From Candidatus Woesearchaeota archaeon (GTDB lineage Archaea; Nanobdellota; Nanobdellia; Woesearchaeales; JACPJR01): a stretch of 52,607 bases of DNA. The notes under the pieces are model-generated. The model was not told where the DNA came from. It was given only the letters and a program-made list of their open reading frames with translations, and ran no database searches. Made by a program: the position numbers and the translations under genes. This document shows positions 1 through 52,607 of the stretch, in pieces. Positions within the stretch are counted from its first letter, which is position 1. Each line of letters begins with the position of its first letter. The DNA is taken from contig JACPJR010000029.1 of NCBI GenBank assembly GCA_016187565.1, forward strand, positions 1 through 52,607, given 5' to 3'.

Positions 1-148
1 GCTTTTGTTGACGATAGAATACCTCACAATTTGAATATTAGTTGACAAACTGAAAAACTATGTGAAGGGGTGTCTCATTTATAAAGTTTAAAAATAACCT
101 ATATACTGCAGAAGCGACAACTAATTACCGAATTATTCACTCAAATCA

Positions 149-310
149 GCTCCATCCAGAAAAAGGGCTAGCAACCCCAAGTCAAAATTCAATTCCATAC
201 ATGATCACGGGCGTTATGAGGGGTGGCTCCCTACGGGAACATAGCCCTTTCACATCACCGGTCAAGAATTTTGAAGCTGCTAGCAGCGGTAGCGAATTTT
301 TGGATGGAGC
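149..310. other. Long imperfect hairpin (candidate structured RNA or small inverted-repeat element)
   Basis: No gene is visible in 1-334. Most of 149-310 folds back on itself: 149-158 pairs perfectly with 301-310 and the helix extends through an A-run/T-run to about 162/297. Inside, 167-173 pairs with 278-284, 182-190 pairs perfectly with 266-274, and 225-231 with 235-237 and 243-246 forms the tip. The nested order of several independent helices suggests a real structure. It could be an untranslated RNA (a weak TATA-like stretch lies around 98-106) or a MITE-like element with about 14-bp terminal inverted repeats. I do not recognise a known RNA family. Nothing else is evident in 1-148. Confidence 0.4.
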
Positions 311-334
311 TTCTTAAATCCCTGTTTGAGATCC

Positions 335-1555
335 TCATACGCTCTTTTTTCTTACGACGATTCGGGTTATATGAAGATCATCAACGCTGAGGATCTTTAC
401 CGATAGGCCATCTATATCGATATCTTCACCGGTTTTTGGTATTCTTCCGAGCTTTGCCTGAACATATGCCCCAAAGGTGGTATGCTCCTCTCCCTGAAGT
501 GCAAGGCTCAACGCTTGATTGATAGTTTGGATCTCTGCTTTTCCTAAAATGCGCCAGGTTCGGGATCCAATCTTATGTATATCTGGTTCTTTGTGTTCAG
601 TCTCATCGATCATTTCACCAACGATTTCCTGAATAATATCTTTATTCGTAATGATCCCTACAATATTGCCCTGATCATTGTTCACAAAAGCTATGTTTCT
701 CTTACGTTTTTGAAATTGTTTCAGAAGCTGGTCAAGTTTTTCTGTTTCAGCAACAACATAAGGCTTTCTCATGATTCTTGTCACCGGCAGATTATGATCT
801 TTTTCCGTGAGTACATCTTTCACAAAGACAATTCCTTTTATGGTGTCTATCTCTTGGCTATACACGGGAAATTGTGCATGCCCGGTTTCAGTAAACAGCT
901 TAACCACTTGCAGAAGCCGCTCATTCTCGTCCACGGCAATAATTTCACTTTTAGGGATCATCACCTCTTTGACACTAATGTCATCCAAGGCAAAGATACG
1001 ATGGATCATTTCCGCCTCTTTAATAGTACCTTCTTTACCTCCTTCTTTGATGATTGTTTTTAACTCTTCTTCAGTAATAAATGGTTTTTTTCCTTCAGTA
1101 GCTACTAGTTTCTCAATAACTTCCCATAACGTAATGACGGGCGTAAAAAGGATACTGAGATGCCAAATAATCGGAGCTACTCGTAAGGCAATGGACTCAT
1201 TATAACGATGGGCTAATGTTTTCGGGGTGATATCTCCAAAAACAAGAATCAAAATAGTCATGATACCCGCAACAAGACCTACCTCAATGTGACCTAAGAG
1301 ATCATAAGCTAAGGATGTTGCCAATGCTGATGCGGTAATGGCAGTTATATTATTACCAATAAGAATGGTGATAAACATGCGATGCGGAAACTCTTTTAAT
1401 TTCCTCACATAGAGGATGCCCTGCTTCTTGTTCTCATAAAGAAATCTCACCCGAAATTTACTTAAGGAGATAAGTGCAGTCTCGGATGCCGAGAAGAATG
1501 CAGACAAGGCAACAAGCAGAAGGATCATGAAAGCCTTGCTTACGAAAGATTCCAT
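335..1555 (-). CDS. CNNM/CorC-family membrane protein (DUF21 + CBS pair + CorC_HlyC)
   Basis: The 406-aa product starts with a hydrophobic DUF21 (CNNM) domain, residues 1-150, including the typical SASETALISLSK segment after the first membrane helix. A CBS-domain pair follows at about 190-310 (KEVMIPKSEI, then the second CBS with IVGIITNKDI), and a C-terminal CorC_HlyC domain at about 325-405. In this family the CBS pair binds adenosine nucleotides and the membrane domain is linked to Mg2+ or Co2+ export. The name hemolysin is historical and hemolytic activity is not implied. The gene is divergent from the HAD phosphatase gene and the start codons are about 65 bp apart. Length and domain order are normal for the family. 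The exact ion is unknown. Confidence 0.88.
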   Translation of the reverse strand: MESFVSKAFMILLLVALSAFFSASETALISLSKFRVRFLYENKKQGILYVRKLKEFPHRMFITILIGNNITAITASALATSLAYDLLGHIEVGLVAGIMTILILVFGDITPKTLAHRYNESIALRVAPIIWHLSILFTPVITLWEVIEKLVATEGKKPFITEEELKTIIKEGGKEGTIKEAEMIHRIFALDDISVKEVMIPKSEIIAVDENERLLQVVKLFTETGHAQFPVYSQEIDTIKGIVFVKDVLTEKDHNLPVTRIMRKPYVVAETEKLDQLLKQFQKRKRNIAFVNNDQGNIVGIITNKDIIQEIVGEMIDETEHKEPDIHKIGSRTWRILGKAEIQTINQALSLALQGEEHTTFGAYVQAKLGRIPKTGEDIDIDGLSVKILSVDDLHITRIVVRKKSV

Positions 1556-1588
1556 TTTAAAATTCTACCATAAACAGAGGGGGAACAA

Positions 1589-1596
1589 GTATTTAA
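1589..1596 (+). promoter_or_regulatory. TATA box of the HAD phosphatase gene
   Basis: TATTTAAA is centred about 27 nt before the ATG at 1620. In archaea transcription starts about 25-27 nt downstream of the TATA centre, so the mRNA should begin at or next to the start codon (leaderless). This spacing supports ATG 1620 over the upstream in-frame ATG at 1527, which would overlap the divergent gene. Confidence 0.55.
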
Positions 1597-1619
1597 AGGT
1601 ATGCCCTTTTCTTGAGAGT

Positions 1620-2306
1620 ATGGGCGTTGTGCACCGAAATAGACCACAAAATAAGACGTATAAACTCATCTGTTTTGATCTTGATGGTACTATTGTTGAT
1701 AAAACAACCTATATCTGGCAGACGCTCCATGACTGTTTTCAAACTGACCATCATCGAAGGAAAGATGCCATGGATCGCTTTTATGCAAAAAAAATTACGT
1801 ACGATGCATGGGCTCAGCATGATTTAGAGTTGTTTAAAGAGCGTAACGTGACTCGCCAGGAGATGATTAAAGCATTTGCCCCTCTTCGTCTTATGCAGGG
1901 GGCAAGGGAAACCTTAGCCTACCTCAAACAACAAGGTTTTAAGCTTGCGGTTATTTCAGGAAGCTTACAGATTGTGCTGGAACATTTACTTCCCGACTAT
2001 GAGGAAATCTTTGATGTCGTCCTCATTAATCATGTTTATTTTGATGCTACGGGAAAGATTGACCGTATTGTTACCACACCCTTTGATATGGAACATAAAG
2101 CAACTGGCCTGAAAATGATTGCAGAAAAAGAGCATATCCCTCTTACCCAAACGATCTTTGTCGGGGATAACTACAATGATCTCCATATTGCCCAGTTAGC
2201 AGGAAGAAGCATTGCGTTTAATTGTCAATCTGAGGAGCTAAAGCGTATTGCTGAGGTGATTATCGAAGAAAAAGATCTTCGGAAGATAGTATCGTTTGTC
2301 TACTGA
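1620..2306 (+). CDS. HAD-superfamily phosphatase, SerB-like
   Basis: The 228-aa protein has the HAD motifs in order: FDLDGT near the N terminus (nucleophile D20, acid D22), SGS as motif II in the centre, and GDNYNDL as motifs III/IV near the C terminus. The spacing and helical cap resemble phosphoserine-phosphatase-like class I HAD enzymes. Such enzymes remove phosphate from small metabolites by way of a phospho-aspartate, with Mg2+; the substrate cannot be read from the sequence. The open frame extends upstream to 1527, but ATG 1620 is chosen because it is preceded by a well-spaced TATA box and avoids overlap with the divergent gene. Alternatives are phosphoserine phosphatase itself or a sugar or nucleotide phosphatase. 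Confidence 0.82.
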   Translation: MGVVHRNRPQNKTYKLICFDLDGTIVDKTTYIWQTLHDCFQTDHHRRKDAMDRFYAKKITYDAWAQHDLELFKERNVTRQEMIKAFAPLRLMQGARETLAYLKQQGFKLAVISGSLQIVLEHLLPDYEEIFDVVLINHVYFDATGKIDRIVTTPFDMEHKATGLKMIAEKEHIPLTQTIFVGDNYNDLHIAQLAGRSIAFNCQSEELKRIAEVIIEEKDLRKIVSFVY

Positions 2307-2346
2307 GTTATTACCAACGTAACGTTTCGAATTGGAATCATTGAAA

Positions 2347-2361
2347 TCGAAACTATAATAA
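2347..2361 (+). promoter_or_regulatory. BRE/TATA promoter of the ITPase gene
   Basis: CGAAACTATAATAAA combines a purine-rich BRE-like part with a TATA box centred about 28 nt upstream of ATG 2385. The position again predicts a leaderless transcript. Confidence 0.5.
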
Positions 2362-2384
2362 ACTTCTTACTTTCACTCTGCCAA

Positions 2385-2945
2385 ATGCACATCAACTTTG
2401 TGACGAGTAATGACCATAAAGTACAAGAAGCAAAGCGTATTCTTGAGCCGGAAATTCACTTAACCCATATCAAGGTAGAATATCCAGAGCTTCGATCTGA
2501 TGATCCCTGTGAAATTGTTGTTCTTGCAGCAAAGCAGCTTGCTGAAACACTACACATTCCGGTTGTTGTTGAGGATTCTGGGTTTTTTATACATGCCTTC
2601 AATGGTTTTCCAGGTACATGTACCAAGTATGTTTTTCAGCGCATTGGCAATGAAGGCATCTTGAAACTCATGGAATTTAGGGATGGCGATGAGCGTCTTT
2701 GTTCTTATCAATCGGCCATTGGCTATTGTATTCCGGGAGGAAAACCTGTTTCCTTTTTAGGTATTGAAGAAGGAAAAGTCGCTTTAGAAATTCGTGGAAA
2801 AAAAGGATGGGGACAAGATCCTATTTTTATTCCCAAAGGAAAAACCGAAACCTATGGAGAATTACGGAAAGAAAACGATGTTAATCTCTTCAGAAAGCGA
2901 TCCTTTGAACAGCTTCGTGATCATTTAATGAAGGTAGAGAATTGA
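2385..2945 (+). CDS. rdgB: XTP/dITP diphosphatase (HAM1/RdgB family)
   Basis: The 186-aa protein begins with the substrate-binding signature of the family (TSNDHKVQEA, equivalent to the usual T-x-N-x-x-K). It carries EDSG at about 63-66, the G-x-x-T-K segment (FPGTCTKYV), and a C-terminal GWGQDPIFIPKG loop followed by TYGEL, all characteristic of non-canonical purine NTP pyrophosphatases. These enzymes hydrolyse (d)ITP and XTP to monophosphate and diphosphate, cleaning the nucleotide pool of deaminated purines. Length matches archaeal homologues. A TATA box about 28 nt upstream supports the start. The downstream WalJ-like gene is 71 bp away on the same strand and could be co-transcribed. Confidence 0.92.
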   Translation: MHINFVTSNDHKVQEAKRILEPEIHLTHIKVEYPELRSDDPCEIVVLAAKQLAETLHIPVVVEDSGFFIHAFNGFPGTCTKYVFQRIGNEGILKLMEFRDGDERLCSYQSAIGYCIPGGKPVSFLGIEEGKVALEIRGKKGWGQDPIFIPKGKTETYGELRKENDVNLFRKRSFEQLRDHLMKVEN

Positions 2946-3016
2946 AAAGATAACGAATAAAAACGACGATAAGGAACATAACCAAAATTATTTTAGTATT
3001 TCAAAAAGAGGGATTC

Positions 3017-3784
3017 ATGGAAATAGCAGTTCTAGCCAGTGGTAGTAGCGGAAACTGTACCTATGTCTCAACAGGGAAAACAAGCGTACTTTTTGATGCA
3101 GGGATCTCTGCACGTCAGGTTAAGCAGCGGCTTTCTCTCCTAGGAAAGTCCCTCGCCTCAATTGATGCCATTGTTGTTTCTCATGAACACATCGATCATG
3201 TACGCGGCCTTCCTGTACTCTCTCGTTCGGGTGCATCTGTTTTTGTCAGAAAAAAAACACATCGTGCATTACCTTGTTCCTTAGGGGTTATTGATCACTG
3301 CAGCTTTTTTCATAAAGATCAATTTTCGATTGGTGATCTTCAGATAACGCCTTTAGAAATTCTCCACGATGCTTCTGATCCTTGTTGCTTTATGGTCCAG
3401 CAGCAGGATAAGATTCTTGGGATCATTACCGATTTAGGAAATGCCGATGGGCAGATTAAGGATCTGATTGCCAAGGCTCATGGACTAGTTTTAGAAGCAA
3501 ACCATGATGAGGAAATGCTCCTCACTGGTCCTTACCCTTATCATCTGAAACAACGGATTTTAGGTGAGTATGGACATCTCTCGAATGCAACATCGGCTAA
3601 TCTTGTGCTCCAACACGCAACACCAACCTTGAGGCACATTTTCTTGGCACATTTAAGTCTTGTCAATAACACTCCAGAACTGGTTCTCACAACCTTTCAA
3701 TCTGCTTTGGCAAAGCGAAACGATCTCAAGATAATGCTTACCATGACGCATAGAGAAAAACCAACCACACTTCTGGAACTCTAA
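3017..3784 (+). CDS. MBL-fold metallo-hydrolase, WalJ/YycJ-like
   Basis: The 255-aa protein starts with LASGSSGNCTYV and FDAGIS, typical of the YycJ/WalJ branch of the metallo-beta-lactamase fold, followed by the metal-binding motif HEHIDH (H56, H58, D60, H61). Further ligands lie in the LEANHDEEM and LAHLS regions, giving a two-metal hydrolase. Bacterial relatives have been described as 5'-3' exonucleases linked to mismatch repair; an archaeal member more safely counts as a nuclease or phosphodiesterase of unknown substrate. A purine-rich Shine-Dalgarno-like GAGGG sits 5 nt before the ATG. Length is normal for the family. Confidence 0.85.
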   Translation: MEIAVLASGSSGNCTYVSTGKTSVLFDAGISARQVKQRLSLLGKSLASIDAIVVSHEHIDHVRGLPVLSRSGASVFVRKKTHRALPCSLGVIDHCSFFHKDQFSIGDLQITPLEILHDASDPCCFMVQQQDKILGIITDLGNADGQIKDLIAKAHGLVLEANHDEEMLLTGPYPYHLKQRILGEYGHLSNATSANLVLQHATPTLRHIFLAHLSLVNNTPELVLTTFQSALAKRNDLKIMLTMTHREKPTTLLEL

Positions 3785-3819
3785 ATCGCGGATTCTCTTG
3801 AACTCTTAATCCAAAAAAC

Positions 3820-3897
3820 TTATTTTGGTGGTTTTGGGCAGTAGGAGAGCTCTGCTTTATTGTCACAATAAAAGGTTCCATCTTTATCACAGCACAT
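3820..3897 (-). other. Possible Cys-rich micro-ORF (25 aa)
   Basis: Between the WalJ-like gene and the first giant gene, the minus strand encodes a 25-residue peptide starting MCCDKDGTFYCDN and ending ELSYCPKPPK. Four cysteines in such a short frame look like a small zinc or disulfide module. It could be a decayed fragment of one of the Cys modules of the neighbouring surface proteins. A stop codon lies just upstream in frame and no clear ribosome-binding site is seen, so it may not be expressed. Confidence 0.15.
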
Positions 3898-3952
3898 ATC
3901 CTTGGTAATGCTACTTTTGGGAAAGTTTTTTTAAGAGCTAGCATTGGTAACT

Positions 3953-6900
3953 TTACGCTCGAGGAGGTGGAGGAGGTGCGTCGTCATACAATCTCTTGAG
4001 TTCTGTGATCGCTGATACTTCGTTTTTCTGTAGGTCTAGTTTGTTAGGCTGTTGCAAAGGAATCGCTGGTGATAAGACATTCTTTTGGTTACTATACTCG
4101 TTATTTTCCCTCGGGTTTGTGTTCATCACAAGAGGTGGCTTCCCCTCATTAACTCCCTTTATTTCTTTCTGTCTTGTCTCATTATACTTTCTGACAGCAT
4201 ACTTTATGCCAATCCCTCCTATCCCCAACAGGATTATGATTACTACAATGATACTCCAGAGTGCACCTCCTCTTTCGAGATCCTCAATCTGTGTAATGTT
4301 TCCATCTAAGCTCTGATTAATTGTTATTTCTCCTAAATCCACTGACTGATTCACCCCTGCTTGTCCTGGCTGGCACACAGGGCACGAACCCCCGCAGTCA
4401 ATGCCTTCTTCATCACCATTTTGGATGCCATCTGTACACGTTGAATCCGGGCAGGTTTTTTCCACAGGCGGTTTTTGTTCTGTTGTGTTGCAGTTGTTCA
4501 CGTCCCCACAGGTTCTCGTGCCGCAATCCTGTTCGTTATTTGACCAAGTTGTGCAGCTCCATGATTCTGTACAGTTGGCTTGTTTTAGAGGGGCGCCTCC
4601 ACCACCACCTCCTCCACCACCGCCACCACCACCACCTTCATTATTGTTTCCACAGGATTCTACCTCTCTTTGATCAAGGTAGCAGTTACTGAGATCGAAT
4701 TTTTTTCTTGTTTTTTGCCCGTCTACACAATCAGACCATTCACCCCAAGCTGTCCAATTGGCCGTACAGTTAATCTGTTCTCGTATACCTGAGTGCAGGA
4801 GACCGGTGACTTTGTAATAACCCCCCTCTACACTGCAGCTGTAGCTATGCTGCGCGGTGCCATCACAGATCACAAAGTACTCATTTGGAAGCTCACAAGC
4901 CCTGCTGATCTGACTAACATCATTAACCGGCTCGTCATGAACACAAATCCTATTCAAGCTGGTGTTTATTTGTCTAAGGGTCATGTTTTTCGTGATTCCT
5001 GACGGAAGTTCAATTCCTGAGAGGAGAATATACCCATTGGTGTCCTCAGTTCCCTCTCTGAAAAGTGAAACGTTCTGCAGTTCTAATTTTTTTTCGGTGG
5101 TGTAGTTCCACATAAAAGCAGTGTACCTAGTAGTATTGTCATAGAACTCTGTTAAAAAGTTTCCACTAACGTTTTTAGTGAGATTGTCTGATCCATTTAC
5201 ATAAATAACCAAATCTTCAAAATTAGTATGAACAAAGCCTGCATCACCGGTCAATGGGTCATTTGTGTCATTAATACCGTCATTATCATCATCGAGATCT
5301 CCCCGGTCAGGGATGGTGTCACCATCAGCGTCATCATCAATTTCGTTGATAATGACCGTCCATGTTTGGCTGACTGTATGGCTATCATCGCCATCGTCAA
5401 CTGTTACGTTGAGGACATGATCCCCTGCACTTGACCAATTCGTTATGAGTGTGTACTGGGAAGTAATGGTGGCCTGATGTGATGATGACTGTAGTAAATT
5501 ATCATCCAGATACCAGGTAACAAAGACTTCCTCGCCTTCATAATCTTCCACACTTATTGTAAATATCTGACTAATGCTTCCATTTGATTCGTTAAGGTCT
5601 ACCGTCGTTTTTTGAGGGAAATACCAAACAATAGTCGGTGGATTATTTTTAACTGAAACATTAAGTATTCTTGTTTCTGAGATACCTTTATTCCCCACAA
5701 GATCACGGCATTCTATTTTCCAGGTGTGGACACCATTGACTACTGTTGCCGTGATGGTTTGGCTAACATCTTCTTCAACAGCATAGCTAGAGGTATTCGT
5801 GTTGTTAATCTGTAAAGTGCAATGATCTATGGTTGATCCCTCATCATGCACTTGATATTCAAAGGAGATTGTATTGTGCAGCAGTTCAATAAAACGGTCT
5901 CCAGGAGAAAGTAGAGTTATAACCGGAGGTTCTGAGTCCTGTAGTCTTGGGTCAACAATGTTAACACTAATGCTCTCACTATCTATGGATCCCACTTCAT
6001 CATAATCAAGGGCATCATAGGTCACAAAGAATCTCCACTTGGTGCCTATTTCTCCGGTAGCATTGACAACCCATCTTTGTTCGCAGGTATCTCCGTCTTT
6101 CATGCCTTGAAGGCATGCTTGATTTTCAGGGAGTAGTGGATTCTGATCAGTTGTGTAGAAAGGCGCTCCACGGTTCATGGGAATAATCCCCTTTGCTTGT
6201 TCATTAGTAACAGTGATTGGTTCGTCGTTCCAGTAGTCTTCCCAAGAGTCTTCAGAGGTTCCTACTACATAGTCAATGAAATAATCACCTGAGATATTTC
6301 CTACGCGGATCTCTACGTTCAATTCCACTCTTTCATCACCACTCGGAGATTCTGGATTACTTTTTCCAGCCCACCAGTAATATCCCTCTTCAGGTGGATA
6401 TGCTGTATCTACTTCTTTCACGAGTGCTGGATCATAGACCATGGTTCCTTGAAAGTCTCCGGTATAATTTGCATTGAGAACAGTCCATTGTAAGGGAACT
6501 TTAATCCCGAATTCGCCTCTATCTTCCCATTGGTCGTTAATATAAACATCGACATAAGAGTGAATGATCTGATTCATGGCCGCCGTAGTCGGTTGTCTGA
6601 CCTCCTCAAATTGTATGCAGCCTGCAATGAGAACAAGGGAACCTATCAAAAGCAACCCTACACTCGTTTTCACTCTGTTCTTCTCTCTACGGTACCCGAT
6701 CATTATCAGGAGTACGCCTATGAGGGGCAAGGAAAGGATTAAAATGAACATCACTCCATAACGACCATCATCCATCATCCCATAACCTTGATAATCCCTA
6801 TCCTCTTCTTCAAATTCACCCTCCACTCCACGAAAGGGATCAAGTGTTGCTGTAACATTCCCACATTCACCACCGATACATTTCACTCCTGCAGAAAACA

Positions 6901-9900
6901 TGAATGTTTCGTTCTGGGCAGCAGGTGTAGGGTTATTCATACTGATTAAATAAGGTTCTAGGTGACCAAACGGAAGAGACCAAAAGGATTCATACTTGCC
7001 TTTATTGTCATTATCATCAGCACATGCAACATCAAGATTCCACTCGCCTGAATCTTCAATCACTACATCATCATGATTATACGTCCAATATCCTCCCTCA
7101 ACTACGGTGGTCGTTGCATCAAAGAATGTTTTGTTATCATTAAGATTTCGTAAGGTAAATGAAACATTTACAACCGTTCCCTCTGTAGAGGTACATTTTG
7201 CCCTGACTGATGTTATTTTTTGGCCAAATTCCAGACGCTCACATAAGCCCCAGAAGCCGTCATGCTGGCATTCAATGGATGATATATTTATGGTGTGAAA
7301 GCTAGATCGTAAGAATGGGTCGAAAGAGACTTTTCCTTTTGACGAATTGTCTTCAGCGTCATAGATAGAGGCAGCAATCTCTGCTGGATCTCTTGTTCCC
7401 CACCAATTGTACTCTGCCTGAACATCGTTTGCTTGGTTATTTTTAAGGTTATACTTTGTGTTGTTGTACAGATCATTGTTCAGAAAGGTGTTCTCTTTAA
7501 TTGATGATGCAGTAGTTTCTATCCCAGACTCCTTATTATTACTGAAAGTGGATCTTGTGATAAGATTATTATCTGAACTCTGTATAAGCATTCCACTTTG
7601 GGAGTTTCCACTGAAATTAGAATCTTCAATATGATTATCGTCAGAGCCAAACATATATAATCCTCTTCCAAGTCTACTCCCTATGGAGCTCGATTCTCTA
7701 ATTGAGTTGTTCCATGCATAATCCAAAAAGATACCAGCATAACTGGAATTCTCAACATACATCTGTAGGAACGTATTATTACGCGACTCTATCAAAGTTC
7801 CATAGTAACGACTATCTCTGATAGTAAGGTTTCTCATCTGATTATTACTCGATTGAAGATCGAATCCGTAGAAATTGTTTGTCAGCACATTGTTCTTGAA
7901 TCGTGATACGGTCGTGTAGATAGCTAAACCAGATTTACTACCAGAAGTATATCCTGCATCTGAAATCTTGCTCCCTTCCATTTCAAAGAATGATCCTTCT
8001 TCTACAACAATATAATAATAGTTACTCTGATCTTCTTTCATAATTCGAGAGGGATATCCATCCTCTCCTTCAATGATGAGTGTACCATTTGTTTCTACCC
8101 TTATGCTATATTCACCATTATACGTAGCGTTCATTCGAATGGTGGTGTTACGTAAGGTGAGATTGCCGCCTGCTTCAACGGTCAGGTTGCCATTAAGGGT
8201 AATAGTTGCATCTTCACAGAGTATAGTTTCTCCATTCCGAACATACCAGCTAAACCCCATAGGTACTCCACATTCACCAACCAGCGGAGGAAGCGTTTTA
8301 TTCGTGTCATAGACCGAAGTTTCATTGATACTCCCATAGAGATCCATTGTTTTTATGCTCAGGGTATAGGGAGCGTTTGGCTTTAATCCTTGTATCTCTG
8401 TTCCATTTATATCTCTAGAAAGATTCTGTTTCCAGGTTCCATCAAGAGAGATAATCGTCTGATCAAAGTCTTCATCGATTGGATTTGTCCAGTTCCAGGT
8501 AATCCAGGTATAGCCCTGTACTGGGCTGTGGAGATTCGTGACTGTTGCTGGTGGTTCTAGATCTTCTGTTGTGGGTAAGTACACAATAATCTGCTTAGAA
8601 CTATTGATATGATAACTTCTTGATGTATTTCCATACCCTTCTTTGCTTGCATTTATACTATGGGGTGTATAATAAGTCCTTCCTCTTCCCGTCACCTCCT
8701 CAAACTCTGTTACCAGCTGTCGTGGTATTTTTCCTGACTGATTTGTTGTTCCCTGGTAAATTAATCTTCCTAATTTGTCACTAAAAGAGACTACTGCATC
8801 TGCAATAGGCTCTTGATCTGAATCCTTTACCACTATGTTGGCATACCATTGTACTGAGAGATTTGAGGAAGCAGAATAAATCTTTGAATAGGTGGTGTCT
8901 ATGATTGTGCTATTTGAATACCGGAGATCAATATCATAACTACTTAAGGAAGAGTTTACATTGCTCGAAATAACTTTATTTTTTTTTGAGGAGGTAAAGT
9001 ATAAACCAGATTTGTTGGTTAGTTGTATCTTTGAATCTACAATGGTATTATTGTCAGAGTAATAGGCATATAATCCATACTGCTTGCTTGCATTGTAGAT
9101 ATTTAGTCCTGTGAGATTGTTATTGTGACTCTTATACAAATATAGACCATACTCTAAACTGTTTAAAATAGTAATATTTTCGATCTGATTATTATCTGAA
9201 TCTATATACAGGCCATAATCATTGTTCTGTATCACATTGTTCTTAAAGTTGGTTACTGTTGTGGAAATGAGTATTCCATCGGATCCCCATCCCCCATAAA
9301 TAGGGTCACCTACATAGGAAACTATTGTGTCTGTCATTTCAAATGTAGATCCTTCCTTCACTCTGAAATCATAGTAGAACTCCTTATCACCATGCGTTAT
9401 GACCGATGGAGATCCCTCTTTACCAAATACATATAATGCGGCATTTTGCATTACTTCAATCCGATACTGCCCATGAAATGAACTTACATTCATCTTTAAT
9501 GTGATATTCTTGAGCGTAAGATTTCCAAAAGAGTCAATAATGAGGTTGCCGTTGAGTGTAATCTCTCTATCCTTACAGGTAATCGTTGTTGTTGTTATTC
9601 TCCACTCTCCATTTTGTGGTGAATCACAGATGCCCTCGGTTACTTCTGGTTTTCTTGTTTGATTTGTATCAGTAACATTGGTATCATTGACATTTCCAAA
9701 GAGATCAACGGTTTCTACTCTTAGAGTGTAGAGTGTATAATATTCCAACCCCGTTACATTTACACTCTCTATTTCCTTCCCAAGGTCGTATTTATAAATA
9801 CCATTAACGTATATTTTTGTCTGATTAAAGTCTTCATCAGTTGGATTTGTCCAGTTCCAGGTAATCCATGTAGCTCCTTGTGCTGTACTCTGGAGATTCG

Positions 9901-11605
9901 TGACTGTTGCTGGTGGTGTCCTTTCATGATCTATGCTGAAACGATGCTCAATTCCAAGAGGGGTGATTCCACCTGCCGCTAGATCCTTACACTTGTAATA
10001 CTGGACATAGTTATTATTGTCTTGTAATCCACTCCTTAATAACGAATGTTTCAGATTATTTGTCTTATCAAAGACAGTTCCTCTATCAAAATCAAAGTTT
10101 TGATCGGTAAAAGAATACCTACACGCTGCAACTTTGTCTGTGGTTATGTTTATCCATGTCTCTGTGGTTCCGTTTGAAAGCACGGTATCTTGTTCAGGAT
10201 AGACAATATCAATGAGTGGCGCTTCAGCCAAGCTAAGTTCGATGTACGTGTTGTTGCTGATATTGACTATTTCCATGGCGTAAAGCGATGCTTGCGAACC
10301 AGTTTCTTTTGCTTGGAGAGTATAATTATTGTATTCTTGTCTTCCCTGCTGATTGATGACTCGGTCGGTTACATTAAACTGAAAGATTCTTGGTTCTACA
10401 CCACTTTCTTCAAAGAATTCAAGAGAGCCGTTTTCTTGATACCCTTCGACAAGAACATTCGGCATGGTCTCCTGCCCATCAGTAACATTTACCTCAAGAA
10501 ACCACTGAACGAGAAGTTCTCCTCCGCTCACGACTGCTGTTGAGAATGTTACATTAACGAGCTTGTTGGGCCCCTCGGTTTGTTTAATCTCTTCGTATGA
10601 GTTACTCACCACTGTTGAAACAATCGTATTATTAGGACTTCCTAGCTCAAGGCCCTTCCATGAATTACTGTCTATTACATTTCCAACAAGTACATTATTC
10701 ATTGAACCTGAATGGACAAGAACGCCATTTTGACCATTGTCCTTTATTCTATTGTTACGAAGACTATTATTTATTGCACCGATTAACCGAATGCCATGAC
10801 CAAAACTCCCCATAATCGTGTTGTTCTCAACGAGATTGGAGGAAGCGCCATCAGTGAGCCGTATCCCGTTTCCACCGCTGCTTGAGATTACATCATTGTC
10901 CTTTACAATATTATTACTCGAATGAAAAACGACTCCATAATAATTGTTGGATAAATTATTACCAATAACTTCAGTGTTATCAGCATAGATGTCAAGACCC
11001 CACTTCTCTTCAGTAGCCTGATACCCCGCATGATGCATTTCAGACAGTTTCATGACAAAAAAAGACCCCTCTTCTACGACAAAGGTGTAGTGGGCATTTC
11101 CGTTGTTGTCTATTATTGAAGGATTTTCTTCACTGCCATTAATGGTCAAACTTCCACCATTTTTTACCCGAATGCCATACTCACCGTCACTGCTGGCATT
11201 TACACGCAGGCGTACCCATGTTAAGGTAAGCTTTCCTCCTTCTTCAATGGTCAGGTTACCATTCAACGTTATTCCCACGTCAATACATGTTTGTTCGTCA
11301 TTAACTACCCAATCACCTTCAGCAGGGTAAGCACAAGTTACAGAAGTTATCACTGGTCCACCCTCCCCTGCAAGCCCACGGAGATTTTCAGAGTTAATGA
11401 GCAGCAAATTAAGAAACTCTTGGGCGACACCTACAACATCATGAACAGATTCAACAAACACCTCTCCACCATCCGTGGTAAATACCGCAGGCTGCCAGAG
11501 AACCAACATTAAGACAAGCAGCGCACTAAGAACAAGCAAAGAATACTTAGTTAGGTAATGATGTTTGTTTTTTTCTCTCTCCAGTCTTTCCTTTCTGTCT
11601 GCCAC
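3953..11605 (-). CDS. Giant surface protein A (beta-helix/FN3, internal membrane hairpin, 2550 aa)
   Basis: An N-terminal hydrophobic segment (about residues 20-42) acts as signal or anchor. Three right-handed beta-helix blocks of NosD type (about 95-335, 670-935, 1150-1430) show repeated N-x-I/V-x-x-N turns and are separated by FN3 modules with the signature WITWNWTNP. Residues 1617-1662 form two hydrophobic segments around a basic loop, followed by an IAGC lipobox at C1663. The second half has Ig-like modules, an acidic calcium-type repeat at about 2092-2118, a conserved module shared with the two paralogues, Cys/Trp modules around a poly-Gly run, a final membrane helix at about 2446-2470 and a cytoplasmic tail ending in a proline run. 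Many N-x-S/T sequons suggest heavy N-glycosylation. This is the third giant gene in the operon, starting 20 bp after surface protein B. Its tail lacks the helical repeats of its paralogues. Role inferred: cell-surface adhesion or envelope structure. Confidence 0.8.
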   Translation of the reverse strand: MADRKERLEREKNKHHYLTKYSLLVLSALLVLMLVLWQPAVFTTDGGEVFVESVHDVVGVAQEFLNLLLINSENLRGLAGEGGPVITSVTCAYPAEGDWVVNDEQTCIDVGITLNGNLTIEEGGKLTLTWVRLRVNASSDGEYGIRVKNGGSLTINGSEENPSIIDNNGNAHYTFVVEEGSFFVMKLSEMHHAGYQATEEKWGLDIYADNTEVIGNNLSNNYYGVVFHSSNNIVKDNDVISSSGGNGIRLTDGASSNLVENNTIMGSFGHGIRLIGAINNSLRNNRIKDNGQNGVLVHSGSMNNVLVGNVIDSNSWKGLELGSPNNTIVSTVVSNSYEEIKQTEGPNKLVNVTFSTAVVSGGELLVQWFLEVNVTDGQETMPNVLVEGYQENGSLEFFEESGVEPRIFQFNVTDRVINQQGRQEYNNYTLQAKETGSQASLYAMEIVNISNNTYIELSLAEAPLIDIVYPEQDTVLSNGTTETWINITTDKVAACRYSFTDQNFDFDRGTVFDKTNNLKHSLLRSGLQDNNNYVQYYKCKDLAAGGITPLGIEHRFSIDHERTPPATVTNLQSTAQGATWITWNWTNPTDEDFNQTKIYVNGIYKYDLGKEIESVNVTGLEYYTLYTLRVETVDLFGNVNDTNVTDTNQTRKPEVTEGICDSPQNGEWRITTTTITCKDREITLNGNLIIDSFGNLTLKNITLKMNVSSFHGQYRIEVMQNAALYVFGKEGSPSVITHGDKEFYYDFRVKEGSTFEMTDTIVSYVGDPIYGGWGSDGILISTTVTNFKNNVIQNNDYGLYIDSDNNQIENITILNSLEYGLYLYKSHNNNLTGLNIYNASKQYGLYAYYSDNNTIVDSKIQLTNKSGLYFTSSKKNKVISSNVNSSLSSYDIDLRYSNSTIIDTTYSKIYSASSNLSVQWYANIVVKDSDQEPIADAVVSFSDKLGRLIYQGTTNQSGKIPRQLVTEFEEVTGRGRTYYTPHSINASKEGYGNTSRSYHINSSKQIIVYLPTTEDLEPPATVTNLHSPVQGYTWITWNWTNPIDEDFDQTIISLDGTWKQNLSRDINGTEIQGLKPNAPYTLSIKTMDLYGSINETSVYDTNKTLPPLVGECGVPMGFSWYVRNGETILCEDATITLNGNLTVEAGGNLTLRNTTIRMNATYNGEYSIRVETNGTLIIEGEDGYPSRIMKEDQSNYYYIVVEEGSFFEMEGSKISDAGYTSGSKSGLAIYTTVSRFKNNVLTNNFYGFDLQSSNNQMRNLTIRDSRYYGTLIESRNNTFLQMYVENSSYAGIFLDYAWNNSIRESSSIGSRLGRGLYMFGSDDNHIEDSNFSGNSQSGMLIQSSDNNLITRSTFSNNKESGIETTASSIKENTFLNNDLYNNTKYNLKNNQANDVQAEYNWWGTRDPAEIAASIYDAEDNSSKGKVSFDPFLRSSFHTINISSIECQHDGFWGLCERLEFGQKITSVRAKCTSTEGTVVNVSFTLRNLNDNKTFFDATTTVVEGGYWTYNHDDVVIEDSGEWNLDVACADDNDNKGKYESFWSLPFGHLEPYLISMNNPTPAAQNETFMFSAGVKCIGGECGNVTATLDPFRGVEGEFEEEDRDYQGYGMMDDGRYGVMFILILSLPLIGVLLIMIGYRREKNRVKTSVGLLLIGSLVLIAGCIQFEEVRQPTTAAMNQIIHSYVDVYINDQWEDRGEFGIKVPLQWTVLNANYTGDFQGTMVYDPALVKEVDTAYPPEEGYYWWAGKSNPESPSGDERVELNVEIRVGNISGDYFIDYVVGTSEDSWEDYWNDEPITVTNEQAKGIIPMNRGAPFYTTDQNPLLPENQACLQGMKDGDTCEQRWVVNATGEIGTKWRFFVTYDALDYDEVGSIDSESISVNIVDPRLQDSEPPVITLLSPGDRFIELLHNTISFEYQVHDEGSTIDHCTLQINNTNTSSYAVEEDVSQTITATVVNGVHTWKIECRDLVGNKGISETRILNVSVKNNPPTIVWYFPQKTTVDLNESNGSISQIFTISVEDYEGEEVFVTWYLDDNLLQSSSHQATITSQYTLITNWSSAGDHVLNVTVDDGDDSHTVSQTWTVIINEIDDDADGDTIPDRGDLDDDNDGINDTNDPLTGDAGFVHTNFEDLVIYVNGSDNLTKNVSGNFLTEFYDNTTRYTAFMWNYTTEKKLELQNVSLFREGTEDTNGYILLSGIELPSGITKNMTLRQINTSLNRICVHDEPVNDVSQISRACELPNEYFVICDGTAQHSYSCSVEGGYYKVTGLLHSGIREQINCTANWTAWGEWSDCVDGQKTRKKFDLSNCYLDQREVESCGNNNEGGGGGGGGGGGGGGAPLKQANCTESWSCTTWSNNEQDCGTRTCGDVNNCNTTEQKPPVEKTCPDSTCTDGIQNGDEEGIDCGGSCPVCQPGQAGVNQSVDLGEITINQSLDGNITQIEDLERGGALWSIIVVIIILLGIGGIGIKYAVRKYNETRQKEIKGVNEGKPPLVMNTNPRENNEYSNQKNVLSPAIPLQQPNKLDLQKNEVSAITELKRLYDDAPPPPPRA

Positions 11606-11625
11606 GTTTCACTGTTTCTCTTCCA

Positions 11626-14600
11626 TTATCTTTTCACAAAAGGCAGTTTCCAGGATTTTTGCAGTGTCTGCTGGGGTTTCTTGACCAGTATCCGTGAGAA
11701 TGCCTTGTCCACGTCAGACGATGTCCATCCCTTGGCAATTAATGCTGTTTTTATCTGCATGGCTGGCGCTCCCTTAGCCAAGGCATGCTTAATATAGGTG
11801 TCCATATCAAATTGTGCTTTCATATCATCATAGGTTTTTTGCACAAGATCCTGTGGCCATCCCTGTCGCATAAGGGAAGTAATAACTTCTGCTCGTGGTA
11901 TCTGCTTGGTTAACGATTCCAAAATATATGGTTTCATTGTTTCTGGATTCGTCTTATGCATTTTGTTCTGTATCTTCTTCATTAAGCCTGGGCCATAGCG
12001 ATAGCCTAGATAACCGAGAAGAGCAAGCACAATAACCAATGCTGCAACAATGAACGTTAGGTTGCCTGATGTCTCTTTTTCCTCGAGATAGGTTTCCGGT
12101 GTTTCTTCTCGTGTTTGATTTATTGCTGGTGGTGTTCCATTGGTGAAGATTACTTCAATAGGAGCAGCCACACAGGGAGGACAACTCCCACCACAGTCTA
12201 TTCCCTCTTCAGCATTATTTTGGATGCCATCGGTACAGCTGTCCTCAGCAATACATACCTTTGTGGTGCTTGGTTTGTACTTTGTTGTTCCACAGCTACG
12301 GTTGTCCCAGCAGAATCGAGTACCGCAATCATAGGTTTCATTACTCCATGCATCACATCTCCAGTTTTCGGTACAACTTTGATTATTCCTTGAGCCTCCT
12401 CCGCCCCCACCTCCTCCACCACCGCCACCTCCTCCCTCGCCTTCTCCTTCACCATTATCACACGTTTGTGTTTGTATCCAGCTGCTGTAACACCCAAAGA
12501 CATCGGTGTTATTCCTGCTTTGAACTCCTCCGCTACAACTGCTCCATGATCCATAATTCCAGCTGGGTGTACAGTTCATCTGCTCGTTAATTCCTGTAAA
12601 TCTTAACCCGGTAACACGGTATTCATCGGTTAAGAGTGTACAACCATAGCCATGCTGGACGGTTGCATTACAGAACACGAAATATTCATTCGTGGCCTGA
12701 CAGGCTTTGGTTATCTCCTTAGGATCATAGACCTGGGCATCCTTAATACATATTCTGTTGAGCGATGTATTGAGTCGAGGAACAGTCATATTTTTGGTAA
12801 CTCCCTGTGGAAGCTCAATTCCCGCAATGGTTATATAGCCATGATCATATCCCTGTAACGCACGGTAGAGATATACCTTATTGAGCTCGAGCTTCTTTGC
12901 AGGACTGAAGTGCCACATAAAGGCAACATACTGTTTACCATCGCCACGGTCAATGAACTCAGTGAGGTAATCACCACCCGTGTAGTTCCTTGAGAGATTA
13001 TCCGTGCCATTGACCAAGAGTTGGAGATCGTAAAAGTTCGTCTGTACCCAGCTTGCATTCCCGGTAATAGTATCATCCGTATCATTAATACCATCATTGT
13101 CATCATCAGTGTCGTTTTTGTTAGGAATATTATCGCCGTCAAAGTCATCATCAATCTCAAAAATAGCCACATTCCATTGTTGTTCAGTGGTGTCAAAGCC
13201 GTCATTCACGGTTGCTCGTAGGCTGTAGTTTCCTGAACTCGACCAGTTTGTGATAAGTATGTATCTATTTGTTGTACTGACCATTGTCTCATTAAGGTAC
13301 CAAACAAAGGCAAGCGGATCGCTCTCGTTGTCTCTGACGGTGATGTTAAATTCTTGCATCACTGAGGTATTTGATTCGTTCAGTTCCACCAGAGGTTGTT
13401 GTGGAGCATATTTCATAATCTCTGGATACTGATTAAAGATAATACGATGGGATGTTGCATCTTGGTTAACGTTTCCGAAAAGATCTTGACACTTGTAGTA
13501 CAAGGTATGGTTTTCTGCTGTTCGTAAGTCTGTTTTGTTAAACCAATGCGTTGTATTCAGAGTTGAACTAAAAGGAGTACCTTCTTGGAGATTGAAGCTC
13601 GGGTTGCTAGCGTGGTAATAGCAGGTTGCAATCTCGTTTGTTGTGATATTGATAATTCTCCACGAAGGATAATACGCAGTTCTTGTGTTATTCACAGGAC
13701 TTACAAGAGTAATAACTGGAGCTACGATATCATGTAATGAGATGCCAATCTCCTGACTTGAAGTGATGCTATACGCTTTTGTATAGTCTTGGTATCCTGT
13801 TTTGCTCGCATTTATTGTGAGATCCATAAAGGAAGTGATTCCGGTAGGGAAGGCTATGTACTCTGTTATGATCTGTTCAGGTATTTTTCCACTAATATCA
13901 GTTTGGCCATCAAAGAGTACCGTACCTGTATTGTCTGCTAAAGTAACGTGTGCATTTTCAACCGCTTGGTAGGTATCATTTACCAGAACCGTGAGATACC
14001 ACTGTACTGCCAATTGGCCAGCAGTAATCTGTTTCGTGAGAAATAAGGTGTCTCTAAGCGTATTACTTCCACCGTCATTAGAGACATCTTCTTCCCCTGA
14101 ATTAACAATAGTGCTTTCTTGTACAAGATTACCATTTGCATTCATGAAGGCAATGCCCTTCTTGCTACTTTGGTCAATGATTGAGTTATTGATGAGCACA
14201 TTATTGCTATTTTTTAAGGTGATACCATTTCCTTCAGCATTGTTATTCACAAAAAGATTCGCAAGACGGCTATTCTCAGCACCTTCGAGTAATATACCAT
14301 GCTTATTGTCAATGAAATTGCTATCTTCTAGTACGACATTTTCTGTGCTGATGATCAATCCGTATCTGTTATTTCTGAAGATATTATTACGCAAAGGAGT
14401 TGTGTCTCCATAAAGCTCCAGACCTCGTTCTCCTGGATTATCACTGAAGCCAGCATTTTCTACATTGCTGTACTCCATCGTAAACATGGCACCAGAATCA
14501 ACGACAAAGCCATAACCATTTGCTGGATCTACGCTAGCTATTCGTGTTCTATCCTCGCTTGTTCTTCCTCGTAGTGTTAAGGCTCCTCCTTCTTGTACAT

Positions 14601-17600
14601 GAATACGATAGTTTGCCGGTGCTTCACCATCACCAGGACCATTGATGAACAATGTGGTATTTTGGAGCGTAAGATTCCCTAAAACACCGATGATTACATT
14701 TCCATTTACCGTAAGGATAGTATCATTACACCAAACTTTTTTTTGCGTTAAATCCCAGTCTCCAACAGGGGGAACTTCACAGGGCGCTTCTTCCTGTGGT
14801 AGTACCAAGGTTTGTGCAGTATGGTTTACTTCTTGGGTATTGACATTCCCAAGCAGATCAACGGTTTCAACCTTAATGGTGTAGTTTGTTTCTAGATGTA
14901 ATCCTGTTTGGTTTGTTGTACTTGTTGGAGAAGGTAATGTTTCTTTGAATGTCCCGTCAAGATAGACATTGGCATGATCAAAGTCAGGATCTGAAGGATT
15001 TGTCCAGCTCCAGGTAATCCAGGTATAGCCCTGTGCTGGGCTTTGCAGGTTGCTGACCGGTCCAGGAGGAGTCCTTTCATGATCAACGCTGAAATTATGT
15101 TGGAGCGACTGTTTATTGACATCTCCCATGATTTGGTCCTTACACTTGTAGTACTGAGTATAATTAGCGTTGTCCACTAATCCTGTTCTGGTGAAGCTAT
15201 GGTTCTGATAATCGACGCTAAAAAACGCTGTTCCTTCAGTATCAAAATTAAAGTCAGGATTAGTAAAGCTGTATTTACAGTCTGACCCAACATTTGTCGT
15301 TATGTTCACTGTTGTTTCTGATGTTCCTGAAAGAAGCATTGCATTTTGTTCTGGTTCAACAATAGTAATAATCGGTCCAACGTCATTTCTGGTAAGTGGA
15401 ATGGTAATCGAGGTGTTTTGAGTAACAGAGACTTGGACTGAAGCAGGGTCATAGCCATAGCGATATGCAACAATGGTGTAGGGATTAAAGTCGATCGTAC
15501 CTGTAGGCTCTTCCAGATAGGATGTTACCGCGCCCTGGAATAATCGTGCAATACTTCCCGATTCCTCACTATATTCAAGAGAACCATTTGCTTGATATGC
15601 TTCAACCCGAACACGATTCAAGGTTTGTGATCCATCGGTTACATTAATCGTAAGATACCATTGTACTGCTAATTTTCCCGTGTCAACATCAGTTGAACTA
15701 AAATTTGTTCCACGAAGGTAATTCGTTCCTTGTGCCTGACTTTGTATATCAACGATACCAGAAGCATTAATTATGCTTCCCATGAAGGTATTATTAGTAG
15801 AGCTTCCAGCGAAGAGAACACCTGTTTCTGCACTACGGTTAATCTTACTCGTATTAAAGATGTTATGGTGCGCATCAAAAAGAGTCATACCATTTTTCTG
15901 TGCTTTTTCTATACGCACAAATATGCTATTGTTATCGCTTTGGTTCATCACAAAGCCATTGTTTTTACTGTCCAGAATAGCAACCATTCTCATCTGTGAA
16001 TTGTTTGTGTTTACGAATTGAATGCCGTCACCATTACTTTGATTAATGGTTAATCTCCTGAGTTGGTCTCCTTGTGACGCATCGATCCTTATAGTGTAAT
16101 CTCCTGTGGTATTTTGGAAATTATTCATAGACAAGATACTCTGATCACTTCCTTGAAGGTACATCCCTTGTTGATTGTGCGCAAAATTTGATTCATTCAC
16201 GGTTATTCCATCACCATAGAGCGTTAGCCCAATGAAGTTGTTTCTGAAATTACTGTTAAGAATTATTGCGTTTTCCGAGGATATCTCCAGTCCTCGTTCT
16301 CCAGACACATCTCGGTAACCAGCAGATTCAACCGTTGCATTCTTCATGTAAAAAACTGCATTGGGATCAACGACAAAGCCATATTTGGTACCCGTATTTG
16401 TTTTGCCAATGATGGTTGGTATTGTCGCATTTCCTTTAAGATAAAGGGCCCCGTTTGATTGAACCCAAAGATTGTATTGCCCATCAACAGTTCCATTCAT
16501 CCGTACGGTTGATGATTGTAAGCTAAGGTTTCCTGCAGGAAGAATGATAAGATCTCCGTTCATAATGATCTCTCTATTGGTACATACTACTTCACTGGCA
16601 ATCATCCAATCCACCTTTGGAGAACTGCAGGGGTCAATAACCTTCTGTGTGAGATATACCTTCCTATATGTTGGGGATGATATGTTGAGGATAATACGTG
16701 TATCGTTATATTCAGGATGGGTAATTTGTATGGTATAATTATTATAATGAGTTGTCACGGACCGTGTGAATAGTCGGTCAGTAACAATGGTTGTAAACCT
16801 TCCCGTCATGTCGCTTACTCCGCTGAATCTTGTCGTGGAAGTCGTATCGTTTCCTACAATCATTGCACCCGAGACAGGAATGCCACTGAGATTGACTATC
16901 TCTAGCTGGAGTGTCCAGTTCTGGAGCAACCATGTTGCTGAAGCGTCAAACTCCAAACGGTTATTACCGAGCGTGCTATTAAGATGTGTGTTCTGCGCAT
17001 CTTCTTCATTATTGACATCATTTGTCTGACCAACAAATGAGGAATTAACAGCAGTATTGTCGCTAGCATGGGTATAGAGAATCCCCACAATGGTGTTATC
17101 TCCAAAGACACTTATGTTTTGTAACAGAGTTTTATTTGCATATCCCATAAAGATTCCTACATCATAATTTTTAATGGTTGATTCAGTAATGATATTTTCG
17201 TTACTAGTGTTGAGATAGATACCAATATTACCATTATAAACCGGCAATGAACTTTCTAAATGATTATTACTAAGTACATTCATGGTACTGTCTCTCATGA
17301 AAATGCCATAACTTCCAAGAACATTACTTTCTATTCTATTACCCTTTATGAGATTCTGGCTAGAGCCTTCAACACCTATAATACCTGCTGATTGGTGATT
17401 TTGGATCGTATTCTCAAGAATCTGATTCCGTTGTGAGTTGTTGACAATTATGCCAACATTGCTTGGACTGGTGAGCGTATTCTCAGCGATATAATTATCA
17501 TTACTGTTCAAAAGAGTAATATCTTCAGGTGAAAATGCTCTATTGTTAATATTGTTCTTTGAAATATTGTTGAAATCGCCTCCATTAACCATAATTCCAA

Positions 17601-19110
17601 GACCAACACTCCCGAGATTATTGCCGTTGATGACTGTTCTGTCTGTCAACACATGAAGGGTATGGACAGGGTTTATCTCAGAATTTTTGATAGTTAATGA
17701 AGATCCAGGTTCAGCAGAAAAGATAAATCCATTCGTTTGGAGGTTGCTAATCCGAGAAGCATCTGCTGTTGTTGTAGAATCGTCATCGCTGTCAAGAATA
17801 ACAAGAGATCCACCATTCTTGACAAAAATCCCCCAATTGATGTCGGAAACATTTAACTGCAATGTTGTATTCTTCAGCGTTAATATACCACCATTCTCAA
17901 TAGTAACATTTCCTGAAATGATCAGATTTTGATTTTCTAGGAGATAGTTATCTCGTATAACCATATTGTCAGATATATTTGTCGCATTAAAGCCATAATA
18001 AAAAACAGTAAGGTTGAGGTAATCGGTATGTAATGACCCGCCTTGACCCGCTGGTATTCCTTCTTCATATTCCATGACACTCCACGTAATGATGTTGTTT
18101 TGATCAATGTACTTAAAGAACCCGGTGATGGTTGAATCTGCAATTATGCTTATATCAGAGCCGTCGGTGACAGCCCCGTATTTAAGGTTCCAATATGGTC
18201 CAGGTATAGGACGGAGAACAGAAACATTTATCCAATTCTCCGAAGGAGATTCTATATTGATGGTGTTTTTTCCAATCCATGTAAAACTTTGGTTATAAAA
18301 AGTAGATAAATATACATCTCCTAATGAAGAGATCAGTGAAGAAATATTCAAAAAATACTGTTGGACATTACAACCACTATTGACATTAACTTCGTGAGTT
18401 ACTTCGTACGTATAATCCAGTTGCGTTAAGTTTGTTACATCACTTATTTGTCGCGTAGAGGTTGGGTCAGGACTACTACAGTCTGTCTCTCCTTCGATTG
18501 CACTAAATTCAGGATCATTAAAGTCATAGGTTTTGGTAAACCCACCACAGTTCCCATCAGCAGTGCAGACCTTTGCGTACCATTTGAGGTCTTTGTTTGG
18601 ATTGGTCACATCTAGACGGGCTTGACACGTAGCCTGTCCGGTATTTCCATAAGAACTTGTACAAAGACAACTGCTGACGTCACTAGGTACACAATTTTCA
18701 AATGCCGGATCGTCATCGATGAACAAGGCAACATCGTTAATGACAGGCGTATAGGTTCCTTGGAATTGAACATATTCGCCACGATTAACCCAGGTATTTC
18801 CCTGAATGCTCAGGAGATAGGGAGTATCATCACCCGTTAATGTAACTCCAGCTTTTCCTAATAGGTTCTCTCTGGTCTGAATACTGTTCATAATTTTTGT
18901 AATGCTGTTCTCAAGGGTTTGTAACACTGGACCTATACCTTGTCCGAAAGAAGTTTGGGTAACAAAAGCTGGTTCCCAAAGAACAAACATGAGTACCATA
19001 AGTCCCGCAAGAATTGCAAAGGGATATACACTAAAATATCGATGGATTCTCCTTGTACCCTTCCCAAACTTTACCTGGTTTTTATGGTCCCCTTTTTCAC
19101 GTTTTTCCAT
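11626..19110 (-). CDS. Giant surface protein B (beta-helix/FN3, 2494 aa)
   Basis: The architecture starts with a basic N terminus and membrane helix (about 28-48). An N-terminal Cys-containing module (CLCTS, then WYAKVC and CGGF) is shared with surface protein C. Three NosD-type beta-helix blocks (about 390-680, 850-1160, 1480-1720) alternate with carboxypeptidase-regulatory-like and FN3 modules. Ig-like domains, an acidic repeat (DDDNDGINDTDD, about 1984-2014), the shared C-terminal module, Cys modules with CTDGIQNNAEEGIDCGG, poly-Gly and a membrane helix at about 2350-2372 follow. The 120-aa cytoplasmic tail has two helical repeats with the pattern L-x-x-x-GW-x-x-x-x-V (RQGWPQDLV, AKGWTSSDV). 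It sits between C (46 bp upstream) and A (20 bp downstream). A TATA-like box at 19141-19150 may give it an internal promoter. Probable envelope or adhesion protein; no catalytic site was recognised. Confidence 0.8.
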   Translation of the reverse strand: MEKREKGDHKNQVKFGKGTRRIHRYFSVYPFAILAGLMVLMFVLWEPAFVTQTSFGQGIGPVLQTLENSITKIMNSIQTRENLLGKAGVTLTGDDTPYLLSIQGNTWVNRGEYVQFQGTYTPVINDVALFIDDDPAFENCVPSDVSSCLCTSSYGNTGQATCQARLDVTNPNKDLKWYAKVCTADGNCGGFTKTYDFNDPEFSAIEGETDCSSPDPTSTRQISDVTNLTQLDYTYEVTHEVNVNSGCNVQQYFLNISSLISSLGDVYLSTFYNQSFTWIGKNTINIESPSENWINVSVLRPIPGPYWNLKYGAVTDGSDISIIADSTITGFFKYIDQNNIITWSVMEYEEGIPAGQGGSLHTDYLNLTVFYYGFNATNISDNMVIRDNYLLENQNLIISGNVTIENGGILTLKNTTLQLNVSDINWGIFVKNGGSLVILDSDDDSTTTADASRISNLQTNGFIFSAEPGSSLTIKNSEINPVHTLHVLTDRTVINGNNLGSVGLGIMVNGGDFNNISKNNINNRAFSPEDITLLNSNDNYIAENTLTSPSNVGIIVNNSQRNQILENTIQNHQSAGIIGVEGSSQNLIKGNRIESNVLGSYGIFMRDSTMNVLSNNHLESSLPVYNGNIGIYLNTSNENIITESTIKNYDVGIFMGYANKTLLQNISVFGDNTIVGILYTHASDNTAVNSSFVGQTNDVNNEEDAQNTHLNSTLGNNRLEFDASATWLLQNWTLQLEIVNLSGIPVSGAMIVGNDTTSTTRFSGVSDMTGRFTTIVTDRLFTRSVTTHYNNYTIQITHPEYNDTRIILNISSPTYRKVYLTQKVIDPCSSPKVDWMIASEVVCTNREIIMNGDLIILPAGNLSLQSSTVRMNGTVDGQYNLWVQSNGALYLKGNATIPTIIGKTNTGTKYGFVVDPNAVFYMKNATVESAGYRDVSGERGLEISSENAIILNSNFRNNFIGLTLYGDGITVNESNFAHNQQGMYLQGSDQSILSMNNFQNTTGDYTIRIDASQGDQLRRLTINQSNGDGIQFVNTNNSQMRMVAILDSKNNGFVMNQSDNNSIFVRIEKAQKNGMTLFDAHHNIFNTSKINRSAETGVLFAGSSTNNTFMGSIINASGIVDIQSQAQGTNYLRGTNFSSTDVDTGKLAVQWYLTINVTDGSQTLNRVRVEAYQANGSLEYSEESGSIARLFQGAVTSYLEEPTGTIDFNPYTIVAYRYGYDPASVQVSVTQNTSITIPLTRNDVGPIITIVEPEQNAMLLSGTSETTVNITTNVGSDCKYSFTNPDFNFDTEGTAFFSVDYQNHSFTRTGLVDNANYTQYYKCKDQIMGDVNKQSLQHNFSVDHERTPPGPVSNLQSPAQGYTWITWSWTNPSDPDFDHANVYLDGTFKETLPSPTSTTNQTGLHLETNYTIKVETVDLLGNVNTQEVNHTAQTLVLPQEEAPCEVPPVGDWDLTQKKVWCNDTILTVNGNVIIGVLGNLTLQNTTLFINGPGDGEAPANYRIHVQEGGALTLRGRTSEDRTRIASVDPANGYGFVVDSGAMFTMEYSNVENAGFSDNPGERGLELYGDTTPLRNNIFRNNRYGLIISTENVVLEDSNFIDNKHGILLEGAENSRLANLFVNNNAEGNGITLKNSNNVLINNSIIDQSSKKGIAFMNANGNLVQESTIVNSGEEDVSNDGGSNTLRDTLFLTKQITAGQLAVQWYLTVLVNDTYQAVENAHVTLADNTGTVLFDGQTDISGKIPEQIITEYIAFPTGITSFMDLTINASKTGYQDYTKAYSITSSQEIGISLHDIVAPVITLVSPVNNTRTAYYPSWRIINITTNEIATCYYHASNPSFNLQEGTPFSSTLNTTHWFNKTDLRTAENHTLYYKCQDLFGNVNQDATSHRIIFNQYPEIMKYAPQQPLVELNESNTSVMQEFNITVRDNESDPLAFVWYLNETMVSTTNRYILITNWSSSGNYSLRATVNDGFDTTEQQWNVAIFEIDDDFDGDNIPNKNDTDDDNDGINDTDDTITGNASWVQTNFYDLQLLVNGTDNLSRNYTGGDYLTEFIDRGDGKQYVAFMWHFSPAKKLELNKVYLYRALQGYDHGYITIAGIELPQGVTKNMTVPRLNTSLNRICIKDAQVYDPKEITKACQATNEYFVFCNATVQHGYGCTLLTDEYRVTGLRFTGINEQMNCTPSWNYGSWSSCSGGVQSRNNTDVFGCYSSWIQTQTCDNGEGEGEGGGGGGGGGGGGGGSRNNQSCTENWRCDAWSNETYDCGTRFCWDNRSCGTTKYKPSTTKVCIAEDSCTDGIQNNAEEGIDCGGSCPPCVAAPIEVIFTNGTPPAINQTREETPETYLEEKETSGNLTFIVAALVIVLALLGYLGYRYGPGLMKKIQNKMHKTNPETMKPYILESLTKQIPRAEVITSLMRQGWPQDLVQKTYDDMKAQFDMDTYIKHALAKGAPAMQIKTALIAKGWTSSDVDKAFSRILVKKPQQTLQKSWKLPFVKR

Positions 19111-19140
19111 AGCTTTTGCCTCTTTTCAGGAAGTAGATTA

Positions 19141-19150
19141 CCTATAAATC
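19141..19150 (-). promoter_or_regulatory. Possible internal promoter before surface protein B
   Basis: On the minus strand GATTTATAGG lies just upstream of the stop codon region of gene C, about 35 nt before ATG 19110, and a purine-rich GAGG lies about 10 nt before the ATG. This could allow gene B to be transcribed independently of gene C. Confidence 0.3.
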
Positions 19151-19156
19151 TTTGTA

Positions 19157-22100
19157 TTACCCTTTCTGTATCTCATTTTTTCTACTGTTTTGAATTTCCT
19201 GCTCTATTTCCTCTGGTGACCAGCCTTTCTTTTTGAGTACATCAACAAGCAGTTCTTTGGTAAAGCCTTTCTGCAGTGATGTTTTAACGTACTCTACCAT
19301 TTCTTGGTGTGCTTTCTGTTTGGTGTAGGATCGTTCAACAAGATCCTGTGGCCATCCCTGTGCGAGTAACACTTTCACTACTTCTTCTTTTGGAATATCC
19401 TTGGCAATAGCCTTTACGATATAATCATCAAGCATTTCCGCGTATTTGTTTGGCTTTGGTTTGACTTCTTTGACCTCTGCCTTGAGATGTGGAGAATGTT
19501 TGCGTTCATGCATGTAGAGGCTTACACCACCCACGAGTACAATGCCAGCAATAACTGCAATCAACCAGGTATAGGTTCTTTGACGCTCAACAGCAACGAC
19601 CTCAGTAATGTTCTCTTTTGTTTCTCCGGTGATGTTCAGGATTTCTTCACCGATGATTTCTCCTGTTGGAATATTGTAAGGAGGAATGAATAATTCACAT
19701 GCATCACAGAGACCTCCACAATCAATGGCTTCTTCATCTTGATTGAGGATACCATCTGAACAGCTTTCTCCACAAACGGTTGTTTCAGGTTGGGGTCTGC
19801 TCTTCGTTGTGTTACATTTGTTGATATCTTCACAGACTTTTTGTTGTTTACTCTCCTTACAGTTACTCCAGTAACAGGTCCATGATTCTGTACAATTAGT
19901 TTTTTTTAGAGGACTTCCTCCACCGCCCCCTCCACCACCACCACCGCCTCCTCCATTATTATCGTTGTTACTATCCCCACAGGATCCTTCCTCTGTTTGC
20001 TCGATATAACATCCACTTTGATCGTTCCTTGTTCGTGTATGTTTTCCATCAGAACATGACGTCCAATCTGACCAGGATGACCAATCTCCAGTACAGTTCA
20101 TCTGTTCTCTGATACCAGTAAAGAATAATCCGCTGATCTGATAAAAGCCATTGGTAAGCGTACAGTTGTAGCCATACTGCTCAGTGCTATTACAGACCAC
20201 AAAGTGCTCTCCGTCGAGTTCACATGCTCTGCTCATCCCGCTAATATCATACAGATGTTTATCCCTGATGCAGATCTTATCCAATGATGTATTAACATTC
20301 TTAACACTCATATTTTTGGTTTGTCCAACCGGAAGATTAATGCCTGCTAAAGTCATATATCCGGCAATATCGTCTGTCTCTTCTTTGTAGAGGTAAACCT
20401 TCTGAAGCTCAAGTTTATTTTCAGGGGTGTAGTTCCACATGAATGTCACATATTTATCTATGCCATTGAAAAATTCAGTGATGAGTTCTCCGCTAAATGC
20501 CTGATGAAGGTTCGCATCTCCATTTACTGAGATGATCAAATTATCAAAATTCGTATGTATGGTGCTTGCATTTCCGGTTAACGGATCCTCTGTGTCAAGG
20601 ATTCCGTCATTGTCATCATCGTCATCAAGACCGTCAGGAATGCTATCCAGATCAGTATCATTGTCTACGTCATTAATGATAACTGTCCATTGTTGCTCAA
20701 CCATATCAAGGCTGTCGTTGAAAACTGCCCGCAAACCATGAGTTCCTGCACTCGACCAGTTCGTGGTAAGATTGTACATAGTTGTTGTGCTTACCAACTG
20801 CTCATTCAAATACCATTGATACTCTGCAAGAGGTCCATCATTGTCAATAACCGTAATATTGAAGAGCTGCCAGAGGGTTTGATTTGATTCATCGAGCACT
20901 ATGGTTCCCTGCAACGGATAATAGTCGCTGATTACCGGTAATTGATTTGGATCTGCAACCATGAATCCATGCGTAACGCTTTGCGTGTTGATATTTCCAA
21001 AAGAGTCATTACATTTATAGTACTGGATATAGGTCGTGCTCGGTTGCAATCCGGTTCTGTTGAAACTATGGGTTATGCCATCTGAATACGTAAAGGCAAG
21101 CCCGTCAACAAAATTAAAGTTCTCATTATTGAAATCATAGGTACAGGTTGCATTTTCAGTTGTATTAATGATAATCCATACTGAACTTGTTTTGTAGGTC
21201 AACACTGCATTATTGGTTGGATAAAGTAAATTGATTCCTACATTATTGCTAATTGTTAATGACCGTTGTTCGCTTGTTCCGGTGTTTTGATTAAAGGAAT
21301 TATCAGTACAAGAAATGCTCCAGTCATAAAGCCCTTCATCCAATTTTTCTTGAGTAAACCATTGTACAACGTCTCTGGTAATTGCAGAGGATGTCTGGTT
21401 AGGGATACCATTAAGTAAGAGGCTACAGTCACGTATTGTAGTCTCATCATTGACCGTGAAGTTAAAGATAACATTCTGTCCTTTGCTTTGTGTACCTGAT
21501 TCTGGAGCTACAAGCGTTACTATCGGCGGATTTGTGTCGCTGAAGGTTGCGTCAACGGTTACGCTTCTTTCTGTAGTTTGTACTTTGTTTTGTGTTGGTG
21601 CGTTATCATAGCACTCAACAAACCATCGATAAATCATGTCATCACTTAAGTTAAGGGTTACTGTTTGGAGCGTATTGTTAAGTGGAGACAAGACCGTTGT
21701 ATTTAACTGGCCATCAATATAAAGACTGCACTGTGCAAGGCCACTCTCATCAAACGGTTGATACGCAAAGACGGTATTCATTCCTTGAACTGTTGTGCCA
21801 TCAAGAGGCTCAAGATTGATAACTTGCGGCGGTGTTGTATCTACCCCAGGGGTAACTGTAAATGTATAGTTCCTGGGTGCAAACGCACACAATCCTTCCA
21901 CGTCACACGCTTCACAGCTCCAGAGATATATTCCTTCCTCAAGATTGTTCCATTCAGTTTGGAGTGAGGGATTGATAGTGTTGAATTCTGTAGTAAGGTT
22001 AGGGGTCCATATCCCTGAGAGATTGGCATAGATCGTTACATTCTTCACCGTTGTTATATCCTCTGCACTGCAAAGAACAGGTATAGGATTACCTCTGTTA

Positions 22101-25100
22101 AACGATTGTCCATCAGGAGGAGACTGCAGAACAATGGTTGGTGGAATATTCCCCTCATCTTGGGTAGTGAACTGCCATATATCGCTGACTGTGTAATTCA
22201 TACCATCAGTAGCATTAATGTACCAAAGATAGAGTGTTGTGTAGGCTAAGGTGCCTGGATTATAGAGGGGATTACTTGTTGTTCCTATGAGTACTGGAGG
22301 ATTGCCAAAGTAAACACGGTAGGTAAGCGGTTGAAATTCAATATCACCTCCTATCCATTGGAGTGTTTGAGTTATCGATCTTTCTTTGCTGTCATTTAAG
22401 GGGATAGGATTCGAAGGTTTATCGGGGGGGTCATTGACGTTTATGACTTCGAGTGTAAAGGACGCTTGTATGGTGTTGCAATCAAGAACCACATGCTCTG
22501 TTCCATTATAGTTTCGAACCATGTCTTTGATGGTAAGGTTCGTACCAGTAAGGCTGAGATTGTAATAGGGATGTAGGGAAGGAATAGTGATAATCTCCTC
22601 ATCATCGGGATCAGTGCATTCATTACGAATGTTTTCATAAACTACTGTTCCATCAGGGGAGTCTTCAAGAACTGCCTTGTTTTGCAGTGGATTCCAAACT
22701 GCTGGATCATCAACACGGGTTAAGGTAATATTTACTTCCTGAGATGCTAAACCGCTGTTTTGATCATGGAGAACAAAGGTTACGAGATCATAACCAAAGG
22801 TTTCAGGATCAACAAAGCTAAAGCTCGCTTCATCAGTGATGGTGTTTATGGCTATGGTTATAAGGCTGGTGTTGACGTCAGTAACCGTCCACGTCAATCC
22901 CGGATCGTTATCCTCAACATCATGTTCATAGGGTGTTAAGTCCAATATCCATGAAGAGCCTTCTGGTTGCGTTAGATTTGGAAGAGACGGTGAAATCCAT
23001 GGATTATCATTAACTGGGAGGACAGTAACAATAACTATATTCAGAGCGTATGCTTGTCCATCGCTTGCATTGAAAGTTAAGGTTTCTTGACCGAACCAGT
23101 TTTGCTGTGCAGAGAAGTCTACAGATCCGTTTTGTTGAATGACCACCTTTACGCTCACATTTCCGTAAACTTCAAAAGAGAGTGGATCGAGATCTGGGTC
23201 CTGGAAGTAATCATTGAGATTGAATGCACCGGTTACTGTTCCATCTTCATTGAAGCTCACTGGTGGAAGGTCCATCAATTTTGTGGGTGGAGCATTGACG
23301 TTTTGTACCGTAAGGATATAGTTTTGCTCGTCAAAGGCTAAGCGTTGATCGGTTACTCGTACAACAACGGTATGCTGTCCTACTTGACTGTTTGTAGGAA
23401 GCCACCCTATCCTTCCCGTGTTTTGATTAATAACCATTCCTGTTGGCTTAGTGACCAGGCTCCAATTTAACACCTCTCCTTCATAGAAAATATCTGGATC
23501 ATAGGCAGTAGCATTGTAGGTATACGGTTCATCTTCATTAGTTATAGTAATAGGGGTACTGTTAATATCAGGAACATCATTTACTGGCGTTACTTGGATC
23601 TGCACGATATCGGTTACTGTACTTTGCCCATCATCAACCTCAAGTGTACAGGTACCGATGCTATTCCAGTTTTGCGTCGGATTAACAACAAGATCATTAC
23701 TGTTTATGCTGCAACCTAGTGATGCAGGGTTAACATCCGTCACTCGGAATTGCAAGGTCTCTTGATCTGGGTCGGTGGTAAAGAGTAGTAAATCCAGCGT
23801 TAATCCACCACTGTCTTCAGCAATGATTTGATCGGGAACCGTTAATATTGGTGGCGTGTTTTGGATGGTTACTGTTTGGGTAAGCCTATTACTTCCTTCA
23901 CTTCCATCACTGGCGTTAATGTCTAATGACCAGATATCATTCTTCGTAGTCAATTCACTAGCAACAAAAGCAATGCTTGTTTCAATGTTGTTTCCCATGA
24001 ATGTAGTACCTGAGAGTGGGTATTGCCGAGAGAGATTCAGCACTTCTGCTGGAGAAAGCGCATGATCCCAGACCATGACATTATCCATAGTTCCATTCAA
24101 GAAGTAGGGACCACTTGCGCCTATTTTCATATCCCTGTTTCCAGCAAAATCATAATTAATGGGCCTGGTCTCTGGTGTCCTTTTAACCTCTTGACCGTTA
24201 AGATATAAGATCACGTTCTGTTGATCATAGGTCATGACAATAAAATTCCACACACCAAGTGGTATAGGATAACCGACGGTTACTGGAGGTTGACCTGTTT
24301 GGAAATTGATCTGACCATACACTCTGAGAGGAGTGGCATTGTCACTTACTATTCGCCATCCCCCATCGACATATCCACTCCCATATGGCCCATTAATCAA
24401 TCCATGACCAAGAGGGGGTAGAACAGGTATATTTGTCCATAGTGCTACGGTTAGCTGTACTGGTGCTAACCGTGGTGTTTTGTTTATGGTAACATTATCA
24501 TTCAAACCATCAAAATTCAGGGCATTGCCATATTTTCCAGCTGCCCATTGAGCGCCAGAGATCTTCCCATGATCTCCTTGGAAAATACTTTCATGAACAA
24601 CATCTCCTGCACCCTCATCCATGGTCCACCAGCCAACGAGACCATTCATATTGATATTCTGTTCACCAATGCCATTTTTCTTCCAGGCGTAGGTAACAGT
24701 GCCCGTATCTCCATCGAGATCAGTATACAGAACAGATGCGCTGAGGTTGTCTATAGTTACTGGAGTTAATGGCGTAATCGTTAGCCTATCTAATACTGGC
24801 GCTCTGTTCATATGGTCAAGGATTACATTCTGCTGTTTGTTCGTAGCAATGGTTGTTTTTGTACCGTACAACTCATACAGGGGTAAGCTCACATTTACCA
24901 TGTAATCATTGAAAGAGGTTTTTCCACTCTCCTGAAGGATATAGTCCGTTACATTGAATGATACCTTACCATTGTTATCAGTAATTCCGTTGAATTCTTG
25001 ATTACCGCTTTGTTGGTATCCTGTTACTGTTGCTCCGCTTAATGGAAGAGCTCCATCAGTCACGATAACATCGAAATACCATTGGATGGTTGCTTGCCCA

Positions 25101-27025
25101 GGTGCAATAATATTCCAACTGCTGAAGTTTGTATTGAGGAATGTAACCACAGATCTGTCAACATAAATATCCCTTGTTGTTGAAAGATTGATAAGAGAGT
25201 CAATAACTTTTATTTGATTCGTATTACTCAATGAGAATCCCATACGACCATTGTTGCTCAAGTATGTCTGTTGAAAGGTGTTTCTTCGTGATGATTCCAT
25301 TAGAATCCCGTCCCATAGATTGAACGAGGCATTATTATTGACGAAAATATTGTCTTGAGTACCCACGATTCGTATGCCATTCTTGCTGTTGCCATAGGCA
25401 GTATTATTGGCAATGAGGCTATTGTTTGCGTATATCCTTAATCCATTGCCACCAAAGTTATTAAAGAACGCGTTGTTCGCAACAACCGTGTTGTCACCAT
25501 AGATTGTTAAGCCGTAATAATTGTCAGTGAAATTGCTTCCCCGGATAACTGCATTGTCCGCATAAATCTCAGGGCCCCATCTTCGGACGACATCTTCATA
25601 CCCAGCATTTTTAATTACAGCATTTTGCATGACAAAGGTTGCACCTTTTTCAACCACGAAGAGGTAATTTGCTGATCCTAATCGAGAGATTTGCGTTGGA
25701 ATCCCCGCACTATCCCGTAAGGAAAGCGTGCCTCCATTTTCAACAAGAAGTTGCCGTGAACCGTTTGTCGTGGCATTGAATTTAAGCGACGCTCCCCGAG
25801 CAGTAAGGCTGCCTCCATTCTTGACGGTTAGGTTCCCATTAAGGACAAACAAGGGCGAAGTTATTTCTTCACTACCGTAAATATCAATATTTTCAGTAAT
25901 GTTCGTAATACCAGATCCATGATAAAAAAGAGTTATGTTCATATAATCGGTATATAATGACCCTAATGGCATTGGAATATCATACTCAGTAGCAACCCAC
26001 TCTATTATCCCATTCTGATAATCAATATATGAGCTCGTGGAGTTTTCTGGTAGCGTAAAACTAACGTTTACTTCTCGGCCATCGGTAGGTTGTCCTGTTT
26101 TGAATATCCATGCATCACCCGGTGTAAATCGGTGTGCATACAATCGTAACCAATTCGCACTCTTATCTTCTAAGTTCTGGGTATTATGCCCTACCCATGA
26201 AACACTTTGATTATGCAATGCACCTTGTTGTAATGATAACGAAGAAACATTGAGCGTGTATTGTTGGAGGTTACAGCCACTACTTCCACTAACAACATTG
26301 GTAATTTCGTAATCACTATCCTGATACTGGAGACTCGTGGGATTGGTGATCGGTTGTGGTGGTCCTCTGGTGTACTCAGGACGACAGTAATAATCCTGAT
26401 AATTCCCACCTTCTTGCGCGCTCAATTCACTATCAGTGAAATCATAACTCTGTTGGAACCCACCACATTTTCCGTCGCTATCACAGAGCCGGGCATACCA
26501 GGTAATATTCTTTTTTGGTGTAAGTATGGAAATCGTGTGATTACATTGAATATTGCTTGGCGTAAGATATCCTGAGTTATCATACGCACTTTTACAGAGA
26601 CATCCGGCACTATCTCCCGGCGCACAATTGGTAAATTGATAATCCTCTGACACAAACAGTGCTACATTATTACCCGTTCCATTATAATTTGCTCTGAAAA
26701 AAATGGTATCTCCTTTATCAGCAACAGGACTGACCGTCAGGGAATTAAAATACGGAGTTGGGTATGCAATATCTACTACTCCTTCTTCTTCGAGCGGTAG
26801 TTGAAGAACCTCCTCCGCCCATCCGAGAATGTTTTGTGGCGTAAGAAAGAGTTTGTTCCAAAATGTACTGAGTTTTTCCCATAATGAGCCACTTTCTGCA
26901 GCATCGACGGTCTGAGCCATGCTCGTGATCATTACTACTATTACTAATGAAATAATGAATGCCTGCAATAATTTCTTTCCCTGATCCTTCACCATTTTCT
27001 GTCTATGAATCGTTGCCTGCCTCAT
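19157..27025 (-). CDS. Giant surface protein C (beta-helix/LamG/cadherin-like, 2622 aa)
   Basis: A signal peptide lies at about residues 18-42 (ends near VDAAES). An N-terminal Cys module (CLCKS, WYARLC, CGGF) is shared with surface protein B. One NosD-type beta-helix (about 390-660) is followed by a carboxypeptidase-regulatory-like segment and a LamG/concanavalin-like domain (about 790-1000, starting LVGWWTMDEGAG). A long series of cadherin-like and Ig-like modules (about 1010-2050) contains signatures such as NEDEPY and VNDVPDI. The acidic repeat (about 2119-2149), shared C-terminal module, Cys modules, poly-Gly and membrane helix (about 2484-2505) come next. The cytoplasmic tail has two GW-type helical repeats (AQGWPQDLV, KKGWSPEEI). 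Its ATG overlaps the stop of the 64-aa AbrB-like gene by 4 bp, making it the first giant gene of the operon. The lectin-like and cadherin-like domains suggest carbohydrate or cell contact, which is inference. Confidence 0.8.
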   Translation of the reverse strand: MRQATIHRQKMVKDQGKKLLQAFIISLVIVVMITSMAQTVDAAESGSLWEKLSTFWNKLFLTPQNILGWAEEVLQLPLEEEGVVDIAYPTPYFNSLTVSPVADKGDTIFFRANYNGTGNNVALFVSEDYQFTNCAPGDSAGCLCKSAYDNSGYLTPSNIQCNHTISILTPKKNITWYARLCDSDGKCGGFQQSYDFTDSELSAQEGGNYQDYYCRPEYTRGPPQPITNPTSLQYQDSDYEITNVVSGSSGCNLQQYTLNVSSLSLQQGALHNQSVSWVGHNTQNLEDKSANWLRLYAHRFTPGDAWIFKTGQPTDGREVNVSFTLPENSTSSYIDYQNGIIEWVATEYDIPMPLGSLYTDYMNITLFYHGSGITNITENIDIYGSEEITSPLFVLNGNLTVKNGGSLTARGASLKFNATTNGSRQLLVENGGTLSLRDSAGIPTQISRLGSANYLFVVEKGATFVMQNAVIKNAGYEDVVRRWGPEIYADNAVIRGSNFTDNYYGLTIYGDNTVVANNAFFNNFGGNGLRIYANNSLIANNTAYGNSKNGIRIVGTQDNIFVNNNASFNLWDGILMESSRRNTFQQTYLSNNGRMGFSLSNTNQIKVIDSLINLSTTRDIYVDRSVVTFLNTNFSSWNIIAPGQATIQWYFDVIVTDGALPLSGATVTGYQQSGNQEFNGITDNNGKVSFNVTDYILQESGKTSFNDYMVNVSLPLYELYGTKTTIATNKQQNVILDHMNRAPVLDRLTITPLTPVTIDNLSASVLYTDLDGDTGTVTYAWKKNGIGEQNINMNGLVGWWTMDEGAGDVVHESIFQGDHGKISGAQWAAGKYGNALNFDGLNDNVTINKTPRLAPVQLTVALWTNIPVLPPLGHGLINGPYGSGYVDGGWRIVSDNATPLRVYGQINFQTGQPPVTVGYPIPLGVWNFIVMTYDQQNVILYLNGQEVKRTPETRPINYDFAGNRDMKIGASGPYFLNGTMDNVMVWDHALSPAEVLNLSRQYPLSGTTFMGNNIETSIAFVASELTTKNDIWSLDINASDGSEGSNRLTQTVTIQNTPPILTVPDQIIAEDSGGLTLDLLLFTTDPDQETLQFRVTDVNPASLGCSINSNDLVVNPTQNWNSIGTCTLEVDDGQSTVTDIVQIQVTPVNDVPDINSTPITITNEDEPYTYNATAYDPDIFYEGEVLNWSLVTKPTGMVINQNTGRIGWLPTNSQVGQHTVVVRVTDQRLAFDEQNYILTVQNVNAPPTKLMDLPPVSFNEDGTVTGAFNLNDYFQDPDLDPLSFEVYGNVSVKVVIQQNGSVDFSAQQNWFGQETLTFNASDGQAYALNIVIVTVLPVNDNPWISPSLPNLTQPEGSSWILDLTPYEHDVEDNDPGLTWTVTDVNTSLITIAINTITDEASFSFVDPETFGYDLVTFVLHDQNSGLASQEVNITLTRVDDPAVWNPLQNKAVLEDSPDGTVVYENIRNECTDPDDEEIITIPSLHPYYNLSLTGTNLTIKDMVRNYNGTEHVVLDCNTIQASFTLEVINVNDPPDKPSNPIPLNDSKERSITQTLQWIGGDIEFQPLTYRVYFGNPPVLIGTTSNPLYNPGTLAYTTLYLWYINATDGMNYTVSDIWQFTTQDEGNIPPTIVLQSPPDGQSFNRGNPIPVLCSAEDITTVKNVTIYANLSGIWTPNLTTEFNTINPSLQTEWNNLEEGIYLWSCEACDVEGLCAFAPRNYTFTVTPGVDTTPPQVINLEPLDGTTVQGMNTVFAYQPFDESGLAQCSLYIDGQLNTTVLSPLNNTLQTVTLNLSDDMIYRWFVECYDNAPTQNKVQTTERSVTVDATFSDTNPPIVTLVAPESGTQSKGQNVIFNFTVNDETTIRDCSLLLNGIPNQTSSAITRDVVQWFTQEKLDEGLYDWSISCTDNSFNQNTGTSEQRSLTISNNVGINLLYPTNNAVLTYKTSSVWIIINTTENATCTYDFNNENFNFVDGLAFTYSDGITHSFNRTGLQPSTTYIQYYKCNDSFGNINTQSVTHGFMVADPNQLPVISDYYPLQGTIVLDESNQTLWQLFNITVIDNDGPLAEYQWYLNEQLVSTTTMYNLTTNWSSAGTHGLRAVFNDSLDMVEQQWTVIINDVDNDTDLDSIPDGLDDDDDNDGILDTEDPLTGNASTIHTNFDNLIISVNGDANLHQAFSGELITEFFNGIDKYVTFMWNYTPENKLELQKVYLYKEETDDIAGYMTLAGINLPVGQTKNMSVKNVNTSLDKICIRDKHLYDISGMSRACELDGEHFVVCNSTEQYGYNCTLTNGFYQISGLFFTGIREQMNCTGDWSSWSDWTSCSDGKHTRTRNDQSGCYIEQTEEGSCGDSNNDNNGGGGGGGGGGGGGSPLKKTNCTESWTCYWSNCKESKQQKVCEDINKCNTTKSRPQPETTVCGESCSDGILNQDEEAIDCGGLCDACELFIPPYNIPTGEIIGEEILNITGETKENITEVVAVERQRTYTWLIAVIAGIVLVGGVSLYMHERKHSPHLKAEVKEVKPKPNKYAEMLDDYIVKAIAKDIPKEEVVKVLLAQGWPQDLVERSYTKQKAHQEMVEYVKTSLQKGFTKELLVDVLKKKGWSPEEIEQEIQNSRKNEIQKG

Positions 27026-27216
27026 TTTTTCTTCTTTTTTTCCTCTAACTCTTCAATCTCGAGATACCATTTATTCTGATCTCTATCATATTTGAAAACC
27101 ACAACATATTTTTTGATCGGATCTATAGAGAATAAGAGGGGCATAGGTATGGTTGTTTCAAAGCTCGAGCCTCTTTTGTATAGTTTTCGTTTGAAATCCA
27201 TTGCAAACCTACACAT
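27022..27216 (-). CDS. AbrB/SpoVT-like small regulator heading the surface-protein operon
   Basis: The 64-aa protein has a core (FKRKLYKRGSSFETTIPMPL) that matches the N-terminal strand-loop-strand of AbrB/MazE-type swapped-hairpin DNA-binding proteins, where a basic strand leads to G-S and then T-I-P. A second beta-rich half and a lysine tail complete it. The stop codon overlaps the ATG of surface protein C (ATGA), so the two are co-translated, and a strong promoter precedes it. This context suggests an autoregulator of the giant-protein operon. No toxin gene is adjacent, so an antitoxin role is less likely. ATG 27216 fits the promoter spacing; an internal ATG at 27201 is an alternative. Confidence 0.6.
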   Translation of the reverse strand: MCRFAMDFKRKLYKRGSSFETTIPMPLLFSIDPIKKYVVVFKYDRDQNKWYLEIEELEEKKKKK

Positions 27217-27236
27217 CTTCCATATTTACTAATTGA

Positions 27237-27252
27237 TTTATATATCTTTCCT
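27237..27252 (-). promoter_or_regulatory. Strong BRE/TATA promoter of the surface-protein operon
   Basis: Reading the minus strand, GGAAAGATATATAAAT is a textbook archaeal BRE plus TATA element, centred about 25 nt before ATG 27216. It is the best-formed promoter in the window and would drive the 23-kb unit down to 3953. Confidence 0.6.
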
Positions 27253-27599
27253 TTTTTGTACTTATCAATTTACTTACTTATCAATTTTTTAGGAAGCGAC
27301 GTTGTTTTTTCCTATCTTCTTCTTCAAACGCACGAATAGCCTCTTAACCAGTCAAATAACTTTTTTAATTATGGATAATATACTTATACTAAAGCTTATA
27401 TTCTTATAACTATCATTATTAATATTCATTAATCCTGGATTATTAATAAAAATATACGTTAGAATAAGCTTTTAAATAAGATTAAAAGCTGGTAAAAAAT
27501 ATATATAAAAGGTATATATTTTAATACTTATTTTTATGAATACTTCCGTCTAAAATAGTCATGCCCTGAACAACCAGAGTGGACGCAATTACGTTTTGA
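27253..27599. other. AT-rich intergenic region upstream of the surface operon
   Basis: This stretch contains no plausible gene. It is strongly AT-rich with runs of TA-steps around 27360-27540. An inverted pair, AAGCTTAT...ATTCTTAT near 27392 and AGAATAAGCTT near 27461, may form a stem or a protein-binding pair. It could be an extended control region for the giant-protein operon, which lies downstream on the minus strand. It could also hold a replication-related element, but I see no iterated origin-box motif. Confidence 0.35.
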
Positions 27600-28442
27600 C
27601 TATACCCCCAACAGACTCATGACACGATGAGTAATATACACCTCGATGTATGCTCCAATGGCAACAACAATAAGCGCAAGCCCAAAAATAATAAGGGCAT
27701 CAAGGAGAATGTGGTTGAAGTGTGATGAACCAAATGTTTCACGAATAGTGGCTTTAGAAACAACGCCTCCTGCAATAGCACCCAAGAAGTAGGCTAGTGC
27801 TTCGGCAATCATATGGGGAAAGACGGCAAGAATGGTGAGTGCAAAATAGACAAAAGGATTTTGTCCAATAATTAATGCAGAATCTTTTGCAACGATCCCA
27901 AAGATAGTTCCCCAGACAGAAGCATTCCAGGTGATAATAAAAATAGATCCTGCTCCATACACTAACGATGCAATCAAGCAGAAAAGCAGTACTCTGAGGT
28001 TATTTAAGAGTATGTCGGTAAACGTCCCAAAATCTGCATTGACAAAGGCATTGCCCGTTGATATACCTAATATTCTTGTCTGCTCCTGAAAGAGATTACT
28101 TGCTGCTAGTGTTGGAAGCATAATTGCAAAGAATGAAAATGCCAAAAGTATGCCGATAAAAAGAAACAAATACACACGGACGATGTCTCTATGATCTCTG
28201 AACAACAGCCAGAAATTAAACGTTTGTTCACGGCTTTCAACATTTTCTTCAATTGCGAGAAGTTTATTCAATGAAGGAAGCAATAACAGAGAAGTAAAGG
28301 CAACAGCAACTAATCCAGGATCCTGGGGAAAGAGCAACATGGCAGAAAAAATACCAAGGACTGCGTAGGAAAAACCCATAATAAATGCAAACGTCGCCTT
28401 TTTTTCGAGCCATTCAGCAGAATACAGCTGTTCAAATACCAT
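27600..28442 (-). CDS. SpoIIM-family integral membrane protein
   Basis: This 280-aa protein has about six hydrophobic helices. The central and C-terminal layout matches the stage II sporulation protein M family: a polar loop after the third helix, then a helix with N-x-x-V/W-G (NASVWGTIFG), then a P-H-x-x-x-E-x-x-x-Y-x-x-G segment (FPHMIAEALAYFLG). Archaea do not sporulate; the family is widespread there and its role is unknown, perhaps in membrane or envelope remodelling. ATG 28442 is chosen; an in-frame TTG lies 15 nt upstream at 28457, only 6 nt after the mre11 stop. It is the third gene after herA and mre11 and probably transcribed with them. Confidence 0.8.
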   Translation of the reverse strand: MVFEQLYSAEWLEKKATFAFIMGFSYAVLGIFSAMLLFPQDPGLVAVAFTSLLLLPSLNKLLAIEENVESREQTFNFWLLFRDHRDIVRVYLFLFIGILLAFSFFAIMLPTLAASNLFQEQTRILGISTGNAFVNADFGTFTDILLNNLRVLLFCLIASLVYGAGSIFIITWNASVWGTIFGIVAKDSALIIGQNPFVYFALTILAVFPHMIAEALAYFLGAIAGGVVSKATIRETFGSSHFNHILLDALIIFGLALIVVAIGAYIEVYITHRVMSLLGV

Positions 28443-28463
28443 GCTCTTCTTCAGCAAACTATT

Positions 28464-29729
28464 CTATTTAAGGCTTTCGTTTGTATTTGTATGTGCCTGG
28501 AAAGTCTTGCTTCCCTCGCCGAGAATTCGCTGCTCAAAATCAACATTGGTTTCCCCTTCATTCTTCTCTTGATCAAATGCCTTCATGAGCATCAACGTAA
28601 GTTGTTCCTCTGCTGTTGGATCTAATCCCACTGCTTGTTGACCGAGATGTTCTTTGATTAAGGCACGTTCAGTTTCTTCGGTTGTTGTCGTTTGGACATT
28701 GATTTCACTAAATTCCTTTGCCTGAAGTCGAGTTGTGTTCTTCATAACATAATAGGCTGATCGATCATACAGCATGGCGTAGATATCTTTAAACCGAATC
28801 TCTGAGGGCTTTCCGCTCCTTACTGTTCCTTCAACTCTTATCGTGACAATAGTATTATTAAACTCTTTTGTGGTGATGTCTCTCATGATTTCATCTTCGA
28901 TTTCTTGTGGAGTCTTCATGGTGGCATCAACAATAATACTATACACATTGTATACTTGCACAGGTTCCCATTGTTGTACAAGGGCTCTTGTTTCAGTATC
29001 ATACGTACAAAGATAGAAGCCACCTTGTTTGAGATCTTCAAGCTCTTTGAAACTATTGGGAAACAATGGCCCTGGATAAGCTATTTTCCCATAGCCTTCT
29101 TCTTCTCGAGTAAACACCACATGGACATGACCCCCTGCATAATAGAGAAATCCTTTAGGAAGGAGCGATAAGGGTGAGGTCTCTACGTGTTGAAGTTCTT
29201 TTGGCTTTAATTCTTCAAAAGCCGTATGAAAACAAAAAATCTTTAGCCCTGTTTCAGCCTCAAGATGAGCATGATCGAGTTGTTCATAATAGCTTCGCTC
29301 AAGCATCCCTCGTTTACCCAACAAGCCAGTTATTTTTATTCCTGTTTTTTGGTCAACCGTAAACAACAACTGTAATTTCCCTGAAGGCGTTACCTTTCCT
29401 TTTACTACATTGCAAAACAATCCTGCCTGCTCGAGAACATCAAGCATGGTCTTTCCCGACGGAGAGTAATCATGACTTCCTGGAATGCCATAGACAGAAA
29501 TCCCCCGGTCCTTTACTTCCTTGAGTTTCTTGACTGATGCCTTTAAACTGTCGATAGCAGGTAAACTCGTGTTAAAAAGATCTCCGGCAATAACCATAAA
29601 GTCTACCTGTTCTGCGATGCACTTGTCCATGGCTTTTAGAAAAGCATTGGTGCTGCATTCTTTTAATTTTGGATCGCGCCACGAACCAATATGGCAATCT
29701 GCCAGATGTGCAAAGGTAATAATGGTCAT
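28464..29729 (-). CDS. mre11: DNA double-strand-break repair nuclease Mre11
   Basis: The 421-aa protein has the calcineurin-like phosphoesterase motifs of Mre11 in order: LADCHIG (D11, H13), AGDLFN, GSHDY (G-N-H-D equivalent with S in place of N), and GGHVHVVF (GHxH) near residue 200. A cap domain follows. Mre11 is the Mn2+-dependent nuclease that processes DNA ends with Rad50, HerA and NurA in archaea. The start codon overlaps the end of herA by 4 bp (ATGA), indicating translational coupling. Rad50 and NurA, often found in the same operon, are not in this window. The serine in the GSHD motif is a mild deviation. Confidence 0.93.
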
Positions 29730-31288
29730 ACCAGCTGGACCTCACTAAATTGTAAGGGAATGTCTCTCTTCTCCTGCTTTTGCTTGCCATACGTCGTTGC
29801 TATAAAGGCATTCTGATATTCCTGTATGTAGTCTTCAAAGAGAGGAACTTTGAGAGGAATGGCAAATTTGCTAAAGGTGCTGGTAAGCAGAGCCTCTCCT
29901 TTATCTAACGAAGCGATGGTTCTTGCATCCGTCGAAAGGTCCTGCGCAGAAGATTCAATAATTGCCTGGCGCTCTGGAGCCATTTCAATACCCAAAATGA
30001 TTTTGGTATTCATATTGGCGAGAATTTCACGGGGGATCATACTGGGGAGTTGGGTAATGGCAATTAATCCTACCTGAAATTTCCTTCCTTCACGCGCAAT
30101 AGTCCCGAAAATATTCGATCCTTTTTCAAGAACTTCCTTTCCCAATACCCGTGGAGCTTCCTCAAGGAGTACAGAAATAACCGGCTTTTGCCCGAGTTCA
30201 CCGGTGCGTTTATATTGCTTGTAACGCTGCAAGATTTCGGTAGCAATAAGGCTCCCGATAAGGATTTCTACAGAGCCTCCAAAACTTGAGGTATCAATGA
30301 TAACCAGTCGTGCCTGCTCAAGTTCTCGAACAATATCTCCAATAGTTGTTGATCCTGCCTGAAGATCAAAGGTTCCATGACAGCTGAGTTTATTTTCAGC
30401 AAACTCTACATCGAGAATAGTAAGTAAGCGACGTTTCACCACACCGATAGTTGCCTCAGTAAATTTAAACCCATCAATAGGCTTTTCAAGGATAATAGCC
30501 TCAATCCAACGATTTCCAAAGGCCTTATAATAAGAACCAAGTGCTTCTTTTTGTGGCGTACTCCACTCAATAACCCCATTGAAATGTTGTGGTTTAATCG
30601 TAGCAATATTGATCTTTAATGTTCTTCCCCCATGCGGTGGATGAGGCGAATAATAGACCACTTTTTCATGATGTGGATGATCCTTTAACCCTCTCTTGTT
30701 TCTTCCAAAGTATTCATCATGCGGATCTAACACCAGGATGCCTGCATAATCCTTATCGACACAATCCCAGAGCATAACAGCAGTAAGGTTTGATTTTCCC
30801 TTTCCTGTTGATGCAGGAATTAAAATATGATGCGTAAGTGCATCTTTTCCGGTTAAATAAATAGGAACATCGAGGATTTTTGAGCCACTTCGTAATTTTC
30901 CAAGAAATAAGGGATGTTTGGGTTTGTTGAGGAACGCAACATCATTCACATTAATTTCACGGATAGGAGAGAAAAACGTAGGAAGGGTTTTACACATCTG
31001 TGCATCTTGCGTAACCGTAATCAGTGGTTTCAAAACTGCAAGGGTATAATTCCGCAAATGAGGCTCCATAAACTCAAGTGTGGTGTTTTCCTCCAGTTGT
31101 AATCCTGAGATCAGTTCCCGATTGCTCTGCGAAATTTGACTGCCATAGATCAAATCATACACTTGGAGTAAAATCTTACCTTTAGGTGTTTCAGCAATAC
31201 ACAGTTCACCGAGCTCTATTTCCTGATCTGCTTTTTGTCGTACGAGTAGTTTACCAAATTCCCCAGAAATAACTTGGCCTTTAATCAT
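29726..31288 (-). CDS. herA: HerA DNA translocase (FtsK/HerA ATPase)
   Basis: The 520-aa protein has an N-terminal HerA beta-barrel (about 1-100), then a Walker A (PASTGKGKS, about 158-166) and Walker B with the HerA-specific LDPHDEY (about 185-191). Later segments include [10 protein letters not shown] and the C-terminal arginine-finger region around IAREGRKF. HerA forms a hexameric translocase that works with NurA nuclease and Mre11-Rad50 in resection of DNA breaks. A TATA box centred about 26 nt before ATG 31288 supports a leaderless start. The gene diverges from the GalE-like epimerase, and their promoters share the 103-bp gap. Confidence 0.93.
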
Positions 31289-31308
31289 GGAAATGGGGAA
31301 TCATGGTA

Positions 31309-31319
31309 ATTATATAAAT
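31309..31319 (-). promoter_or_regulatory. TATA box of the herA-mre11-spoIIM operon
   Basis: On the minus strand GATTTATATAATT is centred 25-26 nt before the herA ATG. The predicted transcript is leaderless. No further promoter is evident between herA and spoIIM. Confidence 0.55.
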
Positions 31320-31361
31320 CTACGTCCTCAATTCATATCCGTATCTTGTCCTAAGAAAATC

Positions 31362-31369
31362 TTTATAAA
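31362..31369 (+). promoter_or_regulatory. TATA box of the epimerase gene
   Basis: TTTATAAA is centred about 26 nt before ATG 31392, which supports that start rather than the in-frame ATG at 31287, which would overlap herA. Confidence 0.55.
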
Positions 31370-31391
31370 GCAGGGGGTTTTTCTCTGCGAT

Positions 31392-32312
31392 ATGAAAATG
31401 TTAGTAACTGGCGGAGCAGGATTTATTGGTAGCCATATTGTCGAGCAGTATGTGCAGGCTGGCCATGAGGTTGTTGTGGTTGATAATTTAAGTACAGGCA
31501 AGCGAGAAAACCTGCATCCGAATACAAGATTCTATGAACTGGATATTCAACAGCAACAAGAACTTGCAAAGATATTTGCCAAAGAAAAACCAGAAATAGT
31601 CAACCATCAGGCAGCACAGATTAGCGCATCACGATCATTGAAAGATCCTCTCAATGACGCACAGACTAATGTGCTTGGTTCACTTTCTCTGTTGGAATGT
31701 TGTCGTCAGTATTCAGTCAAAAAGATCATCTATGCTTCTACGGCAGCAGTCTATGGCACACCAGAAACATTGTTGTGTACAGAAGCTCATCCTATTCAAC
31801 CAGTCTGGCCCTATGGTGTCTCAAAATATTACATGGAACAATCCCTTTGGTTGTACCATCATCACTATGGCATACCTTATGCCATATTTCGTTATGGAAA
31901 TGTATATGGCCCGCGGCAAGATCCTTATGGAGAAGCAGGAGTAGTAAGCATTTTTATTGAAAAAATGTTAGAGGGAAAACAACCAAGGATTAATGGCGAT
32001 GGCAAGCAAACAAGAGATTTTGTGTTTGTAAGGGACGTCGCACATGCCAGCCTTTGTGCACTTCAACCTGCTATTCCGTCAGGTGTGTTCAATATCGCAA
32101 CAGGAACAGAAACATCAGTCAATACCCTATTTAACGAAATTAAGCAGCTCCTTAAAAGTCCTCTTCAACCAAATCATGGTCAGCCGATTGTCACTGAAGT
32201 AAGAACAATTGCGCTTGATAACGCCAAAGCAAAGAAAACGCTAAGCTGGAAACCTACAACGCTATTAACCGAGGGACTCAGACAAACCATTGCTTGGTAC
32301 AAGGAGCGTTAA
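31392..32312 (+). CDS. NAD-dependent sugar epimerase, GalE-like (extended SDR)
   Basis: The 306-aa protein begins with the NAD-binding GGAGFIG motif (residues 7-13) and VDNLSTGK, typical of UDP-glucose 4-epimerase-like extended short-chain dehydrogenases. The catalytic triad is visible: S116 in YASTAAVYG and Y141/K145 in YGVSK. The RYGNVYGPRQ substrate loop and RDFVFVRDV follow. The reaction is probably C4 epimerisation of a UDP-hexose or UDP-N-acetylhexosamine for surface-glycan or N-glycan synthesis, which fits a genome encoding heavily sequon-rich surface proteins. Exact sugar specificity cannot be read. The next gene begins 5 bp after the stop. Confidence 0.88.
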   Translation: MKMLVTGGAGFIGSHIVEQYVQAGHEVVVVDNLSTGKRENLHPNTRFYELDIQQQQELAKIFAKEKPEIVNHQAAQISASRSLKDPLNDAQTNVLGSLSLLECCRQYSVKKIIYASTAAVYGTPETLLCTEAHPIQPVWPYGVSKYYMEQSLWLYHHHYGIPYAIFRYGNVYGPRQDPYGEAGVVSIFIEKMLEGKQPRINGDGKQTRDFVFVRDVAHASLCALQPAIPSGVFNIATGTETSVNTLFNEIKQLLKSPLQPNHGQPIVTEVRTIALDNAKAKKTLSWKPTTLLTEGLRQTIAWYKER

Positions 32313-32317
32313 AGAGT

Positions 32318-32854
32318 ATGATTGAGCTTGATCAAAAAGTCGCAATAGCTACATTAGGTAAAAATGCATTTGTAAGAGAATTCTCAGCGCTTGCTACAGG
32401 TTTGTCAGTACGGGGTTTTCAAGATAGAAGATTTTTCCCAAGAAACAGATGGTATATGGCCAGTGTCCCGCCGATTACAGGAGAACAGTTACTATTTTAC
32501 CAACGTTTTGTAGTGGAATATTTTGGAGAACCTATCAAAGATTACGATGTACCCATAGTTCCTGGAGAAAATATACCTGACGATGTTATTCCAATGATTA
32601 ATAGAATGAATGGATATCTTTTCTTGGGGATTGCGGTTATTCACGACCTGTTGAATTTAGACCAAGTGGTTCACATTTTGGATGAACAACAAGGAGCATC
32701 TAGAAATCCACCAATTAATTTAGGCAATAAACAAGCATTGTATTTAAGAAGAATTACTGATGGAACATTTACAGAACTCATCAGGGTTTCCCCACATATA
32801 AGCAAAGGGGGGAATGAATATTCCATGGAATATATGTTACACAAAAGAATGTAG
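32318..32854 (+). CDS. Conserved-looking hypothetical protein (178 aa)
   Basis: I do not recognise this protein. It has no signal peptide, membrane helix or known motif. It starts MIELDQKVAIATLGK, with central segments RFFPRNRWYMASVPP and INRMNGYLFLGIAVIHDLL, and ends with a basic tail. The coding frame is intact and the base composition resembles its neighbours. ATG 32318 lies 5 bp after the epimerase stop, suggesting co-transcription; the frame also contains an ATG at 32294 inside the epimerase gene. A role connected to sugar metabolism is only a guess from context. Confidence 0.6.
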   Translation: MIELDQKVAIATLGKNAFVREFSALATGLSVRGFQDRRFFPRNRWYMASVPPITGEQLLFYQRFVVEYFGEPIKDYDVPIVPGENIPDDVIPMINRMNGYLFLGIAVIHDLLNLDQVVHILDEQQGASRNPPINLGNKQALYLRRITDGTFTELIRVSPHISKGGNEYSMEYMLHKRM

Positions 32855-32868
32855 CAAGACCATGGTGA

Positions 32869-33561
32869 TCATTCGCGACGTTTACTATTCTCTTTTTCTA
32901 CTATCGTGATAAGCTCGTCGATGCTTGCAATAGCATGATCTGTTTTAATATTCCGTACTTGTTTATCTGAACCATACTGTGCAAAACACGTTTTAATACC
33001 GAGCTTTCTTGCCCCTGCCATATCTCTTGAGGGCCTATCACCAACCATAAGGCATTCTTCTGGTTTAACCTTGAGTTTGGTTAGGGCTGCCTTAAATGGC
33101 AAGATGCTTGGTTTTGTCCTGCCGGTATCCTCTAAGGCTACGACGACATCAAAGAAATCGTCAATTCTCATAGCAACTAATCTTAGCCAGGCTTTTAATT
33201 TTGGTGCGTCGCTGACAATGGCTAATTGAAGGCCTTTACTTTTGAGCGCAATCAGTGTCTTCTTTGTTCCAGGATAGGGATGCAAAAAGCCTGTTCGTGC
33301 CTGTCGATAGGCTACAATAGCGTATGCCAATTTTTTGTAATCAATTTCTCCGGTTACTTTTTTCAAAAATCTTTGGAAGATCTGTGGATTTTCAAAGTGA
33401 GTTTGATGATACAGTTGGTAAAGGATCTCAAGGGCATCCTCTTTAGGTATGGTTAAGCCAGCATCAATCATTGCATCAATTGCTTCAGAAATCGCAATAT
33501 GTTTCATCTTCATAAAATCAATCAGCGTATTGTCCAGATCGAACAGGATTGCTTTGATCAT
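32869..33561 (-). CDS. HAD-family hydrolase (subfamily IA)
   Basis: The 230-aa protein has FDLDNTLID at the N terminus (D8, D10 in the D-x-D-x-T motif), a helical cap (about 20-95), VSDAPKLK as motif II near 117, the lysine in GRTKPS as motif III, and MVGDRPSRDMAGARKLG as motif IV. The layout matches archaeal HAD-IA enzymes related to phosphoglycolate phosphatase-like proteins. The substrate is unknown; small phosphorylated metabolites are likely. The gene converges with the unknown gene upstream, with 14 bp between the stops. Confidence 0.85.
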   Translation of the reverse strand: MIKAILFDLDNTLIDFMKMKHIAISEAIDAMIDAGLTIPKEDALEILYQLYHQTHFENPQIFQRFLKKVTGEIDYKKLAYAIVAYRQARTGFLHPYPGTKKTLIALKSKGLQLAIVSDAPKLKAWLRLVAMRIDDFFDVVVALEDTGRTKPSILPFKAALTKLKVKPEECLMVGDRPSRDMAGARKLGIKTCFAQYGSDKQVRNIKTDHAIASIDELITIVEKENSKRRE

Positions 33562-33650
33562 GTTAACTGCCCTCTTTGTTTTTCTTGTCAGGTGTTCCTT
33601 AACTATTTGTCTACTTTCAGGGGTTCACTCTAGTACTTAAATCTTTTCTC

Positions 33651-33659
33651 CTTATAAAG
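33651..33659 (+). promoter_or_regulatory. TATA box of the candidate RNA gene
   Basis: CTTATAAAG lies about 26 nt before 33681, where the structured region begins. No open reading frame of note follows it. Confidence 0.4.
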
Positions 33660-33680
33660 GAAGTCTTGATAAACTGTACA

Positions 33681-33892
33681 CGCCACGATGATGGCAGCTG
33701 ACGGATTTTTTCGTTTCTCTCAAAAATCCTACTCGCCAAAACAGAGCCGTATACTTCGTCTACGAACCTGCTTTGTCTCGCCAGCGCCACCGTGGCGTGC
33801 GACGAGCCGAGGGTTGGCTCCTTCGGAGCTGGGCTCGTAGGGCAAAACCGAATATATGAGGTTTTGACCGTCGCACCGCCAATAGTGGCGCT
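33681..33892 (+). ncRNA. Candidate novel structured RNA
   Basis: The 360-bp gap between two minus-strand genes has no plausible protein gene but folds strongly. 33703-33710 pairs with 33722-33729 as a hairpin. 33783-33790 pairs perfectly with 33885-33892. Inside it 33794-33803 pairs with 33870-33880 (one bulge). Two hairpins branch from it: 33803-33808 with 33832-33837, carrying the nested 33817-33821/33825-33829, and 33843-33849 with 33860-33866. This is a compact three-way junction of about 110 nt. It is GC-richer than its surroundings, as RNA genes are in AT-rich genomes, has a TATA box at the right distance upstream and a T6 run at 33917-33922. I could not match it to SRP, tRNA, 5S or RNase P RNA. 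An ACA triplet at 33896-33898 follows the outer stem, so an H/ACA-like RNA is possible. Confidence 0.45.
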
Positions 33893-33916
33893 ATGAACAA
33901 ATGCTACTTATATCTG

Positions 33917-33922
33917 TTTTTT
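33917..33922 (+). terminator. T-run behind the candidate RNA
   Basis: Six consecutive T residues follow the folded region by about 25 nt. Archaeal RNA polymerase commonly terminates at such T-runs. The run overlaps the stop codon of the winged-helix gene on the other strand. Confidence 0.3.
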
Positions 33923-34185
33923 CACCGTACCATTAACTCCTCTTCGACAAGTTTTTTAATTCGTTTCGGATTAAAAACCCATATAATGCAGCCATCTTTG
34001 TCAATGATGATCTTTCCTGCCTCTTCAAGATAATCCAAAACTACCGTGAATGTTTGGTACATCATTTTCTTTGGTAATCTTTTCCAAAGTTGATACTTTC
34101 CACATTCCTGGCTGTATTTTTGAATAGTTTCCTCAACCATGAGTACGGTCTCAAGTGTTGGGCTATGGAGATTTCTTTTTGGCAT
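33922..34185 (-). CDS. Small winged-helix-like protein (87 aa)
   Basis: The protein starts MPKRNLHSPTLETVLMVEE, followed by a helical segment with QLWKRLPKKMMYQTF as a probable recognition helix, then VLDYLEEAGKIIIDKDGCIIWVFNP forming the beta wing. This pattern (helices, then -L-x-x-G-x-I-x-x-x-x-G-x-I-x-W- wing) is the common archaeal winged-helix layout. It probably acts as a DNA-binding regulator of unknown targets. ATG 34185 is chosen because an AT-rich TATA element (TTTAAATAA, near 34212) lies about 26 nt upstream; the frame continues to 34233 through this promoter. It diverges from the thpR gene. Confidence 0.6.
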   Translation of the reverse strand: MPKRNLHSPTLETVLMVEETIQKYSQECGKYQLWKRLPKKMMYQTFTVVLDYLEEAGKIIIDKDGCIIWVFNPKRIKKLVEEELMVR

Positions 34186-34277
34186 ATTATATAATAATAT
34201 ATAATAGCTTTTATTTAAATGTTTGCTCATCATCTTTTTCTCGTAACATTTATTAGGCTAGACTCAGTATTCGTTTT

Positions 34278-34838
34278 ATGCGCCTTTTCCTTGCTTTGTT
34301 GCTTCCTCCTGAAATACGAAAAGAACTTGTTGCGCTTTATCAGTCTATTCCTCCATCGCTCGGAAAGATTACTTGGGTGGCAGAAGAAAATATCCATCTT
34401 ACCATCAAGTTTCTGGGAGAGGTTCCTCAAGAAAAACTCTCGTTAATAAAACACGTGCTTGCTCAGGTGCATCATCATCCTTTTGATCTTCAGCTGACAG
34501 ATATTGGTGCTTTTCCCAAGCTCTCTAATCCGCGAGTTATCTGGGTCGGGGTTATGCCTCACGAAACGGTTGTCCTGCTGCAGAAGCAAATTGATGACGC
34601 ATTAGCAAAGCTTGGGTTTAGCAAAGACCTACGCTTTCATCCGCACATTACCCTCGGAAGAGTAAAGATAGTTCATGAGGGGCATGCACTCACCAAAATG
34701 CTTTCTTCCTTGCCACTGAAACCACGCCATTTCACGGCTAATGAATTTTCGCTGATGCAAAGTACGTTGACGCCAAAAGGGCCTGTTTATCAGAATTTAT
34801 CAAGGGAAAATAAAGACGAGAATGTTATGGTTCGATAG
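34278..34838 (+). CDS. thpR: RNA 2',3'-cyclic phosphodiesterase (ThpR/LigT)
   Basis: The 186-aa protein has the two HxTx motifs of the 2H phosphoesterase superfamily, HLTI at residues 40-43 and HITL at 123-126, in the usual bilobal arrangement, plus the start MRLFLALLLP typical of the family. It hydrolyses 2',3'-cyclic phosphate ends of RNA (and ligates 2'-5' in vitro), a role tied to tRNA splicing and RNA repair. A TATA-like ATTTATTA about 27 nt before the ATG fits a nearly leaderless transcript. Its last 14 bp overlap the 3' end of vapC, tail to tail. Confidence 0.92.
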   Translation: MRLFLALLLPPEIRKELVALYQSIPPSLGKITWVAEENIHLTIKFLGEVPQEKLSLIKHVLAQVHHHPFDLQLTDIGAFPKLSNPRVIWVGVMPHETVVLLQKQIDDALAKLGFSKDLRFHPHITLGRVKIVHEGHALTKMLSSLPLKPRHFTANEFSLMQSTLTPKGPVYQNLSRENKDENVMVR

Positions 34839-35295
34839 CCTGAATCTCCTTGATTTTTTTGAAATCCAGATCACTGGTCAGAATTTTGACAATACCGTAC
34901 TGCTGCATTGTTGCAAGAATAGAAGCGTCAGTGGGCAATAAACCATATTGTTCGGAAAGAGCGCAACTCAACACCTCTTCTTGCTCCTCTATTTCGTAAA
35001 TGTGCACCTTGCTTCGAATGTTTACAAAGAAAAGCAGATAACGAGCATATACCTCTTGTCTGAGTTTTTTATCATTTTTAATGTGATTCAGGATAGTATA
35101 TTTGTTGGTTGTATTCAGCTTTAGTGCAGCCTCTCCCCATAACAGTTTAAACTTAAGTTCATTTAAGACAAGAACATTGGTACAAAGAATATATTGATTA
35201 TCGTCGAGCAGTCGCATAACGACATCTCCTTTCCCCTTTTCTTGACTAAGAAAATAAAAAAAAGCATTCGTATCAATGAAGATCTGTTCTTTCAT
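34825..35295 (-). CDS. vapC: PIN-domain ribonuclease toxin (VapC-like)
   Basis: This 156-aa PIN-domain protein has the expected acidic residues: FIDTNAFFYF near the N terminus, E in LNELKFK, D in LPTDASILATM and D in LTSDLDFKK. VapC toxins are Mg2+-dependent endoribonucleases that cleave tRNA or rRNA. It is encoded 40 bp downstream of an AbrB-type antitoxin gene on the same strand. ATG 35295 is chosen over an in-frame TTG at 35313. Its 3' end overlaps thpR by 14 bp. All four active-site positions appear intact, so it is probably functional. Confidence 0.82.
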   Translation of the reverse strand: MKEQIFIDTNAFFYFLSQEKGKGDVVMRLLDDNQYILCTNVLVLNELKFKLLWGEAALKLNTTNKYTILNHIKNDKKLRQEVYARYLLFFVNIRSKVHIYEIEEQEEVLSCALSEQYGLLPTDASILATMQQYGIVKILTSDLDFKKIKEIQAIEP

Positions 35296-35335
35296 GTTCT
35301 CTGTTCTCGTCAATCTCGGTAAGTTGATGTTAAAG

Positions 35336-35572
35336 CTATCTCGCTAACAGCTCATGATAGATGAGATCTATTTTTTTAATATCAGTTTTGCTTAATTCTC
35401 CGAAAAGTCCACGAAGTTTTCGGAAATCATTTTCGACAGGGACGAGAAGGATACCATTTTTTCCTGTAATTATCTCTATCTTAGCGTTTGGCTTCAGTCC
35501 TTTTTCTTCCCTTATTCTCTTGGGGATAACGATCTCTCCGCGCTCTCCAATTGCTTTAATGCAGATAGTCAT
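35336..35572 (-). CDS. vapB: AbrB-type antitoxin (VapB-like)
   Basis: The 78-aa protein begins with a SpoVT/AbrB swapped-hairpin domain (IGERGEIVIPKRIREEKGLKPNAK), one of the standard antitoxin DNA-binding folds. The C-terminal helical segment FRKLRGLFGELSKTDIKKID would bind and block the PIN toxin. It precedes vapC, the usual order, allowing autoregulation of the operon. A TATA box (ATTTAAATAG on the minus strand, about 35604-35612) lies about 36 nt before the ATG. Confidence 0.82.
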   Translation of the reverse strand: MTICIKAIGERGEIVIPKRIREEKGLKPNAKIEIITGKNGILLVPVENDFRKLRGLFGELSKTDIKKIDLIYHELLAR

Positions 35573-35676
35573 GGACGTTCACGAGAGAGGGATGTAATAG
35601 GACTATTTAAATTTTCTGAATCTTTTTTTTTTTTCTGAAATTATCTAACGTCAGATTTTTATGATTTCAAAAACCT

Positions 35677-35684
35677 TTATAAAT
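35677..35684 (+). promoter_or_regulatory. TATA box of the RNase P RNA gene
   Basis: TTTATAAA is centred about 27 nt before the predicted RNase P RNA 5' end at 35707 and may also drive the downstream Sec61-beta and NAC genes. Confidence 0.55.
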
Positions 35685-35706
35685 AATGACTTCTTTCACC
35701 AACTTG

Positions 35707-36057
35707 TAGGGGAGTGCTTAACACAGGTTCCCTCGGGAACTTAGGAAAGTCCACCCACCCAACTGAGCAATCAGTTGCGACGAGATGTTTGGCTTTGCTG
35801 GACGCTCGTTGGCCACTTATGGGAGTAAGATCCTGAAAAGGATGGCAACCACTCAGAAACGAGACCGCCTCATGTAGGGATGAAAAATGCGAAGGTGTTG
35901 GCGACAACACTGAGATAACCTTTTGACAACGCATGAGGAATGGATGAAACGGTGAGTCCTGGCCGGTGCAAGTCAGTATGACGCTCAGTTTAATGTTAAG
36001 GAGGGCTGTTCATCAGCAATGGTGAAGTCCTACAGAAGGTGGCTTACAGCTTCCCTA
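35707..36057 (+). ncRNA. rnpB: RNase P RNA (archaeal type)
   Basis: Conserved elements of RNase P RNA appear in the right order: GGAAAGTCC near the 5' end (about 35744), AGAAACGAGACCG in the middle, GATGAAACGGTGAG (about 35943), and the 3' signature ACAGAAGGTGGCTTACAG (about 36032-36049). The ends pair as helix P1: 35707-35714 with 36050-36057 (one G-T). The length of about 350 nt is typical for a full-size archaeal molecule. It is the catalytic RNA that removes tRNA 5' leaders. The Sec61-beta gene begins 23 nt after it. Open frames on the opposite strand here are spurious. End positions are from the P1 pairing and could shift by a few bases. Confidence 0.93.
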
Positions 36058-36080
36058 CGTCTTTCCTTTAGGAATGAATC

Positions 36081-36254
36081 ATGACACGTGATGACAGAAT
36101 TCGGATGCCTTCGGGTATGGGCGGTCTTGTACGTTACTTTGATGAGTATAAAAGTAAGATCGAGTTTCAGCCAGGCCATATTATCATTCTTGCCTTAGTT
36201 ATTATTATTCTTGTTCTTATTTTCCATCTCTATGGTGGAAACTTGTTTTACTAA
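36081..36254 (+). CDS. Preprotein translocase subunit Sec61-beta
   Basis: This short gene encodes 57 aa beginning MTRDDRIRMPSGMGGLVRYF, followed by DEYKSKIEFQPGHI and a single C-terminal membrane helix (about 34-49). The P-x-G-x-G-G-L-x-R-Y-F segment and the single tail helix are hallmarks of archaeal Sec61-beta/SecG, the small accessory subunit of the SecYE protein channel. A GGA-rich stretch just before the ATG may serve as ribosome-binding site. It lies between the RNase P RNA and the NAC gene; the three are tightly packed on one strand. Confidence 0.9.
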   Translation: MTRDDRIRMPSGMGGLVRYFDEYKSKIEFQPGHIIILALVIIILVLIFHLYGGNLFY

Positions 36255-36272
36255 CAGCTTATTGAGGTCTAT

Positions 36273-36611
36273 ATGTTTCCTGGAATGAATGCACGAAAGA
36301 TGGAACAGATGATGCGTAAGATGGGCATCCAACAGGTAGAGATCCCCGCAAAACAAGTTGTTATGACGCTCGAAGATAAGGAGCTTGTTTTTTTAGATCC
36401 ACAAGTAAGTAAGGTAAATATGATGGGTCAGATAACCTATCAGTTGATCGGAGAAGTAGAGGAACGGTCTCTTGAAGTTGCTATAAAGGAAGAGGATATC
36501 CAAACAGTTATGGAACAGGCTGATGTTGATGCTGCAACGGCAAAAGAAGCGCTTCGCACCGCTCATGGAGATCTTGCTGCAGCCATACTCGCGCTCAGAA
36601 ATGAAAGGTAA
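36273..36611 (+). CDS. nac: Nascent polypeptide-associated complex protein (NAC-alpha-like)
   Basis: The 112-aa protein has the NAC beta-barrel (about 10-60, with MMRKMGIQQVEI and KELVFLDPQVSKVNMMGQITYQL) and a C-terminal UBA domain (about 72-110, MEQADVDAATAKEALRTAHG). Archaeal NAC is a homodimer that binds nascent chains at the ribosome exit site. The GAGGT ribosome-binding sequence lies 4 nt before the ATG. It follows Sec61-beta by 18 bp, linking chaperoning of nascent chains with the translocon. Confidence 0.92.
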   Translation: MFPGMNARKMEQMMRKMGIQQVEIPAKQVVMTLEDKELVFLDPQVSKVNMMGQITYQLIGEVEERSLEVAIKEEDIQTVMEQADVDAATAKEALRTAHGDLAAAILALRNER

Positions 36612-36749
36612 ATTCTTTGAAGAGCTTATATATCCTTTCTCAGTGATAATTTTTCCGAGGCAACTCTTTTTAAAGCTATCGAAAAGTTTAAATATATGCT
36701 TATCTGAAAATACTTTAGGGGGTAGAGTTGGTAGATCTGTAGTTACCAT

Positions 36750-36815
36750 ATGCAGATTGCGGTAGTTGTGGTGATGTTCCTGTTATTTGCTTGCATATAT
36801 CTGTTAAAAGTATGA
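36750..36815 (+). CDS. Possible tiny hydrophobic peptide (21 aa)
   Basis: An ATG at 36750 opens a 21-residue frame, MQIAVVVVMFLLFACIYLLKV, which would be a single membrane helix. It lies in the 230-bp gap between NAC and TFE, about 50 nt after a TATA-like TTTAAATA near 36690. No clear ribosome-binding site is present. It may be a small membrane peptide or an upstream reading frame in the TFE leader, or chance. Confidence 0.2.
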   Translation: MQIAVVVVMFLLFACIYLLKV

Positions 36816-36841
36816 AGGGGAGGATATAAATTTCGTGGGCC

Positions 36842-37381
36842 ATGAGAATTACGAACAACTTTATGTATAATACCATCAGTGAAGTGGTGGGAGAAGACGT
36901 TATTCCTATAGTGGAATACTTAAAAAATCGTAAGAATATCTCAGAGTTTCAAATCGCTGAAAAGACCGATCTTGAGATAAACATAACTAGAAATGTACTT
37001 TATAGGCTTCATAGTCATAATCTGGTAAGGTATAACCGAAAAAAAGATCGTCAAAAAGGATGGTACATTACCTATTGGACATTTAACGCCCGGAGAATTA
37101 AAGAACTTGCCGAGCAGCTCAGGAAAAAAAAGCTCGATCGTTTCAAGGAACGACTGGAGAAGGAAGAAACCCATGCGGGCAATTTCTACCTTTGTTCAAA
37201 AACATGTGTGCGGTTAAACTTTGATGCTGCATGTGATTTTAATTTTAAATGCCCTGAATGCGGTGAAATTCTCAACCCCCAAGACAATACTAAAACAATC
37301 GAACATTTAAGAACTCAGATTGCTGAACTTGAGAGTGAGCAAAAGCTCAGTAAGCAAAAAGTCAAGCGAAAAGCAGGATAA
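36842..37381 (+). CDS. tfe: Transcription factor E (TFE, TFIIE-alpha homologue)
   Basis: The 179-aa protein has an N-terminal extended winged helix (about 10-85, with ISEFQIAEKTDLEINITRN and GWYITYWTFN) and a zinc ribbon with C118, C122, C137 and C140 (YLCSKTC and CPEC), then a coiled C-terminal tail. TFE stabilises the archaeal RNA polymerase open complex with TBP and TFB. ATG 36842 gives the full length; an internal ATG at 36863 is possible, as a TATA-like GATATAAAT sits only about 19 nt before 36842. Domain content and length are standard. Confidence 0.92.
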   Translation: MRITNNFMYNTISEVVGEDVIPIVEYLKNRKNISEFQIAEKTDLEINITRNVLYRLHSHNLVRYNRKKDRQKGWYITYWTFNARRIKELAEQLRKKKLDRFKERLEKEETHAGNFYLCSKTCVRLNFDAACDFNFKCPECGEILNPQDNTKTIEHLRTQIAELESEQKLSKQKVKRKAG

Positions 37382-37432
37382 ATTCCTCTTTCTCTGTTTC
37401 TTATACCTTTAAGGAATTTAAACTAGTTATAT

Positions 37433-38647
37433 CTACAACAAAAACAAAAGAAGGGTAAGATATCCTAGTCCAAATGCAGCGGTTATCCCACCGGTGTTAG
37501 GGGACGATTGAGAAATTGGTTGCGTGTGTAATATGCTCTGTTGTGGTGTATATACTGCAGGTATGACCTGAGTAGGCGGGCTAATTCTTGTTTCAAGTGA
37601 TGCAACTGACAACATTGGTTCACGAGGCTTTAATGCTGGTTCATACGCTATGAAATGGTCTTGTGGTAAGGGTTGCAGTGTATGCCCTTGGGTTGGTACA
37701 TCCCCTTTAGGGATACGATAAGGTTGCTCTCTTTCAGGAGAATAGAGTTCGTGAGGTACCAATGAGACCGGTTGCAGTGGATTACTTGGAGACACTACTG
37801 TTGATAGTAAGGGGCCATCCTCATAATACGTGGAGAGAGGAACAGAGGCTAGTGCAGGTGCTGGTGGTATTTCCCTATGGTATTGTGGTATACTTATTCG
37901 TTCTCCTCCCGGTTTGGGTGCATTATCTTGGATATCAACCACGAAAATCCCATTGTTTCCTGAAGCAAGGACCGTGAGATCTAGTTCACCATTTTCTTGG
38001 CCATGGTAACGGACAAGTTGATACTGAAAAGGAACTTCTCCGTTACCTCTCTTCTCTTTATCGATCTTTTCAAGAACAATACGCTGCTCTTGATTAGGTA
38101 AGACATAGACGATATCATTCCCTGGGAGAATAAGCCTGAAGTAAAGGTCATCAAGGTTTTCTTGTGATGTCCTTAACACTACTCTACCCCTATCTCTATC
38201 GACGCTCAGTGGTACATACCATAATCCATCACGAATCTCTCCCGGTTCTGCACGGATTGATCGAGCATCTGTTTTATTTTTCGACCACGTAAGTTGTGTA
38301 TTCTCTCCATCTCCTCTATAGATTCTTCCTAACACTACATCATCAAGTGAACCAAGATCTGGTGGCTGTTCACGCTCAATTGAGGGAAAATAGGTATTGA
38401 CAACAGCCCGCAGAGAATCCACTTCTGTCTCAAGTCTCGTAATATGTTCCTGATGATCACGGTCATTTTGCTGAAGTTTTCGGTATTCGATAAACCCCCC
38501 GTATCCAGCCACAGCGCTTGCTCCCAAAACAAGAAGAGTAGCAACAATACCTGCAAGCCTCCTTTTCCTTGGTTTATTCGTTGCAAGCGGATCCCCTAGT
38601 TCATAAAGGGGATCTTCCTTTCGTGGATCTTTATTTGTTTCGTCCAT
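37433..38647 (-). CDS. Membrane-anchored extracellular protein of unknown function (404 aa)
   Basis: I do not recognise a family. After a polar N terminus ending in KPRKRR, one membrane helix (about 30-50) leads into a coiled coil (QQNDRDHQEHITRLETEVDS). A beta-rich domain with many R/D/E residues follows (about 100-250), then a proline-rich linker (about 255-375), and finally a hydrophobic C terminus (ITAAFGLGYLTLLLFLL) with no basic residues after it. The basic residues before the first helix put the bulk outside the cell. The C-terminal hydrophobic end, preceded by SPNTGG, could be a second anchor or sorting signal. ATG 38647 is preceded by GGTGA; the frame extends to a TTG at 38680, about 26 nt after a TATA box at 38700-38709. 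Confidence 0.6.
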   Translation of the reverse strand: MDETNKDPRKEDPLYELGDPLATNKPRKRRLAGIVATLLVLGASAVAGYGGFIEYRKLQQNDRDHQEHITRLETEVDSLRAVVNTYFPSIEREQPPDLGSLDDVVLGRIYRGDGENTQLTWSKNKTDARSIRAEPGEIRDGLWYVPLSVDRDRGRVVLRTSQENLDDLYFRLILPGNDIVYVLPNQEQRIVLEKIDKEKRGNGEVPFQYQLVRYHGQENGELDLTVLASGNNGIFVVDIQDNAPKPGGERISIPQYHREIPPAPALASVPLSTYYEDGPLLSTVVSPSNPLQPVSLVPHELYSPEREQPYRIPKGDVPTQGHTLQPLPQDHFIAYEPALKPREPMLSVASLETRISPPTQVIPAVYTPQQSILHTQPISQSSPNTGGITAAFGLGYLTLLLFLL

Positions 38648-38778
38648 GTTATTCACCGAAGAGTTAGGAGTGCCTCTCAATACTCCTTTTATGCATTGCC
38701 ATTATATAATAGTTATGGATCTTTACTATGCTCTTGTGGAGCTTTGAGCGGTTAGCTATAGTTCATCATTGATAGTAA

Positions 38779-38808
38779 ACTGTCAAAAAACTCTATTTTT
38801 TTGATAGT
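38779..38808. repeat. Short inverted repeat (12-bp arms)
   Basis: 38779-38790 pairs with 38797-38808 (one G-T), leaving a 6-nt loop; the A-run and T-run arms make it nearly symmetrical. It lies in the 290-bp gap between two divergent genes and could be an operator or a bidirectional transcript end. The TGATAGT heptamer also occurs at 38769. Nothing else is evident in 38710-38900. Confidence 0.35.
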
Positions 38809-38937
38809 CACTACCAAAATATTTGTACCTTTGGAAGATGATTATTCTGCCAACGAGCGTGTTTTTGCCCTTGTGAGTAATACAAAATCTGCCCCAGATA
38901 GAAAATTATATAAAGCAGCCTGTATATCATAGAGATT

Positions 38938-39105
38938 ATGGAAGAAACAAGACTTATCCTCAACAAATTAGATAGTATTAAAGAAGAACTTGATTACATC
39001 AAAACACACCTGATAGACCCTGATATTATCCTTACCGGCGATGACTTGGAAGCTTTACGAGAGGCAGAAGAAGACCTCAAAAAGGGGAGAACGAAGAGGT
39101 TATAG
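38938..39105 (+). CDS. RelB-like antitoxin (55 aa)
   Basis: This short gene encodes a 55-aa, highly charged helical protein (MEETRLILNKLDSIKEELDYIKTHL at the start, DDLEALREAEEDLKKGRTKRL at the end; quoted in parts). The acidic helical pattern with a central D-P-D-I-I-L-T segment is typical of small archaeal antitoxins paired with RelE/ParE toxins. The RelE-like gene starts 6 bp downstream. A TATA box (AATTATATAAAG, about 38903-38914) lies about 28 nt upstream, giving a very short leader. It is the probable autorepressor of the pair, although no DNA-binding fold was recognised. Confidence 0.7.
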   Translation: MEETRLILNKLDSIKEELDYIKTHLIDPDIILTGDDLEALREAEEDLKKGRTKRL

Positions 39106-39111
39106 TCTAAC

Positions 39112-39375
39112 TTGTATCATGTTGACGTATCTACCCGAGCAGAGAAATTTATTGATAAATTAGATAATCATTTGCGATTACGAATAGAAGAGCGGCTTAA
39201 AAAACTAAAGGATAACCCTATACCAAGCGATGCGAAATTCATTGGCAGAGACGAGATGGGTGAGAAAATATTTCGATACCGAATTGGAGCTTATCGCGCA
39301 TTATACAAAATCAAAGAGCAAGAGCAGATCATTCTCATATCAAAGATTGATAAACGTCCACGAGTTTATGATTAG
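39112..39375 (+). CDS. RelE/ParE-family toxin
   Basis: The 87-aa protein has the RelE fold pattern: STRAEKFIDKLDNHLRLRIEERLKKLKDNP (two N-terminal helices; quoted for position only), then IGRDEMGEKIFRYRIGAYRALYKI with the usual R-x-R-x-G-x-Y-R core, and IILISKIDKRPRVYD with a basic C-terminal strand. RelE toxins cleave mRNA at the ribosome. Translation starts at TTG 39112, since no ATG or GTG fits; the 6-bp distance to the antitoxin stop suggests coupling. The catalytic basic residues and the terminal Tyr appear intact. Confidence 0.8.
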   Translation: MYHVDVSTRAEKFIDKLDNHLRLRIEERLKKLKDNPIPSDAKFIGRDEMGEKIFRYRIGAYRALYKIKEQEQIILISKIDKRPRVYD

Positions 39376-39491
39376 GCCGGTTTTGAATTTCGTCTATTCT
39401 ATACAATGATCATGGCAAAAAGAGTATTCTTAAGAAATATTTATAAAGATTCACTACTCAGAGTGGTAGAAGAGAAAAAGAGACCGGTACT

Positions 39492-39974
39492 ATGCTATCA
39501 GGATTTTTAAAAAAACTGCTTTTTGTGCGGCAGTTTTCCATGGTTAACGGAAAGATCAATCTGCTCGGCAAAGAGCAGGTCATGTTGTCTTCTGAATTTT
39601 TGAGGGGGTTACAAAGCATTGATGAAGGATTGGTATATGATCTTGCGAAAAAGATAGGGCTTGAAGACGCCAAATATTATACCAAAATTCTTGATTCTGG
39701 ACATGGAGATCTCCTTGGCCATATCAAAATGGTTTTTGATACCTATGGCTTAGGTATCCTAGAAATTGAACTTTTAAAGAAAGAAAAAGCAACTGTTCGT
39801 GTAGTACAATCAACATTGGCAAACATAAAAAAACAGAGTGATAAGACAGTCTGTACCATCACGGCAGGCCTTTTAGCTGGTTTTTTTTCTTACCTTCTAA
39901 AGCGAGAGGTAAATTGTATTGAAAAAAAGTGTAAGTCAATGGGAAACTTATACTGTGTATTTGAAATAAAATGA
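39492..39974 (+). CDS. V4R-domain small-molecule sensor protein (160 aa)
   Basis: The C-terminal half matches the V4R domain: CTITAGLLAGFFSYLLK, then VNCIEKKCKSMGNLYCVFEI, with conserved Cys residues that bind zinc in the phenol sensor DmpR. The N-terminal half (VNGKINLLGKEQVMLSSEF) resembles the ligand-binding part of XylR/DmpR-type aromatic sensors. V4R domains bind small hydrophobic molecules. The gene starts an apparent operon with a KaiC-like ATPase and a second V4R protein. A TATA box (39439-39447) lies about 49 nt before the ATG, leaving a short leader. There is no DNA-binding or enzymatic domain, so it probably passes ligand status to the ATPase next to it. Confidence 0.75.
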   Translation: MLSGFLKKLLFVRQFSMVNGKINLLGKEQVMLSSEFLRGLQSIDEGLVYDLAKKIGLEDAKYYTKILDSGHGDLLGHIKMVFDTYGLGILEIELLKKEKATVRVVQSTLANIKKQSDKTVCTITAGLLAGFFSYLLKREVNCIEKKCKSMGNLYCVFEIK

Positions 39975-39997
39975 TGATGTTAAGATGAGGTGAAAAG

Positions 39998-40750
39998 ATG
40001 ACACGCGTTAAAACAGGTATAAAAGGTTTTGATGAACTTATTCAAGGAGGTTTTCCCAAAGGAAATTCAATTTTGTATACCGGTTCACCGGGAACAGGTA
40101 AAACCATCTTTGGGTTACAGTTCCTTTACAACGGAGCACAATTGTACAAAGAAAAAGGGTTGTACGTAAGTTTTGAACAGCCCGTTATAGATATTCAAAA
40201 TCAAGCAAAGCAGTTCGGGTGGGATTTGAAAACATTAGAGAAAAAAGGATTGTTGAAGATTTTAAGCATTCCTGCACGAGATATCAAGAAAGATACTGCG
40301 CAAGAGGTTATTAGACTTTGCGAAAAAGAGAAGATAGAAAGAATGGTTATTGACTCTCTGTCAACGTTATCTATTAATGCACCGATCTATTCAGTAACTA
40401 GTGATTTAGCAATAGCGGAGGTAGTAGAAAATTCTACTTTTTTTTCTCCACCAGTTATCGGTGATCTTGTCGTCAAAAGATTTATTTATGGTTTTATTGA
40501 TGATTTGAGAAAGTTACCTAATACAACAACAGTTCTTATCTCAGAAACTTCGAAAGAGAGTGCGTATCTTTCCCGCGATACCATTTCAGAATTTCTTTGT
40601 GATGGAGTTGTTCTTGTTACTTTTGAAAGTATGGGTGGAGAATATTCACGAAGTCTTCTTGTCAGAAAAATGAGACAAACAAAGAACGATGAGGATATTC
40701 ACCCTTTAGAGGTTAGTAAACATGGATTAGTAGTTCATAAAATCACATGA
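39998..40750 (+). CDS. KaiC-like RecA-superfamily ATPase
   Basis: This 250-aa single-domain KaiC/RadA-like ATPase has Walker A GSPGTGKT (29-36), a catalytic Glu region FEQP (about 59-62), and Walker B MVIDSLS (about 115-121). It starts TGIKGFDELIQGGFPKG, the standard KaiC opening. A strong Shine-Dalgarno GAGGTGA sits 7 nt before the ATG. Archaeal KaiC-like proteins of this type are commonly linked to signal transduction, not clocks. Placement between two V4R genes suggests that ligand-bound V4R proteins control its ATPase or assembly. No second KaiC domain is present. Confidence 0.88.
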   Translation: MTRVKTGIKGFDELIQGGFPKGNSILYTGSPGTGKTIFGLQFLYNGAQLYKEKGLYVSFEQPVIDIQNQAKQFGWDLKTLEKKGLLKILSIPARDIKKDTAQEVIRLCEKEKIERMVIDSLSTLSINAPIYSVTSDLAIAEVVENSTFFSPPVIGDLVVKRFIYGFIDDLRKLPNTTTVLISETSKESAYLSRDTISEFLCDGVVLVTFESMGGEYSRSLLVRKMRQTKNDEDIHPLEVSKHGLVVHKIT

Positions 40751-40760
40751 GGTGAATAAG

Positions 40761-41423
40761 ATGGCTTTCAAAGCACCCCCAAAAATACTTCAGAAGGTAT
40801 TAGGGTTTAAAGCATTTCAGCATCGAGATGGAAAATTGTTTCTTTGGGGTGTACCTGGCACTTTAAGCCCACTCTACGTTTCAGTTTATTTAGTTAGGCT
40901 TATGGAAAAAGAATTAGGAGAGAAAAAAACCATGAGCTTATTTTACCACTCTGGCAGATTTCAAGGTAAACAAGCCTTTGAAATTATCAGTAAAAATTTT
41001 GGATATGCAGAAACGCTACACGATAAAAAAGAGCTTTTACTTTTTAATACTGGTCAAGGGGATGTTATTGGTTTAGGCTCTTTTGAGTGGACTATGGTTG
41101 ATTTCAACAAAAAATATTTTGTTGCTAAGGTTAAATCCAATATTGCTGAAGAATATAAACGATTTTTTGGAAACAGAAAATCAGGTGTTGACTATTTTGT
41201 AAGAGGAATTGTTTCAACTTTTGTTGAAGAACTTATTAAGGAACCAACGTTAACTATAGAAACGAAATGTGTTGGCTCGGGTAAACCTTTTTGTGAGTTT
41301 GTAACAAAGCCTGTTAAACATTGGGACAAAAATGATCCACTCGTAAAAGAGCAAACCCCGGAGAATTTGTCTAGTTTTAAGGAACTAGGTGCAAAGATTG
41401 AACCATACCTAAATTTAGGCTGA
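40761..41423 (+). CDS. V4R-domain sensor protein (220 aa)
   Basis: This larger V4R protein has an N-terminal part (HRDGKLFLWGVPGTLSPLYV, then HSGRFQGKQAFEIISKNFGY) that looks like the XylR_N ligand-binding domain. Its V4R half follows (GVDYFVRGIVSTFVEELI, then IETKCVGSGKPFCEFVTKP). ATG 40761 follows GAGGTGA by 5 nt, overlapping the KaiC stop region, so translation is probably coupled. It ends 1 bp before the flavoprotein gene on the other strand. The two V4R proteins in one operon are dissimilar, so they may sense different ligands or form a heterodimer. Confidence 0.72.
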   Translation: MAFKAPPKILQKVLGFKAFQHRDGKLFLWGVPGTLSPLYVSVYLVRLMEKELGEKKTMSLFYHSGRFQGKQAFEIISKNFGYAETLHDKKELLLFNTGQGDVIGLGSFEWTMVDFNKKYFVAKVKSNIAEEYKRFFGNRKSGVDYFVRGIVSTFVEELIKEPTLTIETKCVGSGKPFCEFVTKPVKHWDKNDPLVKEQTPENLSSFKELGAKIEPYLNLG

Positions 41424-41424
41424 T

Positions 41425-43038
41425 TTAGATACCATACCTTCCGGGTGATATGACTCTGTTAGGGTCTAGTGCGACTTTAATTCTTTCAAAAGTATCCCAT
41501 CGCTCTGGGTTTTGAAAATTAGATGGATCCATTTCTAAAATGCTTGATCGATACGTGAAAATACCGTTTCTAGAAAAAGTATCAAGTACTTCATGATATA
41601 ATTGATAAGCTCTTTCTCTCTCTTCTGGGTCATTTTTATTGAAATGCAAACTAATAATGCCAACACATTGATCTGGTTCAACTAAGGTTATGGTTAACGG
41701 CATTTCAAAATCGTATCTTCGAAAAATTTTCTGCCCAAGATCATACACTTTTTTTGCAGTTTCTCCCAAAGATGGAAATGTTGGGGATATCCAGATGAGG
41801 CCATTGTCTTCATGATTGCCGTTTCTCCAAAGAATATTTTCTTCTGGCATGTCAGATGGAACACCATTCATGAGGTTATGAATACTTCTGTAAGTTCTCA
41901 TCGTTCTTTGTAATCCTTCAGCAGTTCTTAAGTAACCTACAAGACTCCTTAAATAATCTTCTAGTATTGGTGATCTGCAGGCCATGTGTTCAAGTATGCT
42001 ACTTGCATGAAGCCTTGCAAAAATAGACCCAACTCTTTCCATGAAATCAATTCTCTCATCACTAAAAAACATTGCATGTCCTCCAATTCTTCTTATTGAT
42101 TCGGCAAGTATTCTTCTTTTGATGCTTACTTCTTCTGATGTTCCGTAGAGGCCACCGACAGCAGTCCAGTAGAGTCTTTCATTAAATTGAGCAGATAACA
42201 TTTCAGATGCTTCGTAAGGTCCTAGTCTTCTTGTCTCATATCCTGGAGGGACTCTTCCTGTTGTAACTACCATCCTCATTGGATCTGCTATATGCACAAG
42301 ACTATTAGTAATACTTCGTTGTCTTAAGTCTCTCAATGTCTCTACGAGTTCAACTAAATCTTCTTCTTTAGGAACGGTTAATCTAAATGAATTGTAACAT
42401 TCAGGTCTTCGATACAACCTCAAAGAGGCAGCGGTTACTATCCCAAAATTACTTTGAACGAAAATTCCATTCAGATCTGGTCCGATACCTGGGAATTTCC
42501 CAGGGTAAAATAGATCCCCAGTACCAAGAACTACCTCCAATCCAGCTACGTTTTTTCTTCTATTTCCTAAGGGGGTATGCCCAAATCCTCCTTCTAAGGT
42601 GTTACCAACGATACTTGATTTTGTTCCAGCTCCCGTAACATCAGTAATCCATTTATCTCCCTGATTTGATAAATAAGCTGATAGATCTCCCTGTGTCACA
42701 CCCGGTTCAATAACAACAGTCCCTAGTGTATGATCATATGATCTGATTGCATTCAATCCACTTAAATCAACTAAAAATGCAACATTCCGTGGTGGTGCTT
42801 TCTCTCCATATCCTATATTTCTTCCACGACTGAATGGATATAATGTTACCCTATACCTATTTGCAATTCTCACTATATTTTGGACGTCAGCAGTTGTTCT
42901 TGGCTTTACTACTGCCTCAACTCTTCTCTCTAAACCAAGGGTGTTAGAAGTTTGTCTTTCCAAAACTCTTGCTTCTGTAACTACAGAATCTTGGCCAAGA
43001 AAAGAGCTTATCTCGCTTAAGGCATCAATTAAAGCCAT
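41425..43038 (-). CDS. FAD-linked oxidase of the vanillyl-alcohol oxidase / p-cresol methylhydroxylase family
   Basis: The 537-aa protein has a PCMH-type FAD-binding domain (about 40-230). It contains AVVKPRTTADVQNIVRIAN, SRGRNIGYGEKAPPRN (equivalent to the S-G-R-N-x-G-Y-G of vanillyl-alcohol oxidase and p-cresol methylhydroxylase), and PLGNRRKNVAGLEVVLGTGDLF. A substrate-binding domain follows, ending DPNRVISPGRYGI, the typical C terminus of that branch. These enzymes oxidise the side chain of 4-substituted phenols. It lies 41 bp downstream of the response-regulator/acyltransferase gene, in the same direction. ATG 43038 is preferred over an in-frame TTG at 43053. A phenol oxidase of bacterial type in an archaeal signalling cluster suggests horizontal transfer. 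Covalent attachment of FAD cannot be judged. Confidence 0.8.
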   Translation of the reverse strand: MALIDALSEISSFLGQDSVVTEARVLERQTSNTLGLERRVEAVVKPRTTADVQNIVRIANRYRVTLYPFSRGRNIGYGEKAPPRNVAFLVDLSGLNAIRSYDHTLGTVVIEPGVTQGDLSAYLSNQGDKWITDVTGAGTKSSIVGNTLEGGFGHTPLGNRRKNVAGLEVVLGTGDLFYPGKFPGIGPDLNGIFVQSNFGIVTAASLRLYRRPECYNSFRLTVPKEEDLVELVETLRDLRQRSITNSLVHIADPMRMVVTTGRVPPGYETRRLGPYEASEMLSAQFNERLYWTAVGGLYGTSEEVSIKRRILAESIRRIGGHAMFFSDERIDFMERVGSIFARLHASSILEHMACRSPILEDYLRSLVGYLRTAEGLQRTMRTYRSIHNLMNGVPSDMPEENILWRNGNHEDNGLIWISPTFPSLGETAKKVYDLGQKIFRRYDFEMPLTITLVEPDQCVGIISLHFNKNDPEERERAYQLYHEVLDTFSRNGIFTYRSSILEMDPSNFQNPERWDTFERIKVALDPNRVISPGRYGI

Positions 43039-43079
43039 TGAATCTACCCCCAAAAAAATCCAAGAGTATACATGCTCCT

Positions 43080-44582
43080 TTATTCAGTTTTGTTTTCTAA
43101 AAATCGTTGAGCTCGTAATGGACAGTGGTAATCTAATGGTTGAGATACTGGAGAAAGGTACCCGCTTTTCAGGCAATCTTGAAGGTGAGGACACATGCAT
43201 GAGATCTGTTGATCTCCATCCCTTTCTTTCTGCTGTTTTAATTTTGTTTCATAAACTAAAATATTTTCTCTTTTTTGAGGATCTACAGACTCTCCTCCCG
43301 TTCTTAATTCTCCTAAATCAAGTCGATAAGCCATTGATGGTGCATTTATCTTGTAATATTCTTCCTGTTTTGCTCCAGGCACTGGTTGAAAACCTAAACG
43401 TCTATAGAAGTGTTTCCAATGTCTTGGATCACAACAAATCAAGGCATCACTTACTCCTCGTACAAGTAAGTAAGCTAATGCCTCTTGATGTAATCGTTCG
43501 TTGACATTATTTCCATGGTAGCCACCACGATATCGAGCAAGTACACCTAATCTACCAATTTCTTCAAAAGTTCGAGAGGGATCTCCTACTAATAAAGCAG
43601 CCCGATAAGCAGTTAATTCTCCTTCTTTATCATGCACTCGTTCAATGGGTAATTGACAGGGCCTTTCACGCGTTGTAGTATTGTAAACGGCTACCTTACC
43701 ATCGGTGATTTCAGCTTTTGGGCCAATTTGACCCTTCAAAAGATCGGCAAAAGGAACGCCAAGTTCTTCCAGTAGTAAAGTTAATTGCATGTTAACAAGT
43801 GTATCAATATCATATGTCCTTTTTACATCTAAACGGACTTCTTCTTTCGCAACTCTACCATTTGCATCAGAAAGAGCATACCCCCTTTTTTTCATAATTA
43901 TTTCAATAATCCTTCTTTGTTCCTCGGGTATAGTTTGGATAGGGTTAGTTGTTCTCAGGCCACCTGCATAATTACTTTCTCCAATTCTTGTTTCAAATGC
44001 AGCTAATACCCGAGAATGGAAATCATATCCATCTATATCAAGCCAGGTTTTGTTCTGATCAATCCATCCTTCCTGTTGCCAGACATGGTACCTTCCTTCA
44101 AAAAAAGCTTCCATTTTGTGAGGGTCTGAATTGACGATACTAAACACAAAGGCAAGGTCTAACCAATTGTCATGGATATATTGTTTTGCTGCTTTTCTTA
44201 CCTTCGGAACCAAATCGGCTTCATGACCCTTTTTGATAAAATCGTTTACCCCAAGTTGGATAGCTTGTTCAAGGTCAGGCTGAGATGCTTGTCCTGTTAA
44301 GAGAATAGTTTTAGGACGGGCGAATGCGCCAGCCTCTACCATAGCATATACTTCCTGCATCACTTGAACTCCTGTTTTGTCTGGCATAATTTGGTCTAAA
44401 ACAAGAACTGCAGGCATTTCTTTTCTCTGGGCAAGCATGGCTAGGTATGCTAAAATACTGTTTCCGCCTTGAAAATCTTCCAAATTAAAAATATCGGAAA
44501 AACCATCGCTCTCAAGGCGCCTTCGTATAGCACTAACCGTCGTTGGGTCATCATCAGCTAGAAGGATAAATGGTTTTTCCAT
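43080..44582 (-). CDS. Response regulator fused to a LuxI/FeeM-like acyltransferase
   Basis: Residues 1-125 form a receiver domain with acidic D10-D12, phospho-acceptor D63 (VLVLDQIMPD), T96 and K117, all canonical. Residues about 145-425 resemble acyl-homoserine-lactone and N-acyl amino acid synthases (GNAT fold). R164 and W173 are followed by D182/D184/D187 in LDIDGYD, R210 in AGGLRTT, E341/R344 in EEIGRLGVL, and YRRLGF (393-398). These match, in order, the LuxI-type R, W, D-D, R and E-x-x-R residues. A C-terminal Cys cluster (C462, C464, C470, C487) may bind zinc or iron. A GAGGAGA ribosome site precedes the ATG. It lies 69 bp after the histidine kinase gene, the likely partner, and just before the flavoprotein gene. 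Predicted role: phosphorylation-controlled synthesis of an acylated signal. Confidence 0.75.
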   Translation of the reverse strand: MEKPFILLADDDPTTVSAIRRRLESDGFSDIFNLEDFQGGNSILAYLAMLAQRKEMPAVLVLDQIMPDKTGVQVMQEVYAMVEAGAFARPKTILLTGQASQPDLEQAIQLGVNDFIKKGHEADLVPKVRKAAKQYIHDNWLDLAFVFSIVNSDPHKMEAFFEGRYHVWQQEGWIDQNKTWLDIDGYDFHSRVLAAFETRIGESNYAGGLRTTNPIQTIPEEQRRIIEIIMKKRGYALSDANGRVAKEEVRLDVKRTYDIDTLVNMQLTLLLEELGVPFADLLKGQIGPKAEITDGKVAVYNTTTRERPCQLPIERVHDKEGELTAYRAALLVGDPSRTFEEIGRLGVLARYRGGYHGNNVNERLHQEALAYLLVRGVSDALICCDPRHWKHFYRRLGFQPVPGAKQEEYYKINAPSMAYRLDLGELRTGGESVDPQKRENILVYETKLKQQKERDGDQQISCMCPHLQDCLKSGYLSPVSQPLDYHCPLRAQRFLENKTE

Positions 44583-44606
44583 AATTTTTTTCTCCTCTGG
44601 TTAGTC

Positions 44607-44634
44607 AGATAATATTTTATCTACTAAATAGTAG
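44607..44634. promoter_or_regulatory. Two adjacent palindromes at the promoter of the regulator/acyltransferase gene
   Basis: AGATAATATTTTATCT (44607-44622, 6-bp arms, 4-nt spacer) is directly followed by CTACTAAATAGTAG (44621-44634, 5-bp arms, 4-nt spacer). On the minus strand a TATA-like ATTTATATAC (44641-44650) lies just upstream, predicting transcription start near 44619, inside the palindromes. This is a typical repressor position. The downstream gene begins at 44582. Confidence 0.45.
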
Positions 44635-44651
44635 CTTAAAGTATATAAATC

Positions 44652-47234
44652 TTATCGTAAATCTCGTGGCAATCTCATTTCAAAAGATGTTTCCTTATTG
44701 TCTGAATAGACGGCCATTTTGCCATGGTGACGGCGTTCAACTATGTCTCTACAAATGTATAAACCTAATCCACTACCTCTCCCTCTTGGCTTTGTTGTAA
44801 AAAATGGCTCGAAAACGTTGCCTCTGTTTTCTTCAGGTATCGACGGCCCATTATTTGTAATTCTAAAGCAATTATAACCATCTCTCTCGTAGCTTTCAAG
44901 ATGAATATAACTCTCTTTTCCAAGTGGTCCTTTTTCTTCTAAGGCTTGTACTGAGTTAACAATTAGATTGACAATAGCTTCTTGTAATTCTCCAGGGTAG
45001 CATGTCATTGGTGGTGTTTTCTTCAAGTCAAGTCTTAAATCAACGTTCTCTACCTTTAAATGCCTAGTAAGAACGAGAGCATGATTGACACAATCATCAA
45101 GCCTTACACCCTGTTCCGGGTTAGTTCCTCTAAAGGAATAAGTTGCTAGGGATTCCATAATCTGATTGAGTTTGACAGAACTTCTTCTGTTATCAGTTGC
45201 CATAGAAAAGGTATCAAAAATAGTATACATTATTTCTAATAAGGTGTTTAAGTTGTATCTTCGAAAATGAGCAAGGTATTCAGTTAGTTCTATTGATGTA
45301 AATCCCATTTTGGCGTACTTGTCGGAACTTGATCTTGCTGCTCCACTATGACAACCCGCCATAACTTCTCTTAATTCACTAGCTACTTGTCTGACTTCAT
45401 CAAGAGATCTAACTTGTTCACCCAATGCGTAATCGATGCTTCTATTACGATAACAACGGTACCGTTCAAAATCATCATCGGTTAGTCCTATTTCCCTTGC
45501 TCGTTGGTCTGAGTCTAGTAATACTCGGAGATTCTGAGGTAACATAGAAGAATTCGCAACCAAAGTTGTCAGAGGAGTCTTAGCCGTATGAGCAACACCT
45601 GCAGCGATTAATAGTTTCGCTGCCTCAGCCTCTGCTGTTACTAAATCTACTCGCGCTGCTTCCAAAGCTCTCTGTGTTTCTAGATGATCTCTCAACACTT
45701 TAGTATTATGATATACTCCAGCAACATTATCCATCAAACTCATGATAACTGATACTTGATCAATAAACTCTGCGTGTGGTGTTTCACAAAAATAAGCCAT
45801 TGCATAATCTCCTGCTGCATCTGGAAGAAAAAGCCCTCCTTCGCTGGTTCGGTAGGGTGAACGTTGCCATCGTACTCTATCCTCGTAAGTCGTACGTGCT
45901 GCAGCAATTGTATCTTGATGGTGCAGAATTGACCCAATTTGTTCAGGCGTAAGGACTCCATATACTTTTTGAAGACCATACTCACGGATTTCTCTTGGGT
46001 TCCTTGTTCCTTGGTAATCTCTAAGCAATGCTACTATTTGTTCGTGAGTGAGAATGTCAAGTGCTTCTTCTCGTAATTTTCTTCGTCGTAGTATCTCTTC
46101 TTCGCGAAGACTATCAAAAAATACCATAAACTCTCGGTCAATTTCTCTATCAGGATGATCAGGGAAACCAGTAAACTCTGCCATTGCGAGATTACGTCCT
46201 TGGGGATCGGTAATCGGAACAGTAACCCGGGTAACATATCCTGCAAAATTCTTGCCAGTCTTTCCTTGCTGCTTATCTATTAAATAAATAGTATAAGCAT
46301 CCAACATGGCCTGCATTCGTTCCTCGCGATCAGCAACAACTCTGTCCAATTGTGCTGCAACATCGCGTAAAGAGGGAAATACAACAAATAGATCTCCGGT
46401 AATAATCGGTGCAGTGTAAGACACATTAGACCGATCGCCATGACTATAGAAATCTATGGCTTTATTTTGACGAAATATTCTCGCCTGAGCTGCAAGATCT
46501 TGTTTCCATAACTGGAGAAGATTTGCATCGCTGGTGACTTCTGGAGGAACACATTCTAAATATGACGCTAAGGGGACAAGAAATCGCCCATTGGTATCGA
46601 TATTCCCTTCTTCCACTGGTTCGTCAGGGCTATTGGATAATGCTCTAAAGTAAAGATTAAGGCCCATCCTTTCTGACACAAAACGCATTATTTCACGATG
46701 TGCCCTAATAAAGTATGATGCGGGGTGTTGCAAGGTTCCCTCTGCTAAAGAGCTATCGGATACCCCCATATTAAGGTGTGAAGCAAGCGTCCTTGTTGCG
46801 TCATCAAGTATATCACCAAGGTCTTTGCTCCTTTCTAGGAAGCGATGAACGGTATATTCTCTATACGCTTGTAATCCTAGTGATGAAGATACCTCGTCGG
46901 CTATACGCTCTAATACTCTCTCGAGAAAGGGTATACCTGTAACAGGATACCTGTTTGAAGATTGGTCATCTCTTCCCCTGAAATGTCTTTCTCGCCGCTC
47001 TAGAAGATAGGCATGGGCAACAAGGTCGTGGATAGCCTCACGTTCTTGTTGAGAAAACTTTCGGCCTGCTGTTTGATTTGCTCCTTGAAGAGCACCCGCT
47101 CGTATAAATCGGTATAAACTCTCGCGAAAGCCCCATTGGAACGGCTCGCGATTGGTAAAAAGAACACTTATTTCTGGATCTTGTTCAAGTCCTGCCCAAA
47201 TATTTCGTGTTACTTCATCAAGCGAGGGAAACAT
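44652..47234 (-). CDS. Soluble sensor histidine kinase (860 aa)
   Basis: The C-terminal third is a histidine kinase. The phospho-acceptor H549 lies in GVAHTAKTPLTTL. The HATPase domain has the N-box IVNLIVNSVQAL, an altered G1 box (ITNNGPSIP), the F-box FEPFFTTK and the G2 box GSGLGLYI. The N-terminal 530 residues are helical with no membrane segment and no clear PAS signature, so the sensor is cytoplasmic and unassigned. The usual acidic residue after the phospho-His is Thr here. A TATA box about 26 nt before ATG 47234 gives a leaderless transcript. The regulator/acyltransferase gene is 69 bp downstream, and they form an obvious cognate pair. Confidence 0.88.
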   Translation of the reverse strand: MFPSLDEVTRNIWAGLEQDPEISVLFTNREPFQWGFRESLYRFIRAGALQGANQTAGRKFSQQEREAIHDLVAHAYLLERRERHFRGRDDQSSNRYPVTGIPFLERVLERIADEVSSSLGLQAYREYTVHRFLERSKDLGDILDDATRTLASHLNMGVSDSSLAEGTLQHPASYFIRAHREIMRFVSERMGLNLYFRALSNSPDEPVEEGNIDTNGRFLVPLASYLECVPPEVTSDANLLQLWKQDLAAQARIFRQNKAIDFYSHGDRSNVSYTAPIITGDLFVVFPSLRDVAAQLDRVVADREERMQAMLDAYTIYLIDKQQGKTGKNFAGYVTRVTVPITDPQGRNLAMAEFTGFPDHPDREIDREFMVFFDSLREEEILRRRKLREEALDILTHEQIVALLRDYQGTRNPREIREYGLQKVYGVLTPEQIGSILHHQDTIAAARTTYEDRVRWQRSPYRTSEGGLFLPDAAGDYAMAYFCETPHAEFIDQVSVIMSLMDNVAGVYHNTKVLRDHLETQRALEAARVDLVTAEAEAAKLLIAAGVAHTAKTPLTTLVANSSMLPQNLRVLLDSDQRAREIGLTDDDFERYRCYRNRSIDYALGEQVRSLDEVRQVASELREVMAGCHSGAARSSSDKYAKMGFTSIELTEYLAHFRRYNLNTLLEIMYTIFDTFSMATDNRRSSVKLNQIMESLATYSFRGTNPEQGVRLDDCVNHALVLTRHLKVENVDLRLDLKKTPPMTCYPGELQEAIVNLIVNSVQALEEKGPLGKESYIHLESYERDGYNCFRITNNGPSIPEENRGNVFEPFFTTKPRGRGSGLGLYICRDIVERRHHGKMAVYSDNKETSFEMRLPRDLR

Positions 47235-47255
47235 AAATAAAACTAACGAAGAAGT

Positions 47256-47264
47256 CTATTTAAA
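47256..47264 (-). promoter_or_regulatory. TATA box of the histidine kinase gene
   Basis: On the minus strand CATTTAAAT is centred about 26 nt before ATG 47234. It shows the kinase gene has its own start within the island. Confidence 0.5.
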
Positions 47265-47320
47265 TGTTACTCTCAAATGACAACAAGACCCTTAGAGATT
47301 TAAGCTCTGAAGATCCTCTA

Positions 47321-47452
47321 TTAAAACTCCTCACCACCACTGAAAGCAGGGGCTACTCTATTGGTTTTGGTGTTTAACTCAAAAACCCCTTTACCATCTG
47401 CCTGTAGTTTATAGACGCCATCTTTGACGCCCAATATTTTTAAAATAGCCAT
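47321..47452 (-). CDS. Small unknown protein (43 aa)
   Basis: In the gap between the FIST gene and the kinase gene, the minus strand encodes a 43-aa protein starting MAILKILGVKDGVYKLQADG and ending AFSGGEEF. A good ribosome-binding sequence (AGGTGAG) lies 4 nt before the ATG, and a TATA-like GGTATAAAAC sits near 47479. The sequence is beta-rich and soluble. I do not recognise it. Its place between a sensor and the kinase may mean a small accessory or regulatory protein. The rest of 47235-47563 holds only the kinase promoter. Confidence 0.45.
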   Translation of the reverse strand: MAILKILGVKDGVYKLQADGKGVFELNTKTNRVAPAFSGGEEF

Positions 47453-47563
47453 AGACTCACCTTTTTTTGCGTTTTATACCTTCTTTTTCAGAATACCCTT
47501 TGGATATTCTCGATTTCTCATATGAAAACACTATAAATAGATTTCTATCATGGAGACTATAGG

Positions 47564-49063
47564 TTACTCCCCTAAGATAAGACAAACGACTGAACCATTA
47601 CAAAAAGAAAGCTTTCCATCATATCTTCCAATCTCTCCTTTCGTATACATACCAAAGACAGGAGTTTTCTGGAGATGATTCATGGCTTTGACTTTTCTTA
47701 CTTCATCTTCCTTATTCTTTGAAAGAATAGCTTCAAATATAGCGCAGGGAAAAAGTAAGACAAGTACGGGTTTTTGTATCTCTGTTTGCATTAAGGCCTT
47801 ATGAATAACTTCATGAGCACTTTCAATCAATTGATGGACAGTTGTGTCCATAATCTGGACACGAGTACCATCCTTAAAATCGAGGTTACATCGTAGTCCA
47901 CCATTTTTAGTAATATCAACAATCCATCCTAATTGGGTTGGGTTAGTAACATCCCCTAATGGCTTTAATCTATTTTCACTAATCATTTCCTTAATGAAAA
48001 GAGGAACATTTTTTCGAAATTCTTGCTCAGAGATTTTCATCTCTTTAGAGAATCCTTTGATAGGAGAGATTTGCTTTTTATCATTTTTTGCGGCACTAAT
48101 TATTGTACCCTCCTCCACTTTGAGCGTATACACATTATCTTTTTTTAGGGGCATATATCCTGTTTTTGTCGCTAGAGAATATTTTAATTTTGTTGTAACT
48201 ACAATCATAACTATGCAATTACTGTACACATTTACGCCAACAAACTGATATGTCTGTCGAAATTGCCAATCGCTACCACAAACACCGCCGAGCAGAAAAA
48301 AAGGGAGTTTTTCTCGCATATGGTCTATAAATGATGGCGCAATATTCTCCATATTATTTGATGTGCCTGGACCAGGGGTTAAGATCATTCCAAATGATGG
48401 TTTATTTTCGGTAATTGTTTCAAGCATCTGCTCAGTTTTTTGTGAAAACAGATCTTGCCGGTGAATAACGAAAATCTCGGCGCTGAACTGTTCTGGTGGT
48501 GCAGCAATCACACTGACACTGACACTACCATGAAGCCTTTGATCACAGATCTCACCAACCGTTGTTCCCCCTACAATCTTTGTCGTTTTCGTTACCTCTT
48601 TTATTCCCTCGAGCATTTCAGCAAAGTGTTCTTCATATTTTACCGAAGCAAAGACAAGAACAAGTTGTATTTGTTCTCTATAAAAAATAATAGATCGCAT
48701 TGCTTTCAACACAGCTTCTTTACCAGCTTCACGTGCATCCTTTTCTACTGAACTTCCACAACCAACCTCGATACGCGGAAGTTCTTGCTTCTGAAGATAG
48801 GTCTCTTCAATTTGTGTCATCCGTTCATTTAACTCGTGAAGCCAAGCCAGGTTTAAAGCATACTGTTGGTTTTCCTTATTAACGATTCCTTCTTTGGTAA
48901 GTCTATCGATAACTTTAAACACAGCCTGATACGTCACTGATTTTCCATACTCTTTTCGTATCTTATTATGGATCTTTTTAGAAGTAAGTGGCCATTCTTT
49001 ACTCAAGATCTCGATGATCAGATCCTTGGTTGATTTGTCGTTATGCCCTAATGAGGATAGCAT
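47564..49063 (-). CDS. Winged-helix / FIST sensor fusion protein
   Basis: The N-terminal 80 residues form a winged helix (TKDLIIEILSKEWPLTSKKI, then YQAVFKVIDRLTKEGIV). The rest is a FIST domain: LVLVFASVKY, KIVGGTTVGEI (the typical G-x-T-x-G-E), LLGGVCGSD, and the C-terminal FIST_C half ending with KTPVFGMYTKGEIGRY and GSVVCLIL. FIST domains sense small ligands, proposed to be amino acids, and usually attach to signalling outputs. A DNA-binding head suggests a one-component transcription regulator. The 499-aa length uses ATG 49063; a GTG at 49072 is an alternative close to a GAGGAGT sequence. It faces a divergent Lrp-like gene. Confidence 0.8.
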   Translation of the reverse strand: MLSSLGHNDKSTKDLIIEILSKEWPLTSKKIHNKIRKEYGKSVTYQAVFKVIDRLTKEGIVNKENQQYALNLAWLHELNERMTQIEETYLQKQELPRIEVGCGSSVEKDAREAGKEAVLKAMRSIIFYREQIQLVLVFASVKYEEHFAEMLEGIKEVTKTTKIVGGTTVGEICDQRLHGSVSVSVIAAPPEQFSAEIFVIHRQDLFSQKTEQMLETITENKPSFGMILTPGPGTSNNMENIAPSFIDHMREKLPFFLLGGVCGSDWQFRQTYQFVGVNVYSNCIVMIVVTTKLKYSLATKTGYMPLKKDNVYTLKVEEGTIISAAKNDKKQISPIKGFSKEMKISEQEFRKNVPLFIKEMISENRLKPLGDVTNPTQLGWIVDITKNGGLRCNLDFKDGTRVQIMDTTVHQLIESAHEVIHKALMQTEIQKPVLVLLFPCAIFEAILSKNKEDEVRKVKAMNHLQKTPVFGMYTKGEIGRYDGKLSFCNGSVVCLILGE

Positions 49064-49105
49064 GGTATACACATACTCCTCAGGAAAGAAATACCTTGTT
49101 TTCTT

Positions 49106-49146
49106 ATAAACCTTACGCTGTTGGCATGATCAACCAAAAGGTTTAT
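49106..49146. promoter_or_regulatory. Inverted repeat in the divergent FIST/Lrp promoter region
   Basis: ATAAACCTT (49106-49114) and AAGGTTTAT (49138-49146) are perfect 9-bp inverted copies with centres 32 bp apart, about three helical turns. The left copy overlaps a minus-strand TATA (GGTTTATAAG) for the FIST gene. The spacing suits a dimeric regulator such as the adjacent Lrp-like protein. Confidence 0.4.
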
Positions 49147-49220
49147 CGGAATTAAACCGAGAATATATATCAACAAAGAAAATATTTACGATAGAAAGAA
49201 ATATTTTGTGGGGTGATAGC

Positions 49221-49676
49221 ATGGATCAAAAGGATGTTGAGATTATTTCGCAACTAAGAGAAAATGCACGAATGCCGCTGACCAAAATGAGCCGGAGAAC
49301 AAGAATTCCGGTTTCAACCTTGTTTGATCGGATTCGGTCGAACGAACAAACGATCATTCTCCGGTACACGTCTTTACTTGATTTCAACAAACTTGGCTAT
49401 CATGCTCGTGCACATGTCCATCTTCGAGTTAGCCGTGAAGATAAGGAACTACTCAAAATCTTTCTGTTGAGTCATCCTTCGGTTAATGCAGTCTATCGCA
49501 TCAACAATGGGTATGACTTTATGGTTGAAGGTATCTTTCAGCAGGTGAAAGATCTTGAAGAGTTTATCGAACATGTCGAGCAACAGTTCTCGATAATTGA
49601 TAAACGGTCTTATTTTATTATCGAAGATCTCAAGCGGGAAGGCTTTTTGTGCCCAAAGATGTTAACGGCCGAATAA
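49221..49676 (+). CDS. Lrp/AsnC-family transcriptional regulator
   Basis: The 151-aa protein has an N-terminal helix-turn-helix (VEIISQLRENARMPLTKMSR, then IPVSTLFDRIRS) and a C-terminal RAM-like ligand and oligomerisation domain (YHARAHVHLRVS, then VNAVYRINNGYDFMVEGIF). ATG 49221 is chosen because GGGGTGAT lies just upstream and a TATA box (GAATATATAT, near 49165) sits about 55 nt before it; the frame also reaches a GTG-type start at 49206. Lrp proteins sense amino acids and often regulate themselves and neighbours, so control of the divergent FIST gene is plausible. Confidence 0.85.
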   Translation: MDQKDVEIISQLRENARMPLTKMSRRTRIPVSTLFDRIRSNEQTIILRYTSLLDFNKLGYHARAHVHLRVSREDKELLKIFLLSHPSVNAVYRINNGYDFMVEGIFQQVKDLEEFIEHVEQQFSIIDKRSYFIIEDLKREGFLCPKMLTAE

Positions 49677-49783
49677 CACTCGCGAATTGATGTAAACCTC
49701 TCTGCATTCGGAAAGTTTCCATTCATGGAACAGTAAAGCATATTAAGAAGATTGTGTTTTTGTTCTCTTTGGGGGTTTGTACT

Positions 49784-50341
49784 ATGAAAGAAAGCATATT
49801 ATTATTGATTGTGGCAAGCGTATTGCTTGGTAGTCTGTTGTTCACGACAGCTCTGGATGCTCCATCAATTTTAACGCAGTTTTCTCCAGGTTCTTCTCAA
49901 CTTCCTTTTGCAACAACTGTTCACAACCAAACCATTCATACCCCCTCTATCCAGGAGTACTTCACCGTGCGTCAGAACTTCACGAATGTGACGTACAAAA
50001 AGTTTGATTTGTATGATAAAACGAGCATGAAGATTGGTGCACGCCTGGATACCAAGCGCGGTTATATTATCAATAATCAAAAATACGTCATTGATTTGTT
50101 GTACTGTGATCGTAACACCAAGGCTTGTTTCTTCCGCATTAACGGCGTGCCCACCAAGAGATTGTACGATCCAAAATACAGCAATGCCAGCAAGCCTTCT
50201 TTCTTTACCATGAATGATAATGTTTCTCTACAGATTGCATCCATTACTTTCAATTTCTGTGATCACCGACGGTTCTGTAACATGCCGTTTGAGGCCTATG
50301 ATATTGTTCAGGTGGAAGTAAAGAGAGGTGAGAGGAGATGA
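49784..50341 (+). CDS. Secreted protein of unknown function (185 aa)
   Basis: A signal peptide (MKESILLLIVASVLLGSLLF) ends near residue 25. The mature part has sequons (NQT, NFT, NVT, NAS) and four cysteines in two pairs (CDRNTKAC and CDHRRFC) that may form disulfides. I do not recognise the fold, which looks beta-rich. ATG 49784 is chosen because it directly begins the signal peptide. Its stop overlaps the next gene's ATG by 4 bp (ATGA), so it is translationally coupled to the prodomain-like gene and probably to the protease after it. A link to protease secretion or inhibition is inference. Confidence 0.65.
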   Translation: MKESILLLIVASVLLGSLLFTTALDAPSILTQFSPGSSQLPFATTVHNQTIHTPSIQEYFTVRQNFTNVTYKKFDLYDKTSMKIGARLDTKRGYIINNQKYVIDLLYCDRNTKACFFRINGVPTKRLYDPKYSNASKPSFFTMNDNVSLQIASITFNFCDHRRFCNMPFEAYDIVQVEVKRGERR

Positions 50342-50868
50342 AATCTACATGTTATTTTACAACGCTTGTTATATACTTATTGCTATTGACCATACTGAAT
50401 ATTAATCGTGTAACTGCTGTTCCACTTGTAGAGCCGGATGTGGAAGAGGCGCTTAATCAAACTGACCGAATTAAAGTTAATATAGTCTTTGTTAAGAACA
50501 TAACACCTGAGGATTTTGTTGCAAGTTTGAACTTGTCGTCTGAACATTTTAAGATAATCTATATTACTTATTCAAGGACTGCAGCCCAAGCTATTGTTAG
50601 TAGGGTTGGATTTGAAGAATTAAAAAAACGTGACGATCTTTTGGGAATTGGAATGCCAAAATTATTTGAGCTTACTAATGAAGCGATACTGAAAGAACTC
50701 AACAAGTCTGGTTCTGTTCTTGTGGAGATTCTCTTAAATGAGAATATTAGTCAGAATGAGGTCATCGTGGACTTACAATCTATGGATAATGGTTTCAATA
50801 TGATTCAAAAAAGATATTCTCCACGGTCTATCGTCGCTAATATTTATGGTAATTTGGCTTTTCATTAA
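50338..50868 (+). CDS. Short secreted protein resembling a protease prodomain (176 aa)
   Basis: A signal peptide (about 1-27) is followed by a region rich in alternating beta and alpha segments (RIKVNIVFVKNITPEDFVAS; VLVEILLNENISQNEVIVDL) that resembles the inhibitory prodomain of subtilisin-type proteases, apparently in two copies. Residues 123-169 are encoded by a 142-bp DNA segment that is repeated perfectly in the next gene. After the repeat this frame ends within eight codons (YGNLAFH, then stop), which looks like a truncation. It may be a stand-alone protease inhibitor or chaperone, or the remnant of an older full-length protease gene. Confidence 0.6.
   Translation: MKSTCYFTTLVIYLLLLTILNINRVTAVPLVEPDVEEALNQTDRIKVNIVFVKNITPEDFVASLNLSSEHFKIIYITYSRTAAQAIVSRVGFEELKKRDDLLGIGMPKLFELTNEAILKELNKSGSVLVEILLNENISQNEVIVDLQSMDNGFNMIQKRYSPRSIVANIYGNLAFH
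50704..50845 (+). repeat. 142-bp perfect direct repeat, copy 1
   Basis: Identical over 142 bp to 51013-51154. Both copies are read in the same frame and encode KSGSVLVEILL...RSIVANI. The copies are offset by 309 bp, a multiple of three. Confidence 0.95.
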
Positions 50869-50892
50869 GGAAATAAATCGGAGAAAGAACAA

Positions 50893-52607
50893 ATGAAATT
50901 ATATCAAGCGATTTATTTGAGAGTATTCTTTTTATTAATCCTTTTTATTTTATTTGTTCAAATAGGCTACGCTAAACCACAGATACATAATAATGTATTT
51001 AATGCAACCAGTAAGTCTGGTTCTGTTCTTGTGGAGATTCTCTTAAATGAGAATATTAGTCAGAATGAGGTCATCGTGGACTTACAATCTATGGATAATG
51101 GTTTCAATATGATTCAAAAAAGATATTCTCCACGGTCTATCGTCGCTAATATTTTAAGTGCAGACGGTCGTGTTTCTAGGGTAGATGTAATACGATCAAC
51201 AAATCTTCACTTAGCAGAAAGTAGACAGGTAATAAAGTCAACTTATATCAATGATAACTTAGCCTATAAAGGTAGAGGTGCCACTGCTTGTATTATTGAT
51301 ACTGGTATTGATGTAGATAATTCTCATTTCTCTGGAAAAATAGTTGATGAAGCCTGTTTTTGTTTAGGTGATGGTATTAAAGGATGCTGTCCAAATAGTT
51401 TACCTAGTCAATTTGGTCCAGGGGCTGCTCAAGATGATCACGGGCATGGAACACATATTTCAGGAATAGTAGCAGCTGATGGATGGTTTACAAAGGGAAT
51501 AGCTCCTGAGGCTACTCTTTTGGTAGCTAAAGCATGTAACAAAGATATGACTTGCACATTCCCTGATCTTCAGGATGCTGTAAGTTGGTGTATGAATAAA
51601 ATTACCACACCTACTAAGGAGGTAATCACTTTAAGTAATGGTGTAGGTATATTTGGGTCATCTCAGTATTGTGATAATGAATACCTCGGTTTCTTGATAG
51701 GACAAGCATATAACCTTGGAATCCCCGTTGTAGCTTCATCAGGTAATAATGGATCTCTTAATGGAATTACGTTTCCTGCATGCAGTTCGGGAGCAATCTC
51801 AGTTGGATCAACGTATGATGATACTTTTTTAAGGAAACCATTGATTGGTGATTGGGAGGGGGCTAATTGTCATGATTCATTTATCCAACCAGACAATGTT
51901 TCTTGTTATACTAATCGGCATGAAATCCTTGATCTCTTGGCGCCCGGTTGTGATATTAAAAGCACTGGTTTGAATAGTCTTTTCAGAGAGTCAAAATGTG
52001 GTACTTCTATGGCATCGCCTCATGTAGCCGCCGCCATATTATTATTGCAAGAAGCAGCGAGAGGGACGTTATCACCTTTAGAAATAAGAGAGCGATTGAA
52101 AGAATCTGGAAAGATTATCCATGATACCAGCAACAGTAGGGATAATGGACCGCCTAGTGGTCTTTGGTTCCCACGTTTAGATATTCTTGCAGCATTCCAG
52201 CTTGACTGGCCCACCTACCAGCACGACAACAGGCGAACTGGTTTTACGTTATTGAAGGGTGATATGCAAAACTCGAAAGATGTTGAGCAGTTGGATTTTC
52301 TGTTCCGTGTTGGCGGGACTGAAGATCTGTTTTCTCGTTCTGTAGTTTCAGATATAGACGGTGATGATGACCTTGAGACGGTTTTCTTTAGTGTGTATGG
52401 CACGCCTGAGCATCCTGAGGGATGGTTATTTGTGATTGAGACCGACAAAGAAGGAAAGATACTACGAGAGAACAAGATCGGAGAATTATTTGTTGGTGAT
52501 GCAGCCAATGGTCCGCCTATTGTTGCCAATACTGATGACGATGCAGAAAAAGAAATAGTTGTTGGCCTAGCGAATGGTACGGTGTATCTTATTGATGCTC
52601 AACCTTC
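50893..52607 (+). CDS. Subtilisin-family serine protease (S8), partial at window end
   Basis: A signal peptide (about 1-28, ending near GYAKPQ) leads to a short prodomain (residues 41-115, containing the repeated segment). The S8 catalytic domain has D136 (CIIDTGID), H185 (DDHGHGTHISG) and S372 (CGTSMASPHVA), with oxyanion-hole SSGNNGS. After residue 430 come FG-GAP/VCBS-like beta-propeller repeats (VSDIDGDDDLETVFF; NTDDDAEKEIVVGL). At least 571 codons are present and the frame is still open at 52607. The enzyme is likely exported and active outside the cell. The start lies 24 bp after the prodomain-like gene. Extra cysteines (CFCLGDGIKGCC) suggest disulfides. Confidence 0.88.
   Translation, partial: MKLYQAIYLRVFFLLILFILFVQIGYAKPQIHNNVFNATSKSGSVLVEILLNENISQNEVIVDLQSMDNGFNMIQKRYSPRSIVANILSADGRVSRVDVIRSTNLHLAESRQVIKSTYINDNLAYKGRGATACIIDTGIDVDNSHFSGKIVDEACFCLGDGIKGCCPNSLPSQFGPGAAQDDHGHGTHISGIVAADGWFTKGIAPEATLLVAKACNKDMTCTFPDLQDAVSWCMNKITTPTKEVITLSNGVGIFGSSQYCDNEYLGFLIGQAYNLGIPVVASSGNNGSLNGITFPACSSGAISVGSTYDDTFLRKPLIGDWEGANCHDSFIQPDNVSCYTNRHEILDLLAPGCDIKSTGLNSLFRESKCGTSMASPHVAAAILLLQEAARGTLSPLEIRERLKESGKIIHDTSNSRDNGPPSGLWFPRLDILAAFQLDWPTYQHDNRRTGFTLLKGDMQNSKDVEQLDFLFRVGGTEDLFSRSVVSDIDGDDDLETVFFSVYGTPEHPEGWLFVIETDKEGKILRENKIGELFVGDAANGPPIVANTDDDAEKEIVVGLANGTVYLIDAQP
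51013..51154 (+). repeat. 142-bp perfect direct repeat, copy 2
   Basis: Second copy of 50704-50845, inside the prodomain of the subtilisin-family gene. Identity over the full length indicates a very recent duplication or ongoing gene conversion. Confidence 0.95.

Follow-up and report, generated by a model that had tools for sequence, protein, structure and literature searches.

Does a run of genes in a woesearchaeal genome, encoding V4R domains, a KaiC-family ATPase, a histidine kinase, a FeeM-type acyltransferase, a flavoprotein and a FIST protein, make up a system for producing and sensing a small molecule? To our knowledge, little is understood of how DPANN archaea communicate with host cells and other neighbours. 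A conserved locus that joins a synthase to a sensor would offer a testable archaeal small-molecule system and a function for a KaiC clade, and would suggest a candidate ligand class for V4R.

Gene order and composition of the locus

Gene families were assigned with Pfam and NCBIfam profiles across the locus (Table 1), which lies in a window (the whole stretch of DNA analysed) of 52,607 nucleotides. All of the open reading frames and coordinates of the original prediction were confirmed, as was its description of two convergent gene groups, which meet tail to tail with a gap of 1 bp between V4R2 and the VAO gene. Gaps in the forward group are 23 bp (V4R1 to KaiC) and 1 bp (KaiC to V4R2); in the reverse group they are 26 bp (VAO to REC:FeeM), 69 bp (REC:FeeM to kinase) and 329 bp (kinase to FIST). 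The small reading frame in this last interval may be a chance ORF, and it is uncertain whether the Lrp/AsnC-type regulator, divergent from the FIST gene, belongs to the locus.

Table 1. Features of the locus, with positions in the window
Feature	Position	Strand	Evidence
V4R1	39492..39974	+	Pfam V4R, 50.7 bits
KaiC-family ATPase	39998..40750	+	Pfam KaiC, 182.8 bits
V4R2	40752..41423	+	Pfam V4R, 28.9 bits (31.3 in a separate search)
VAO/PCMH-type flavoprotein	41425..43053	-	FAD_binding_4; PDB matches
REC:FeeM, receiver fused to a FeeM/LuxI-type GNAT acyltransferase	43080..44582	-	Response_reg, 48.3 bits; FeeM, 25.7 bits
Cytosolic histidine kinase (HK)	44652..47234	-	HATPase_c, 72.5 bits
43-aa ORF between FIST and HK	47321..47452	-	Translation
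Winged helix + FIST_N + FIST_C	47564..49072	-	Pfam FIST, 82.6 bits; FIST_C, 60 bits
Lrp/AsnC-type regulator	49206..49676	+	Pfam HTH_AsnC / AsnC_trans_reg

The GC content and codon usage of the island are those of the remaining window, and it therefore shows no sign of being a foreign or chimeric insert; recent horizontal transfer and a chimeric contig were both rejected, the codon usage being native. An archaeal RNase P is also encoded within the window, in keeping with an archaeal genome. Searches against plasmids returned matches to the receiver only for the full REC:FeeM protein, none for the N-terminal part of the kinase, and only bacterial flavoproteins at about 25-30% identity for the VAO protein; these searches identified no bacterial donor.

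Recurrence in the Woesearchaeales

The conserved coupling of V4R and KaiC genes to an acyltransferase, as originally predicted, was addressed by a survey of 353 genomes, assigned to the order by their contig titles, with the FeeM search made blind to KaiC. FeeM-type acyltransferases are rare, with 17 places in the 353 genomes, and they are not scattered: 14 of the 17 have a member of the KaiC subfamily, or its V4R partner, no more than 6 kb away, where 0.2 would be expected (tail P about 4e-25). At the level of genomes the two co-occur 12 times against 1.4 expected. The exceptions are G350, where FeeM is in a phage-like region, G302, and the weak case of G063. A search of genome contigs with the REC:FeeM protein alone found no relative.

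The ATPase is a single-domain protein with an intact Walker A motif (GSPGTGKT, at residue 29), and its subfamily is a dedicated Woesearchaeales clade in our tree (support 100/97). Small-molecule enzymes are found at approximately 28 of 35 places of this subfamily: FeeM, other GNAT, AMP-binding or KAS III/LuxC-like enzymes, and further a B12-radical SAM enzyme, a methyltransferase or a VAO flavoprotein. The tail-to-tail order, with KaiC-V4R facing FeeM, methyltransferase or radical SAM genes, is found repeatedly. No synthase was recognised at some KaiC-V4R loci (G120, G123 and G128), and other such loci end at a contig edge. That the clustering is a coincidence or an assembly artefact is scarcely credible; the assemblies are drafts and several loci sit at contig ends, but the pattern is present across many families and on separately named public contigs, and the composition of the window is uniform.

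The FIST protein carries an N-terminal winged helix, extending its first description, and is probably a one-component regulator that binds a ligand. It had no match in the PDB, and is 33% identical over its full length to a winged-helix FIST protein near KaiC genes at locus L114; a FIST-profile match next to a different KaiC in the window's own genome (L051) was discounted, as it covers the winged-helix part only. The idea of the five families as an invariable set had to be abandoned, FIST and VAO being optional. It is nonetheless unlikely that the true unit is just V4R-KaiC-V4R plus the acyltransferase, with the flavoprotein, kinase and FIST protein as independent neighbours. FIST genes occur mostly elsewhere in the order, with only 4 of their 26 places close to the KaiC subfamily, the VAO relatives in G155 have no adjoining signalling genes, and the wide gap between the FIST and kinase genes also speaks for independence. 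Against it, the pair of kinase and REC:FeeM is found again in G033, a GNAT-V4R-VAO arrangement adjoins KaiC in G233, and FIST recurs near KaiC/V4R in three genomes: G144 (together with a KAS III:REC protein and an aldehyde dehydrogenase), G213 (with a LuxC-like enzyme) and G004; the VAO, REC:FeeM and kinase genes are, moreover, tightly spaced on one strand.

The acyltransferase and the histidine kinase

The FeeM domain of REC:FeeM scores just under the curated Pfam cut-off of 27 bits and represents a divergent copy, with an insertion at about residues 211-335; most FeeM relatives in the order clearly exceed the cut-off. An archaeal FeeM profile built without the window protein scores 27.9 bits on it, in two collinear stretches, and matches BjaI, FeeM, RpaI, TofI and LasI in the PDB. 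R164, D184, D187, R210 and E341 of REC:FeeM fall in invariant columns of alignment A4, with R344 at +3; the same pattern is visible when archaeal FeeM is aligned to BjaI, and these R..D..D..R..E..R residues are what we take to be the LuxI active-site residues. The AlphaFold model of REC:FeeM (pLDDT 48) was too poor and was left out of the analysis. Acyl carrier protein (PF00550) was detected in 0 of 20 genomes with these loci and in 11 of 14 controls, making a home-made acyl-ACP donor unlikely for the FeeM-like enzyme; acyl- or aroyl-CoA is a possible donor.

The receiver has its phospho-acceptor D63 and K117, and the kinase is probably its partner. The kinase has a candidate phospho-His549, an N-box at 756 and a G-box at 820, with a weak HisKA profile match (14.8 bits), and its C-terminal 365 residues share 25% identity with the kinase that accompanies REC:FeeM in G033. 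The N-terminal 540 residues match no known domain and had no counterpart in any other of 33 genomes.

The flavoprotein and the V4R proteins

The VAO protein matches p-cresol methylhydroxylase and vanillyl-alcohol oxidase in the PDB (E about 1e-40 to 1e-53) and keeps the phenolate-binding Tyr...Tyr-Arg (Y82, Y501, R502). The family's catalytic Asp near the FAD is absent: Gly141 stands there, and Gly is found also in the G233 and G155 relatives, the former a flavoprotein adjoining V4R/KaiC and 39% identical to that of the window. It is likely a tailoring enzyme.

V4R domains are relatives of the eukaryotic Bet3. V4R1 is a small V4R-domain protein, similar to the C-terminal part of MsvR in profile searches, with C-E-C-C kept in its sequence at the positions of the MopR zinc site. 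For V4R2 the alignment takes in most of the protein and the entire DmpR/MopR sensor domain (profile matches to PoxR/MopR/DmpR at positions 11-201), and its AlphaFold model (pLDDT 82.7) matches DmpR, PoxR and MopR in Foldseek (E 2e-11, TM 0.65-0.73); as modelled, its sensor fold is DmpR/PoxR/MopR-like. At the putative zinc-site positions it has D147, E170, C173 and C181, with Asp in place of the first Cys. The phenol-binding His106 and Trp134 of MopR are not kept in the alignment, Trp134 falling at a gap and His106 facing other residues.

These residues bear on whether the locus senses and degrades environmental phenols, with a DmpR-type sensor in V4R and a catabolic 4-alkylphenol oxidase in VAO. 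The modelled V4R2 fold and the Tyr...Tyr-Arg of the flavoprotein would suit such a role, but the phenol contacts of MopR and the VAO-family Asp are missing, no other aromatic-degradation gene was recognised at the locus, and most related loci have other enzymes instead of VAO; phenol catabolism is very improbable and was rejected as the main function. The acylated phenolic molecule originally proposed is likewise not supported: the same residue changes, the lack of an acyl carrier protein, and the replacement of VAO by B12-radical SAM or methyltransferase genes at other loci all count against it.

A proposed mechanism

The gene families, their order and recurrence, the kept catalytic-type residues and the modelled fold of V4R2 are best explained if this locus belongs to a modular system of the Woesearchaeales that exists in several versions and serves to produce and detect a small hydrophobic molecule, with KaiC as relay, and we consider this probable. 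The idea of synthesis and sensing thus survives from the original prediction through the conserved coupling of V4R/KaiC to the acyltransferase, without the acylated phenol and the fixed five-family set. From the proteins described we infer the enzymatic activities, ligand binding, the KaiC relay and the role of the molecule as a signal. The FeeM/LuxI-type domain would transfer an acyl or aryl group onto an amine; oxidation of that product or its precursor would fall to the flavoprotein. Given the receiver fusion, the kinase would control synthase activity through phosphorylation. V4R1 and V4R2 would bind the molecule and act on their partner ATPase, which would pass on the V4R state, and the winged-helix FIST protein may be a second sensor, not present in every version, that also regulates transcription. 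The KaiC-V4R pair is the constant element among relatives, around which synthases (FeeM, other GNAT, AMP-binding, or KAS III with LuxC-like enzymes) and tailoring enzymes are exchanged, so that every lineage would produce a compound of its own. Against this reading stand the divergence of the window's FeeM domain, the lack of an acyl carrier protein, the changed phenol contacts and the KaiC-V4R loci with no recognised synthase; nor were a transporter or defined target genes recognised.

More tentatively, the Woesearchaeota, tiny and uncultured archaea, may have a cell-cell signalling family of their own, in which a KaiC-V4R receptor-relay is combined with exchangeable acyl/aryl-amide, AMP-ligase or ketosynthase synthases; it is likewise conceivable, at the same tentative level, that some of these are switched directly through a phosphorylated fused receiver. 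It is rather unlikely that the product is not a signal and instead an aminolipid, a membrane or cell-surface lipid, a cofactor or an antibiotic, and that KaiC-V4R does no more than regulate its pathway in response to substrate, product or redox state. Consistent with such a product, some archaeal FeeM-type proteins also resemble ornithine-lipid and exosortase-associated acyltransferases, the radical SAM partners resemble B12-radical SAM enzymes of lipid and natural-product pathways, and the V4R domain of MsvR is a redox sensor (PMC3729527). However, enzyme exchange around a fixed sensor pair fits diversified signals better than one structural lipid, lipid-assembly genes recur in none of the loci read, and the fusion of receiver and synthase implies acute control.

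Comparison with known systems

Archaeal signalling hubs with KaiC-like proteins (Makarova, Galperin and Koonin 2017, as cited in PMC5847659) likewise place KaiC, the presumed relay, alongside sensor domains and genes of two-component systems; here, a specific KaiC clade is tied to V4R and small-molecule synthases. V4R2 aligns with, and is modelled to fold as, the sensor domain of DmpR/PoxR/MopR, with D-E-C-C at the zinc-site positions (C-E-C-C in V4R1); it differs in having neither the phenol-contacting His/Trp nor a sigma54 AAA+ or DNA-binding domain, the KaiC ATPase being encoded separately. The flavoprotein can be aligned over most of its length with VAO/p-cresol methylhydroxylase, whereas the catalytic Asp is Gly in the aligned Woesearchaeales members.

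FeeM/NasY N-acyl amino acid synthase clusters (the eDNA fee cluster; stieleriacines, PMC12479983) also combine a synthase with tailoring enzymes, including a methyltransferase in both cases. In contrast to these, the archaeal loci have B12-radical SAM or VAO instead of nitroreductase/ThiF, are coupled to KaiC-V4R, and had no detectable acyl carrier protein; the window copy is furthermore receiver-fused and under the Pfam cut-off. The carboxyl-AHL system of Methanosaeta harundinacea is, by description, an archaeal acyl-signal synthase with two-component signalling (PMC3991700), but there FilI is part of the two-component system, while here the receiver carries the synthase and KaiC/V4R is added. 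A survey of quorum sensing in CPR and DPANN found LuxI homologues in CPR only and makes no reference to either KaiC or V4R (PMC7567580).

A further parallel, in gene arrangement, is to LuxI/LuxR-type AHL quorum sensing (BjaI, RpaI, LasI, EsaI), in which a gene for a GNAT-fold synthase lies beside that for a putative receptor, and archaeal FeeM shares profile similarity and the R..D..D..R..E..R residues with LuxI-type synthases. Unlike those systems, V4R and the KaiC ATPase here replace LuxR on the putative receptor side, and the synthase of these DPANN archaea may be receiver-fused and accompanied by extra tailoring enzymes; a receiver domain switching a signal synthase would, if true, be an unusual control principle. 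Judged from gene content, the recurrent loci of KaiC-V4R with synthase and tailoring genes suggest a hitherto undescribed route by which archaea produce and detect a small molecule.

Genomic neighborhood of FeeM-type acyltransferases

The genes for FeeM-type acyltransferases were searched for in 353 genomes of the order Woesearchaeales (G-numbers below) independently of KaiC, and the surroundings of each match were then read. The family occupies 17 places in 16 genomes, 14 of them with a KaiC of the window subfamily and/or its V4R partner no more than about 6 kb away: the window, G223 (twice), G048, G256, G077, G348, G083, G126, G322, G079, G151, G175 and G072. The other three are in G350 (phage-like region), G302 and G063 (weak match). 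Random placement would give 0.2 such neighbors (tail about 4e-25), and FeeM and KaiC co-occur in 12 genomes versus 1.4 expected (P 3e-11); both statistics ignore shared ancestry, and the genomes span many families. The FeeM and KaiC/V4R homologs of the proposed signaling island are thus not scattered in related genomes. The most frequent arrangement is KaiC-V4R tail to tail with either FeeM and then a B12-binding radical SAM enzyme or a fused methyltransferase-FeeM. A phylum sample of 371 genomes showed FeeM in this order only.

In the window, all eight ORFs and their named domains lie where the original prediction placed them, and its two gene groups do converge, 1 bp apart. Gaps are 23 and 1 bp on the plus strand (V4R1, KaiC, V4R2), and 26, 69 and 329 bp on the minus strand (VAO-type flavoprotein, receiver-FeeM fusion [REC:FeeM], histidine kinase, FIST). 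An archaeal RNase P is present in the window, and GC content and codon usage of the island are like those of the remainder.

Features of the window and of loci in other genomes (L-numbers)
Locus	Position	Strand	Feature
Window	3953-27025	-	Three successive giant ORFs (about 2500 aa each), apparent surface proteins; right-handed beta-helix-like repeats, glycine-rich C-terminal parts
Window	39112-39375		ParE-type toxin-like ORF, immediately upstream of V4R1
Window	39492-39974	+	V4R1
Window	39998-40750	+	KaiC
Window	40752-41423	+	V4R2
Window	41425-43053	-	VAO
Window	43080-44582	-	REC:FeeM
Window	44652-47234	-	Histidine kinase
Window	47321-47452	-	43-aa ORF (MAILKILGVKDGVYKLQADGKGVFELNTKTNRVAPAFSGGEEF) between FIST and kinase
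Window	47564-49072	-	FIST
Window	49206-49676	+	Lrp/AsnC
Window	50704-50845, 51013-51154		Direct repeat (142 bp, exact) linking two adjacent ORFs, the second a subtilisin-like protease
L041	2348-2653		MGxIISSK protein
L090	3642-3944		MGxIISSK protein
L094	3854-4150		MGxIISSK protein
L095	9835-10164		MGxIISSK protein (and others elsewhere)
L089	G350:C2:88000-106000		Phage-like gene region containing FeeM-type acyltransferase
L114	13994-18006		Tandem winged-helix-FIST proteins near two KaiC genes (another archaeon)
L181	13780-15225		KAS III-like enzyme with C-terminal receiver (G144)

The KaiC subfamily and its enzymes

The KaiC subfamily, a supported clade (100/97), has 35 places at E <= 1e-70. 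By reading of the loci, at least one small-molecule enzyme is near about 28 of these. The random-placement expectation given above is for FeeM, and the weight of the association therefore rests on FeeM rather than on the commoner enzyme families. Several of the exceptions are cut by contig ends. Besides FeeM, the enzymes include other GNATs (G215, G216, G233; methyltransferase-fused in G321), AMP-binding enzymes (G140, G129, G234) and LuxC/aldehyde dehydrogenase-like proteins (G213, G004); apart from G144, discussed below, the remaining enzyme-bearing loci have radical SAM or methyltransferase alone. KaiC-V4R adjacency also occurs in Micrarchaeota, Altiarchaeota and Diapherotrites. In many loci the gene immediately before KaiC encodes a conserved protein of ~100 aa (MGxIISSK...) without Pfam match; it is missing from the window, where V4R1 occupies its place.

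The closest relatives of the window KaiC are those of G144, G004 and G033 (96/94), and receiver-fused enzymes are common to all four loci. REC:FeeM is found in the window and in G033, whose copy matches the archaeal FeeM profile at 7e-30 and adjoins a kinase 25% identical to the window kinase over the C-terminal 365 aa; in G004 the protein is dehydrogenase-like and the receiver match weak. G144 encodes a second receiver-fused synthase, a beta-ketoacyl-ACP synthase III-like (KAS III) enzyme, neighbored by aldehyde dehydrogenase, FIST, V4R and KaiC.

FIST, predicted as part of the island, has KaiC/V4R no farther than 11 kb away in the window, G144, G213 and G004 (chance about 3e-6 given both genes), but 22 of its 26 places in the order lie elsewhere, and it is therefore an optional member. 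One L114 winged-helix-FIST protein is 33% identical to the window FIST over its full length. A VAO relative in G233 (39% identical) directly follows V4R in a co-directional run of histidine kinase, response regulator, three KaiC genes, GNAT, V4R and VAO; two more copies, in G155, have no linkage to signaling genes.

Synthase and sensor domains

A profile built from 12 FeeM-type sequences of archaea detects autoinducer synthases of bacteria in the PDB. The top match was a plain GNAT, SACOL1063 (3e-10), followed by a BjaI-type autoinducer synthase (1e-8), FeeM (4e-8), coumaroyl-homoserine lactone synthase (5e-6), another AHL synthase (2e-5), LasI (3e-3) and EsaI (0.08). The window domain is divergent (25.7 bits, Pfam; 27.9 bits, archaeal profile, in two collinear stretches flanking an insertion) and retains R164, D184, D187, R210, E341 and R344, which we take to be the conserved Arg/Asp/Asp/Arg/Glu/Arg of the LuxI fold. 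A search of 20 genomes bearing these loci found no acyl carrier protein, and a CoA-type or scavenged donor is therefore more likely.

The V4R2 fold is taken from a predicted model (pLDDT 82.7), which in structure comes closest to the phenol-sensing domains of DmpR, PoxR and MopR, followed by TRAPP/Bet3 proteins (palmitoylated ones included) and one archaeal V4R protein. Zinc-site positions are retained in sequence (C-E-C-C in V4R1, D-E-C-C in V4R2), although the phenol-contacting His and Trp are not kept in V4R2. VAO retains Tyr82 and Tyr501-Arg502, with Gly in place of the family catalytic Asp.

Proposed mechanism

Domain content, gene order, recurrence and retained motifs are established at the level of sequence. 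The main rival to a signaling role is that the locus makes a regulated non-signal metabolite. In a signaling pathway, the kinase would phosphorylate D63 and so set synthase activity; the synthase would form an acyl- or aryl-amide, which VAO may oxidize. The amide would be bound by V4R, which could then act on KaiC, with transcriptional output possibly via FIST and Lrp.

Comparison with known systems

A literature search for "FIST domain" together with "KaiC" found no paper. A published survey that covered the quorum-sensing genes of both CPR and DPANN reports LuxI homologs in CPR only and makes no mention of KaiC or V4R (PMC7567580). The portions consulted of an archaeal two-component census mention no synthase of the REC:FeeM type; they do mention KaiC hubs, as well as archaeal response regulators fused to enzymes (PMC5847659).
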